Origin: an uncultured cyanobacterium
GTDB taxonomy: Bacteria; Cyanobacteriota; Cyanobacteriia; Cyanobacteriales; FACHB-T130
Length of the DNA: 42,877 nt
Direction of reading: 5' to 3'
NCBI GenBank assembly: GCA_936920195.1
Contig: CAKZHE010000087.1
Span: 1-42,877 of the forward strand
The position numbers and the translations under genes were made by a program. Below are positions 1 to 42,877 of the stretch, piece after piece. The notes under the pieces are model-generated. The model made no database searches. It worked only from the letters and a program-made list of their open reading frames with translations, and was not told where the DNA came from. Within the stretch, counting starts at the first letter, position 1. The number at the start of each line of letters is the position of its first letter.

Positions 1-410
1 TTCGCTTTTTCTTCCTGATTCTCATTGTGCTAGCGCAATCAGAATCTATTTTGGCTTGACTTTTAACACATCTTCTGAATTTCTTAAATTACTAGCGCGA
101 TCGCTTGACATTCAAGACAGTCGCTACAGGTGTAAATCACCAAACCGAGAACCGCTATAATGAGTTTTTCAGTCCTCTTCAGAGGACTTAGTTTATTAGC
201 CAGGGACTTAAGTCCCTGGCGGGTGTCTCTAAAAGCAAATTAATGTGCTAGCTAGAAGCACAACTCAAGTAAATCCAGTCCATTCTTTGCGGACTTCGGC
301 GGAAATATTTACGAACCGCAAAGATAGTCATTAAAAATTAACAATTATGTCCCCGCAAATTGGGCATTCTGTAATTAGGATAACTTAAACAAAAAAAGAG
401 GATAAATGCT
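1..410. other. Intergenic region with two small palindromes
   Basis: No coding region is visible in the first 410 bases. It holds two perfect hairpins close together: AGTCCTCTTCAGAGGACT at about 171-188 and a 20-base palindrome at about 200-219 (arms CCAGGGACTT and AAGTCCCTGG). They could end transcription of a gene lying left of the window, or be dispersed palindromic repeats. The leader of the next gene lies at its right end, with a GAGG-type ribosome binding site about 10 bases before the ATG at 411. Confidence 0.5.
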
Positions 411-1400
411 ATGGATGTCAGTGAATTACTAAAACGTTATGAAGCAGGGGAAAGGGACTTTAGCGGGGCTAATTTGATTGGCGCGAATCTAGAAAAAGTT
501 AATCTAGAGCAAATTAATCTAGCTGGAGCCTACTTATCGGCAGTAAATTTCAGTCGAGCATCCCTCAAAGGCGCAAATCTCCAAGGAGCTTTCTTACATC
601 GAGTCGATTTGAGTTATGCCAAAATCAATGAGGCAGTGCTGACGGCAGCTGACTTAACCAAGGCGAATCTCAAAGGCGCTTATTTAGTTAAATCTATCCT
701 GGTGGGAACTAAACTCAGTGGCGCTAACTTAGCCGCCGTTAACCTGCGTTTAGCCAACTTGCACGGGGTGAACCTCTGCGGAGCCGATTTAAGGGGAATT
801 AATTTTCGCTCGGCTAACTTGGAACAAGCTAATTTGAGTTGGGCAAATTTGAATGGAGCGAAATTAAGCGGAGCGCTGCTGCGCGGGGCAAATCTGAATG
901 GAGCCAAACTAAGTCAAGCTTTCCTGAATGGGGTGGATTTGAATGGGGTGGATTTGGATGGGGTGAATCTGAGCGAAAGCAAGTTGAGTGGAGCTAATTT
1001 GAGCGAAGCTAATCTCACTGCTTGCAATCTTTCTTATGCTCAGTTGCGCGTGGCTTTACTATCCAGGGCAAACTTGCACGCGGCTAATCTCAATCAAGCA
1101 GCACTGAATAAAGCGGATTTGTGCGAAGCGAATTTGAGTAAAGCTGACTTAACTGAAGCCAATTTAAGCGAAGCTGACTTGACAGGCGCTAATTTAAATA
1201 TGGCTAGTTTGTGCGATGCTAACCTGACTGGTACGAGTTTGCGGGGAGCCTATCTTTGGGGGGCAAACCTGAATGCGGCAGAATTGCGAGGCGCAGATTT
1301 GCGGGGGGCGAGCCTGCGGGGGGCATACTTGCAAGTCTCGGATTGGCGGGAAACACTGTTTGCCGGAACGACGATGCCCGATGGCAGCGTCCGCGATTGA
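411..1400 (+). CDS. Pentapeptide-repeat protein
   Basis: A 329-residue protein built almost entirely of A(D/N)LxX pentapeptides, visible as ANL, ADL and VNL triplets every five residues from about residue 18 to 315. The family folds as a right-handed four-sided beta-helix. Cyanobacteria have many members, mostly of unknown role; a few in other bacteria mimic DNA and protect gyrase. There is no signal peptide or membrane segment, so it is probably cytosolic. The N-terminus (MDVSELLKRYEAGERDFSG) is the usual short helical cap of cyanobacterial members. The ATG is preceded by a GAGG motif. Nothing in the sequence indicates a partner or substrate. A hairpin follows the stop codon. Confidence 0.93.
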   Translation: MDVSELLKRYEAGERDFSGANLIGANLEKVNLEQINLAGAYLSAVNFSRASLKGANLQGAFLHRVDLSYAKINEAVLTAADLTKANLKGAYLVKSILVGTKLSGANLAAVNLRLANLHGVNLCGADLRGINFRSANLEQANLSWANLNGAKLSGALLRGANLNGAKLSQAFLNGVDLNGVDLDGVNLSESKLSGANLSEANLTACNLSYAQLRVALLSRANLHAANLNQAALNKADLCEANLSKADLTEANLSEADLTGANLNMASLCDANLTGTSLRGAYLWGANLNAAELRGADLRGASLRGAYLQVSDWRETLFAGTTMPDGSVRD

Positions 1401-1413
1401 GATGTCTATATGG

Positions 1414-1436
1414 GAGACGTTCCGGTGGAACGTCTC
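1414..1436 (+). terminator. Hairpin after the pentapeptide gene
   Basis: A perfect 10-base-pair stem (GAGACGTTCC / GGAACGTCTC) with a three-base loop lies 13 bases past the stop codon. It has no T-run, so it is either a weak terminator or one copy of a dispersed cyanobacterial palindrome. Confidence 0.45.
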
Positions 1437-1596
1437 TACATAATTGGGATAAATTCAGGTGCGAAAATCTATTTCAAATAGTAGCTGCGATCGCCAAATT
1501 TTCAGGTTAAAATTGGGCAGTGGGAAACCCTGCGATCGCCCAACCTTTTAAAATCCGCTCCATCGCCGCAATATAAACCTATTGTTCTGTCCCTAT

Positions 1597-2667
1597 ATGT
1601 CTCAAGATATTCTTTCCAACCAGAGTGTTTCAGACCCTTTAGCTGAGAACAAGCCCCCAAATTGGTCGGCAGATAGCTATGCTGACCATTTGATGGAAGA
1701 TTTATTTTCAGATCTTGACCGGGTTTTGGAAGGTGGTAGCCAATCACCAAAAGAACCAGCGGCTCCGGCATACGTTTCTTTGCAGCCGATTGTGATGCCG
1801 AGGATTGAACTGCCCCCAGTTGCGCCAACCGCAGCGCCACCTGCCCCGGCAACCCCAGTGGCAAAATCAACTCGCAAACGGAAGCGGGGTTGGCTGTCTT
1901 TTGACAAAATTCTCTTGGTAGCGGCTGGCATTTCGGTTTCGGCTACAGGGATGCTGTGGTTAGCCAGCCAGCAAAAAATCAAATTACCAAAATGGCATTG
2001 GCAGCAGTTGGCAGCTACTTCCCCAGGGGCGCAAAATGTCCAATCGCCAGCGGATGCTCAATTTATTGATTATATGCTGCGATCGCTCGCCAGTATCGAT
2101 CGCAAAGTCCAAGCCAGCAAGCAATCAGGCAATGCTTCTCTTCCCACCACTGGACAGATGCCTGCGCTCTCCCCTAGCAATTTATCCCAAGTTCCCAGCC
2201 GGGGAGTAATGGAGCGAGTATATATTCCAGTTTATCAAGCCCCGCCTGGACTCTCCACCCTTCCCACCCTTCCCAACAGCACTAAACCGACGCTACCCCC
2301 ACCAACAGCAGCAGCTGCTCCTGCCAGTCCTGCCACTAAGGTAGCTCCAGCGGCTCCTGTGGCGGCAGCGGTGGCTCCAGTACGCCCTGCGCCTAAACCT
2401 TCCGCTGCCCAAGTGCCAAAATCTACCGATGTGCCGATTCCTAGTCCCAGTGCAGCCCCTACCATTTATGGTCATACGCTGGTAGGAGTTTTAGAATTAG
2501 GCAATCTCTCGGCGGCGCTCTTTGAAATCAATGGACTCACCCAAAAGATTGCCCTTGGGCAAACTATCGGCTCTAGTGGTTGGACATTAGTATCGATTAC
2601 CAATCAAGAAGCTGTGGTGCGACGCAATGGCGAAGTCCGTTCCATCTATGTTGGACAGAAATTCTAG
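1597..2667 (+). CDS. Membrane-anchored protein with GspC/PilP-like C-terminal domain
   Basis: A protein of about 356 residues. I start it at the ATG at 1597 (MSQDILSNQ); a TTG five codons upstream is open but less likely. Visible parts: an acidic N-terminus, a basic KRKR stop-transfer sequence, one membrane helix at about residues 103-121 (ILLVAAGISVSATGMLWLA), a long Pro/Ala-rich linker, and a compact C-terminal domain of about 70 residues (from GHTLVGVLELGN to VGQKF). The C-terminal pattern, a short strand, then LGQTI, then a strand with a conserved gly, then IYVGQKF, resembles the HR domain of GspC and the PilP fold. That suggests a bitopic inner-membrane protein with its C-terminus in the periplasm. 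No other secretion or pilus gene is nearby, so the role is open. The Uma2 gene starts 9 bases downstream. Confidence 0.75.
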   Translation: MSQDILSNQSVSDPLAENKPPNWSADSYADHLMEDLFSDLDRVLEGGSQSPKEPAAPAYVSLQPIVMPRIELPPVAPTAAPPAPATPVAKSTRKRKRGWLSFDKILLVAAGISVSATGMLWLASQQKIKLPKWHWQQLAATSPGAQNVQSPADAQFIDYMLRSLASIDRKVQASKQSGNASLPTTGQMPALSPSNLSQVPSRGVMERVYIPVYQAPPGLSTLPTLPNSTKPTLPPPTAAAAPASPATKVAPAAPVAAAVAPVRPAPKPSAAQVPKSTDVPIPSPSAAPTIYGHTLVGVLELGNLSAALFEINGLTQKIALGQTIGSSGWTLVSITNQEAVVRRNGEVRSIYVGQKF

Positions 2668-2676
2668 AATTCCATT

Positions 2677-3366
2677 ATGGTGACATTAGAACTGCGACAA
2701 ATCAGCGTTCCCCCCGGGCAGCGCCTAGTCCTGAATTATGTCAACTGGGAGGAATTTGAAGCGATTTTACAAGAGTTAGGCGATCGCCGCCCCACCAGAC
2801 TAGCTTATTATCAGCAAACTTTAGAAATTAGAATGCCATTACCAGAGCATGAGGCGAGCAAGGAACTCATCGGGGACATGGTGAAAATCTTGCTGGAAGA
2901 ACTAGAAATGGATAGAGAATGCTTTGGTTCAACTACTTTTAAGCGGGAAGATATGGCGGCAGGCATTGAGCCAGATAATTGTTTCTACATCCAGAATCAT
3001 CAATTAATGATTGGCAAAACCCGCTTAGATCTATCAATAGATCCACCCCCAGATTTAGCGATTGAAGTCGATCTAACTTCCAAAACCCAACTAGATATTT
3101 ACGCAGCTTTGGGAGTACCAGAATTATGGCGCTATGAGAAAGGAAGGCTGAAAATTAGCCTTTGGCAAAATGGTAAATATATTGATTCTGCTATCAGTGC
3201 CACTTTTCCTCAATTGCCAGTAATTGCAGGGATTTGTCAATTTTTAGACCTGAGTAAAACCGCCGGGATGAGTCCGGCGTTAAGGGGATTTCGGAAGTGG
3301 ATTAGGGAGCAGGGAACAGTCAAGTCGCTTCGCTCCAATTCAAAATTCAAAATTAAAGACAATTAG
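2677..3366 (+). CDS. Uma2 family (DUF820) putative endonuclease
   Basis: A 229-residue Uma2 protein, a family greatly expanded in cyanobacteria with a PD-(D/E)xK-type nuclease fold. The diagnostic segment is PPPDLAIEVDLTSK followed by YAALGVPELWRY, giving the conserved D and E..K catalytic positions. The N-terminal NWEEFEAILQELGDRR and the MPLPEHE motif are also typical. The last ten residues (NSKFKIKDN) are encoded by the heptamer TTCAAAA/TTGAATT repeat that recurs in this genome, so the C-terminus has probably been replaced or extended by a repeat. Substrate and role of the family are not established. It lies just downstream of the GspC/PilP-like gene and may be cotranscribed. Confidence 0.85.
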   Translation: MVTLELRQISVPPGQRLVLNYVNWEEFEAILQELGDRRPTRLAYYQQTLEIRMPLPEHEASKELIGDMVKILLEELEMDRECFGSTTFKREDMAAGIEPDNCFYIQNHQLMIGKTRLDLSIDPPPDLAIEVDLTSKTQLDIYAALGVPELWRYEKGRLKISLWQNGKYIDSAISATFPQLPVIAGICQFLDLSKTAGMSPALRGFRKWIREQGTVKSLRSNSKFKIKDN

Positions 3367-3429
3367 TGGGAGCTTGAACTCACCACTAATTGAAGACCGC
3401 CAAATCAAAGATTGTGGCGGGGGCTTGAA

Positions 3430-3500
3430 CAAGCGAATTAATTAATTCAAAATTATTTCCATTCTTCATTTTGAATTTTGAATTTTGCCTTTTGAATTCA
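3430..3500. repeat. AT-rich TTGAATT heptamer cluster
   Basis: The gap between the convergent Uma2 and MBL genes contains several copies of TTGAATT/AATTCAAAA. The same short unit occurs at 3340-3360, inside the M16 peptidase gene, at 24630-24660 and at 42690-42718. Confidence 0.6.
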
Positions 3501-3557
3501 AAAAAGGTCAACAGTGGCATTAACCAGTAAAATACCAAGTTGGTGTCCCATTCCCCA

Positions 3558-4409
3558 TTAAATTACTGAGATAATTGTCCCTTCGCGAGCTAGACAAGAA
3601 TTTGGGAAAGCTTCCTTTAAATCCAAAGCCATCCGATCCAAAAAATCGTCGCTGTGGTTAGGATCGTGATGAAATTTTACAAATCGCTTTACTCCTGCCG
3701 CCTTAGAAATCTTTACTCCTTCCTCCCAAGTGGAGTGACCCCAGCCAACTTTAGGCGCTTTGGGATTGCTATATTCGGCATCAGTATACATAGCGTCATA
3801 AATAAATACATCTGCTTCGCGAGCCAAGTGCAGCACGTTTTCATCCATGCGGTCTGGGAAATGTTCTGTATCTGTGCAATAACAGGCTGTATGCCCCTGC
3901 CAAGTAATCCGATATCCCATTGCCCCGTTGGGATGGTTGAGAGGTGCTGTTTCAATCAAAATGTCATCTAACTTGAGGGTATCGCCAACTTTTAATTCAT
4001 GGAATTTCACATTGGCCTTCATGGGAGCAATTGGCACCGGGGAATTAGCATGAAGCACCCGATCGATGAAATGCTGTTTCATCGATTCTTGATCCGGGGG
4101 GACTGCGCCATAAATATCGAAGCAATTCCCGGCGGTGAAAGCCGGAACAAAAAATGGTACTCCTTGAATATGATCCCAATGGTAATGGGTGAAAAACATA
4201 TAGGCTTCGACTGGCATTTGGGGACGCAAGCGATCGCCTAAGATCCGCAAACCAGTACCGCCATCAAAAATTAACCGCTTGCCAGCAATCCTCATTTCGA
4301 TACAGGAGGTATTGCCTCCATATCGCACTGTATCTTTCCCTGGGGACGGTATACTGCCCCGCACGCCCCAGAACTGGACTACAAACTCGGAAGAAGGGTT
4401 GGTTTCCAT
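3558..4409 (-). CDS. MBL-fold metallo-hydrolase
   Basis: A 283-residue protein of the metallo-beta-lactamase superfamily. The metal-binding signature HxHxDH is seen as THYHWDH (His75, His77, Asp79, His80). Further ligands are likely in NHPNGAMGYR, in the acidic YDAMYTD segment and in KFHHDP near the C-terminus. The opening FWGVRGSIPSPG..RYGGNTSC is typical of the RNase Z/PhnP-like branch annotated as MBL-fold hydrolases in cyanobacteria. It probably hydrolyses a phosphodiester, but the substrate is unknown. It is cytosolic, with no signal peptide. It lies about 200 bases downstream of aroC on the same strand, and that gap shows no convincing gene. Confidence 0.88.
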   Translation of the reverse strand: METNPSSEFVVQFWGVRGSIPSPGKDTVRYGGNTSCIEMRIAGKRLIFDGGTGLRILGDRLRPQMPVEAYMFFTHYHWDHIQGVPFFVPAFTAGNCFDIYGAVPPDQESMKQHFIDRVLHANSPVPIAPMKANVKFHELKVGDTLKLDDILIETAPLNHPNGAMGYRITWQGHTACYCTDTEHFPDRMDENVLHLAREADVFIYDAMYTDAEYSNPKAPKVGWGHSTWEEGVKISKAAGVKRFVKFHHDPNHSDDFLDRMALDLKEAFPNSCLAREGTIISVI

Positions 4410-4606
4410 GTCAAACTTCAGACTTCAAAGTTTCACCAAAAACTTTTTGGACGATCCCTGATAATGTACCCCAATTTTGGGTTACACCTCCTGGTTGTAG
4501 ACGCCTGTATGGCGGCTTGTCCTTGGCTTTACCCCAGAGGGAAAGCTTTACTCGGTAGCCCTGAGTGCAGGACAGACCTGCTCTTAAAATCGGATCAAAT
4601 ACCCGA

Positions 4607-5737
4607 TTAACTTGATGCTGGCTCTCCACAAGCCTCCATTTGCTCGCTCTTGAGCGTGTGACATTGACCTTGATGGCGTAACAAGTGATCGCAAAGAACT
4701 AAAGCAACCATTGCTTCTACCATAGGCACGGCTCTGGGTAAAACGCAAGGATCGTGGCGACCCTTAGCAGCTAGTATAGTCTCTTCTCCGGAACGGGTCA
4801 CTGTCCGCTGTTCCTTACGAATAGTTGCCGTTGGCTTAAAAGCCACCCGCAGGATAATATTTTCCCCATTAGAAATTCCCCCTTGAATGCCTCCAGAACG
4901 ATTGGTAATTGTACGGTTTTTACCATATTCATCGATGTAGAATTCATCGTTATGTTGGCTGCCAGTGAGGAGAGTGCCAGCAAACCCCGATCCAATTTCA
5001 AAGCCTTTACTGGCAGGTAAGGACATAACTCCTTTTGCCAAATCAGCTTCTAGTTTATCAAACACTGGCGAACCTAACCCCCACGGCACTTGCCGCGCAA
5101 CGCATTCTACCACACCACCAATGGAATCTCCCTCCCGACGTATTTGTTCAATTTTCTCAATCATTCGCTCGGCACATTCGGAATCAGGACAGCGGACAAT
5201 ATTACTCTCTACTTGGGCGAGGGTGACAGTGTTGGGGTCAATTGTGGCTTCTAAGTCTTGGATGCGCTTAACATAACCGACGATCTCGACTCCCGCGACT
5301 TGCTGAAGAATTTTTTTGGCGATCGCCCCTGCTGCTACTCTACCAATAGTTTCCCTCGCGGAAGACCTTCCACCGCCCTGCCAATTGCGAATGCCATATT
5401 TAGCATCGTAGGTCGCATCAGCATGGGATGGGCGGTACTTATCTGCCATTTCGTCGTAGTCTTGGGAACGAGTATCTTGATTCCTGACTAGAATCGCAAT
5501 TGGCGTACCCAAGGTTTTACCTTCAAAAGTTCCAGAGATAATTTCGCAACTATCTGCCTCCTTCCGGGGGGTAACGATTTTGCTTTGACCAGGACGGCGA
5601 CGATCTAACTCTCCCTGAATTTCGGCGGCAGAGATTTCTAGCTTCGGCGGGCAACCATCAATTACAACGCCTACGCCGCCTCCGTGGGACTCCCCAAAGG
5701 TAGTGATGCGGAATAGATGCCCGAATGTATTGCCCAT
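4607..5737 (-). CDS. aroC: Chorismate synthase
   Basis: A 376-residue chorismate synthase, the last enzyme of the shikimate pathway. It makes chorismate from 5-enolpyruvylshikimate-3-phosphate using reduced FMN. The three family signatures are present: [17 protein letters not shown] near the N-terminus with catalytic His18, RPSHAD..YDAKYG followed by [10 protein letters not shown] around residues 103-130, and the C-terminal [17 protein letters not shown] with the second catalytic His. The N-terminus [20 protein letters not shown] matches the family start. It is slightly longer than usual at the C-terminus. Downstream on the same strand is the MBL hydrolase. Confidence 0.97.
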
Positions 5738-5830
5738 GATCCCTTCAGTAACAGGTATTGAAAATTCTACCCTAGGTGGGACGCAATTGGTTAACAGGGT
5801 GATGGGGTGATGGGCTGATGGGGAGGTGAA

Positions 5831-6196
5831 TTATCTTGAACCTTGAATGCCAGTTATTTCGGCTGGGGTTAGCTGGTGAGTTGCCGACGAGGGGGAACAG
5901 GTATTGGCTACTCCCCACGGTATGCCATCATCAGGTACTGTCCAAGTGGTTTCGTCAACGCTACATTTTACGACTGCTTTGGCTCCCTTCGCTATTCGGA
6001 GAAGATCGCCAAAATAGAGGTATGTTCCCTTAGTTGTCTGAGCATAAGTAGACCGATTTTCACGTTTTAGTTCTACCTTTCCCCGAACTTCAATTAATTG
6101 AGCAATGGGGTCTTCGTTAATTTGCGCTTGGGCTTGATAACTGGGGGTAGTTAAAATTAAAGTCAAGGCAATTAGTAAGGAATTGGTAAGTTTCAT
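5831..6196 (-). CDS. Secreted FecR-like protein
   Basis: A 121-residue protein starting at the ATG at 6196 (MKLTNSLLIALTLILTTPSYQAQAQ), a clear signal peptide with cleavage likely after AQA. The mature part resembles a FecR-type domain: IEVRGKVELKRENR, then LYFGDLLRIAKGAKAVVKCSVD. A longer reading frame runs upstream, but the ATG at 6196 overlaps the TGA of the TPR gene as ATGA, the usual sign of translational coupling, and gives the signal peptide at the right place. FecR domains occur in periplasmic parts of sensing proteins; here the domain stands alone. It probably acts outside the membrane with the TPR protein. Confidence 0.72.
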   Translation of the reverse strand: MKLTNSLLIALTLILTTPSYQAQAQINEDPIAQLIEVRGKVELKRENRSTYAQTTKGTYLYFGDLLRIAKGAKAVVKCSVDETTWTVPDDGIPWGVANTCSPSSATHQLTPAEITGIQGSR

Positions 6197-7440
6197 GATT
6201 TTTCTCCCTTGGCTTGTAAATGTTCCCGTGCTAACCTGAGCCAAGTATCTTCATCGGGATTTTTTTGATTGGCATATTGAATACATTTGCCCCATTGTTC
6301 TTCGGCACTTGGTTCCTTATTCTCTTTTTCTAGCACCTGTGCTAATAAACAATAGGCTGGGGCGCGATTATTTTGTAAGCTAATGGCATCTTTGAGATGA
6401 TTTTCGGCTTTCACATAGTCTTGTTGACCTAGCCGCGCCCAACCTAGATTAGTCAACATGGTGTATTTGATTTCTGGGTCATTTTGCGCTAGGGGCAAGC
6501 TAATACTCAGCCAAGAAATGGCTTTGGAATAGTTGTCTTTGTTTTCATCACCTTTGAGAATATAAAGTCGAGAAAGATTGGTGGCGGCTTGGTAATAGCC
6601 TCCTTTGACGGCAATTTGATAGGATGAACCAGCGCGATCGCTATCTTGCAAAGATTCGTAAAATACGCCTAAGTTATAATGAGCTTTGGCATGGTCAGGA
6701 TATAATTTCAGGGCGCGGTTATATTTATTTTCAGCACTGCTTAATTTGCCTGCTGCGTAGTCTTTCTCGCCCAAGGAGTTGTATTTGTCGGCAATCTTCG
6801 GCAATAATGTTTGGTGAAAAATTCCCAAGCCCAGCAATAATAATAAGGAAGCACTAAATCCGGCTTCGTGCCAGAAAATTTTAGGGATGCGGAAATTTTC
6901 CATTAATGTTTTGAGTGCTTCCTGTCCGGTTTTAGTTAGGGTACTGCCCCCAGTGAGCAAGGCAAGTAATGTTTGGGAAATGACGGCAAAAGTTCCAAAA
7001 GGATCTGGTCCACCACTTAAAAATCGGGAGGAAATATCAATCATTAAACTGAGGGAAGCTGCTAAACAGGTGGCTGATAAACCGCTCCACAGCCAATCAT
7101 AGCGATCCCACCAAGGAGTTTTGGAACTGTCTAGAAACCACCACCAAAAGTTTTCGGGGGGATTGAGTTGGTCGCGCCAATAAGATAGTTTGCCTAATTG
7201 ATTAATGGCATCTACTTGTTTTTTTAAACGTTGATCTAAACGATTGATGGTTGCAAATAGTTTTTTGCTAGAAGATAGATTGTTTTTATCAATGACGGTT
7301 TGGACGGAATGACGAGCAATCAAAACTTCTAGCACTGGGGATGAGGACAAGGAAAGATCGGTTTTTTTCAGGGCAGTTTCGAGGGCGATTAAGGCAGTTT
7401 CATACTTGGCGATCGCTTGCTCTAGGGGAGATGCGTTCAT
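6193..7440 (-). CDS. Membrane protein with C-terminal TPR repeats
   Basis: A 415-residue protein. An N-terminal helical region of about 110 residues, possibly coiled-coil, is followed by hydrophobic segments at about 120-140 and 193-213, with a weaker one near 150-170. From about 220 onward there are TPR repeats (e.g. YAAGKLSSAENKYNRALKLYPDHAKAHYNLGVFYES). The repeats probably scaffold a partner on one side of the membrane. The stop codon overlaps the start of the FecR-like gene, so the two are likely coexpressed and may form one complex. Function unknown. Confidence 0.8.
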   Translation of the reverse strand: MNASPLEQAIAKYETALIALETALKKTDLSLSSSPVLEVLIARHSVQTVIDKNNLSSSKKLFATINRLDQRLKKQVDAINQLGKLSYWRDQLNPPENFWWWFLDSSKTPWWDRYDWLWSGLSATCLAASLSLMIDISSRFLSGGPDPFGTFAVISQTLLALLTGGSTLTKTGQEALKTLMENFRIPKIFWHEAGFSASLLLLLGLGIFHQTLLPKIADKYNSLGEKDYAAGKLSSAENKYNRALKLYPDHAKAHYNLGVFYESLQDSDRAGSSYQIAVKGGYYQAATNLSRLYILKGDENKDNYSKAISWLSISLPLAQNDPEIKYTMLTNLGWARLGQQDYVKAENHLKDAISLQNNRAPAYCLLAQVLEKENKEPSAEEQWGKCIQYANQKNPDEDTWLRLAREHLQAKGEKS

Positions 7441-7530
7441 AAATAGGGAACAGGGAACAGGGAATAGGGAACAGGGAACAGGGAACAGGGAACAGGGAAC
7501 AGGGAACAGGGAACAGGGAATAGGGGAATT
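7441..7530. repeat. GGGAACA heptamer tandem array
   Basis: About a dozen near-perfect copies of the heptamer GGGAACA/GGGAATA lie directly upstream of the TPR gene start. They are followed to about 7700 by looser G/T-rich relatives (GGGAATTG, TTAGGGA). This is a short tandemly repeated sequence of the kind found in filamentous cyanobacteria. The same unit in the opposite orientation forms the last 100 bases of the window. Confidence 0.85.
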
Positions 7531-7826
7531 GGGAATTGGGAATTGTTGTATTTTTAGTTTGTTGGTGTTTGTTTTTTTGTTTTTTGGGTTTTAGGTATTT
7601 TGGTTTTGGGTTTTTTGGAATTAGGGATTTAGGGATTGAGGTAATGAGGTAATGGGGAATTGGGAATGAGGGAATTAGGGAATGAGGGAATTGGGAATGA
7701 GGAGGTGTTTTATTAGTATTTTGATGGTGATGGAATTAGTTACTTTTAGGATATTATGATGGTTAAATACAGGCTATTTGTTCCAATATCGGGGAAATTT
7801 TCAACTTCCTTAAAATATCAAATTTC
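7531..7826. other. Repeat-derived intergenic region
   Basis: About 300 bases of low-complexity G/T-rich sequence between the divergent TPR gene and the kinase gene. No reading frame is convincing. Promoters for both genes must lie here, but I see no clear consensus boxes. Confidence 0.4.
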
Positions 7827-9092
7827 ATGAATTGCTATCTTGGTATTGATTTTGGTACTTCTGGGGCGCGAGCGATCGCCATTGATGCCAATAAAACGAA
7901 ACTGGTTGAAGTTAGCCAACAGTTTGTGCCAGTAAATAATCTGGCAAGTAGCTGGCAGCAAACTTTGTGGATGCTGATAAAGCAAATTCCCCTGGAATGG
8001 CGAAAACAGGTAAAGGCGATCGCCATTGATGGCACTTCTTCTACAGTTCTGCTCTGCGATCGCATGGGCAATCCGGTGGCTGAACCGTTGATGTATAATG
8101 ATGGGCGGGGCGCGGAGGTGATGGCAACCTTAAAGGAGATTGTCCCGCCAAAACATACAGCATTGAGCGCTACTTCCAGTTTAGCAAAATTGCTGTGGTT
8201 TGTAAAAGCATTAAATTTGAAAGCTGAAAATTATTACTTTCTCCATCAAGCTGATTGGCTGGCTTTTTTGCTGCACGGAAAACTAGGAATTAGTGACTAT
8301 CACAATGCTTTAAAGTTGGGTTACGATGTCGAAAATCTTGGCTATCCCAGTTGGTTAGAAAATTTTCCCCAAAGGTGTTGGTTGCCAAAAGTCTTGGCTC
8401 CTGGTACGCCTGTGAGTGAGGTGACAGCAGCAGTTGTCCATAGTTTAAGTTTGCCAGCCGATTGTTTAGTTTGTACGGGAACAACTGATAGCATTGCGGC
8501 TTTTTTAGCTAGTGGTGCTTCCCTACCAGGGGAGGCGGTGACATCCCTCGGTTCAACTTTGGCAGTGAAGTTATTAAGTCAAACTCGTGTTGAGGATGCG
8601 AGTTATGGCATTTATAGTCACAGATTAGGAGATTTGTGGCTGGCGGGGGGTGCTTCTAATACTGGTGGAGCGGTATTGCGAAAGTTTTTTACTGATGCAG
8701 AATTAACTGATTTGAGCGTTCAAATTAATCCAGATATTGCTAGTTTATTAGATTATTATCCGTTGTTAAAAGAGGGCGATCGCTTTCCGATTAACGATCC
8801 TAATTTACCACCTCGGTTAACTCCTCGCCCTACAGATCCGGTCGAATTTTTACACGGTTTACTAGAAAGTATGGCTCGAATTGAAGCACGGGGATATCAA
8901 CTTTTGCAAGAATTGGGAGCAACCAAATTAAAGTGCGTTTATACGGCTGGTGGCGGGGCTAAAAATGCTGTTTGGACAAAAATCCGTAGTCGTCATCTAC
9001 AAGTACCGATGTTGCCACCATTGCAAGCGGATGCTGCCTATGGGGTAGCTTTATTGAGTCAGGAAATAAGCTATACTGACAAGAGAATATAG
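7827..9092 (+). CDS. FGGY-family sugar kinase, probable D-ribulose kinase
   Basis: A 421-residue FGGY-family carbohydrate kinase. The N-terminal phosphate-binding motif is YLGIDFGTSGARA with a following IDGTSSTVLL segment, and the second ATPase half has TSLGSTLAVK, GGASNTGGAVL and YTAGGGAKNAVW. The length (about 420 rather than about 500) and these motifs match the cyanobacterial/plant subgroup shown to phosphorylate D-ribulose, so that is the most likely substrate; D-xylulose is the alternative. It would feed ribulose back into the pentose phosphate/Calvin pathway. It is cytosolic. The ATG at 7827 has no strong Shine-Dalgarno. The small protein/HNH pair follows closely. Confidence 0.85.
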   Translation: MNCYLGIDFGTSGARAIAIDANKTKLVEVSQQFVPVNNLASSWQQTLWMLIKQIPLEWRKQVKAIAIDGTSSTVLLCDRMGNPVAEPLMYNDGRGAEVMATLKEIVPPKHTALSATSSLAKLLWFVKALNLKAENYYFLHQADWLAFLLHGKLGISDYHNALKLGYDVENLGYPSWLENFPQRCWLPKVLAPGTPVSEVTAAVVHSLSLPADCLVCTGTTDSIAAFLASGASLPGEAVTSLGSTLAVKLLSQTRVEDASYGIYSHRLGDLWLAGGASNTGGAVLRKFFTDAELTDLSVQINPDIASLLDYYPLLKEGDRFPINDPNLPPRLTPRPTDPVEFLHGLLESMARIEARGYQLLQELGATKLKCVYTAGGGAKNAVWTKIRSRHLQVPMLPPLQADAAYGVALLSQEISYTDKRI

Positions 9093-9106
9093 TTAAGGCG
9101 ATCGCT

Positions 9107-9502
9107 ATGGCTATCGAAATTAAACTCAACTTGTCAGACAACCTAGCAGAGTCGGCGAAACATCTGGGAGAAACCACCCAAGAAGATGTATCAACTGTCC
9201 TTCTCAAAATTTTAGAGGTGTTATTACCAACTCTAGAAACTCTAGCAGATAATAACTTTTATCCGACAGTAGCTAGTCTTCCTGATACCCAAGTAGTTGC
9301 TTTAGCCGATGCTAAAATGGATCGGAGTTCTAATCAGCGGCTAAGGGAACTGCAACAAAAGGGAAAAACTACCCAACTTACCCAAATAGAATGGGATGAA
9401 TTGTTAACTTTAATTTCAATTTATCAACTTGGACAATTGCGTAAGTCAGCAGCTTTGGCTGAAGCAGTAAAAAGAGGTTTGCTTTCTCCCTTACACCCAT
9501 GA
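9107..9502 (+). CDS. Small protein coupled to an HNH nuclease
   Basis: A 131-residue, mostly helical, soluble protein. The N-terminus (MAIEIKLNLSDNLAESAKHLGETTQEDVSTVLLKILEVLLPTL) looks like a short strand followed by helices. I do not recognise a named domain. Its last four bases (ATGA) are the start of the HNH gene, so the pair is translationally coupled. The order small protein then nuclease resembles antitoxin/toxin or immunity/nuclease pairs, but that is inference from layout only. Confidence 0.75.
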   Translation: MAIEIKLNLSDNLAESAKHLGETTQEDVSTVLLKILEVLLPTLETLADNNFYPTVASLPDTQVVALADAKMDRSSNQRLRELQQKGKTTQLTQIEWDELLTLISIYQLGQLRKSAALAEAVKRGLLSPLHP

Positions 9503-9921
9503 GCAAGCTTTCTGAGGAATTACGCATATTAGTCAGGCAAAGAGCAGAAAATCGATGCGAATACTGCCTAAGTCATCAAGACTATATTATGGGTTGGCTC
9601 CAGGTTGACCATATTTATCCTCTTGCTAAAGGAGGAGAAAATAGCTTAGATAATCTCTGTTTATCTTGTGAGTTGTGCAATCAATATAAATGGACAAAAA
9701 CAGAAGAATTAGACCCTGAAAGTAAGGCAAATGTACAGCTATTTAATCCCCGTCAACAAAAATGGCAAGAACATTTTGCTTGGACTGAAGATGGTACAAT
9801 AATTATGGGGATGACAGCCTGTGGTCGAGCCACAGTTATCGCTCTAAAACTAAATAATAGTTTAGCATTAACTGTACGGCGCAATTGGATTAAGGCTGGT
9901 TGGCATCCACCAAGGACATAA
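9499..9921 (+). CDS. HNH endonuclease
   Basis: A 140-residue HNH nuclease. The core is visible at about residues 15-60: RCEYCLSHQDY (first CxxC), LQVDHIYPLAKGGENSLDNL (DH plus N), then CLSCELCNQYK (second CxxC and the final N). These four cysteines are a structural zinc site and the His/Asn residues bind the catalytic metal. No DNA-recognition domain is fused. The start codon overlaps the stop of the upstream small gene. The convergent M16 peptidase ends 15 bases away. The biological target is unknown. Confidence 0.9.
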   Translation: MSKLSEELRILVRQRAENRCEYCLSHQDYIMGWLQVDHIYPLAKGGENSLDNLCLSCELCNQYKWTKTEELDPESKANVQLFNPRQQKWQEHFAWTEDGTIIMGMTACGRATVIALKLNNSLALTVRRNWIKAGWHPPRT

Positions 9922-9936
9922 ATAAAGGTCAGGGAT

Positions 9937-12762
9937 TTAATTTCTTGATGCGGCTACTGCTGGACCAGCAGTGACGACTACTAATCGATCGGGATGAAGT
10001 AATTCTTGGGCAGTTTGATTAACTTGATCGAGGGTAATTGCTTGAATTTTTTGGCTGAAAGTCTGAATTTCTTCGGGAGCAAGTCCTAAAACTTCGTTTC
10101 GTAACACTTGCTCGGCAAGATAATCGGGATTAGCTAAAGTGACGTTATAAGTGCTAGTTAGTGAAACCTTCGCTGCGGCAACTTCATAGGGGGTAAATCC
10201 TTCTTGCCGGAGTTGTGTTAATAATGTCAAAGTGTTGGCGATCGCTTTTTGAGCATCTTCTGGAGCAGTTTGCATCGAAATCGCAAAAAGACCGGGATTT
10301 TGTCCAGCACTAAAGCTACTATAAATACCGTAGGTTAAACCGAGGCGATCGCGCAATTCTGTTCCCAAGCGACTAGCTAAGGTATCGCCACCCAAAATCT
10401 GATTTAATACTAAAGCGGGATAATAGCGGGGATCTTGACGGTTGATACCGCTATATCCCATTTCAATCGCGGCTTGACTTTTGCCAGGAATGACTGGATT
10501 GAGGCGAATTAAACTTTCTGGCAAAGATACTTTAGGGAAGTGTAAAATTACGGGATTTCCCTTGACTTGCCAACTGCCTAATTGTTCTGCCAATAGTTCT
10601 TGGACTACCTGGGGATTAAAATTGCCAACTAGAGCGATCGCTATCTGTTCTGGACGGTATTGTTCTCGATAAAAGCGTAACACTTCTGTGGGGGTAATTC
10701 GACTGATAGTTTCTTCGGTGGGAAAAATATGGAAAGGATGATTTTCGGGATAAATTGTCTGTTGCAATATGCGTTGGGATAAATACCAAGGACTATCTAA
10801 AGCTTGTCGCAGACTGGCGATCGCCCTTTGGCGACTGCGTTCTAATTCCTCCTTGGGAAAGGTGGCATTTTGCATCACTTCAGCTAAAATCTGAATCACG
10901 GTTGGCAAATCTGAAGTCAAGCTGTAACCGCTAATATTTACCCCTTCCCGATTAGCGGAAAACGACAGACTTGCGCCACGATTTTCTAGAATTTTGGCGA
11001 TCGCTAGTCCATCTTTATTGGCAGTGCCGTTCAACAAATTATTCGCGGTCAAATCAGCTAAACCTGCTAAATTGGGGGGGTCAAACTGATTTCCCGCCGC
11101 AATATAACCGCTCAGAGTTACGGTTGGGGTACTGGCATCTGGTAAAAGTAAGATTTGCAGCCCATTGGCTAAAGTGAATTTTTGTGGTAAAGCTTGATTG
11201 GGATGTAGTTCATCAGCAGGAATTTTCGGCAAATATTTTTCCAATTCTACTGGGTCAACAGGCGCTCCGGGAGAAAAGTTTTCCGCTTTCATTGGGGTTG
11301 GATTGGCTGTGTTTGGTTTGCCTTCAATCCGAGTTGGTTCAAAGTAGCCTGTAGCTCGCACAGAACTACTAAAATAGGTTTGGGCAACCCGTTGAACATC
11401 AGCCGCCTGAACTTGAGTTACCGCCGCCAAATAGCGATCTGTATAATGATAATCTCCGGCAGTAGTTTGGTCATAACCTAGTTGAATCGCTTGACTGGTA
11501 ATATCGCGATTTTGCAAAATCACATTAGCTTGCAGTTGAGCCTTTGCTCGGTGCAATTCTTCCTCAGTTACCTGCTGTTTTGCCAACTCCGCTATCATTG
11601 ATTTCATCACTAGATCAATTTTCGCTAATTTTTTGCCCGGTGCAGCCGTTGCCGAAAGTTCATACCAACCTCCTGCGACTAAATTAATAGTGCTGCCGCT
11701 GGCATCGCTCGCTAAACCAGATTCAACTAAAGCTTGATAAAGTCGAGAACTTCGGCCTGCGGTCAAAATATAATCTAATACTGCTAAAGCAGGTACGTCA
11801 GGATGATTAATTTCTGGCAAAGGATAAATTACTTGCAATAAGGAAGCACTCCCCGGTTCTTTGAGAACAATTGGTAAGGAGCGCCGCTGAGATTTTGAAC
11901 TTTGAATTTTGAATTTTGAATTTTGAATTTTGAATTTTGAATTTTGAACTGGAATTTGACCAAAGATTTCTTGTACCGCCTTCAGGGTTGATTCAGTTTG
12001 AAAATCTCCGACAATGACTAGGGTGGCATTATCCGGACGGTAGTAGGTATGGTAATAATCCCGTACTTGTTCGAGGGTGAATCCTTCCACATCAGCTTTA
12101 GTTCCCCCCACAGGCAACTTATAAATAAAGTCGGGGAAAAATGCCTGCATGACGGCATGATTGAGCCGATAACTAGGATAATTTTCATAGCCCTGTAATT
12201 CCGAAATTACCACGCGCTTCTCGCTAGCTAGTTGTTCGGGATCGATTAGGGCATTTTGCATCCGGTCAGCTTCTAGGACTAACAAGGCTTCGAGCTTGTT
12301 ACGTTCCACTGTTCCATAATAAGCTGTTTGGTCATAGCTAGTAAAAGCATTGGATTCGCTCCCCAAGGCGCTAAATAGCCGCCCAAATTGGATTGGGCGG
12401 CTAGTAGTCCCTTTAAACAACATATGCTCTAGTTGGTGAGCAATGCCGCTTAATCCCGCTGTTTCTTGGCGCGAGCCAACTCCATACCAAACTTGTACGG
12501 TGACGACGGGAGCTGAATGGACTTCTTTGGTCAGGACAGTTAACCCATTGTCTAAAATAGTTTGGCGAACATTTTGGGTGAGTGAGAGGGGATAGAGAGG
12601 GGTAGGTGAGATCGCTGCTGTAGGCTTTGAGGAGATTGGCAACTGCTGGTGAATTGCTGGTTTAGAAGTGGCTGGACTGTCTAGCCAGAGAACTGCGCTT
12701 AGGCAGAAGCTAAACAAGAATATCGGCAGTCGGTAACGATGCCAAGGGAACTGGAGATACAT
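9937..12762 (-). CDS. M16 family zinc metallopeptidase (double-domain)
   Basis: About 941 residues, starting at the ATG at 12762 (MYLQFPWHRYRL); a TTG four codons upstream is open. A hydrophobic N-terminal helix (FLFSFCLSAVLWL) suggests export or membrane anchoring. The first M16 half carries the inverted zinc motif HQLEH (HxxEH, near residue 113) and the distal Glu in SELQGYENY. The second half (from about residue 530, LANGLQILLLP) lacks HxxEH, as in other tandem M16 proteins where only one half is catalytic. It would degrade peptides in the periplasm. At about 11890-11950 the gene contains an in-frame TTGAATT heptamer array encoding NSKFKIQ repeats between the first two subdomains. This low-complexity insert is probably a surface loop. 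Confidence 0.92.
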   Translation of the reverse strand: MYLQFPWHRYRLPIFLFSFCLSAVLWLDSPATSKPAIHQQLPISSKPTAAISPTPLYPLSLTQNVRQTILDNGLTVLTKEVHSAPVVTVQVWYGVGSRQETAGLSGIAHQLEHMLFKGTTSRPIQFGRLFSALGSESNAFTSYDQTAYYGTVERNKLEALLVLEADRMQNALIDPEQLASEKRVVISELQGYENYPSYRLNHAVMQAFFPDFIYKLPVGGTKADVEGFTLEQVRDYYHTYYRPDNATLVIVGDFQTESTLKAVQEIFGQIPVQNSKFKIQNSKFKIQSSKSQRRSLPIVLKEPGSASLLQVIYPLPEINHPDVPALAVLDYILTAGRSSRLYQALVESGLASDASGSTINLVAGGWYELSATAAPGKKLAKIDLVMKSMIAELAKQQVTEEELHRAKAQLQANVILQNRDITSQAIQLGYDQTTAGDYHYTDRYLAAVTQVQAADVQRVAQTYFSSSVRATGYFEPTRIEGKPNTANPTPMKAENFSPGAPVDPVELEKYLPKIPADELHPNQALPQKFTLANGLQILLLPDASTPTVTLSGYIAAGNQFDPPNLAGLADLTANNLLNGTANKDGLAIAKILENRGASLSFSANREGVNISGYSLTSDLPTVIQILAEVMQNATFPKEELERSRQRAIASLRQALDSPWYLSQRILQQTIYPENHPFHIFPTEETISRITPTEVLRFYREQYRPEQIAIALVGNFNPQVVQELLAEQLGSWQVKGNPVILHFPKVSLPESLIRLNPVIPGKSQAAIEMGYSGINRQDPRYYPALVLNQILGGDTLASRLGTELRDRLGLTYGIYSSFSAGQNPGLFAISMQTAPEDAQKAIANTLTLLTQLRQEGFTPYEVAAAKVSLTSTYNVTLANPDYLAEQVLRNEVLGLAPEEIQTFSQKIQAITLDQVNQTAQELLHPDRLVVVTAGPAVAASRN
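11893..11947 (-). repeat. In-frame TTGAATT heptamer array inside the M16 gene
   Basis: About seven copies of a TTGAATT-type heptamer. Three copies make 21 bases, so the reading frame is kept and the array encodes the 7-residue peptide NSKFKIQ repeated, ending in SSKSQ. The same unit lies in intergenic regions elsewhere in the window. Confidence 0.88.
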
Positions 12763-13256
12763 ACTTTGGCTCAAAAGACCTGGAAGGGAAAAAATCGATA
12801 TGCAATGCTAGCTTTCGTTGAAATAGATTTTTCTACTGTACAGAATTCTCTGTAAATTACCCAAACTATAGCAACTTTAGGGGATGGCAATATATTTGCT
12901 TAACTTATAATATTATTGGTGGTTTTTCGGTCTTTTCGGTTTAGCTATTTTCGGGTTCTGTTTCGGCAAAATCAATTGGTTGATAAATATCTACAATAGT
13001 CAAAATTTAACAGGCGATCGCAGATTATCCAGGGACTTTTATTTGACTCTTGGATGGTAAAAATTCATTGAGCCGAATTTCCTGTTTATACCCATAAATT
13101 ATCTGGCAAACTATCAATATTTTGTAGGGGTAGCGCCCCCGTGCCTACCCCGAACGAGGATAGCGCCCCATGTACCTGCCCCGTACCTAGGGCATTGGGG
13201 CAACCACGGGGGGATTGCCCCTACTTCAGGGGATGCGAAGGGGATCAAGCAACTGT
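12763..13256. repeat. Intergenic region with degenerate GGGGCAA...TTGCCCC palindromes
   Basis: About 490 bases between gyrB and the M16 peptidase, with no gene visible. From about 13123 to 13228 it carries imperfect copies of the dispersed palindrome GGGGCAACCACGGGGGGATT...GCCCC, including the exact unit at about 13197-13223. The same unit is found at 20426-20454, 34384-34411 and 36077-36104. The M16 promoter should lie at its left end. Confidence 0.6.
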
Positions 13257-16200
13257 TTAGATATCTAGATCTGCTAAATTGAGGCGGGAACCATAGGTTT
13301 CAATGAACTCCCGGCGTGGGGCAACGCGATCGCCCATTAAAATGGTAAAGATCCGATCGGCTTCGGCAGCATCTTCAATTTCCACTCGTTTGAAGGTGCG
13401 GCTTTCTGGATTCATGGTGGTTTCCCAAAGTTGTTGCGGCATCATTTCTCCTAAACCTTTGAACCGCTGGATGGTGTAACTGGCATTGGCGGGAAAATCA
13501 TGTTTGACTAAACGATCGAGTTCGCGATCGCTGTAGCAGTAGTAATGATTGCGTCCCCGTTCTACCTTATATAGTGGGGGACAAGCAATGTAGATGTAGC
13601 CTTGATCGACGAGCGATCGCTGATAGCGATAAAAGAAAGTTAGTAAAAGCGTTCTGATATGAGCCCCATCTACGTCAGCGTCGGTGTTTTTAGCGCATAA
13701 ACCCCCAGTACCGCAGATAAAGTTTTCATCACCTTCTACTGAGAAATCGTAAACATAATCGCCCACCAACTCAATCTCTGTTGCCGAAATTACTTCTAAC
13801 CCCATCAAGTCATCGCTAATTGGTATCCAAGCTTGAGCCTTGTGGTGAGGACTTGCCAGCAACGCCTCTAACTTATGAGCATTAGTGTGGCGTTGCCAAA
13901 TTTGACGGCAGCGTTCAATTTGTTCTTTACCACAGATAGCGATCGTGTAGTAATTTTGGCGCGTCTGAATTGGGGCATCGACAGCAGTGGCAGGTTGATG
14001 TTCGGTGGTAGTAGCAACGATAGCTAACTGCCCTAATAAATAGAGCAAGCCATCTTTCAAGGTAGGCGAATTTGTGGTGAAAGAGAAATTCTTGCCTACT
14101 GTTGTGCCATCACCTAAGAAATAGCCTTCCAAGAAAGCTAATTGCAACTCTTCTCCCAGACTAAAAAGCAGATCTGGTAATTGCTTTTGATGGGCGACTT
14201 GTGCTAAACCCCAAGCTTTCAATAAGCGAGCAGCGGCAACGCTGTGAAAATAGAGTTTCATCCCATCGCTATCGGGATCTTGATAGCAGCGGGGAGTTTC
14301 TCCAAAAACCGCTTTGACTGCTGCTTGAAGTTCGGGAATAAATCTTTCGTCTTTCTTGCCTAAATTCAAACTGACTTGATGTTGGCTAAGGGTTCCTTCT
14401 GCCACATACCAACCTAAAAACCACATCAATTCGGGAGTAATGGTTAAGTAGCGAGCAAATGCTTTATTTGCATGAGCTTGGGGGACAATTTGGACTTCTT
14501 CTCCTAGTTCTGCTAATTCGCTAGGAGTGAAGTAATCAAAAGATTTGTAGTTGCTGACTTCCCGCCAGCGAGCGTTTTTGCTACTATCATCTTGGGTGAG
14601 GCACTCTTCAATTTTGGAAGGTAGAGTTTGGTAAACAATGCGATCGCTAACCCCCACAGCATCCAAATAACCGAGGAAGTGGGAAAGAATCGGACGATTA
14701 ATTCCTCGTTCCCAATGACTAATAGTAATTGGTTGTTTGACTCCTACTGCGGTGGCAACTTGCATTTGGCTGATGCCTGCGGCTTGTCGTTGAGCAATTA
14801 ATTGCTGCCAACCGGGGGAATCTAGTAAAACTCGCGGTTCATTCCACAAACTCGGTTGAGCTACTTTAGCTAAAATGCGCTGGCTAGAAATTTTTCTGAC
14901 ATCTTCTCCTCGCAGATATAAGGCATCAGTTAAACCCGCCGTGTAAAAAGTTTTGAGCAAGTCTATCCGGGTAGGATTCACCGTAGGACGAGGCAAGCGG
15001 CGGCTCGCAACTAATAAATCCCCAGGACGAATTTCGTTACCTTTTTTGAGGATGACTTGCTGGTTTTCATACACAAAAACGCTGTGGGAAGAAGTAACTT
15101 TCACCGAGCGATTGTAGCGAGTGACTAGCTTGTACATCGGCTCCTCATGGGCGTGCCGAATTACTGCTTTTAAAGGTCGGAAGCGAGTCACATTGGTAAT
15201 GGGATCGAAGGAAATAACTCGATATCTTTCTGTGGAACGTTTGCCTTCAATACATTCATCAATGAATTTGCCAATGGTGACAAATTCGGTTTTACCTGTA
15301 TCGTCGGCAACTAGGGTAGGTTCATCGCCAGCAACGCTCATAATTACGATTCGGTGATATCGTAATTGAGAAGAATCAAATTCTTCCCCTTTGACTCCTA
15401 ATCCCAGGGCGGTAATTAAGGCTTGAATTTCATTGTTTTTGTAGATTTTTGCGTCGTCAGTTTTCTCAATGTTGAGGATTTTTCCCCTTAAAGGTAGGAT
15501 GGCTTGAAAGCGACGATTGCGCCCTTGTTTAGCACTGTTGTGAACAAATATGCCACTAGCTAAAGCGAAATTGTGAGTATTTGGAACTTCAATGTCATAG
15601 ACATCAATTTTTTCTGATAAAGTCTCTATGGAGACAATGCGGTGATTGTAATTAGCTACTGCTTCACTGGCTAGTTGGCTATCGCCATTGAAGTAGCGAT
15701 CGCAAAATGTTTCAAACCGTAACAAAGACTTATCTCGCGTTTGTTTGCGATAAGCTATATAAGCTTCTAAATCGAGTTTTCCTTGCTCAATTTCAATTTG
15801 CTTTAAAGCTGCCAAGGTTTTGCGGTAATAAGTTTGCCGCAAAGTATCGAGTCTTTTAGTCCGAAATTCCGGTGTCCACTGCTCTTTAGTTTTAGCTTTG
15901 CGCCATTTTTCAATTACATCTGGCTGATGCAAAGTTTGTTTGATATGAGTGCGATGTAGTGCCAAGCGTGCGTCAACTGATAAGCGCTGAAGATTATGGG
16001 TGAATAGCCAAGAATCAGAGCGAGGATTCCAAACCATTTCATAGCCATCAATTGTTATTCCTGGTTGGCGGCGATCGGATAATTGGCGATATAATGGCAT
16101 TAAGGAATCATTAGGCGTGAGTAAAGCGGCTGGTTTGTAGCTGCGATCGCGCAACATGAACAGATGATCGGGAGTACAGGTAAGAGTTTCGCCGTTATCT

Positions 16201-17705
16201 AAAGTCAATTTAATGACTTCAGCATTTTTCTTGGTAATTCGAGGGTGGATAATTCTTTCGATGCCAATGTTTCCATCGTTACGGATGGTGTAACAAAAAT
16301 GCTCTTTACCTTGCTCTTGTTCGCTGACAATCTCTTGAAAAGAAAGATGACGACCATCAGCTAAGGCAACTAAAGTATCTCCGGAAAAACAGCCTCCGGC
16401 GGAGTCGCCTTCGACGATAAATATTTCTGATTCACTGGGATCTTTGCTACTGCAATCGGCTAATTTACCCGGTAAGGGAGAAGATTCTAAAACTGATTTG
16501 CGACGGACTAATTCGCGAGCGTGTCGGGCGGCTTCAGCAGCTTTAAAGGCTTGAATGGCTTTTTCTAAAATGGCATCGGCAATGTTAGGACGAAATTCTA
16601 AATATTCGGTGAGAACTTCCCCCACCAAGGAATCGACAATGCCTCGGACTTCGGTATTTCCTAACTTGGTTTTAGTTTGGCCTTCAAATTCCGGATCGGG
16701 AACTTTGACTGATATTACTCCAGTTAAACCTTCCCGGACGTTCTCGCCACCCAGATTAGGTTCATTTTCTTTGATTTTGTTGCGTTTGCGAGCGATCGCA
16801 TTCATTGTCCGCGTCAGCACCGCTTTCAAACCTTCCAAATGAGTGCCGCCGTCAATGGTGCGAATATTATTGGCAAACCCTAAAACGTTGTCGCTATAAG
16901 CATCCACGCACCACTGCAAGGCTACTTCAACTTGGACATTATTCCGCTCGCCTTGGATGAAAATAATCTCTTCATGCAGCGGTTGTTTATCCGCATTCAT
17001 GTAGGCGATATATTCCCGAATGCCGCCTTCATAGCAATAGGTTTCGATTTTGGGTTCGCTGGTTTTCAGCAATTCCAAACGGTGGTCAGTAAAAGTGATT
17101 TTCACCCCCGCATTCAGGTAAGCTAGTTCGCGCAACCGTCCGGACAGGGTGTTGTAATCAAATTCAATCCCGGTGGTAAAAATTTGGGTATCGGGTAAAA
17201 AGTGGATAGAAGTCCCAGTGCGGTTTTCGCCGCTAGGTTGGGCAATCAATTCCGTGACGGGAAAACCCCGTTCGTAGCGTTGCTTATGGACTTTTTGATC
17301 TCGCCAAACTGTCACTTCTACCCATTCAGACAAAGCATTCACGACGGAAATCCCTACGCCGTGCAAGCCGCCGGAAACCTTGTAGCCGCCGCCGCCAAAT
17401 TTCCCCCCGGCGTGCAGCACTGTCATCACCGTTTCCAATGCTGACTTACCAGTTTTGGAGTGGGTATCGGTGGGTATCCCCCGTCCATCATCCGTCACCG
17501 TCACCGAACCATCTGCATTAATATCGGCTTCAATATGGGTGCAGTGTCCTGCCAGCGCCTCATCAATGGAGTTATCGACAACTTCATAAACTAAATGGTG
17601 AAGTCCCCGCGGTCCGGTAGTCCCAATGTACATCCCCGGACGCTTGCGTACCGCTTCCAGACCTTCCAAAACCTGAATCTGATCGGCGCTGTAACTGCTG
17701 GTCAT
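13257..17705 (-). CDS. gyrB: DNA gyrase subunit B precursor with two inteins
   Basis: A 1482-residue open frame. Removing two inteins (residues 439-723 and 790-1340) leaves exteins of 438, 66 and 142 residues, 646 in total, the normal size of cyanobacterial GyrB. The GHKL ATPase domain shows [37 protein letters not shown] and the later QTKTKLGN lysine motif. The TOPRIM domain has EGDSAGG, split from SAKQGRNR by intein 1, and IVIM, split from [10 protein letters not shown] by intein 2. The C-terminal domain has [16 protein letters not shown] and ends in the typical NLADLDI. GyrB drives ATP-dependent negative supercoiling with GyrA. Both inteins sit in the catalytic TOPRIM core, so active gyrase requires two splicing events. 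Confidence 0.98.
13686..15338 (-). mobile_element. GyrB intein 2 (551 aa, LAGLIDADG endonuclease plus HTH)
   Basis: Residues 790-1340 of the GyrB precursor, between IVIM and [10 protein letters not shown], that is inside the TOPRIM DxD metal site. It begins with Ser ([10 protein letters not shown]) rather than Cys, and the +1 residue is Thr. Block B is VTSSHSVFV (TxxH, His at intein residue 85). Block F is [18 protein letters not shown]. Block G is CAKN: the penultimate residue is Lys where His is usual. In the middle there is an XRE-type helix-turn-helix ([20 protein letters not shown].., intein residues about 176-230). It is followed by two LAGLIDADG-like motifs, [13 protein letters not shown] (about 303-315) and [13 protein letters not shown] (about 399-411), each with the acidic catalytic residue retained. 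It is therefore probably an active homing endonuclease. HIP1 sites inside suggest long residence. Confidence 0.95.
15537..16391 (-). mobile_element. GyrB intein 1 (285 aa, eroded HNH endonuclease)
   Basis: Residues 439-723 of the precursor, between EGDSAGG and SAKQGRNR. It starts with Cys ([15 protein letters not shown]), has block [10 protein letters not shown] (TxxH), block [18 protein letters not shown] and block G FVHN, with Ser as the +1 residue, so all splicing residues are intact. This is the site and family of the well-known Synechocystis PCC 6803 GyrB intein. The middle carries fragments typical of the HNH endonuclease of that family ([16 protein letters not shown] and the helical [16 protein letters not shown] tail), but no HH...N...H core is visible. 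The endonuclease has therefore probably been lost by internal deletion while splicing is retained. Confidence 0.95.
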
Positions 17706-17767
17706 AGAATAACTCCAAAACGGATTCCGAAGCTTGAAAAACTTCGCGAATGAGAAAATCTTTAGAA

Positions 17768-17807
17768 ATTATAGCATAAAAGGGTTGCAGGCGGTTGCAA
17801 CCCTTTT
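17768..17807 (-). promoter_or_regulatory. Extended -10 promoter and hairpin upstream of gyrB
   Basis: Read on the minus strand, TGCTATAAT (extended -10 with perfect TATAAT, plus-strand 17768-17773) lies about 60 bases before the gyrB ATG. No good -35 hexamer is at 17 bases, which fits an extended -10 promoter. Directly upstream is an inverted repeat (arms AAAGGGTTGCA / TGCAACCCTTT, 17779-17805) that could bind a regulator or form a hairpin terminator for transcription arriving from either side. Confidence 0.5.
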
Positions 17808-17827
17808 TCTGAGTTTATTTATGTAGG

Positions 17828-17990
17828 GGGTATATCCCGTGTAAAATAGTAGTTCTTCGGTAAGGCGAAGCCCTGACTAGCTGAAGCTGGTGGGGAGAAG
17901 TTGATCCCAGGGTGGTGCTTAGGTGTGTGAAGAGGAGAAAAGTCGAAATGCTTTGGAATTATAACACAAGTTGAAGGTTTAAGGTCTGGC
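17828..17990 (+). ncRNA. Unassigned structured RNA-like segment, possibly a group II intron 5' remnant
   Basis: About 160 noncoding bases unlike the AT-rich surroundings. Visible pairings include CTTCG-gtaagg-CGAAG (near 17853-17868), AGCT..AGCT, and a stem around GGGGA-gaagttg-ATCCC. They are followed by a purine-rich GUGUGAAGAGGAGAAAAGUCG run. The style (short GC stems, GUGUG, GAAA-rich joints) is reminiscent of domain I of bacterial group II introns, but no reverse transcriptase or domain V is nearby. It could instead be an independent small RNA or a long leader of the restriction gene. The assignment is a guess. Confidence 0.28.
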
Positions 17991-18038
17991 TATGGCATAA
18001 TACCATCAGAGCATCAATTACAAACAATTAATTATGAT

Positions 18039-19067
18039 ATGACAAATTATGCTAGAGACATTCATGCCTTGAAATCCCATGCCGTAATGTGGTGGCCTGA
18101 AGATTTCAAAAATGAAAATGCCACAATAAGTATTATTCCTAGATTGCTTGAGACACAAGACGATTTCATCTCAATTTTAAAATTGAGTAAAAATAGTCCT
18201 ACACAAGTCTTTGAGCTTGTGGAAGCAGCAAAGTTTCCAGCCAATTTATTTCTGAAGCACTTAGTTGTGATTTCAGACTATGGTGGTGAACTGATTCAAA
18301 GGCTAGGAAAAAGTTTCACAGATATTTTTACCAAAAAAGATCTGACTGGTAAACCAATAATGGATTATATCTGGAAACAAAGAAATTATCAGTATATTTT
18401 TAAATCAATGCCAGTCAAAGGATTAAGCAATACAAAGCTTAATATCGATGGCAAAGGGTTGCAATCGGAGCAACCTTTTGATAGCCTTAAGCGTGACATG
18501 ACCATGATTTTACTTTATGCTAGTACGTCTGACGTTTCAGAACTGGCTGGTTTAGAGGTCTGTCTTCTCGGCTCTTTACTTGGCGATGCAGCTGCTTTAG
18601 ATCGTCATATAAAGCAAAGATATATAGTTGTCAGTCGCATAACAGGTGGTGCAAATGCCAACTCTTTAGGTCAATTAGCGCAAAGTTATATTCTCAAATA
18701 CCTGAAAGAAAAATTGGGCAGTAAATTTGATATTACCAGTAATGCTTCAATTATCTTACCTGGTAATAATCAATCCCACGAAACTTTTGATATAGTTGTT
18801 TCCAAAGGAGGCAAGAATGTTGGAATTGAAGTTAGTTTTCAAGTGACTACCAACAGTACAATAGAAAGAAAATCAGCACAGGCAGCAGATAGGAAAGAGC
18901 GAATGAACCGTGCTGGACACAAAATAGCTTATGTGATTGACGGGGCTGGAAATTTTCAACGCTCTAGTGCCATCTCTAGAATTTGCCAGTATAGCGATTG
19001 TACAGTTGCCTATTCTAATAGTGAGTTTGATGTTTTAGCTGATTTTTTGTGCGAGAGTTTGCCATGA
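18039..19067 (+). CDS. Putative type II restriction endonuclease
   Basis: A 342-residue protein whose stop overlaps the start of a C5 cytosine methyltransferase (ATGA at 19064-19067), the classic layout of a type II restriction-modification pair. The C-terminal third contains a plausible PD-(D/E)xK core: FDIVVSKGGKNVGIEVSFQVTTNS, with Asp251, Glu264 and a Gln (Q268) in place of the usual Lys, followed by conserved-looking ERKSAQAADRKERM and KIAYVIDGAGNF. The N-terminal two thirds match nothing I know and would hold sequence recognition. The recognition site cannot be read from the sequence. The lower GC content than neighbouring genes fits horizontal acquisition. Confidence 0.78.
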   Translation: MTNYARDIHALKSHAVMWWPEDFKNENATISIIPRLLETQDDFISILKLSKNSPTQVFELVEAAKFPANLFLKHLVVISDYGGELIQRLGKSFTDIFTKKDLTGKPIMDYIWKQRNYQYIFKSMPVKGLSNTKLNIDGKGLQSEQPFDSLKRDMTMILLYASTSDVSELAGLEVCLLGSLLGDAAALDRHIKQRYIVVSRITGGANANSLGQLAQSYILKYLKEKLGSKFDITSNASIILPGNNQSHETFDIVVSKGGKNVGIEVSFQVTTNSTIERKSAQAADRKERMNRAGHKIAYVIDGAGNFQRSSAISRICQYSDCTVAYSNSEFDVLADFLCESLP

Positions 19068-20374
19068 TTCGTTTTATCGATCTTTTTGCAGGCATTGGTG
19101 GAATGCGGCTGGGTTTTCAACAGGCGTGTCATATTTTGGGAATAGAATCTAAATGTGTACTTAGTTCGGAAATTGATAAAAGAGCAATTGAAACCTATAA
19201 ATTTAATTTTGACGAGCAACCTACGGTCGATATTCGCGAAATTGCTCTAATACCTGAATTTGATTTTATGCTGGCTGGCTTTCCCTGCCAATCTTTCTCT
19301 TATGCAGGTAAACAAAAAGGTTTTGGAGATACCAGAGGAACGCTTTTTTTTGAAATCGAAAGATTACTCAGAAATTATAAGCCACAAGGTTTTTTACTGG
19401 AAAATGTTCGTGGTTTGACAACACACGATCGAGGCAGAACTTTTCAAACAATTATTAATTCACTAGAACAACTTGGTTATGGTATTCATTATCTTTTACT
19501 CAACAGCAGTAACTTTGGTGTGCCGCAAAATCGCGTTCGGATATACATACTAGGACTACTGGGGAAAAAACCAACGATTACACTTAGTTCGGATAGAGGG
19601 GCTACTGACTCTCATACTTTTAAAAAACAGCTAAATCAGTTAAGTCTTTTCGAGAATAATTATTCGATTGTCAAGGTGAAACATATTCTGGAAAAAAAAG
19701 TTGCTGAGAATTATTATCTCTCACAAGAGTTTGAGCAGCAACTATTTGATGCTGTTGGCGGTCAATTTGAAAAGCTTCATGGAGTTCGTCTGATTGACTT
19801 TCGGGGAGGAAATTCTATTCATTCTTGGGATTTAGGTATTAAAGGTAAATGCACAAAGGATGAGCGAGACTTTATGGATGCCTTAATATCGCATAGAAGG
19901 CATAAGGAATTTGGCGATCGCCAAGATGGTAAAAGCTTAACAATAGCACAAATCAAAACATTTTTTAACCATGAAAATATCGAAAATATTATCCGTTCGC
20001 TGATTAACAAAAAATATCTTAAAGAAGTAAATGGCAGGTATAATCCTGTGAGTGGAAATATGTCTTTCGAGGTTTTTAAGTTTCTCGATCCAGAGAGTAT
20101 TTCCATAACGCTTACGTCATCTGATGCCAATAAGTTGGGTGTAATTCAGAATGGGCGACCTAGAAGAATAACGCCTCGTGAATGTGCCAGATTACAAGGT
20201 TTTCCAGATTCTTATATTATTCATCCAAATGATGATGCTGCATACAAGCAGTTTGGTAATGCAGTCAGTGTGCCTGTAATTACAGCAGTTTTAACTGATT
20301 TTATTAAACATAATAGTCTAGAAAGGATAAGTTTTGGATTTGAGAAAAAACAAGCTCTTTCAGCATCTACTTGA
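19064..20374 (+). CDS. DNA (cytosine-5-)-methyltransferase
   Basis: Starts at the ATG at 19064 (MIRFIDLFAGIGGMRLGF, 436 residues); a GTG five codons upstream is less likely. All key C5-MTase motifs are present: motif I DLFAGIGG (SAM binding), motif IV GFPCQSFSYAG with catalytic Cys75, motif VI ENVRGL, motif VIII QNRVRIYI, motif IX near RRITPRECARLQGFP and motif X YKQFGNAVSVPV. Between VIII and IX the variable region holds an apparent winged helix (SLTIAQIKTFF..IRSLINKKYLKEVNGRYNP) within DFMDALISHRRHKEFGDR. This is an unusual target-recognition insert. It protects host DNA against the upstream endonuclease. Two MITEs follow directly. Confidence 0.95.
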   Translation: MIRFIDLFAGIGGMRLGFQQACHILGIESKCVLSSEIDKRAIETYKFNFDEQPTVDIREIALIPEFDFMLAGFPCQSFSYAGKQKGFGDTRGTLFFEIERLLRNYKPQGFLLENVRGLTTHDRGRTFQTIINSLEQLGYGIHYLLLNSSNFGVPQNRVRIYILGLLGKKPTITLSSDRGATDSHTFKKQLNQLSLFENNYSIVKVKHILEKKVAENYYLSQEFEQQLFDAVGGQFEKLHGVRLIDFRGGNSIHSWDLGIKGKCTKDERDFMDALISHRRHKEFGDRQDGKSLTIAQIKTFFNHENIENIIRSLINKKYLKEVNGRYNPVSGNMSFEVFKFLDPESISITLTSSDANKLGVIQNGRPRRITPRECARLQGFPDSYIIHPNDDAAYKQFGNAVSVPVITAVLTDFIKHNSLERISFGFEKKQALSAST

Positions 20375-20388
20375 GATGATAACACAAA

Positions 20389-20479
20389 CAGGACTTACGC
20401 AGAACCTCTATATATAGCGTTTTGTAGGGGCAATCCCCCCGTGGTTGCCCCTGTTGCTGGGATAGTTGCGTAAGTCCTG
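20389..20479. mobile_element. 91-bp MITE, copy 1
   Basis: Bounded by perfect 13-base terminal inverted repeats CAGGACTTACGCA / TGCGTAAGTCCTG and flanked by the 5-base direct repeat ACAAA on both sides, as expected for a target duplication. The interior is the GGGGCAAT...TTGCCCC palindrome, different from copies 2 and 3. It has no coding capacity. Confidence 0.85.
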
Positions 20480-20520
20480 ACAAAATGACTATAGGCTTAC
20501 AAAAAGCGGTTTAACAAGAA

Positions 20521-20611
20521 CAGGACTTACGCAGTTGCTCCGCATATAGCGTTGATGGTGCGTTACGCTGCGCTAACACACCCTACTGATAGAGGCGTTG
20601 CGTAAGTGCTG
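20521..20611. mobile_element. 91-bp MITE, copy 2
   Basis: Same 13-base ends (one mismatch on the right, AAGTGCTG) and exactly the same length as copy 1. The interior contains GTTGCTCCGCATATAGCG and GGTGCGTTACGCTGCG, nearly identical to copy 3. The flanking pentamers (AAGAA/GAGAA) match at four of five positions. Confidence 0.85.
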
Positions 20612-20689
20612 GAGAAATTTATTGAGAGCAGATTTTGATTTGGTGTAATCTAGAATGAGACAAGAAGTGCTAGGGTTGTACAAACTCCA

Positions 20690-20921
20690 ATGGATGCTTT
20701 AATTCAACAACTTAATACCAAACTTCACCAATGGCAGCCAGACATTGCTGAACAAGTGCGGCAATATATTGTCGAGATAATTGAACTTGTGGATCAAGAT
20801 GCACTAGATATTAGTTCGTAGTTGGGCTTTAGCCCTCCGGATTAGGGCTGAAGCCCAACTACAAACTGACTTTGATATTTGCCCTAGATTTAGAAGTTCA
20901 AGAACAGCTAGAAGGTGGTTG
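20690..20921 (+). pseudogene. Small gene interrupted by a 45-bp palindrome
   Basis: An ATG at 20690 opens MDALIQQLNTKLHQWQPDIA..., 43 codons, with a stop formed at 20819-20821 by the left edge of the palindromic repeat at 20818-20862. After the repeat, another frame reads IFALDLEVQEQLEGG and stops at 20919-20921. Both halves have the composition of a real cyanobacterial small protein (amphipathic helices, acidic C-terminus). The simplest reading is one short gene broken by repeat insertion; the original product is unknown. Confidence 0.5.
20818..20862. repeat. 45-bp palindrome (GTAGTTGGGCTTTAGCCC...), copy 1
   Basis: Near-perfect inverted repeat with arms GTAGTTGGGCTTTAGCCCT and AGGGCTGAAGCCCAACTAC around a CCGGATT loop. 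An identical 45-base copy is at 38217-38261. It is a dispersed hairpin element. Confidence 0.88.
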
Positions 20922-20923
20922 AA

Positions 20924-21862
20924 ATGGAAAAAAAAACCACACTATCTCCCGGCTTAATTGTAATTTGCGGCGCTACGGCTACAGGGAAGTCGGGAGTTGG
21001 TTTAGAGTTGGCACAAAAATTAGATGGGGCAATTATTAGTGCTGATTCTCGACAGGTTTATCGGGATTTTGATGTTGGTACAGCAAAACCTACGGTGGCG
21101 GAAAGGCAATTAGTACCGCACTATTTAATCGATGTCTGCGATTCCACTGTAACAATGACGTTGGCAGATTATCAAGAGCGATCGCTCTCTGCGATCGCCC
21201 TTTGCCACCAACAAGGTAAAATACCCTTATTGGTGGGCGGTACGGGACTATATATTAAATCCATCGTCAAAGGTTTAAAAATTCCTAGAGTCGCGCCGCA
21301 ACCAGAACTGCGATCGCAATTAACTACTTTAGGACAAGTTCAATGTTACGCCTTTCTGCAACAAGTCGATCCCGCCGCTGCCCAAAAAATCCATCCCAAC
21401 GACTCTTTTAGAACTTTGCGAGCCTTGGAAGTATTTTATGTTACTGGTTGCCCAATTTCCGAACAGCAAGGAGAAAATATTCCCAATTATCCCATTTTAC
21501 AGATTGGTTTAGATTATAGCGATACTGAAGTGCTGCGCGATCGCATTGCTCAACGTACTGCCCAAATGTTCGCGGCTGGTTGGGTAGCCGAAGTCCAATC
21601 TCTCTGTGAAAAATATGGAGCCAATTTACCATTATTAAATACTTTGGGCTACCAAGAAATCAAGCAATATCTAGGTGGGGAAATCAGTCTAGCGGCGGCT
21701 GAAGAATTAATTATTTTACATACCCGCCAATTTGCCAAGCAGCAGCGCACTTGGTTTCGTGCCTATCCTGAAATTGAATGGTATGATATCAGTCAGCCAG
21801 ATCTCTGCGAACAGATCTGGCTGCGAGTACAAAAGTTTAGAGCAGATTTTAATTTGATGTAA
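20924..21862 (+). CDS. miaA: tRNA dimethylallyltransferase
   Basis: About 312 residues from the ATG at 20924 (MEKKTTLSPG); an in-frame GTG three codons upstream overlaps the broken small gene and is less likely. It transfers a dimethylallyl group to N6 of A37 in tRNAs reading UNN codons. Visible motifs: P-loop GATATGKSGVG, SADSRQVYRDFDVGTAKP, HYLIDVCD, VGGTGLYIKSIVKGL, and the C-terminal TRQFAKQQRTWFRAYPEIEWYD. Length and order are those of the family. It is cytosolic. Confidence 0.97.
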   Translation: MEKKTTLSPGLIVICGATATGKSGVGLELAQKLDGAIISADSRQVYRDFDVGTAKPTVAERQLVPHYLIDVCDSTVTMTLADYQERSLSAIALCHQQGKIPLLVGGTGLYIKSIVKGLKIPRVAPQPELRSQLTTLGQVQCYAFLQQVDPAAAQKIHPNDSFRTLRALEVFYVTGCPISEQQGENIPNYPILQIGLDYSDTEVLRDRIAQRTAQMFAAGWVAEVQSLCEKYGANLPLLNTLGYQEIKQYLGGEISLAAAEELIILHTRQFAKQQRTWFRAYPEIEWYDISQPDLCEQIWLRVQKFRADFNLM

Positions 21863-21906
21863 TCTAGAATGACTCAGGAATGAAAAATCAATAACCTGAT
21901 TATAAT

Positions 21907-21989
21907 CGTAGGTTGGGTTGCTAGAGGGCAAAACCCAACAAACCACTGATAAATGTTGGGTTTTCACTATCGTTACAACCCAACCTACG
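21907..21989. repeat. Nested palindrome between miaA and the transglutaminase gene
   Basis: Outer arms CGTAGGTTGGGTTG (21907-21920) and CAACCCAACCTACG (21976-21989) enclose an inner hairpin AAACCCAACA / TGTTGGGTTT. It is a typical cyanobacterial dispersed element and may also terminate miaA transcription. Confidence 0.75.
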
Positions 21990-22054
21990 GGTATTACCAG
22001 TGCTGCAAACTGAATTTGTCCAGCAAGGTCGAAATTTTTATTCCCAATTCCCCA

Positions 22055-22939
22055 ATGCTCTATCAAATTATCCACTCAACTACCTATACCTACAATCAAG
22101 AGGTACTTTTAGAACCGCATATTTTGAGGTTGCGATCGCGCTCCGATCATTACCAAACTCTCAAATCTTTTAATTTAGAAATTACCCCCCAACCACTAGG
22201 TATATCGACCATTTTAGATCTGCCGGGGAATGTAGTTGATAAAGTTTGGTTCGATCGCCCTACCAATCAACTAACAGTTAAAGTCACTTCCCAAGTAGAA
22301 ACTCATTGTGAAAATCCTTTCAACTACTTGTTAGAACCTTGGGCAATCTCTCTACCCATTGATTATCCAGCGGCAATTCTCAATCAGTTACAACCCTATT
22401 TACAACCTCTTGGCAAACCAGCATATATCAACTCAGATATTGCGAATCTAGCGGAAGAAATCTGTTTGGGAACCAACAATCAAACTGCCTTTTTTCCCTC
22501 GGAACTAAATCAACGCCTGTATCAGAATTGCACCTACTTCATTCGAGAAACTGGCGAACCTCTCCCCCCAGGAATTACTTGGCGGCAAAAATCTGGTTCT
22601 TGTCGAGATTTAACTATGGTATTTATTGAGGCTTGTCGCGCCGTCGGTTTGGCAGCGCGATTTGTCAGCGGCTATCAAGAAGGAGATCCCGATCAAAAAG
22701 AGCGCCATCTCCATGCTTGGGCAGAAGTTTATTTACCTGGTGCGGGTTGGCGAGGTTTCGATCCTACTCACGGATTAGCAGTGGCAGACCGTCATGTAGC
22801 CTTAGTTGCTAGTATTTTACCACTCCACGCTGCCCCCATCGTGGGTGCGATTAAAGGGGCAAATGCTCAATCTCAGATGGATTATGGCATAGAAATGGCT
22901 GGGATTGTCCTAGGGCAATCCCAGAGCTTCGCTAGTTAA
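22055..22939 (+). CDS. Transglutaminase-like cysteine protease family protein
   Basis: 294 residues from the ATG at 22055 (MLYQIIHSTTYTYNQEV); the open frame extends upstream through the palindrome but that part is not protein-like. The N-terminal half is the bacterial transglutaminase N-terminal beta domain (TTYTYNQEVLLEPHILRLRSR). The C-terminal transglutaminase core has the catalytic triad Cys183 (KSGSCRDLTMVF), His220 (RHLHAWAEVYLPGAGW) and Asp236 (GFDPTHG). Members act as peptidases or amidases rather than true crosslinkers; the substrate is unknown. There is no signal peptide. It converges with the PstS-like gene, and the stop codons overlap by four bases. Confidence 0.92.
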   Translation: MLYQIIHSTTYTYNQEVLLEPHILRLRSRSDHYQTLKSFNLEITPQPLGISTILDLPGNVVDKVWFDRPTNQLTVKVTSQVETHCENPFNYLLEPWAISLPIDYPAAILNQLQPYLQPLGKPAYINSDIANLAEEICLGTNNQTAFFPSELNQRLYQNCTYFIRETGEPLPPGITWRQKSGSCRDLTMVFIEACRAVGLAARFVSGYQEGDPDQKERHLHAWAEVYLPGAGWRGFDPTHGLAVADRHVALVASILPLHAAPIVGAIKGANAQSQMDYGIEMAGIVLGQSQSFAS

Positions 22940-23805
22940 TTTTGCCCGTTGATGGCTTTCTGTCCTTCAGCAGAAGTGGCATAGTCAATGAAAGCTTGTG
23001 CCGCTGGATTAGGAGGGTTCTTGTAGACGTAAAATAGCGATCGCTGGTAGGGATAATTAGCATTATCTGGTGTTGTACCATCAATTGGGAGCGATCGCAC
23101 CGTTTGCTGATTAGCTACCTGAGAGTAAGTGGCATAGCCAATGCCATTATTTCCCAAAGCCCGAAGTAAACCAGTAGTTTCATCATTGGGCAATGTAGTA
23201 ATGTTAGATGTTTTGCCAAACTTCTGCCCTTGCAACACCAATTCCTGAAATGATTTATTTGTCCCGCTTTTTTCTGGACGATTCACTACTTGAATTGGTG
23301 CGGGAGATCCCCCCAACTCAGACCAATTTTTAATTTTGCCTTGGAATATTCCCGCTACTTGCTGACTGTCTAAGGTACCAGTAAAAGGGTTGATTTTCGC
23401 TACCACCACCGCAATTTTATCTGTAGCTATTGACACTGCAACCAAACCTTTACTTTGTTCTTGCGGTGTCAAAGGTCGCGATATTGCTGCTAACTCAATC
23501 TTACCAGCTAAAAGATCCTTAATTCCCGAATCGGAGCCACCAGAACCAGCGGTGACAGTAGTCCCAGAAAATTGTTTTTCAAAGCCTTTTTTGAGGTTTT
23601 CATTAATTGTAATCATACTCGTCGAACCATTAATCCTAATCTTTGTCCCCGCAGGCACAGATTTAGGTGCAGTTCCGGTAGTAGTTACTGATGTGGGGGA
23701 ATTAGCTGCTGGTTTCTGCATAACGAAATACCAGTAACCACCACCAGCTAGTAGTAAAGCTCCCAAGATAAACACAATTGGGGGTGGGCCGCTTCTTTGA
23801 GCCAT
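22936..23805 (-). CDS. Membrane-anchored PstS-like substrate-binding protein
   Basis: 289 residues from the ATG at 23805 (MAQRSGPPPIVFILGALLLAGGGYWYFV); the open frame extends upstream, but this start gives a clean membrane anchor and has a GGAG ribosome binding site in the end of the preceding gene. After the anchor and a linker, the domain is a type II periplasmic binding protein of the PstS family: IRINGSTSM, AGSGGSDSGIKDLLAGKIELAAISRPLTPQE, VNRPEKSGTNKSF and the C-terminal YPYQRSLFYVYKNPPNPAAQAFIDYATS. Phosphate is the usual ligand, but no pstCAB genes are here. It may sense rather than transport. It is paired with the PspA-like gene, 7 bases upstream. Confidence 0.85.
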   Translation of the reverse strand: MAQRSGPPPIVFILGALLLAGGGYWYFVMQKPAANSPTSVTTTGTAPKSVPAGTKIRINGSTSMITINENLKKGFEKQFSGTTVTAGSGGSDSGIKDLLAGKIELAAISRPLTPQEQSKGLVAVSIATDKIAVVVAKINPFTGTLDSQQVAGIFQGKIKNWSELGGSPAPIQVVNRPEKSGTNKSFQELVLQGQKFGKTSNITTLPNDETTGLLRALGNNGIGYATYSQVANQQTVRSLPIDGTTPDNANYPYQRSLFYVYKNPPNPAAQAFIDYATSAEGQKAINGQN

Positions 23806-23812
23806 ATAACTT

Positions 23813-24529
23813 TTATTCTCCGGGAATTTGTTTTTGAGCCGAGTCTTGCAACCTTCCGAGACGACGAGAAATTTCGTCATCAACGGTCATTTTTTCCATG
23901 TCAGCTTGCAGTTTTTCGTTGGGGTTTTCCGAGAGTTCTGCCAAGGAATTTTCTTTCAAATTCCGCCGCTCAACGGCATTTTTAGCGGTTTCAAACTGAG
24001 ACTTAGCTGAACCAATATCAAATTCATTATTAACTTTAGCGATCGCAGCAAGAGCTTCATTCACTTCCGCCATATCTTTCATATTCTGCATATCGGTTTT
24101 ATAGCTTTCTAGCTTGGTTCTTTCCCGATTCAGCTTTTCTTTGGAATTGGCTACTGCTTTCTCCGCTTGCTTCACCATTTCTTCTAATTGGGGCAGAATT
24201 TGCTCAATTTGAATTACTTTGGTCATTGCCATTCGCGCCGCTTCTTCATTGCCACGACGTTGAGCAATCAGGGCTTGACTTTCAAAAGTTTGTAATTCTT
24301 TGGCTTTGGACTCATATTTTTGTTTAGCGCGTTTATATGCCCAATCTTGCGTTGCTACTGCGGCGGCTAGTTTTTGTACCGATTCCTGCATTGATTGCAG
24401 AGACTCTTCCGCCACGGCAACAGCAATTTTACCGCCGGACTCTACTGGCATTCCCCACATCCAATTCCACACACCTACCACAGTGCGACCAGCTTTTTCT
24501 CCTAGCAACCAGTAGATAACTTTCTTCAT
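23813..24529 (-). CDS. PspA/IM30 (Vipp1)-like membrane-remodelling protein
   Basis: 238 residues from the ATG at 24529 (MKKVIYWLLGEKAGRTVVG); a TTG two codons upstream is open. The protein is almost all amphipathic helix, with long coiled-coil segments (LQSMQESVQKLAAAVATQDWAYKRAKQKYESKAKELQTFESQA, then LPQLEEMVKQAEKAVANSKEKLNRERTKLESYKTDMQNMK), the pattern of the ESCRT-III-like PspA/Vipp1 superfamily. The N-terminus differs from canonical Vipp1, with VVGVWNWMWGMP, a Trp-rich segment that could insert into membrane. It is likely a divergent paralogue that binds membrane. The next gene begins 7 bases downstream, so the two are an operon. Confidence 0.8.
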   Translation of the reverse strand: MKKVIYWLLGEKAGRTVVGVWNWMWGMPVESGGKIAVAVAEESLQSMQESVQKLAAAVATQDWAYKRAKQKYESKAKELQTFESQALIAQRRGNEEAARMAMTKVIQIEQILPQLEEMVKQAEKAVANSKEKLNRERTKLESYKTDMQNMKDMAEVNEALAAIAKVNNEFDIGSAKSQFETAKNAVERRNLKENSLAELSENPNEKLQADMEKMTVDDEISRRLGRLQDSAQKQIPGE

Positions 24530-24665
24530 AACCAAGTAGTGAAGATATTTACTGATGACGATACTTGGTAAAGGTTAATTCTATATTAAGGATGTATTAT
24601 CGCTCGTTTAAATAATTCAATCTGGGTAACAATTCAAAATTCTGAATTCAGAATTTTGAATTGTT

Positions 24666-24756
24666 CAGGACTTACGCAGTTGCTCCGCATATAGCGTTTA
24701 TGGTGCGTTACGCTACGCTAACACACCCTACTAATATAGGTATTGCGTAAGTCCTG
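24666..24756. mobile_element. 91-bp MITE, copy 3
   Basis: 13-base perfect terminal inverted repeats CAGGACTTACGCA / TGCGTAAGTCCTG and a perfect 5-base flanking duplication TTGTT. The interior is almost identical to copy 2. It separates the PixA/AidA-like cluster from the PspA-like gene. Confidence 0.9.
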
Positions 24757-24772
24757 TTGTTTTTAGCATGAA

Positions 24773-25318
24773 TTACAGGGCAACTACTTTTAAAGAAGGT
24801 TTCTCAGCAGTGTTCAAATACACCTTCTCTTTTTTACCTTCCTGCTCTAGCTCCAGAACAAACCTGTAGTTATAAATGCCCGGTTTCAAAGTGCTTAATA
24901 CTGCTCCTGCCCAGTAATAATATACCGGACAATAGGGCGATCGCATCATGTCAGGACCGCCATAAATCTTCAACTCAATGCAGACTTTGCTTTCCGCAAA
25001 ATCATCATAATCGCCTTCTTGGTCATCCAGAAAAACGATATTATTGATTTTGGGCATTGGAGGCCACGTCCCATCGGGTCGCTTTTCCATATCCATAGGA
25101 TAAATAATCCAGTTCAGGACTTGCCCCGGTTTGCAGACGGTTTGCAAATGACCAGTTCCCTGACCGCTACCTCCCACGCTATTATCCATCATGTAGATGG
25201 CATCTTTGGTTGTGCCTTTTTTGACTGCTTTATGCAGGTCGAGGACAGTGACTATATTCAGCTGCACTGAATTTAGCTGTCCGGGATTTTGCTTTTTAAT
25301 CGTGGACGTATCTGACAT
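24773..25318 (-). CDS. PixA/AidA-like protein, paralogue D
   Basis: A 181-residue soluble protein, last of four related genes. The shared pattern reads LNIVTVLDLHKAV..., then IYMMDNSVGGSGQGTGHLQT...GQVLNWIIYPMD, and later YYYWAGAVLSTLKPGIYNYRFVLEL. This GQGT-L...W and YYW..V...PG.Y.Y.F layout is that of the PixA/AidA inclusion-body family, proteins induced at high density in Xenorhabdus and Burkholderia-type bacteria and of unknown biochemical role. The identification is by eye and moderate. There is no signal peptide, so it is probably cytosolic. It lies 82 bases after paralogue C. Confidence 0.68.
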   Translation of the reverse strand: MSDTSTIKKQNPGQLNSVQLNIVTVLDLHKAVKKGTTKDAIYMMDNSVGGSGQGTGHLQTVCKPGQVLNWIIYPMDMEKRPDGTWPPMPKINNIVFLDDQEGDYDDFAESKVCIELKIYGGPDMMRSPYCPVYYYWAGAVLSTLKPGIYNYRFVLELEQEGKKEKVYLNTAEKPSLKVVAL

Positions 25319-25400
25319 AGTTTTTCTCTGGTTAGTTGAACAAATTGTGATTTTCTACCAGTTCTGAAGACGCAAAATATCAACTCTGCTGGTTAATGGT

Positions 25401-25862
25401 TTAGGAACCCTTACCAATGAGATAGAGAGGAGAAGCAGTCGGGATGGATTCATCGCGAGTCCCTACTTTAAATTTCACCGTGTAGGGAACCGGGGAGGTG
25501 ATATCTTTTTTCACCGTACCCATCCAGTAGGAGACATCAGTTCCTTCGTAAACCTTCTTTTCTGGCTCGCAGTATTCGGGGTCAATGATGATTTCATCGA
25601 TGGCAGCATAGGCTTCGCATTCTAAGAAGATCACCGTCCAAACCAATCGATATCCGGCTGACACCACTGTTCTCAAATTCTCAGTGCCTTGTCCAGTGGA
25701 ACCCTCAGCTTTATTGGTGTCCATAAAATAGACTTGCCCAGCCAAGGAATCTGTTGCCAAGATTCCCACCACGTCTACTACACTAGCGATCGTGATCGTT
25801 TTTGTTGGGGTTGGGATAACTTGTGGTTCGCTTTTTGGAGTTGCGCTCGTTTTTGTGGCCAT
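25401..25862 (-). CDS. PixA/AidA-like protein, paralogue C
   Basis: 153 residues. After a flexible Thr/Pro-rich N-terminus (about 20 residues) come ITIASVVDVVGIL, VYFMDTNKAEGSTGQGTENLRTVVSAGYRLVWTVIFLE and DVSYWMGTVKKDITSPVPYTVKFKVGT. These align by eye with the same positions of paralogues A and D (VVDV, MDN/MDT, GQGT.NL.T, W.I/V, PG/P.Y..F). It starts 49 bases after the stop of the 277-residue paralogue B. No catalytic signature is seen, so the role is probably structural or ligand binding. Confidence 0.66.
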   Translation of the reverse strand: MATKTSATPKSEPQVIPTPTKTITIASVVDVVGILATDSLAGQVYFMDTNKAEGSTGQGTENLRTVVSAGYRLVWTVIFLECEAYAAIDEIIIDPEYCEPEKKVYEGTDVSYWMGTVKKDITSPVPYTVKFKVGTRDESIPTASPLYLIGKGS

Positions 25863-25911
25863 AATTTGTCTTCCATTTTTGGGGATTGGGTTGAAAAAAT
25901 TCAGCAGTTAA

Positions 25912-26745
25912 CTATGCAATGGGAATCGGCAAGTATCCCACACCAGCATTGGTAAAACCATTTTTCTTCTGGTCATTGCTAATCTTGATATAAGCTTCGC
26001 ACTTCATGTGGACAGGAATCCAAGTCCATACGCCATCAGACCAGATCAGCTTATATAGTTGAATATCCATGGTGTAGGCATAGGTTCCTGGTGTAGACGT
26101 ATCAACAGATGCCGCCCAGTACCAACCGTCTGTCACCATATCGGGAGAGCCATAGGCGGCTGGATAAATGATCTTTTTATCCACGGCTTCACCACTGATA
26201 TCTGTAATGAGTGGATTAAGCGAATTGATCTCCGGAATTTTGTCTTTAGATGCCGAGATAAGTTCCCCGGTGACATCCATAATTTTCTGCCCAGAAGTCC
26301 CCAAATCGCGGGTGGTATCGCTATATTTATCTTGGACTTGAGTCTTAATCCCCGTGCTTTTGGAGATTCTTTTTAGTTCCTCGATCACATCATCAACGTT
26401 GGTAAATTCATCCGTGTCAGTAGAGGTGATTTTATCTGCCAACGCCTTGATGTCTTCCAAAGCTTTGAGGTCGCTATTTTTGGATTTGTCTGCTAAAAAG
26501 CTCTTGGGCAAAGTAGGCGGCAGAGAACCAACCCCATAGGGCAACCAGTTCAGCACCTGCTCGTTGGCCTGGGAACCATCGATGTAACTACTGCCATGAA
26601 TGGCTGAAATCAATTTGTCGGTTCCTAGACCTTCTGAACCCTGCAATTTCATATTATCGAACAGGTAAGTATTGCCTTTCAATGTGTTCGCTTTTAAGGC
26701 TGCTTCCACATCAACCATCACTATAATTCCAAGCTGTTGGCTCAT
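25912..26745 (-). CDS. PixA/AidA-like protein with helical insertion, paralogue B
   Basis: 277 residues, nearly twice the size of its neighbours. The beginning (LGIIVMVDVEAALKANTLKGNTYLFDN..QGSEGLGTDKL) and end (YGSPDMVTDGWYWAASVDTSTPGTYAYTMDIQLY) match the family. Between about residues 80 and 195 lies an extra segment rich in charged helices (LKALEDIKALADKI, VDDVIEELKRISKSTGI). This insertion is absent from A and C and only short in D, so it may be a coiled-coil interaction module. The SPDM motif before the YW motif is shared with paralogue D (GPDM), suggesting B and D are closest. Confidence 0.68.
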   Translation of the reverse strand: MSQQLGIIVMVDVEAALKANTLKGNTYLFDNMKLQGSEGLGTDKLISAIHGSSYIDGSQANEQVLNWLPYGVGSLPPTLPKSFLADKSKNSDLKALEDIKALADKITSTDTDEFTNVDDVIEELKRISKSTGIKTQVQDKYSDTTRDLGTSGQKIMDVTGELISASKDKIPEINSLNPLITDISGEAVDKKIIYPAAYGSPDMVTDGWYWAASVDTSTPGTYAYTMDIQLYKLIWSDGVWTWIPVHMKCEAYIKISNDQKKNGFTNAGVGYLPIPIA

Positions 26746-26848
26746 AACGGTTCCTTTCCTCCTGAGTTAAAGTTAATTTTCACTCTCGAACAATCTAGGC
26801 AAAACTACCCATTAAATGCGGCGATCGCCAGCATTTTTTGACTGGCAG

Positions 26849-27280
26849 TTAAACTCGCTTCAAAGCAGGCGTATCTACATACATCAGACAGTTTTTCCCT
26901 TCATACATCTGTAGTTCAAACCTGTAACGGTACTCCACTCCCGGCACCAGGTAATACGGCACAATTCCCGACCAAACATTTAAATGCAGCTTATCGCTTT
27001 CTAGTTGGGTTGGGTCAGCGGGAATTGGTTCGCAGCTACTACCATCTTGGTTCAGAAAAGTAATCTTTCTAATGGCTACTGGTGTTTGTAAATCCAGGGC
27101 TAAGATTGTCCAATGGATCAGTTGTCCGGGATAGCACAAGGTGACTAAGTTCGGCGTTCCTTGATTCAGGCTCTCAAACGGACTATTGTCCATCATGCAA
27201 AGGTTGCCATTTAATAGCGTTCCACCTGAAAGCGATTCAATCACATCAACAACGCTGAATATGGTGATTTTTGATTCCAT
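26849..27280 (-). CDS. PixA/AidA-like protein, paralogue A
   Basis: 143 residues, the first of the four paralogues and the shortest. Readable family marks are IFSVVDVIESL, LCMMDNSPFESLNQGTPNLVTLCYPGQLIHWTIL and the C-terminal YYLVPGVEYRYRFELQMYEGK. A cysteine pair (C78-type SSCEPIP and KNCLMY) is specific to this copy. The gene is preceded by an AGGAGG-like ribosome binding site (plus-strand TTTTCCTCCTG near 27283) and, further upstream, by a hairpin. It probably belongs to the same transcript as the adenylating enzyme. Confidence 0.66.
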   Translation of the reverse strand: MESKITIFSVVDVIESLSGGTLLNGNLCMMDNSPFESLNQGTPNLVTLCYPGQLIHWTILALDLQTPVAIRKITFLNQDGSSCEPIPADPTQLESDKLHLNVWSGIVPYYLVPGVEYRYRFELQMYEGKNCLMYVDTPALKRV

Positions 27281-27315
27281 AATTTTCCTCCTGTGAGTTT
27301 ACTGCAAAATATCCT

Positions 27316-27352
27316 CATACCATAGAACCTTGACTAGCAAAGTTCTATGGTT
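27316..27352 (-). promoter_or_regulatory. Hairpin between the adenylating enzyme and paralogue A
   Basis: Inverted repeat with arms CCATAGAAC(C)TT and AAAGTTCTATGG around GACTAGC, in the 202-base gap. It lacks a T-run on the minus strand. It may be an attenuator or RNA-processing site that sets different levels of the enzymes and the PixA/AidA-like proteins. Confidence 0.4.
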
Positions 27353-27482
27353 AGCGATATTTTTTGGCGAGGTCTAAATGGTGAACTGCAATGCCATATA
27401 TCCCATGGAAGTTAGGGATTTGGAAATGCTTTTTTCAAGTTCAATCGTATCACGAAAGTTTGTTAATAAGCCACTTGTTTTG

Positions 27483-29039
27483 TTAAAAAATATCTCTAAT
27501 CCAAGGAACTTTGCCTACCTGCGTTCTATAAATCTCGTCAGACCATCTTTCCACCAATTTAATTTCAAAACTATAGCCCGTCTTCTCCAGGTAATAGGCA
27601 TTGGCTTCCCCTTGGTTAAATATAGACAAAGCTCCGGTTAAGGCTTCAACAAATAACCGATTTACCCCTGCTACTCCCAAGGTATTTTCCATTTTTAGAA
27701 ACAAAGTCCTCGGATCGTCTACTGCCGCCATCAGATGTAAAGTTTTCCTAGTCCGATAATTTAAAAACTGCATTTCGTGTGCCAATGCGAGTAGGTCAAA
27801 AACACCTGCTTCCTTTAATGAACGGGCTAGGGAAGCATAAACTGGGGGAGCAGGATATTGGGTGTCGCCAAGGTGAATTACATCGCCACTGCGACCTAAA
27901 AACTCGAATTGTTGGGTTTTCAGTCCTGTCCCATCTATATTGGGGCGACGGATGACTCGATCTCCTGATTTGAACCTGAGAAATGGGGCTTCATGGGCAT
28001 GAAGTCGAGTTACAACTAATTCCCCTTCTTCTCCTTCTGCTACCCAATGTCCTTTATCATCAACAATTTCTACTAAATGCAAACCGGGAACCGCAGCTAG
28101 ATAGGGAGATTCGGCTTTCAACTGCAAGCCAATAGCTTCGTTTTGGACTGTGGCAAAGTAGCTTAAAACTTCTAAATTGGGATAAAGCTCTTTTAGTTCC
28201 AGTTGTTTGCGATGGGGTAATACACCACTACCATACATGGCAACGCGGAAACTTTTTCGGGCTTCCTCGCGCAAGCCAATGCCGAGGTCGCTCAGGATGG
28301 CAATTCCGGCGGAAATTGCCATAATCGCTTTTGGTCCTTTGTAGGACATGATATGTTGAAAAACTTCTTTCATTACCGGGCCTGCACCCAGATAGTTGAT
28401 GCCGGGAATGTGTTGCAAAACACCTCCTACCATTGTGCCGCTACTCCACAGTTGAAAATCTGCCAAGGTAGTCCCTACCCACTTGGGTTCGTCCCCGGCG
28501 AGATAATCCTTTAACATATATTCGCCGATGAATTTTCCGGCAATTTTGTAGGTGTCGTGTAACTCCCGCAATGAATAAACCATTTCTACTGGGGAGCCAC
28601 TACTGGTACCACCACTGGCAACTATTTCAAAACCACCATAACTGAGGGGGACGACTAATCCGGGTCTTGCCCCCATGAACATATCACCCATGATGGTCTT
28701 ATCGCAGAGGGGTAGTTGCTGCCATTCTTCAAAATTACGGGGAGATTTTTTTAGTCCGGATTTCTCAATCAGATCTTTCCAGAGAGGATTGAGCAGGAAA
28801 GTATTGGTCATTTGCTGCAAACGCCGCAATACTAAGGCATTTTGAATCGAGAAATCGATTTCACTATAGGGAGTTTGGCAAAGCTTTTCGCATTCTTGCA
28901 TTTTTCCCCAGAATGAGGGCAGTTTAACCACTTCGTCAATTGACTTTGGCTCCAACTCTTCGGCGGGAATTAACTGATTAACTAATTTTCTAATGGCGTT
29001 GGGGGTCAATTTGCTTGGGTTCATTGCATCTTTATCCAT
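27483..29039 (-). CDS. PaaK-like AMP-forming acyl-adenylating enzyme
   Basis: 518 residues, of the ANL adenylate-forming superfamily and closest in layout to phenylacetate-CoA ligase (PaaK). The ATP-binding loop is ASGGTSSGSPVEM at about 141-153. Later motifs are FATVQNEAIG (A5-like), EGELVVTRLHAHEAPFLRFKSGDRV and FEFLGRSGDVIHLGDTQYPA (hinge region, GRSGD). A C-terminal lid domain follows, but the usual catalytic Lys is not obvious. It would activate a carboxylate as acyl-AMP and pass it to CoA or an amine. No carrier-protein domain is present. The 99-base gap to the upstream decarboxylase suggests one operon, so the acceptor could be the amine made by that enzyme (inference). Confidence 0.82.
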   Translation of the reverse strand: MDKDAMNPSKLTPNAIRKLVNQLIPAEELEPKSIDEVVKLPSFWGKMQECEKLCQTPYSEIDFSIQNALVLRRLQQMTNTFLLNPLWKDLIEKSGLKKSPRNFEEWQQLPLCDKTIMGDMFMGARPGLVVPLSYGGFEIVASGGTSSGSPVEMVYSLRELHDTYKIAGKFIGEYMLKDYLAGDEPKWVGTTLADFQLWSSGTMVGGVLQHIPGINYLGAGPVMKEVFQHIMSYKGPKAIMAISAGIAILSDLGIGLREEARKSFRVAMYGSGVLPHRKQLELKELYPNLEVLSYFATVQNEAIGLQLKAESPYLAAVPGLHLVEIVDDKGHWVAEGEEGELVVTRLHAHEAPFLRFKSGDRVIRRPNIDGTGLKTQQFEFLGRSGDVIHLGDTQYPAPPVYASLARSLKEAGVFDLLALAHEMQFLNYRTRKTLHLMAAVDDPRTLFLKMENTLGVAGVNRLFVEALTGALSIFNQGEANAYYLEKTGYSFEIKLVERWSDEIYRTQVGKVPWIRDIF

Positions 29040-29138
29040 TGCTTCTCGATCGTTTGTCAGTATCTCATTAAGTGCGATCGCTCGAACAGATCCTCAATTT
29101 TGAGCGATCGCCTGCTATCCATGTTTTGAAAGCAGCAT

Positions 29139-30692
29139 TCAGCTATGGATTGGTTTACTTTCCTTGAGTAATTCTTGCCCGATTTTCCTAATTTCACGGA
29201 GTAACGTCCGGAAGCGATCGCCATCGATTTGATGATTCATAAAAACGACGCGCAAACAACCCTTGCCTTCAATATCAACCTTGGAAATAAAGAATTTTCC
29301 CCCCTCTCTAATCCGGTTTCTAATGGCCACCTGAAAATCGGGAAAGGCGCTTTCCCTCAGATTGACTGGGAGATAGCGGAAGCAAAGAATGTTTGCTTCT
29401 GGTTGATGAAGGGTTTGGAAGTCTGGTTCATCGTTGAGGATCTCATACGCTTGGAGCGTCAACTGACAAAGATAATCAATTTTGCTGGCAAATAGGGCTT
29501 TACCATAGAGAGTCCACAATACCCACAGGTTCATAATCAGGGGTCGTTTGGTACACTCAAAGTTCTGTTCGGCGCTATCAAATTCGGTGTAAATATCTGG
29601 TTTCTTTTCAAAAACATAACTGGCATTCTGGCGGAAAGCTCCATAACTCTTGGGCTTATTTCTGTAAAAAAGCAGCGTACAAGCTGCTGGCAAAAACATC
29701 ATTTTGTGGGCATCTAAGATAAAGGAATCGGCTTTTTCAATTCCTTTTAACTTATGGCGCAATTGATCGGAAACCAGTAAGCTACCACCATGAGCGCCAT
29801 CGATATGTAGCCAGAGATTTTTCTCTTGGGCGATCGCCGCTAATTCGTCAATCGGATCGAAAGCTCCCATTGTTGTAGTTCCGGCGGAAGCTACCAGACA
29901 AAAAACCTTCAGTCCGCGTTTTTCGGCGGCTTCCAAGGTGGGGCGTACTTTGTCAATACAAATTTGGTTTTTCTGGTTGATGGGCAAGCGGACAATTTGA
30001 TCCTCACCAATGCCCATAATCCCCACGGCGCGGGAAATACTGTAATGGGCATCACCGACAGCGATCGCCGGACGAGGTTGCCCCTCCAAAGCTAAAATTC
30101 CCTCGGACCAAATCCGAGGGAATTTGTCATTTCTCGCCGCTAACAGGGCGGTTAAACTGGCTAATGATCCCCCAGAAGTGGTCACCATCGCAAAACTATC
30201 TCGCTCCCAACCAATGAATTGGTTAAACTCATCCGCCATAATCCGCTCAACCACATTGGGCAATTGGGCTGCTTCATAAAACGACGATGGCTGATTGACA
30301 GTCGAACTGATCAAATCAATCACCGCTGCCAAGGGAATGACACCAGAAAACTGCCGCCCCATATATCCCGGTGAGTGAACCTGTATCCCCGTTTTAATAT
30401 ATAAGTCAATAATCGCTGCCAGCTTTTCTTCCACCGTAACCACCCCGCCTTCGGAGGTCATCAGGTCTTTGGCTGCCTGGAGCAGAATATAGGGATTGGT
30501 CAGCGACAGCCCTCTAATGGAAGAGTCAGCCAAATATTCTTCCAACTTGGAAATAACCATCTCGGCATTTTTCCGAAATAATTGCGGATCGAAAACATCG
30601 AGATCCAGCCCTCCGGGTTGGTCAATACTTGGCTTCGGCTCGGAAGTTTCTAAACTGACCCCTATGGATTCCAGATTATCCGTCAAATACAT
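29139..30692 (-). CDS. PLP-dependent group II amino acid decarboxylase
   Basis: 517 residues, a fold-type I pyridoxal-phosphate decarboxylase of the glutamate/aromatic/diaminobutyrate group. The PLP lysine is Lys330 in ILDAHKMMFLPAA. The ring-stacking His216 is in GDAHYSISRA, the pyridine-N Asp298 in HIDGAHGG, and TTSGGSLASL holds the phosphate. The substrate cannot be told from sequence: glutamate, aspartate, cysteine sulfinate, diaminobutyrate or aromatic amino acids are all possible. It is first in the presumed operon with the PaaK-like enzyme and the four PixA/AidA-like genes, so it may provide an amine building block. Confidence 0.92.
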   Translation of the reverse strand: MYLTDNLESIGVSLETSEPKPSIDQPGGLDLDVFDPQLFRKNAEMVISKLEEYLADSSIRGLSLTNPYILLQAAKDLMTSEGGVVTVEEKLAAIIDLYIKTGIQVHSPGYMGRQFSGVIPLAAVIDLISSTVNQPSSFYEAAQLPNVVERIMADEFNQFIGWERDSFAMVTTSGGSLASLTALLAARNDKFPRIWSEGILALEGQPRPAIAVGDAHYSISRAVGIMGIGEDQIVRLPINQKNQICIDKVRPTLEAAEKRGLKVFCLVASAGTTTMGAFDPIDELAAIAQEKNLWLHIDGAHGGSLLVSDQLRHKLKGIEKADSFILDAHKMMFLPAACTLLFYRNKPKSYGAFRQNASYVFEKKPDIYTEFDSAEQNFECTKRPLIMNLWVLWTLYGKALFASKIDYLCQLTLQAYEILNDEPDFQTLHQPEANILCFRYLPVNLRESAFPDFQVAIRNRIREGGKFFISKVDIEGKGCLRVVFMNHQIDGDRFRTLLREIRKIGQELLKESKPIHS

Positions 30693-30801
30693 CTGAACGA
30701 TCTCCTTAATGTGGAACTCGATGGTCTGACAGTGTATTGATAGCGGTTCTTAATTTGGTTAGGACTGACACAATGTTCGCCAACCAAATTGTATTGATAT
30801 A

Positions 30802-30828
30802 TAGATAGCAAATGGCATTCGCTATCTA
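30802..30828. promoter_or_regulatory. Palindrome upstream of the decarboxylase cluster
   Basis: Perfect 8-base inverted repeat TAGATAGC / GCTATCTA with an 11-base spacer, about 110 bases before the decarboxylase start, with another AGATAGC copy at about 30838-30844. The surrounding 340-base gap has no gene. The arrangement suits a dimeric regulator, but no regulator gene adjoins. Confidence 0.42.
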
Positions 30829-31032
30829 TATCTAGCCAGATAGCATCTTGGGGTAATTCCTGTTGAGGCGATCGCGGACAAAATTCTTGCCGTAACTGAT
30901 GGGATGAACCAATAGTCTTGCGATCGGGAATGCTGCGCCCAAGCTATCTAAGAACCACTATATTTTCAATCGAAAACTAACCACAAAATCGCTATCAGCT
31001 TTAGCGCGTAATATAGTGATGTGGCACTCTTC

Positions 31033-31584
31033 TTATGAAGCACTTAAGTGTAGTGCCTCGCTAGTCGTTACAACCTTAGCATACGCAAAGGCAAGTGCTG
31101 CCATAAATGAACCATGAACTTCTGGGGCAGGTATGATCTGCCCGCCGAATTCCAGATCCTTGGCAGCACAGGCATCGTGAGCAACAATACACTCAAAACC
31201 AAAGTCGGCGGCAGCCCGAGTGGTAGCATCTACACACATATTACTCATTGCCCCAGAAATTACCAGTCGTTGAGCCGCAATATAATGTAAATCGCCCAGG
31301 AGACTGGTCTGGCGAAAGCTGTTTGGGTAGGCTTTCTCAATTACTCTTTCGTTGACTTGGGGTTGAACTGATTTATGAATCTTTACACCTTCTGTACCGA
31401 CAACAAAAAATGGCGCACCAGCGGGGGCGATGTGTTGAATATGGAAAATGGGGCGATCGCTCTGACGAAATGCCGCCAGCAATTTTTTCGCATTTTGCGC
31501 TGCCGCATCCATGTCAGCCAATGCCCATTTCCCGCCAGGGAAATAATCAACCTGAATATCAATTAGGATTAACGCAGTTTTCAC
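31033..31584 (-). CDS. Isochorismatase-like cysteine hydrolase
   Basis: 183 residues of the isochorismatase/nicotinamidase superfamily. The catalytic triad is visible: Asp9 (LILIDIQVDYF), Lys84 (VIEKAYPNSF) and Cys117 (SGAMSNMCVDATTRAAADFGF), with the cis-peptide region just before the Cys. It would hydrolyse an amide or related bond; the substrate is unknown. It is cytosolic. It lies upstream of the decarboxylase on the same strand, 340 bases away, so it may or may not be part of the same pathway. Confidence 0.93.
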   Translation of the reverse strand: MKTALILIDIQVDYFPGGKWALADMDAAAQNAKKLLAAFRQSDRPIFHIQHIAPAGAPFFVVGTEGVKIHKSVQPQVNERVIEKAYPNSFRQTSLLGDLHYIAAQRLVISGAMSNMCVDATTRAAADFGFECIVAHDACAAKDLEFGGQIIPAPEVHGSFMAALAFAYAKVVTTSEALHLSAS

Positions 31585-31681
31585 GATGGGATCTCCCTAA
31601 AACTTGATGGCAACTCTTTTCTAGCACAAAAGTTTTCAGGGCTAATCTAGCTTTGGCGAAATCATATTTTCTTTAAGAGAC

Positions 31682-31924
31682 TTAACTATTGACAACCCCA
31701 GCAGGCGAAGCACAAATTAACCGCTTGCCGCAACCTGCTTGAGAGTCTTTTCCTTGCCAACGACAGCCTTCTTTGGGAGCAGCCGGATCGCTACAACGGG
31801 GGGAAGGAGGTGTGGAAGGAGTCGTGCTAGGAGTGGTGGTGGCAGGTGGGGAGATACAGCCAGTCAGGGCTAGAGCCAGTAAAACAGCCGCGATCGCTAA
31901 TGTTTTTTGGTCGTTAGAGTTCAT
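31682..31924 (-). CDS. Small Cys-rich lipoprotein
   Basis: 80 residues from the ATG at 31924 (MNSNDQKTLAIAAVLLALALTGC). The lipobox ALTGC puts the lipidated Cys at position 23. After a Thr/Pro/Ser linker (TTTPSTTPSTPPSP) come four cysteines (RCSD, EGCRW, AGCGK, LICAS), probably two disulfides. The open frame extends 15 codons upstream, but that start would spoil the signal peptide. It is exported and membrane-attached; the function is unknown. Confidence 0.82.
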   Translation of the reverse strand: MNSNDQKTLAIAAVLLALALTGCISPPATTTPSTTPSTPPSPRCSDPAAPKEGCRWQGKDSQAGCGKRLICASPAGVVNS

Positions 31925-32588
31925 TATTAAAGAGCCAATCCTGATGCAGTATATTTTTAAGGCGATCACCCGGAGATTGTGGATTGAATCTGATAATTTT
32001 TCGCCACTATCTTCGCAATGGTTTCTTTGTCTGCTCCCCAGAGGAAAACATCAAAGTATCAGTTCGGTTATCCCACTGATTGCCCCCTACCTATTCTGGA
32101 GTTTCGGAGCCATGATTGGATATAAGACATTTGGTTGGCCTGTTAACTCCTTGTACTACTCTTTTGCCAATTCCCGTTCAGGCCGCCGCTGTCTCCATTC
32201 CTTGTCAGAGACTGTCGGTTGGTGTTTTCACCCATAATCCCGATACCAGAAATCCGAACCTTTACCCCTTTACGACAGTCTATATTTGTACTACGATAAA
32301 TCTAAGGCAAACTCATAACAACTTCGACTTTGACCCAGTATCGCCCGTCACTCATGCCTAAAGAGAGAACCGATTGCAGCCAGGAGCGGTTCCGCCACGA
32401 AAAGATTTGACGAGTCTATCACTACGAGTTTTCCTCCTCCCGGTAGTTGGGCAGGACTTTTTTATCGCTTTTGCAGGATGTTTGCTAGGGAAGAGTGTAG
32501 CTATTCTTGAATAGCCAAAGCTAGCAATCTACTGAGGGTTAAGCCCTGCTACGTAATTATTGCTTGTTTACGGAGTCAACCATCGCTC
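31925..32588. other. Long intergenic region before the sigma factor gene
   Basis: About 660 bases. Open frames cross it on the plus strand, but their composition is not protein-like and none has a domain I recognise; degraded coding sequence cannot be excluded. Near its right end is a perfect 16-base palindrome (GCTATTC TT GAATAGC, about 32500-32515), about 75 bases before the sigma factor start. It could act as an operator or a leader hairpin. Confidence 0.45.
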
Positions 32589-33575
32589 ATGTCAACTGCT
32601 AACACTAACAAAAAAATGACCAAATCACCAATGTTCACCGCCGATATGGTTCGCACCTATCTGCATGAAATTGGTCGAGTGCCACTGCTGACCCACGAGC
32701 AAGAGATAGTCTACGGCAAGCAGGTACAGCAGATGATGGCACTGCTAGAGGCCAAAGAAGCTTTAGGAGACGAACTGAACCGCGAACCGACTCTAGAAGA
32801 GTGGGTGGAGCGAGTATCATTGAGTGCTGAAGAAATCAATCGCGCGATCGCCATTGGTACGCACGCCAAGCGGAAAATGATTGAAGCCAACTTGCGCTTA
32901 GTAGTGGCAATTGCCAAAAAGTACCAGAAGCGGAACATGGAATTTCTGGACTTAATCCAAGAAGGAACCTTGGGATTAGAGCGGGGAGTAGAAAAATTTG
33001 ACCCCATGCGCGGTTACAAGTTTTCTACTTACGCCTATTGGTGGATTCGCCAAGCGATTACCCGGGCGATCGCCCAACAAGCGCGATCCATTCGCCTCCC
33101 GATTCATATTACCGAAAAGCTGAACAAAATCAAAAAAGTTCAGCGGGAACTCGCCCAACAATTAGGCCGCAGCGCCACTCCCGGCGAGATTGCTACCGCC
33201 TTGGAATTGGAACCAGCTTTAATTCGGGAATACCTGAATATTGCTCGTCAACCCATTTCCTTAGATGTGCGGGTAGGCGACAACCAAGATACGGAACTGC
33301 AAGACCTATTGGAAGATGATGGTCCGTCACCGGAACATTATATGACCCAAGAATCCTTGCGGCAAGACTTGGAAAATCTGTTGGCGGAACTCACTCCCCA
33401 GCAGCGGGAAGTCCTGACTCTGCGCTTTGGTTTGGAAGATGGGAATGAACTCTCCCTTGCCAAGGTGGGACAGCGACTGAATTTGAGTCGCGAGCGAGTG
33501 CGCCAACTGGAACACCAAGCTTTAGCGCACTTGCGGCGGCGGCACGCCACGGTTCGGGAGTATATTGCGAGCTAG
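32589..33575 (+). CDS. Group 2 RNA polymerase sigma-70 factor
   Basis: 328 residues. It lacks the long N-terminal region 1.1 of the primary factor, so it belongs to the non-essential group 2 sigmas of cyanobacteria (SigB-SigE type); I cannot decide which. Region 1.2 is DMVRTYLHEIGRVPLLTHEQE. Region 2 is ANLRLVVAIAKKYQKRNMEFLDLIQEGTLGLERGVEKFDPMRGYKFSTYAYWWIRQAITRAI, with normal -10 recognition residues. Region 3 follows with RSIRLPIHITEKLNKIKK. Region 4 has LTPQQREVLTLRFGLEDG and the HTH LSLAKVGQRLNLSRERVRQLE. It directs transcription under stress or changed light or nutrients. A hairpin follows the stop. Confidence 0.95.
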   Translation: MSTANTNKKMTKSPMFTADMVRTYLHEIGRVPLLTHEQEIVYGKQVQQMMALLEAKEALGDELNREPTLEEWVERVSLSAEEINRAIAIGTHAKRKMIEANLRLVVAIAKKYQKRNMEFLDLIQEGTLGLERGVEKFDPMRGYKFSTYAYWWIRQAITRAIAQQARSIRLPIHITEKLNKIKKVQRELAQQLGRSATPGEIATALELEPALIREYLNIARQPISLDVRVGDNQDTELQDLLEDDGPSPEHYMTQESLRQDLENLLAELTPQQREVLTLRFGLEDGNELSLAKVGQRLNLSRERVRQLEHQALAHLRRRHATVREYIAS

Positions 33576-33616
33576 GTTAATTTAACCACTTTAGTGTCAA
33601 CCTAAGCTCAAGTTAT

Positions 33617-33648
33617 AATGGTTCCTAGGCTCCCGCCTGGGAACCATT
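33617..33648 (+). terminator. Hairpin after the sigma factor gene
   Basis: Stem AATGGTTCC..GGAACCATT with an inner CCTAGGC/GCCTGGG pairing. The inner part is the same module (GGTTCCTAGGCTC..GCCTGGGAACC) that recurs at 36128-36151. No strong T-run. Confidence 0.55.
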
Positions 33649-33710
33649 GTTATTGTGTCTTTTATTGTCTATGTATTCTAGGCTATACCATCACTGCATT
33701 ATTAAGTTGT

Positions 33711-34331
33711 TCAAAGCGGACTGACTTGAGCGCGTAATAATAGTTTTTGGTGATGACGATAGCCTGTATTGCGAATTTTGACAGGTTCTCCAGGTTGGGC
33801 TGTACCTTGGATTAATTGATGCCATTGGGGGTCAAAAGGTACTTCTGCACCTACAGGGGCGATCGCTTCTACTCCCCATTGTTGTAATAATTGTTGGACT
33901 GGACGAACTAAGGGCAGCAATTTCACGGCTGCCATTTCCGGATTTTCCCGCGCCTTGGATTCGGCAGTAGGCCAATAAACTAGGAAGGATTCCAAGACTT
34001 GCAAGCTCGCTGCCTGAAATTCTTGGGTGAGTAATTCCTGCTGTTGCGCCATCTGGGTTTGCAGGCGCTGATATTCCTGTTGCAAGACAGCGGTTTCTGG
34101 ATTGGGTGGGTTGATACCAAAGGTTGCCAAGAATTGATTGAGGGATATTTTCAATGTCTGGCTCAATTTATGGGCATCGGCAATTCGCATTTCGGCTAAC
34201 TTGCCTTGGCACAGGCGAGTAATTTGGCGTTCGGAAACTCCAGCTTGGCGGCTTAAGGCTTTAAAACTGGGAATATCTGCTGACTGCATCAGAGATTTAA
34301 GAGTTTTTTTAGGATTAATTGAGTTCATCAT
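33711..34331 (-). CDS. HTH protein with GrpE-like C-terminal domain
   Basis: 206 residues. Residues about 20-70 form an XRE-type helix-turn-helix (IPSFKALSRQAGVSERQITRLCQGKLAEMRIADAHKLSQTLKISLNQFL). Then comes a Gln-rich coiled-coil (LQQEYQRLQTQMAQQQELLTQEF). The last 60 residues (IAPVGAEVPFDPQWHQLIQG..PGEPVKIRNTGYRHHQKLLLRAQVSP) match the pattern of the GrpE beta-domain: G.xFDP..H, G..V, GY, LLRxAxV. GrpE is the nucleotide-exchange factor of DnaK. The coiled-coil before it is also GrpE-like, so the protein looks like a DNA-binding GrpE relative that may link DnaK status to transcription. This is inference from pattern only. Confidence 0.78.
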   Translation of the reverse strand: MMNSINPKKTLKSLMQSADIPSFKALSRQAGVSERQITRLCQGKLAEMRIADAHKLSQTLKISLNQFLATFGINPPNPETAVLQQEYQRLQTQMAQQQELLTQEFQAASLQVLESFLVYWPTAESKARENPEMAAVKLLPLVRPVQQLLQQWGVEAIAPVGAEVPFDPQWHQLIQGTAQPGEPVKIRNTGYRHHQKLLLRAQVSPL

Positions 34332-34339
34332 ATTTTTTT

Positions 34340-34445
34340 ACCACGAAGACACAAAGTTAGCGATCGCGGAAGTCCAAATAAATAGGGGCAACCACGGGGG
34401 GATTGCCCCTACAAAACATATATAGAGGCTCTGCGGAAGTCCTGG
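34340..34445. repeat. Truncated MITE/GGGGCAA palindrome copy
   Basis: Contains AGGGGCAACCACGGGGGGAT..TGCCCCTAC, then ACAAAACATATATAGAGG and a right end TGCGGAAGTCCTG. These match MITE copy 1 read in reverse. The left terminal repeat is absent, so this copy is truncated or diverged. Confidence 0.6.
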
Positions 34446-34539
34446 CTGCACTTGGGGCAATCTGACTCCGTTACCAGCGCTTGTGCTTAACATCACACTG
34501 ATTTCGGTGTCAAGTCACAACCATCTTTCTTAACAAAGC

Positions 34540-34557
34540 GTTACATTGTTTTACATA
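34540..34557 (+). promoter_or_regulatory. HLR1-type RpaB box upstream of the psb34-like gene
   Basis: GTTACATTGTTTTACATA fits the published HLR1 consensus (G/T)TTACA(T/A)(T/A)nn(G/T)TTACA(T/A)(T/A) at every fixed position. It lies 27 bases before the ATG of the Psb34-like gene. RpaB binds such boxes in front of high-light-inducible and photosystem genes. Confidence 0.7.
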
Positions 34558-34583
34558 AGGAAACAAACCAGGAGCAACCGCAG

Positions 34584-34754
34584 ATGTACACCACCACCAA
34601 CGAATCCGGCATCCTCAACAACTACGCCACCGAACCCAAAATCTCTTACGCCGAATATCCTTCCCAAGCGCAACAGAGCCGCTACGCCTTTCAAGCAGCG
34701 ATCGCCACTTTATTTGTATCCTTTTTAGTATTCACCGCGATCGCCGTCAGCTAA
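34584..34754 (+). CDS. psb34: Photosystem II assembly protein Psb34-like
   Basis: 56 residues (MYTTTNESGILNNYATEP...). It has a hydrophilic N-terminus and one C-terminal membrane helix (FQAAIATLFVSFLVFTAIAVS). The size, the MYTTTNE-type start and the YAFQAAIATL.. helix fit the cyanobacterial Psb34 family (Ssl1498 type), which binds the CP47 side of photosystem II assembly intermediates in competition with high-light-inducible proteins. It has a CAGGAGC ribosome binding site. The HLR1 box in its promoter agrees with light control. The site-2 protease gene follows after 55 bases. Confidence 0.8.
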   Translation: MYTTTNESGILNNYATEPKISYAEYPSQAQQSRYAFQAAIATLFVSFLVFTAIAVS

Positions 34755-34809
34755 ACCCCCCAGCAGCTAACCGCCGCTGCACTCCCATTCAAAACTCAGA
34801 GGTGATTCC

Positions 34810-35937
34810 ATGAACGGCAATATCCGCATCGGTACATTATTTGGCATTCCCTTCTACGTCAACCTATCTTGGCTGTTGGTATTAGGTTTAGTCACCTTCA
34901 CCTATAGCAATGGTTTGGGGGCAGAATTTCCAGAACTAACTGGAATTACTACCTGGCTGCTAGGATTAGTTACCGCCCTGCTAGTGTTTGCCTCCGTTCT
35001 CGCCCACGAATTAGGACATAGTTTTGTGGCGATGCGGCAAGGAATTGGCGTGCAATCCATTACCCTGTTTCTGTTTGGTGGGTTGGCAAGTTTAGAAAAA
35101 GAATCTAAGACTCCATCAGAAGCCTTTTGGGTAGCGATTGCTGGTCCTGCTGTCAGCTTCCTACTATTTGGATTACTGTTGATTGTAGGTGCGATCGCTC
35201 CTTTAGCCAGTCCCCTCGCCGCGATTTTGGGAGTGCTAGCTTCAGTTAATCTCGCCCTAGCATTATTCAACCTGATTCCTGGCTTGCCCCTTGACGGCGG
35301 CAATATCCTCAAAGCCCTAGTTTGGAAAATCACTGGCAATCCCTATCAAGGTGTGAAATTCGCCAGTTGGGTAGGACAGATTTTCGGTTGGTTGGCAATC
35401 GCCTCTGGTTTACTGCCCCTAGTCATTGCTGGTAATTCTAGTAACCTGTGGAATGCCTTAGTAGGTTGGTTTCTATTGCAAAATGCCAGTCAAGCGGCTC
35501 AGTTTGCCACTACTCAAGAAAAGCTCGTCCGGTTTACTGTCGCTGATGCCGTCACCAAAAATAGTCCCATCGTCTTAGATAGCATTTCGCTCCGGGAATT
35601 CGCCGACCAATCCATACTGATGAATGATGGTCATTGGCGGAAATTCCTAGTCAAGAATGAAGCCGAGCAACTGGTAGGAAACATCTCCGTTGACATCCTG
35701 AATTCAGTCCCGCGCGATCGCTGGTCAGAAACTTTAGTGATAGAATTAGTCAACCCCATTGAACCATCGACCATCATTTCCACGGAAAAAACCTTAATGG
35801 ATGCCCTGGAACTGTTGGAAACTCAAAAAATCTCTACTTTGTCAGTGATTCGCGAAAATGGTGTCCTAGTCGGACTCTTGGAAAAAATTTCCATCCTCCA
35901 ATTACTCCAAAGTCAGATGCGAGCCAACCCCGCTTAG
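34810..35937 (+). CDS. Site-2 protease family (M50) with CBS domains
   Basis: 375 residues. This is an intramembrane zinc metalloprotease. The zinc motif HELGH is at residues 66-70 in a membrane helix, and the third ligand is Asp162 in NLIPGLPLDGGNIL. There are about six hydrophobic segments in residues 1-225, then two CBS-like domains (about 245-370: TVADAVTKNSPIVLDSISLREFA.. and ..TIISTEKTLMDALELLETQKISTLSVI) that may bind adenylates and gate activity. Such proteases cleave anti-sigma factors or other single-span proteins. A perfect hairpin follows the gene. Confidence 0.94.
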   Translation: MNGNIRIGTLFGIPFYVNLSWLLVLGLVTFTYSNGLGAEFPELTGITTWLLGLVTALLVFASVLAHELGHSFVAMRQGIGVQSITLFLFGGLASLEKESKTPSEAFWVAIAGPAVSFLLFGLLLIVGAIAPLASPLAAILGVLASVNLALALFNLIPGLPLDGGNILKALVWKITGNPYQGVKFASWVGQIFGWLAIASGLLPLVIAGNSSNLWNALVGWFLLQNASQAAQFATTQEKLVRFTVADAVTKNSPIVLDSISLREFADQSILMNDGHWRKFLVKNEAEQLVGNISVDILNSVPRDRWSETLVIELVNPIEPSTIISTEKTLMDALELLETQKISTLSVIRENGVLVGLLEKISILQLLQSQMRANPA

Positions 35938-35975
35938 GAATAAAAAATCAATGACTTGATGGCATCAGTAAATTA

Positions 35976-36014
35976 CCAAAGTCCCTTTCCCAAAGCTTGG
36001 GAAAGGGACTTTGG
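35976..36014 (+). terminator. Perfect hairpin after the site-2 protease gene
   Basis: A 39-base inverted repeat (CCAAAGTCCCTTTCCCA.. / ..TGGGAAAGGGACTTTGG) centred on AAGCT. It is very stable and only 38 bases after the stop, so termination is likely even though no T-run follows. Confidence 0.65.
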
Positions 36015-36040
36015 GTTAGGGAAAACAAGTGAAACAGAAT

Positions 36041-36265
36041 CAGGACTTACGCAACTATCGCAACTATCCTGGCAATAGGGGCAACCACGGGGGGATTGCC
36101 CCTACAAAACGCTATATTAAGAAACTGGTTCCTAGGCTCTGCCTGGGAACCGAGATCAAGAGGCTCTGCCTCGCTTAGAGATCGTCGAGGCAGAGCCTCT
36201 CGTAGGCATTCCTAGGCAGAGCCTAGGAACGAGTGAAACGCTATAGATGGTTTGTGTCAGTCCTA
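36041..36265. mobile_element. MITE copy interrupted by a second palindromic element
   Basis: Begins with the 13-base MITE end CAGGACTTACGCA and continues like MITE copy 1 in reverse through ATAGGGGCAACCACGGGGGG..CAAAACGCTATA. It is then interrupted by about 119 bases (36117-36235) of GGTTCCTAGGCTCTGCCTGG / AGGCAGAGCCTAGGAAC palindromes. The 10-mer AAACGCTATA flanks that insert on both sides (36107-36116 and 36236-36245). A degenerate right end (TGTGTCAGTCCTAA) follows. Confidence 0.75.
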
Positions 36266-36353
36266 AGAATTTTCCGTAATTAGTTAGCCTAGAGTTGTTA
36301 CCAATTCCGGAAGACTACCCTGCGAAAGCTAATTTGCCCTGGGGATAACAATT

Positions 36354-37211
36354 ATGGCACATGAAATCATGATTTGGCTCGGCAGTGCTGGACTAGCGTT
36401 GCAGCACAGTAGCCGCTGGATGGCTTGGAATCTGTTTTTAGCCCTACTTCCCTTAGCTTTCAGCCTTTGGCTGTTCAGTGACAAAAAACTGCCCCAGCGC
36501 TGGTGGTGGGCGCTATGGCTACTTTTAACTGCCACCTTACTGCCGAGATTGCCCTATTTCGGATACTATGCCCTCCATTGGTTGCGGGATAATCGCACCA
36601 ACTATATTGCTTGGGCGATCGCCATTGGTTTATTCTGTCTAGAATTACAGTGGCGGCGCACTAAGAAATTACCACAGCGCGATCGCCCGTTATTATGGTG
36701 GTTAGGATTTTTTGGCTTTATCGCCTTTTTGCCTAATGCTCCCTACGTTTTAACCGATGTCATCCATTTGATTCGCGATATTCGCACTCCCTATTCAGTC
36801 TGGATAATTTCCTTGGTGTTGATTCCCCAGTATCTGCTCTTTATCGTGGTGGGATTTGAAGCCTATGTTTTATCGTTAATGAATTGCGGTGAATACTTAA
36901 AAAGACAGGGTTGGGGTAAATTAATTATTGTGATGGAATTGATTTTCCATGCTTTAAGTGCAGTGGGAATCTATTTGGGACGATTTTTGCGCTTTAATAG
37001 TTGGGATATCATTACCGAATTGGATAGTTTGGCGAGCGTAGTAGATGACTTAGTTGCCAAGCGACCGTTATTAGTCATGGCAATTACCTTCGCCACCATT
37101 ACTATTTTATACTGGTTGATGAAACAGGTGACATTGGGAATTAGCGATCGCAATCGAGCCATCGCCCTGCGGCGGCGAAATCATCCCAATCCATTAACTA
37201 TAAGTTCTTGA
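36354..37211 (+). CDS. DUF1361 integral membrane protein
   Basis: 285 residues with about seven hydrophobic segments. The signature of the DUF1361 family is readable: FLPNAPYVLTDVIHL (conserved NAPY.xTD), with charged and aromatic loops, and later AVGIYLGRFLRFNSWDI. It is an inner-membrane protein of unknown function. The KirBac-type channel gene follows 24 bases downstream, so both may be on one transcript. Confidence 0.9.
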   Translation: MAHEIMIWLGSAGLALQHSSRWMAWNLFLALLPLAFSLWLFSDKKLPQRWWWALWLLLTATLLPRLPYFGYYALHWLRDNRTNYIAWAIAIGLFCLELQWRRTKKLPQRDRPLLWWLGFFGFIAFLPNAPYVLTDVIHLIRDIRTPYSVWIISLVLIPQYLLFIVVGFEAYVLSLMNCGEYLKRQGWGKLIIVMELIFHALSAVGIYLGRFLRFNSWDIITELDSLASVVDDLVAKRPLLVMAITFATITILYWLMKQVTLGISDRNRAIALRRRNHPNPLTISS

Positions 37212-37235
37212 CTAGAAAAAGCGATCGCTCCTTGA

Positions 37236-38120
37236 ATGAAGAAAAATCAACCACCAAAAGGTTCTTTAATCAGTCGGATGGCACTGAATCAGGTCATCCG
37301 CAAAGGAGTTACCCGCTTTTCTTGGGGCGACTTATACCACCTGCTGTTGGTGCTTTCCTGGCCTCAATTTTTACTGGCAATCTTTGGACTATATATCGTC
37401 AGCAATATCTTGTTTGCCTTTGTTTACCTAGCTGGAGGAGACTGCATCGCCAATGCTCGCCCTGGCTCTTTTGCTGATGCCTTTTTTTTCAGCGTTCAAA
37501 CAATGGCAACCATTGGCTATGGGGGAATGTCTCCCCAAACTAGCTATGCCAATTTAATTGTCACCATTGAAGCTTTAATTGGGTTGTTGGGTGTAGCAAT
37601 GGTGACTGGACTAGCTTTTGCTCGCTTTTCCTTACCTTCTGCCCGACTATTATTTAGTAAAGTAGCTGTGATTGCCCCCCATAACGGCATCCCCACATTA
37701 ATGTTTCGCACCGCCAATCAACGGCGTAATTTCGTTTTAGAAGCCGAGATTCGCGTCACCTTGGTACGGAATGAAACTACTACTGAGGGGCAATTTATGC
37801 GAAGATTTTATGACCTAGAATTAGTCCGCAGTCGCACGCCAATTTTCGCCCTCAGTTGGATGGTGATGCACCCCATCACTGAAAAGAGTTTGTTATATGG
37901 GGCAACACCAGATTCTTTAGTCGCTGATGAAGTAGAAATTATTGTCACTTTAACTGGGATTGATGAAACTGTTTCCCAAACGATTCACTCTCGCTATGCT
38001 TATACTGCTCAAGAAATTCTTTGGAATGCCCATTTTGTAGATATCATTTCCAAATTACCAGATGGGCGGCGGGTAATTGACTACACCCGCTTTCATGACT
38101 GGAAGATTTATCGCAGCTAG
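37236..38120 (+). CDS. Inward-rectifier (KirBac-type) potassium channel
   Basis: 294 residues. The membrane part has an outer helix (LAIFGLYIVSNILFAFVYLA), a pore helix (FADAFFFSVQTM), the potassium selectivity filter TIGYG (residues 92-96) and an inner helix (LIVTIEALIGLLGVAMVTGLAFARF). The C-terminal half is the Kir cytoplasmic immunoglobulin-like domain (LMFRTANQRRNFVLEAEIRVTLV, then PDSLVADEVEIIVTLTGIDETVSQTIHSRYAYTAQEI). It conducts K+ across the plasma membrane as a tetramer. It is the typical bacterial Kir length. Confidence 0.96.
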   Translation: MKKNQPPKGSLISRMALNQVIRKGVTRFSWGDLYHLLLVLSWPQFLLAIFGLYIVSNILFAFVYLAGGDCIANARPGSFADAFFFSVQTMATIGYGGMSPQTSYANLIVTIEALIGLLGVAMVTGLAFARFSLPSARLLFSKVAVIAPHNGIPTLMFRTANQRRNFVLEAEIRVTLVRNETTTEGQFMRRFYDLELVRSRTPIFALSWMVMHPITEKSLLYGATPDSLVADEVEIIVTLTGIDETVSQTIHSRYAYTAQEILWNAHFVDIISKLPDGRRVIDYTRFHDWKIYRS

Positions 38121-38216
38121 AAAAATTACCAATAATCAAGAAAATTTCTCTGAAAGGTAAAATAAATAACTTTATTAAGCAGGAATTTATCAATAAAGAC
38201 CATACGCAAAAGTTTG

Positions 38217-38261
38217 TAGTTGGGCTTTAGCCCTCCGGATTAGGGCTGAAGCCCAACTACA
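38217..38261. repeat. 45-bp palindrome, copy 2
   Basis: Identical to the copy at 20818-20862 (arms GTAGTTGGGCTTTAGCCCT / AGGGCTGAAGCCCAACTAC), here between convergent genes, where it could also stop transcription. Confidence 0.88.
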
Positions 38262-38316
38262 AACGTCCTTCTTCTGTAAGAGAAGAATGGGAGATGAGGA
38301 CAAATTATGGTTAAAA

Positions 38317-38874
38317 TTAGCTAGTGGCTGGCGGTAGGACAATTAAGGCTAAGTCAATTCGCCCCTCAGCTGGCTGAGTGACTTCTACCCTTATATTAGG
38401 ACCGAAGAAACTGGTGATTTTTTCTTGCTTTTTTTCCCAACCTTCTAGGGAAACCATGGGCGAGTCAAATTCTAGAATTAGAGCGTAAGAGCCGTTAATT
38501 TCAGTTTCTCGCAATCCCACCAGGATAGGTCTTTCTTGGCTACTGCGGCTAAAGTTCAATCGTTCTAAAGAAGTATCCAGATGGGCTGATTGCCCATAAC
38601 GATAGCGAGTCACATCTTGACGAATTTGATTTTGAATAGCAGTGGCTTGTTGCTGACGCAGTTCTAGAATGGGAGGAGGGGTAGGCTGACTAAAGGGAAT
38701 TGGTTTTAATTCAGCGGCTTTCAGCGCCAAACCACCGAGGAGGATAGGAATGCCATAGAAAAATCCCGCCAGATTGAGGGTAGCATTGTCAGTAGCATAG
38801 GCAAAAATTCCTAGAGTGGTGAGGAGACTACCCACCAGTAAGCCCCACATTGCCAGAGAAGTTTGACGTAACAT
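38317..38874 (-). CDS. DUF2854 family membrane protein
   Basis: 185 residues. It has two membrane helices in the first 55 residues (SLAMWGLLVGSLLTTLGIFAYA and LAGFFYGIPILLGGLAL) followed by KAAELKPIP, the usual start of the DUF2854 family of cyanobacteria and chloroplasts. The rest is a soluble domain (RYRYGQSAHLDTSLERLNFS..). Function unknown; probably thylakoid or plasma membrane. It converges on the KirBac-type gene. Confidence 0.9.
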   Translation of the reverse strand: MLRQTSLAMWGLLVGSLLTTLGIFAYATDNATLNLAGFFYGIPILLGGLALKAAELKPIPFSQPTPPPILELRQQQATAIQNQIRQDVTRYRYGQSAHLDTSLERLNFSRSSQERPILVGLRETEINGSYALILEFDSPMVSLEGWEKKQEKITSFFGPNIRVEVTQPAEGRIDLALIVLPPATS

Positions 38875-39142
38875 TATTAATTAGGGTGTTCTACGATTGT
38901 TGATATCAGCTTTATTATTAAACAGTTTGAAGGGTGCGCGATCGCCAGGATTTTCCCAAAATCCCGGCAGGGGATAAATTGGTAGCATAATAGCTGCTAT
39001 CGGTAGTTGGTGCAGAGTTGGTCTGATAGTGCTATTTGACCGCAGTAATTCTTACAGTAAAGGCAAGTTGCCAAGATTGGTAGTCTTTTCCAGACCAACC
39101 ATCTATATTCGCCATCAACCCTTCATAGCTGAGTTTTTAAAA

Positions 39143-39403
39143 ATGATTCAAGAAGAAAATCGGCAAACTACTAAAAAAAGAAGTGCCATCCTAGAGCAAC
39201 TCAAAACCCTGAAGCGGGAGGACGAAACGCTCTACAATATCCTTGCCGTTGATGTTTGGGCGCTGGCAAAGACGATGGATGAGTTTCAGCCCGGATTTTG
39301 GGCGGCTTTTATGAAGAATCGCGAAAAGGCGCTGAAGCGGTTTATTGCCGAAGTGATTAAAAATAAACCCACCGATCCCAAACGACCTCCCTTTCTGCGG
39401 TAA
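39143..39403 (+). CDS. Small conserved-looking hypothetical protein
   Basis: 86 residues from the ATG at 39143 (MIQEENRQTTKKRSAILEQLKTLKRED). A longer frame from a GTG at 39029 is open but the extra part looks noncoding. The protein is helical and basic with an aromatic centre (YNILAVDVWALAKTMDEFQPGFWAAFMKNREKALKRF). It has no domain I recognise, but its composition is that of a real gene. It sits just upstream of the TnpB element on the opposite strand. Confidence 0.62.
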   Translation: MIQEENRQTTKKRSAILEQLKTLKREDETLYNILAVDVWALAKTMDEFQPGFWAAFMKNREKALKRFIAEVIKNKPTDPKRPPFLR

Positions 39404-39438
39404 AATCAACTATCCTATAAGATCCCTAGGGAGATTGG

Positions 39439-39620
39439 TTGACATACTCCCCGGCCTAAAGGCACGGGGATTCTAAGGTCGAACAGCAATCGCAGGCTCT
39501 ATTCCTGTCTGACATTACCTAACTTAGCGGTTGATGCCCCAACCGCACAAATATTTCTAGCCGCGTTTTCATCTCGCCCATTCACCGATTGGCAGGATGG
39601 ACAACGCCATGCTCTCACAG
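39439..39620 (-). ncRNA. Predicted omega RNA at the right end of the TnpB element
   Basis: TnpB proteins use an RNA made from the 3' end of their gene through the right end of the element, with the guide read from the flanking DNA. By that rule the scaffold covers the 3' part of tnpB and the right-end hairpin at 39449-39469. The guide would start just outside the element (minus strand, CCAATCTCCCTAGG.., plus positions 39438 downward). Inferred from known TnpB systems; no transcript evidence. Confidence 0.5.
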
Positions 39621-40605
39621 ACAAATCTAAACTAGATAAAATATGACCGCAGTGCGAACAAGTTTTACTGGATGGATACCAAGGGTTAATCAAAATGATT
39701 TGTTTCCCCTTCTTAGTTGCCACATAAGCCAGAATTAAGAGAAATTCCCCAAAAGCTAAATCGGAAATTTTCCGTCCCCAAAGGCGCTGCATTCCTTTCA
39801 GGTTCAGCGTCTCAAAACACAAGACATCAAACCTATCGGTTAAATTGTGCGCCAGTTTCCAAAACCAATCAGTGCGACGGTTAGTCACATCCTCATACTG
39901 ACGAACTAGGTGTTTTCGCGCCTGTTCTCGGTTGTTTGAGTCGGTTTGTTTCCGAGAAAGTTGTTGACTGGCCTTCTTAATGGCCTTGAGGGATTGCTTG
40001 AGAAACTGTGGGGATTCAATGGTAGAACCATCAGAACAGGTGAGAAACGTTTTTAGGCCAAAATCAAATCCAGCGATGCTACTCGGCTCGGATTTGACTG
40101 CCAACTCATTTCCCCCATCCACAACGATAACTAGAAACAACTCTCCTAATCGGGTTCGCTTAATGGTTAACGTCTTGACTTTACCGGGAATTTCTCTAGA
40201 GTTCCAGTATTGATAGACTCGGCTGCCAATCTTAATCCGATTGCCGCCCAAAAACTTGTATCCGGCTTGCTTTAAGGTGAAAGACTTGTATTTCTTGACT
40301 TTCTTGAATCCCGGAGGTCTGACTCCTTTTTGATGATGTTGGAAAAACAACTGGTAGGCTTTCTCAATCCGCTGACAAATATCTTGTACCGCTTGAGAAC
40401 CGACTAATTGCCAGAAAGGATTGCGCTTTCTCAGTTTGGCGATATGAGACTGGAGTTTCGCACAGTTTAAGTGTTTGCCCCACATCCGGTAGTACCGTTT
40501 ATGTAGGGCTATACAATGGTTATAAATTACCCCAGCCGCGTTGATGGTGTGCTTGAGGTATTTATTCCGTTTATGGCTGTATAGTTTGAACTTCAGCGTC
40601 TTCAT
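39499..40605 (-). CDS. tnpB: TnpB RNA-guided DNA endonuclease
   Basis: 368 residues. The N-terminal wedge/REC part (KLYSHKRNKYLKHTINAAGVIYNHCIALHKRYY) is followed by the RuvC-like nuclease. All three catalytic acids are present: Asp181 (GFDFGLKTF), Glu265 (LCFETLNLKGM) and Asp345 (GRDENAARNI). The zinc ribbon is intact (C316xxC319, C335xxC338). It therefore looks active. It would cut DNA next to a TTAC-like motif when guided by the element's own RNA, and so help keep the element. It is related to Cas12 ancestors. No tnpA lies nearby. Confidence 0.95.
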   Translation of the reverse strand: MKTLKFKLYSHKRNKYLKHTINAAGVIYNHCIALHKRYYRMWGKHLNCAKLQSHIAKLRKRNPFWQLVGSQAVQDICQRIEKAYQLFFQHHQKGVRPPGFKKVKKYKSFTLKQAGYKFLGGNRIKIGSRVYQYWNSREIPGKVKTLTIKRTRLGELFLVIVVDGGNELAVKSEPSSIAGFDFGLKTFLTCSDGSTIESPQFLKQSLKAIKKASQQLSRKQTDSNNREQARKHLVRQYEDVTNRRTDWFWKLAHNLTDRFDVLCFETLNLKGMQRLWGRKISDLAFGEFLLILAYVATKKGKQIILINPWYPSSKTCSHCGHILSSLDLSVRAWRCPSCQSVNGRDENAARNICAVGASTAKLGNVRQE

Positions 40606-40754
40606 GCTATAATTCTATGACCAAATTGTTCTGTATGTTGCTAATTGCACAACAACTAAATAAAATTAAATAAAAAGCCGTCCTAGAAGGACGGGGCTTT
40701 AGACCCGTTTTTTTTGGTAAGATTGCCACTCCCGACTAACTAAGAGAGGTTTTG

Positions 40755-40940
40755 ATGGAAGCACAACAAATTCGCGATCGCATTACCGCGATCGCCAGCC
40801 AGCGCGAAACTTTAGTTAGACTCCTAGAGCAACCTGATTTAGGCACTTTGCGGATTGATGTCGATCAGGCTCTAGAAGAGTTGGATGATTTGATTGATGA
40901 ATTTCACCGGACTTTCCCGGATGCCAAGGCTACTGGCTAA
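40755..40940 (+). CDS. Small acidic hypothetical protein
   Basis: 61 residues from the ATG at 40755 (MEAQQIRDRITAIASQRETLVRLLEQPDLG), preceded by AGAGAGG as ribosome binding site; a TTG just upstream is open. It is entirely helical with an acidic C-terminal half (DQALEELDDLIDEFHRTF). HIP1 sites inside show long residence. I do not recognise a family. It lies next to the left end of the TnpB element. Confidence 0.7.
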   Translation: MEAQQIRDRITAIASQRETLVRLLEQPDLGTLRIDVDQALEELDDLIDEFHRTFPDAKATG

Positions 40941-41053
40941 CCAGGTTAGTTTTCGGGGCGAAGCTCTGCGTTGGCATAGCCGCTTTGAAAGAAGCTCGCG
41001 ATGCCAAAGGCATACGCGCTAGCGCGATCGCGCCATACCATCCCTCTGCTCGC

Positions 41054-41470
41054 CTAGTGACTAACAAGTTTTTCGCCTAATCTGGCGATCGTGGCAATTA
41101 ATTCTTGAGTGGATATGTCTTTTTTGCAAAAAGCATCAATCCGGGCAGTTTGCACCATCACTTCCACCTGGGGGTCTTCCACGGAAGAGTAGGCCAAAAT
41201 CTGAGTTTCGGGGGCGATGCTTTTAATCTGCTTGGAAGCGGTGATCCCGTCCATGACGGGCATTTGCAGATCCAGGATAATTACATCGGGATGGTGTTTT
41301 TCGACCATCGCGATCGCTTCTAAACCATTACTGGCTAAACCAACTAGAGCAATGTTTTTTTGGTTTTGGAGTGCCAGTTGGAGGGTAAAGCGGGTGAGTT
41401 CGTGGTCATCAACAATCAAAACGCGCAAGACTGAATTCTGGCGTAACAACATAGGGGAAAACGTTACCAT
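41054..41470 (-). CDS. Stand-alone response regulator receiver
   Basis: 138 residues, a single REC domain without an output domain. The acidic pocket is VLIVDDHELTRF (Asp21, Asp22), the phosphorylated residue is Asp67 in VIILDLQMPVMDG, the switch Ser is in ILAYSSVED (about residue 95) and the conserved Lys is in CKKDIS. The DLQMPVMDGI and SNGLEAI segments are those of NarL-type receivers, so a DNA-binding domain may have been lost, or the protein passes phosphate to or binds a partner. No kinase gene adjoins. Confidence 0.93.
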   Translation of the reverse strand: MVTFSPMLLRQNSVLRVLIVDDHELTRFTLQLALQNQKNIALVGLASNGLEAIAMVEKHHPDVIILDLQMPVMDGITASKQIKSIAPETQILAYSSVEDPQVEVMVQTARIDAFCKKDISTQELIATIARLGEKLVSH

Positions 41471-41673
41471 TTAATATTCCTAGTTTAAGAAAATTTGCCC
41501 CAGTAATTGATCTACCATTAGAACGATTTAACTAACAGAAAATTCCGGAGAAGATACTGTATCTCCCCCGGAATTTTCTGTTGCTAGCTAATTCATAACT
41601 TATGCAGCATTGACGAAATCGCAAGTAGGGAATAATTGCAATTTGCCCCTACTTTTAGACTTAAGACTTACCT

Positions 41674-42657
41674 CTATTGCAAGATGGGGATAGCAGCAAT
41701 TAAGCTTTGAATATTTTCCGCTGCTAACTGATTGAAAGAGTGGGTAATGGGCAAACTATCAATGGCAATCCCCGCCCATAGGAGCATCAGATAGAGGATG
41801 GAGTATTTAAACAGCGATCGCGCAATTTTGCGATCGCTGGGAGCGTTCAGCAATTGCCAAGCTTTGATGACAAATACTCCCCCCAGCACCAGGGCAATCC
41901 CCGCATAAACCGCCCCCGCCACGTGCAGAGGATAAACTAACAGTCCGCTGACTGGAACCAAAATTAAAGTATAAATCCAGATTTGCCCAGCAGTATTTTC
42001 ATCTCCGGCAACTACTGGCAGCATCGGTACGCCCACTTTGGCGTAATCTTGTCCAATCATCATCGCCAGCGCCCAAAAATGGGGCGGTGTCCAGAAAAAG
42101 ATAATGGCAAACAGTACCCAAGCCGCCCAACTCAAAGTTCCCGTACAGGCTGCCCAACCTACCAACGGGGGGATGGCTCCCGCTGCCCCACCAATCACAA
42201 TATTTTGGACGCTATGCCGTTTGAGCAAATGGGTATAAATGCCAACGTAGAAGACAATCCCCGCCATAGCCAGTACAGCGGCTAGCAGGTTGGCAAAGAC
42301 AGCAAACAAAGTGAAAGAAATAATTGCCAAAGCGATCGCAAAAATCAGGGCATCGCGGGGTTGAATGCGTCCAGAAGGGATAGGACGATGGCGCGTCCGC
42401 TCCATAATATAGTCAATGTCCCGGTCATAGAGGCAATTAATGGCATTGGCAGAGCCAGCCGCCAAAGCACCGCCAATCAAAGTTACCAGTAATAATAGGG
42501 GATCGACCTGTCCCTCACCTGCCAACCACATCCCGCCAGCGGTGGTAATCAGCAGCAGGACAATAATCCGAGGTTTAGTCAGCTGATAATAGCTTTGAAT
42601 AACTTCGAGAAAGTTTTGGTGGCGGCGGGCGCTAGTCCCAACAATCATTTCTTGCAT
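41674..42657 (-). CDS. ctaB: Protoheme IX farnesyltransferase (heme O synthase)
   Basis: 327 residues with about eight or nine membrane helices, of the UbiA prenyltransferase family. It converts heme B to heme O for cytochrome oxidase. The first Asp-rich motif is NCLYDRDID (Asn74, Asp78, Asp82), followed by [13 protein letters not shown]. The second conserved region is around [27 protein letters not shown]. The C-terminus is typical. ctaA and the cox genes are often next to it but would lie beyond the right edge. Both Met1 and Met4 are possible starts. Confidence 0.97.
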
Positions 42658-42689
42658 TATTTTTTTCCTAAATTAATTAGCCGCTGGAA

Positions 42690-42877
42690 TTCAAAATTCA
42701 AAATTCAAAGTTCAAAATTGTCCTACTCCATACCTATTCCCCATTCACTAATTCCTCATTCCCCATTCACTAATTCCTCATTCCCCATTCCCCATTCCCC
42801 ATTCCCTATTCCCTATTCCCTATTCCCTATTCCCTATTCCCTGTTCCCTGTTCCCTTAATTCCCTGTTCCCTATTTT
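42690..42877. repeat. Heptamer repeat blocks at the right edge
   Basis: First ATTCAAA heptamers (about 42690-42718), then CATTCCC/CTATTCC and CCCTGTT heptamers to the end. The second set is the reverse complement of the GGGAACA/GGGAATA array at 7441-7530. No coding sequence. Confidence 0.85.

What the first reader, a model, noticed from the sequence alone, without database searches (positions are those of the whole stretch)
23813..30692. Candidate undescribed system: decarboxylase + PaaK-like ligase + four PixA/AidA-like paralogues
Seen: six same-strand genes in order PLP decarboxylase, acyl-adenylating enzyme, then four divergent copies of one protein family (shared MDN..GQGT..L..W and YYW..PG.Y.Y.F layout), with gaps of 49-202 bases. 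Known: PixA/AidA proteins accumulate as inclusion bodies or are quorum-induced in some Gammaproteobacteria and Betaproteobacteria, but their biochemical role is unknown. Inference: the two enzymes could make an amide or a small molecule from an amino acid-derived amine, and the PixA/AidA-like proteins could bind or store it. Keeping four copies in a row suggests hetero-oligomer assembly or different ligands. I know of no description of this combination.
Basis: partly seen in the sequence, partly recalled or inferred. Interest (0 to 1): 0.85.

Follow-up and report, generated by a model that had tools for sequence, protein, structure and literature searches.

The report
Conserved decarboxylase–ligase–four-paralogue gene cassette
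A set of genes for two or three enzymes plus four related small proteins of unknown role is kept together in the same order in cyanobacteria, a soil actinomycete and root-nodule bacteria, which points to an undescribed system that probably makes or handles an amine-derived small molecule.

Summary
In detail: six minus-strand genes, decarboxylase (DC), acyl-adenylating ligase (LIG) and four paralogues (M1-M4), lie at 24773-30692. It is no local coincidence. Among 388 genomes of the window's order, LIG and the paralogue family were found in the same 8, four copies each, and in no other. The order recurs in 14 cyanobacterial genomes, in Nonomuraea, and on Bradyrhizobium and Sinorhizobium plasmids. 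On a tree each paralogue position forms one group across three phyla, firmly for M2 and M3, so the copies probably kept separate roles. A cysteine hydrolase gene (31033-31584) usually travels along. Seven of 14 cyanobacterial versions add an arylalkylamine-N-acetyltransferase-like enzyme, which fits an amine product. The paralogues are related to Vibrio MakC/MakD; Pfam's PixA model does not match them, though MakC/MakD resemble a PixA structure (PMC11484084). The PspA-like gene in the stated interval is not part of it. Substrates, product and assembly remain inferred: most likely an amine/acyl pathway whose enzymes or product are held by M1-M4. The paper searches showed no description.

The parts
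29139..30692 (-). DC: group II PLP-dependent decarboxylase (517 aa)
   Evidence: PF00282 E 9.2e-54; PDB best Glutamate decarboxylase 1, 1.9e-55; K330 (PLP Lys), Y359 (aligned with the GAD67 loop Tyr434) and R481 (aligned with GAD67 Arg567) invariant in 10 aligned rows (GAD67 residue numbers and roles recalled)
27483..29039 (-). LIG: PaaK-like acyl-adenylating enzyme (518 aa)
   Evidence: No Pfam hit; NCBIfam FlxY 3.1e-10, far below cut-off; PDB 4r1l phenylacetate-CoA ligase 1.5e-7 single sequence, 6.5e-11 profile; motif ASGGT and Lys510 of GKVP invariant in 11 rows
26849..27280 (-). M1: MakC/MakD-related protein (143 aa)
   Evidence: NF049870 1.6e-11; one group on the tree in 13 of 13 sets, support only 60/72
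25912..26745 (-). M2: same family with a large insert (277 aa)
   Evidence: NF049870 3.6e-9 in two stretches; alignment of 12; one group, support 100/100
25401..25862 (-). M3: same family (153 aa)
   Evidence: NF049870 1.2e-16; PDB 8rqy 2e-8, 6tct MakD 2.6e-6; one group, support 100/99
24773..25318 (-). M4: same family (181 aa)
   Evidence: NF049870 2e-11; one group, support 89/90
31033..31584 (-). ISOC: isochorismatase-fold cysteine hydrolase (183 aa), usual seventh gene
   Evidence: PF00857 5.7e-33; PDB 3lqy 4.6e-51; near the cassette in 12 of 14 cyanobacterial genomes and in 3 of 3 rhizobial plasmids read; D, K, C positions kept except in one truncated frame

Best explanation
A mobile metabolic cassette. 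Shown: DC-LIG-M1-M2-M3-M4, usually with the hydrolase ISOC, recurs as one unit with intact active-site residues and four long-separate paralogues. Inferred: DC removes the alpha-carboxyl group of an L-amino acid and gives an amine (or omega-amino acid); LIG activates a carboxylic acid as acyl-AMP, probably on to acyl-CoA; the two products meet in an N-acylated amine or amide. In many cyanobacteria an arylalkylamine-N-acetyltransferase-like or a SnoaL-like enzyme modifies it further, and ISOC cleaves an amide or related bond in maturation or turnover. M1-M4 are cytosolic beta-sandwich proteins of the MakC/MakD kind that assemble with each other, each in a fixed position, to hold the enzymes or the product together.
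For: Same 8 of 388 genomes for LIG and the M family, four M matches in each. Same 7 of 72,556 plasmid-collection records for LIG at 80% cover or more and for M1, M3 and M4 (M2, DC and ISOC were not searched there). Gene order kept across three phyla; from DC to M4, overlaps of 1 or 4 bases or gaps of 2-77 bases in the four non-cyanobacterial loci read. Tree: M1, M2, M3, M4 each one group, 3 changes = the minimum, shuffled mean 29.3. Catalytic residues kept. dN/dS 0.05-0.29. Arylalkylamine-N-acetyltransferase-like neighbour (PDB 4fd5 7e-10), found only beside the cassette in the 9 genomes searched for it; SnoaL-like neighbour in 4 genomes. MakC/MakD are cytosolic dimers and MakC forms large complexes (PMC11484084, read).
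Against: No substrate could be predicted: DC falls below every NCBIfam cut-off, and at the positions aligned with GAD67 N212/F214 it has P135/S137. The AlphaFold models of LIG and M2 were too poor to use (mean pLDDT 40), so neither fold nor assembly was tested; no expression data were available. One genome (G485) keeps an intact DC without LIG or M1-M4, so DC can persist alone. In Symploca LIG and M1-M4 stand with only a DC remnant at the contig start. The acetyltransferase is absent from the window's genome and 4 of the other 7 carrier genomes searched. Nonomuraea has only a distant hydrolase (30% identity) on the opposite strand. MakC/MakD in Vibrio accompany a toxin, not enzymes.
Confidence: 0.45

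Rival explanations
1. M1-M4 are the business end: anti-predator or host-interaction proteins, like AidA of Burkholderia, or partners of a pore-forming toxin like MakC/MakD, and the enzymes modify them or make a co-factor or signal for them.
For: Family link to MakC/MakD. AidA is required for virulence in C. elegans in B. cenocepacia (PMC9060813, passages); aidA and aidC mutants of Ralstonia lose virulence in the cool (PMC4596706, passages). Carriers include Dolichospermum and Aphanizomenon, which form grazed blooms (recalled).
Against: Ralstonia AidA is not needed for slow killing of nematodes (PMC4596706). PF05791 (Bacillus_HBL) in 0 of 8 carrier genomes, but that search had no true positive control (only two sub-cut-off matches in archaea) and the model need not detect MakA-like proteins. 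The flanks of ten loci share no DNA except between Dolichospermum/Aphanizomenon relatives and at the SnoaL-like gene; neighbouring ORFs were annotated only in part. MakC and MakD are not secreted and did not alter nematode survival (PMC11484084).
Confidence: 0.2
2. M1-M4 are carriers or chaperones that stabilise the enzymes, without a higher assembly or storage role.
For: Fixed paralogue identity at each position; in Vibrio, makC deletion suppresses MakD and deletion of both abolishes MakB (PMC11484084).
Against: The Vibrio effects may be polar, as its authors say; nothing here tests enzyme stability.
Confidence: 0.2
3. A phage-defence or selfish mobile module: patchy spread, plasmid carriage, transposases close by.
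For: Patchy: 8 of 388 genomes, and none of the 5 other genomes of the window's own family that are listed; on plasmids near transposases or a recombinase; decayed copies.
Against: No PADLOC match for the seven cassette proteins and only one weak PHROG match, to ISOC; no LIG relative in viral contigs, by a scan limited to two short patterns; one weak partial hit in 50,697 phage records. An amino-acid decarboxylase with an acyl ligase is unlike defence enzymes known to me (recalled).
Confidence: 0.08
4. Chance neighbours: an enzyme pair and an unrelated paralogue array that happen to lie together.
For: Only the lone DC in G485 and the DC remnant in Symploca.
Against: Complete co-occurrence of LIG and M family in 388 genomes and 72,556 plasmid-collection records; conserved order in three phyla.
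Confidence: 0.01

Closest known systems
MakC/MakD of the Vibrio cholerae makDCBAE operon (NF049870; PDB 6tct, probably 8rqy)
   Same: M1-M4 are homologous (profile of M1, M3 and M4 rows against 8rqy 3.7e-18 and 6tct 4e-15; M2 by NF049870); adjacent paralogues kept together
   Different: Two copies beside a tripartite pore-forming toxin instead of four beside a decarboxylase and a ligase; M1-M4 are below the NF049870 cut-off of 110 bits (best 60.9); M2 has a large insert
PixA/AidA inclusion-body family (PF12306; AidA, Bnr1, 4lzk)
   Same: MakC/MakD resemble 4lzk (DALI Z above 10, PMC11484084); adjacent paralogues occur (aidA-aidC in Ralstonia, PMC4596706, passages)
   Different: No PF12306 match; in Ralstonia the genes lie by a lectin and quorum-sensing genes rather than enzymes (PMC4596706)
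PaaK-like CoA ligases (4r1l)
   Same: Adenylation motifs and a C-terminal Lys (motif roles recalled)
   Different: Remote (single-sequence E 1.5e-7; no Pfam match); substrate unknown
Group II PLP decarboxylases (GAD, PanP, L-2,4-diaminobutyrate decarboxylase)
   Same: PF00282, catalytic Lys, loop Tyr, carboxylate Arg
   Different: Below all NCBIfam cut-offs; set apart by a wide score gap (857-987 bits for orthologues, 264 for the next)
CipA/CipB crystalline inclusion scaffolds of Photorhabdus
   Same: Works-like analogy only: inclusion proteins that can carry pathway enzymes (passage in PMC10771841)
   Different: No sequence relation tested or claimed

Membership tests
MakCD (NF049870) | Score over the curated cut-off of 110 bits | tested here: not met
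   Best 60.9 bits (M3), others 36.7-44.3; relatives, not members by that rule
MakCD (NF049870) | Lies in an operon with MakA/B/E-type alpha-pore-forming toxin genes | tested here: not met
   The operon partners are DC and LIG. PF05791 in 0 of 8 carrier genomes, without a true positive control and with a model that may miss MakA-type proteins
PixA (PF12306) | Match to the Pfam model | tested here: not met
   0 matches at E <= 1 for M1-M4; 0 in the window's genome, where the control rang nowhere, so that search alone shows nothing
PixA (PF12306) | Shared beta-sandwich (jelly-roll-like) fold | tested here: inconclusive
   Indirect: sequence match to MakD and published DALI of MakC/D to 4lzk (PMC11484084); own M2 model unusable
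PixA (PF12306) | Accumulates as inclusion bodies | not testable with these tools
   Needs microscopy
Group II PLP decarboxylase (PF00282) | Model match with PLP Lys and loop Tyr | tested here: met
   9.2e-54, 183 bits against a cut-off of 27; K330 and Y359 invariant
PaaK-like acyl-adenylating enzymes | Adenylation motifs and A10-type Lys | tested here: met
   ASGGT, GDR and Lys510 invariant in 11 rows; the only solved hit of the profile at E <= 0.001 is 4r1l, 6.5e-11; motif names recalled, activity untested
Isochorismatase-fold cysteine hydrolases (PF00857) | Asp-Lys-Cys triad | tested here: met
   5.7e-33; positions kept in the alignment, except that the L029 open frame lacks the N-terminal stretch with the Asp; triad recalled
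Anti-phage defence systems (PADLOC) | Model match | tested here: not met
   0 at E <= 0.01 for the seven cassette proteins

The most novel reading that the evidence does not exclude
M1-M4 build a defined hetero-oligomeric protein body, made of MakC/PixA-fold sandwiches, that packs a decarboxylase and an acyl ligase and holds the amine-derived product. It would be a protein-only metabolic assembly unrelated to bacterial microcompartments, spread between phyla as one cassette, and would give the PixA/AidA/MakCD family its first biochemical role.
Probability: 0.25. Interest if true: 0.9.

Novelty: new variant of a known kind. Interest (0 to 1): 0.72.

Why it matters
Proteins of the PixA/AidA/MakCD kind are quorum-induced or tied to virulence in several bacteria, yet the papers opened here give none of them a biochemical role. 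This cassette ties four fixed members to named enzymes in cyanobacteria and nodule bacteria that are not pathogens, so a role can be tested by enzyme assay, pull-down and metabolite comparison. If the pathway reading holds, it is also an undescribed small-molecule locus in bloom-forming cyanobacteria and in nodule bacteria.

Tried and rejected
PspA-like gene (23813-24535) as a member: rejected. No counterpart showed at the cyanobacterial loci (blastp E <= 1e-4); one L040 frame gave a trifling match (31% over about 60 residues, E 0.003). A perfect 19-base inverted repeat and a 13-base repeat pair lie between it and M4.

Loss of the catalytic-loop Tyr in DC (which would suggest an aldehyde-forming enzyme): considered on first reading, rejected after alignment to GAD67, where Y359 sits at the loop Tyr.

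AlphaFold of M2 and LIG: mean pLDDT 40 each, so no fold search was run. Shared flanks as another reason for synteny: among the 5-kb flanks of ten loci compared as DNA, only Dolichospermum and Aphanizomenon relatives share flanks, apart from the SnoaL-like gene. RNA element: no Rfam match at gathering score in 24000-32600. Conserved promoter motif upstream of M1: none clear. Ribosome-binding sites before M1 and M2 are strong in the window, L027 and L028, weaker in L031, L034 and L053 (six loci looked at). Codon-usage test of high expression: abandoned, because only four ribosomal-protein genes were in the stretch fetched.

Literature: 9 searches. Six could have shown the cassette or its family in this setting (10, 48, 49, 63, 82, 85); I saw no such description in their listings or in the five papers opened. 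PMC10455584, which names an 'inclusion body family protein', was seen as a listing only. The library lacks most subscription papers.
Full report
What is there. On the minus strand lie DC (29139-30692), LIG (27483-29039) and four small paralogues, M1-M4 (26849-27280, 25912-26745, 25401-25862, 24773-25318), with gaps of 99, 202, 103, 49 and 82 bases. The stated interval also takes in a PspA/IM30-like gene (23813-24535) that is not named in the finding and has no clear counterpart at the other loci.

Families. DC is a group II PLP decarboxylase (PF00282 9.2e-54; closest solved relative Glutamate decarboxylase 1). It keeps the PLP lysine K330, the residue aligned with the GAD67 loop tyrosine (Y359) and the one aligned with GAD67 Arg567 (R481) in all 10 rows aligned (GAD67 numbers and roles recalled). 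It passes no NCBIfam cut-off (best PanP, 174.9 of 606.1 bits), so its substrate is open. LIG has no Pfam match and a remote match to phenylacetate-CoA ligase 4r1l; the ASGGT motif and Lys510 near the C terminus are invariant in 11 rows. M1-M4 each match NF049870 MakCD below its cut-off and no Pfam family at E <= 1. A profile of M1, M3 and M4 rows finds only two solved proteins at E <= 1: 8rqy 'Inclusion body protein' (3.7e-18; its length would fit MakC, but the paper's text as held does not give the code) and 6tct MakD (4e-15). PMC11484084 (abstract, first part of the results and the discussion read) reports that MakC and MakD are cytosolic beta-sandwich dimers of unknown function with DALI Z above 10 to 4lzk, which PMC9060813 (passages) calls a PixA protein.

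It is a unit. A scan of 84,980 species genomes with LIG, using two short peptide patterns and so able to reach close relatives only, gave 10 loci, all cyanobacterial. With the window and three further genomes from the order search, 14 distinct cyanobacterial genomes carry it; four other records were recognised as the same genomes (three by 100% identity over the fetched stretch; one because the fetched LIG stretch lies within L033). M1-M4 follow LIG in the same order in 14 of 14: in one the run is split over two contigs, and in L036, a thin MAG contig, LIG and M1 are frame-broken and M4 is cut by the contig end. Full-length or nearly full-length DC precedes LIG in 11 of 14; in L032 only its second half is found, in L035 a remnant, and L036 begins inside LIG. 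ISOC lies near in 12 of 14, upstream of DC in six and downstream of M4 in six, up to about 1 kb away; in L029 its open frame lacks the start.

Other phyla. A protein search of 72,556 plasmid-collection records found 7 with LIG at 80% cover or more, and the same 7 for M1, M3 and M4 (M2, DC and ISOC were not searched there): Nonomuraea gerenzanensis (LIG 59% identical; a record of 11.85 Mb filed as a plasmid), Bradyrhizobium barranii and four B. elkanii records, and Sinorhizobium alkalisoli (about 48%). Of these 7, I read 4 in full: all have DC-LIG-M1-M2-M3-M4. The three rhizobial ones then have ISOC, annotated 'cysteine hydrolase family protein', 201-318 bases on. Nonomuraea has only a 30%-identical hydrolase on the opposite strand. 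From DC to M4 the genes of these four overlap by 1 or 4 bases or are separated by 2-77 (Nonomuraea starts chosen by me), as in an operon. I could not search other phyla more widely.

Co-occurrence. Among 388 genomes of the window's order, LIG (E <= 1e-40) occurs in 8 and the M profile (E <= 0.001) in the same 8, with four matches in each. These searches score only the first-look candidates (up to 3 and 9 a genome). In a phylum-wide draw, the MakCD model rang in 2 of 386 genomes, and LIG orthologues were in 2 of 292; 11 more genomes gave weak, remote LIG hits. DC matches 100 of 388 genomes at E <= 1e-30, but orthologue-level scores (857-987 bits) fall in only 8: 7 of the 8 LIG carriers, and G485; the next score is 264. 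G485 has an intact DC with no LIG or M gene in the 19.5 kb read. G391 has only the first quarter of DC. G606 has ISOC and the first third of DC, followed by an opposite-strand ORF that looks to me like a group II intron protein (not searched). So the cassette seems to be gained and lost as a block and can decay.

Four distinct positions. In a maximum-likelihood tree of 52 proteins from 13 loci, M1, M2, M3 and M4 each form one group that spans Cyanobacteriota, Actinomycetota and Alphaproteobacteria: 3 label changes, the minimum, against 29.3 for shuffles. Support is 100/100 for M2, 100/99 for M3, 89/90 for M4 and only 60/72 for M1; the tool warns of long branches that meet. The copies therefore probably separated before the cassette spread and have not been replaced by one another, which argues for four non-interchangeable roles. 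dN/dS is 0.05-0.29 for seven genes in five pairs.

Clues to function. Beside the cassette in 7 of 14 cyanobacterial genomes (L027, L029-L032, L034, L056) is a GNAT enzyme whose best solved relatives are insect arylalkylamine and dopamine N-acetyltransferases (4fd5 7e-10). Of 9 genomes searched for it (8 carriers and G485), it occurs only in the three where it sits by the cassette. In four other genomes (L028, L052, L053, L055) a SnoaL-like protein is linked instead (Pfam match shown for two; the other two by similarity). Both are accessory and lineage-bound, and the window has neither within its 42.9 kb. An amine-acylating neighbour next to an amino-acid decarboxylase is what an amine pathway would show. 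Nothing here identifies a substrate, a product or an assembly: both AlphaFold models were poor.

Mechanism, graded. Shown: one unit, conserved order, intact catalytic residues, four separate paralogues. Inferred, moderately: a metabolic pathway through an amine or amino acid and an activated acid. Inferred, weakly: M1-M4 as a hetero-oligomer that holds enzymes or product, by analogy with MakC complexes in Vibrio (PMC11484084) and with inclusion scaffolds such as CipA (PMC10771841, passage).

Novelty. Six of nine paper searches could have shown this cassette or its family in this setting, and I saw no such description in their listings or the papers opened. Each part belongs to or resembles a known family; the combination, its spread and the link of MakC/MakD-like proteins to enzymes appear to be undescribed. 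I rate it a new variant of a known kind (a small metabolic gene cluster) rather than categorically new, because the function is not shown.

Noticed in passing
window 18039-20374 (+): A type II restriction enzyme and a neighbouring DNA cytosine methyltransferase frame that overlaps it (PADLOC REase_II 9.3e-118, MTase_II 1.5e-106): an ordinary restriction-modification pair near the cassette.
   Followed up: partly
window 23813-24535 (-): PspA/IM30-like protein (PF04012 7e-12), without clear counterparts at the other cassette loci.
   Followed up: partly
window 24628-24756: A perfect 19-base inverted repeat with no loop and, beside it, a 13-base inverted pair 65 bases apart, between M4 and the PspA-like gene; it may be a terminator or a small mobile element.
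   Followed up: no
L030 14368-14994 and counterparts in L027, L029, L031, L032, L034, L056: Arylalkylamine-N-acetyltransferase-like GNAT linked to the cassette.
   Followed up: partly
L028 5274-5741, L052 8821-9279, L053 13777-14247, L055 about 7989-8429: SnoaL-like protein linked to the cassette in four genomes, upstream in one and downstream in three.
   Followed up: partly
L071 9001-10515; L072 8043-8429; L073 2031-3265: A lone intact decarboxylase and two decayed cassette remnants, one followed by an opposite-strand ORF that looks like a group II intron protein.
   Followed up: partly
L035 243-2939: In Symploca a decarboxylase fragment runs into a second, partial copy of the ligase ahead of the intact ligase: a rearranged or duplicated cassette.
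   Followed up: no
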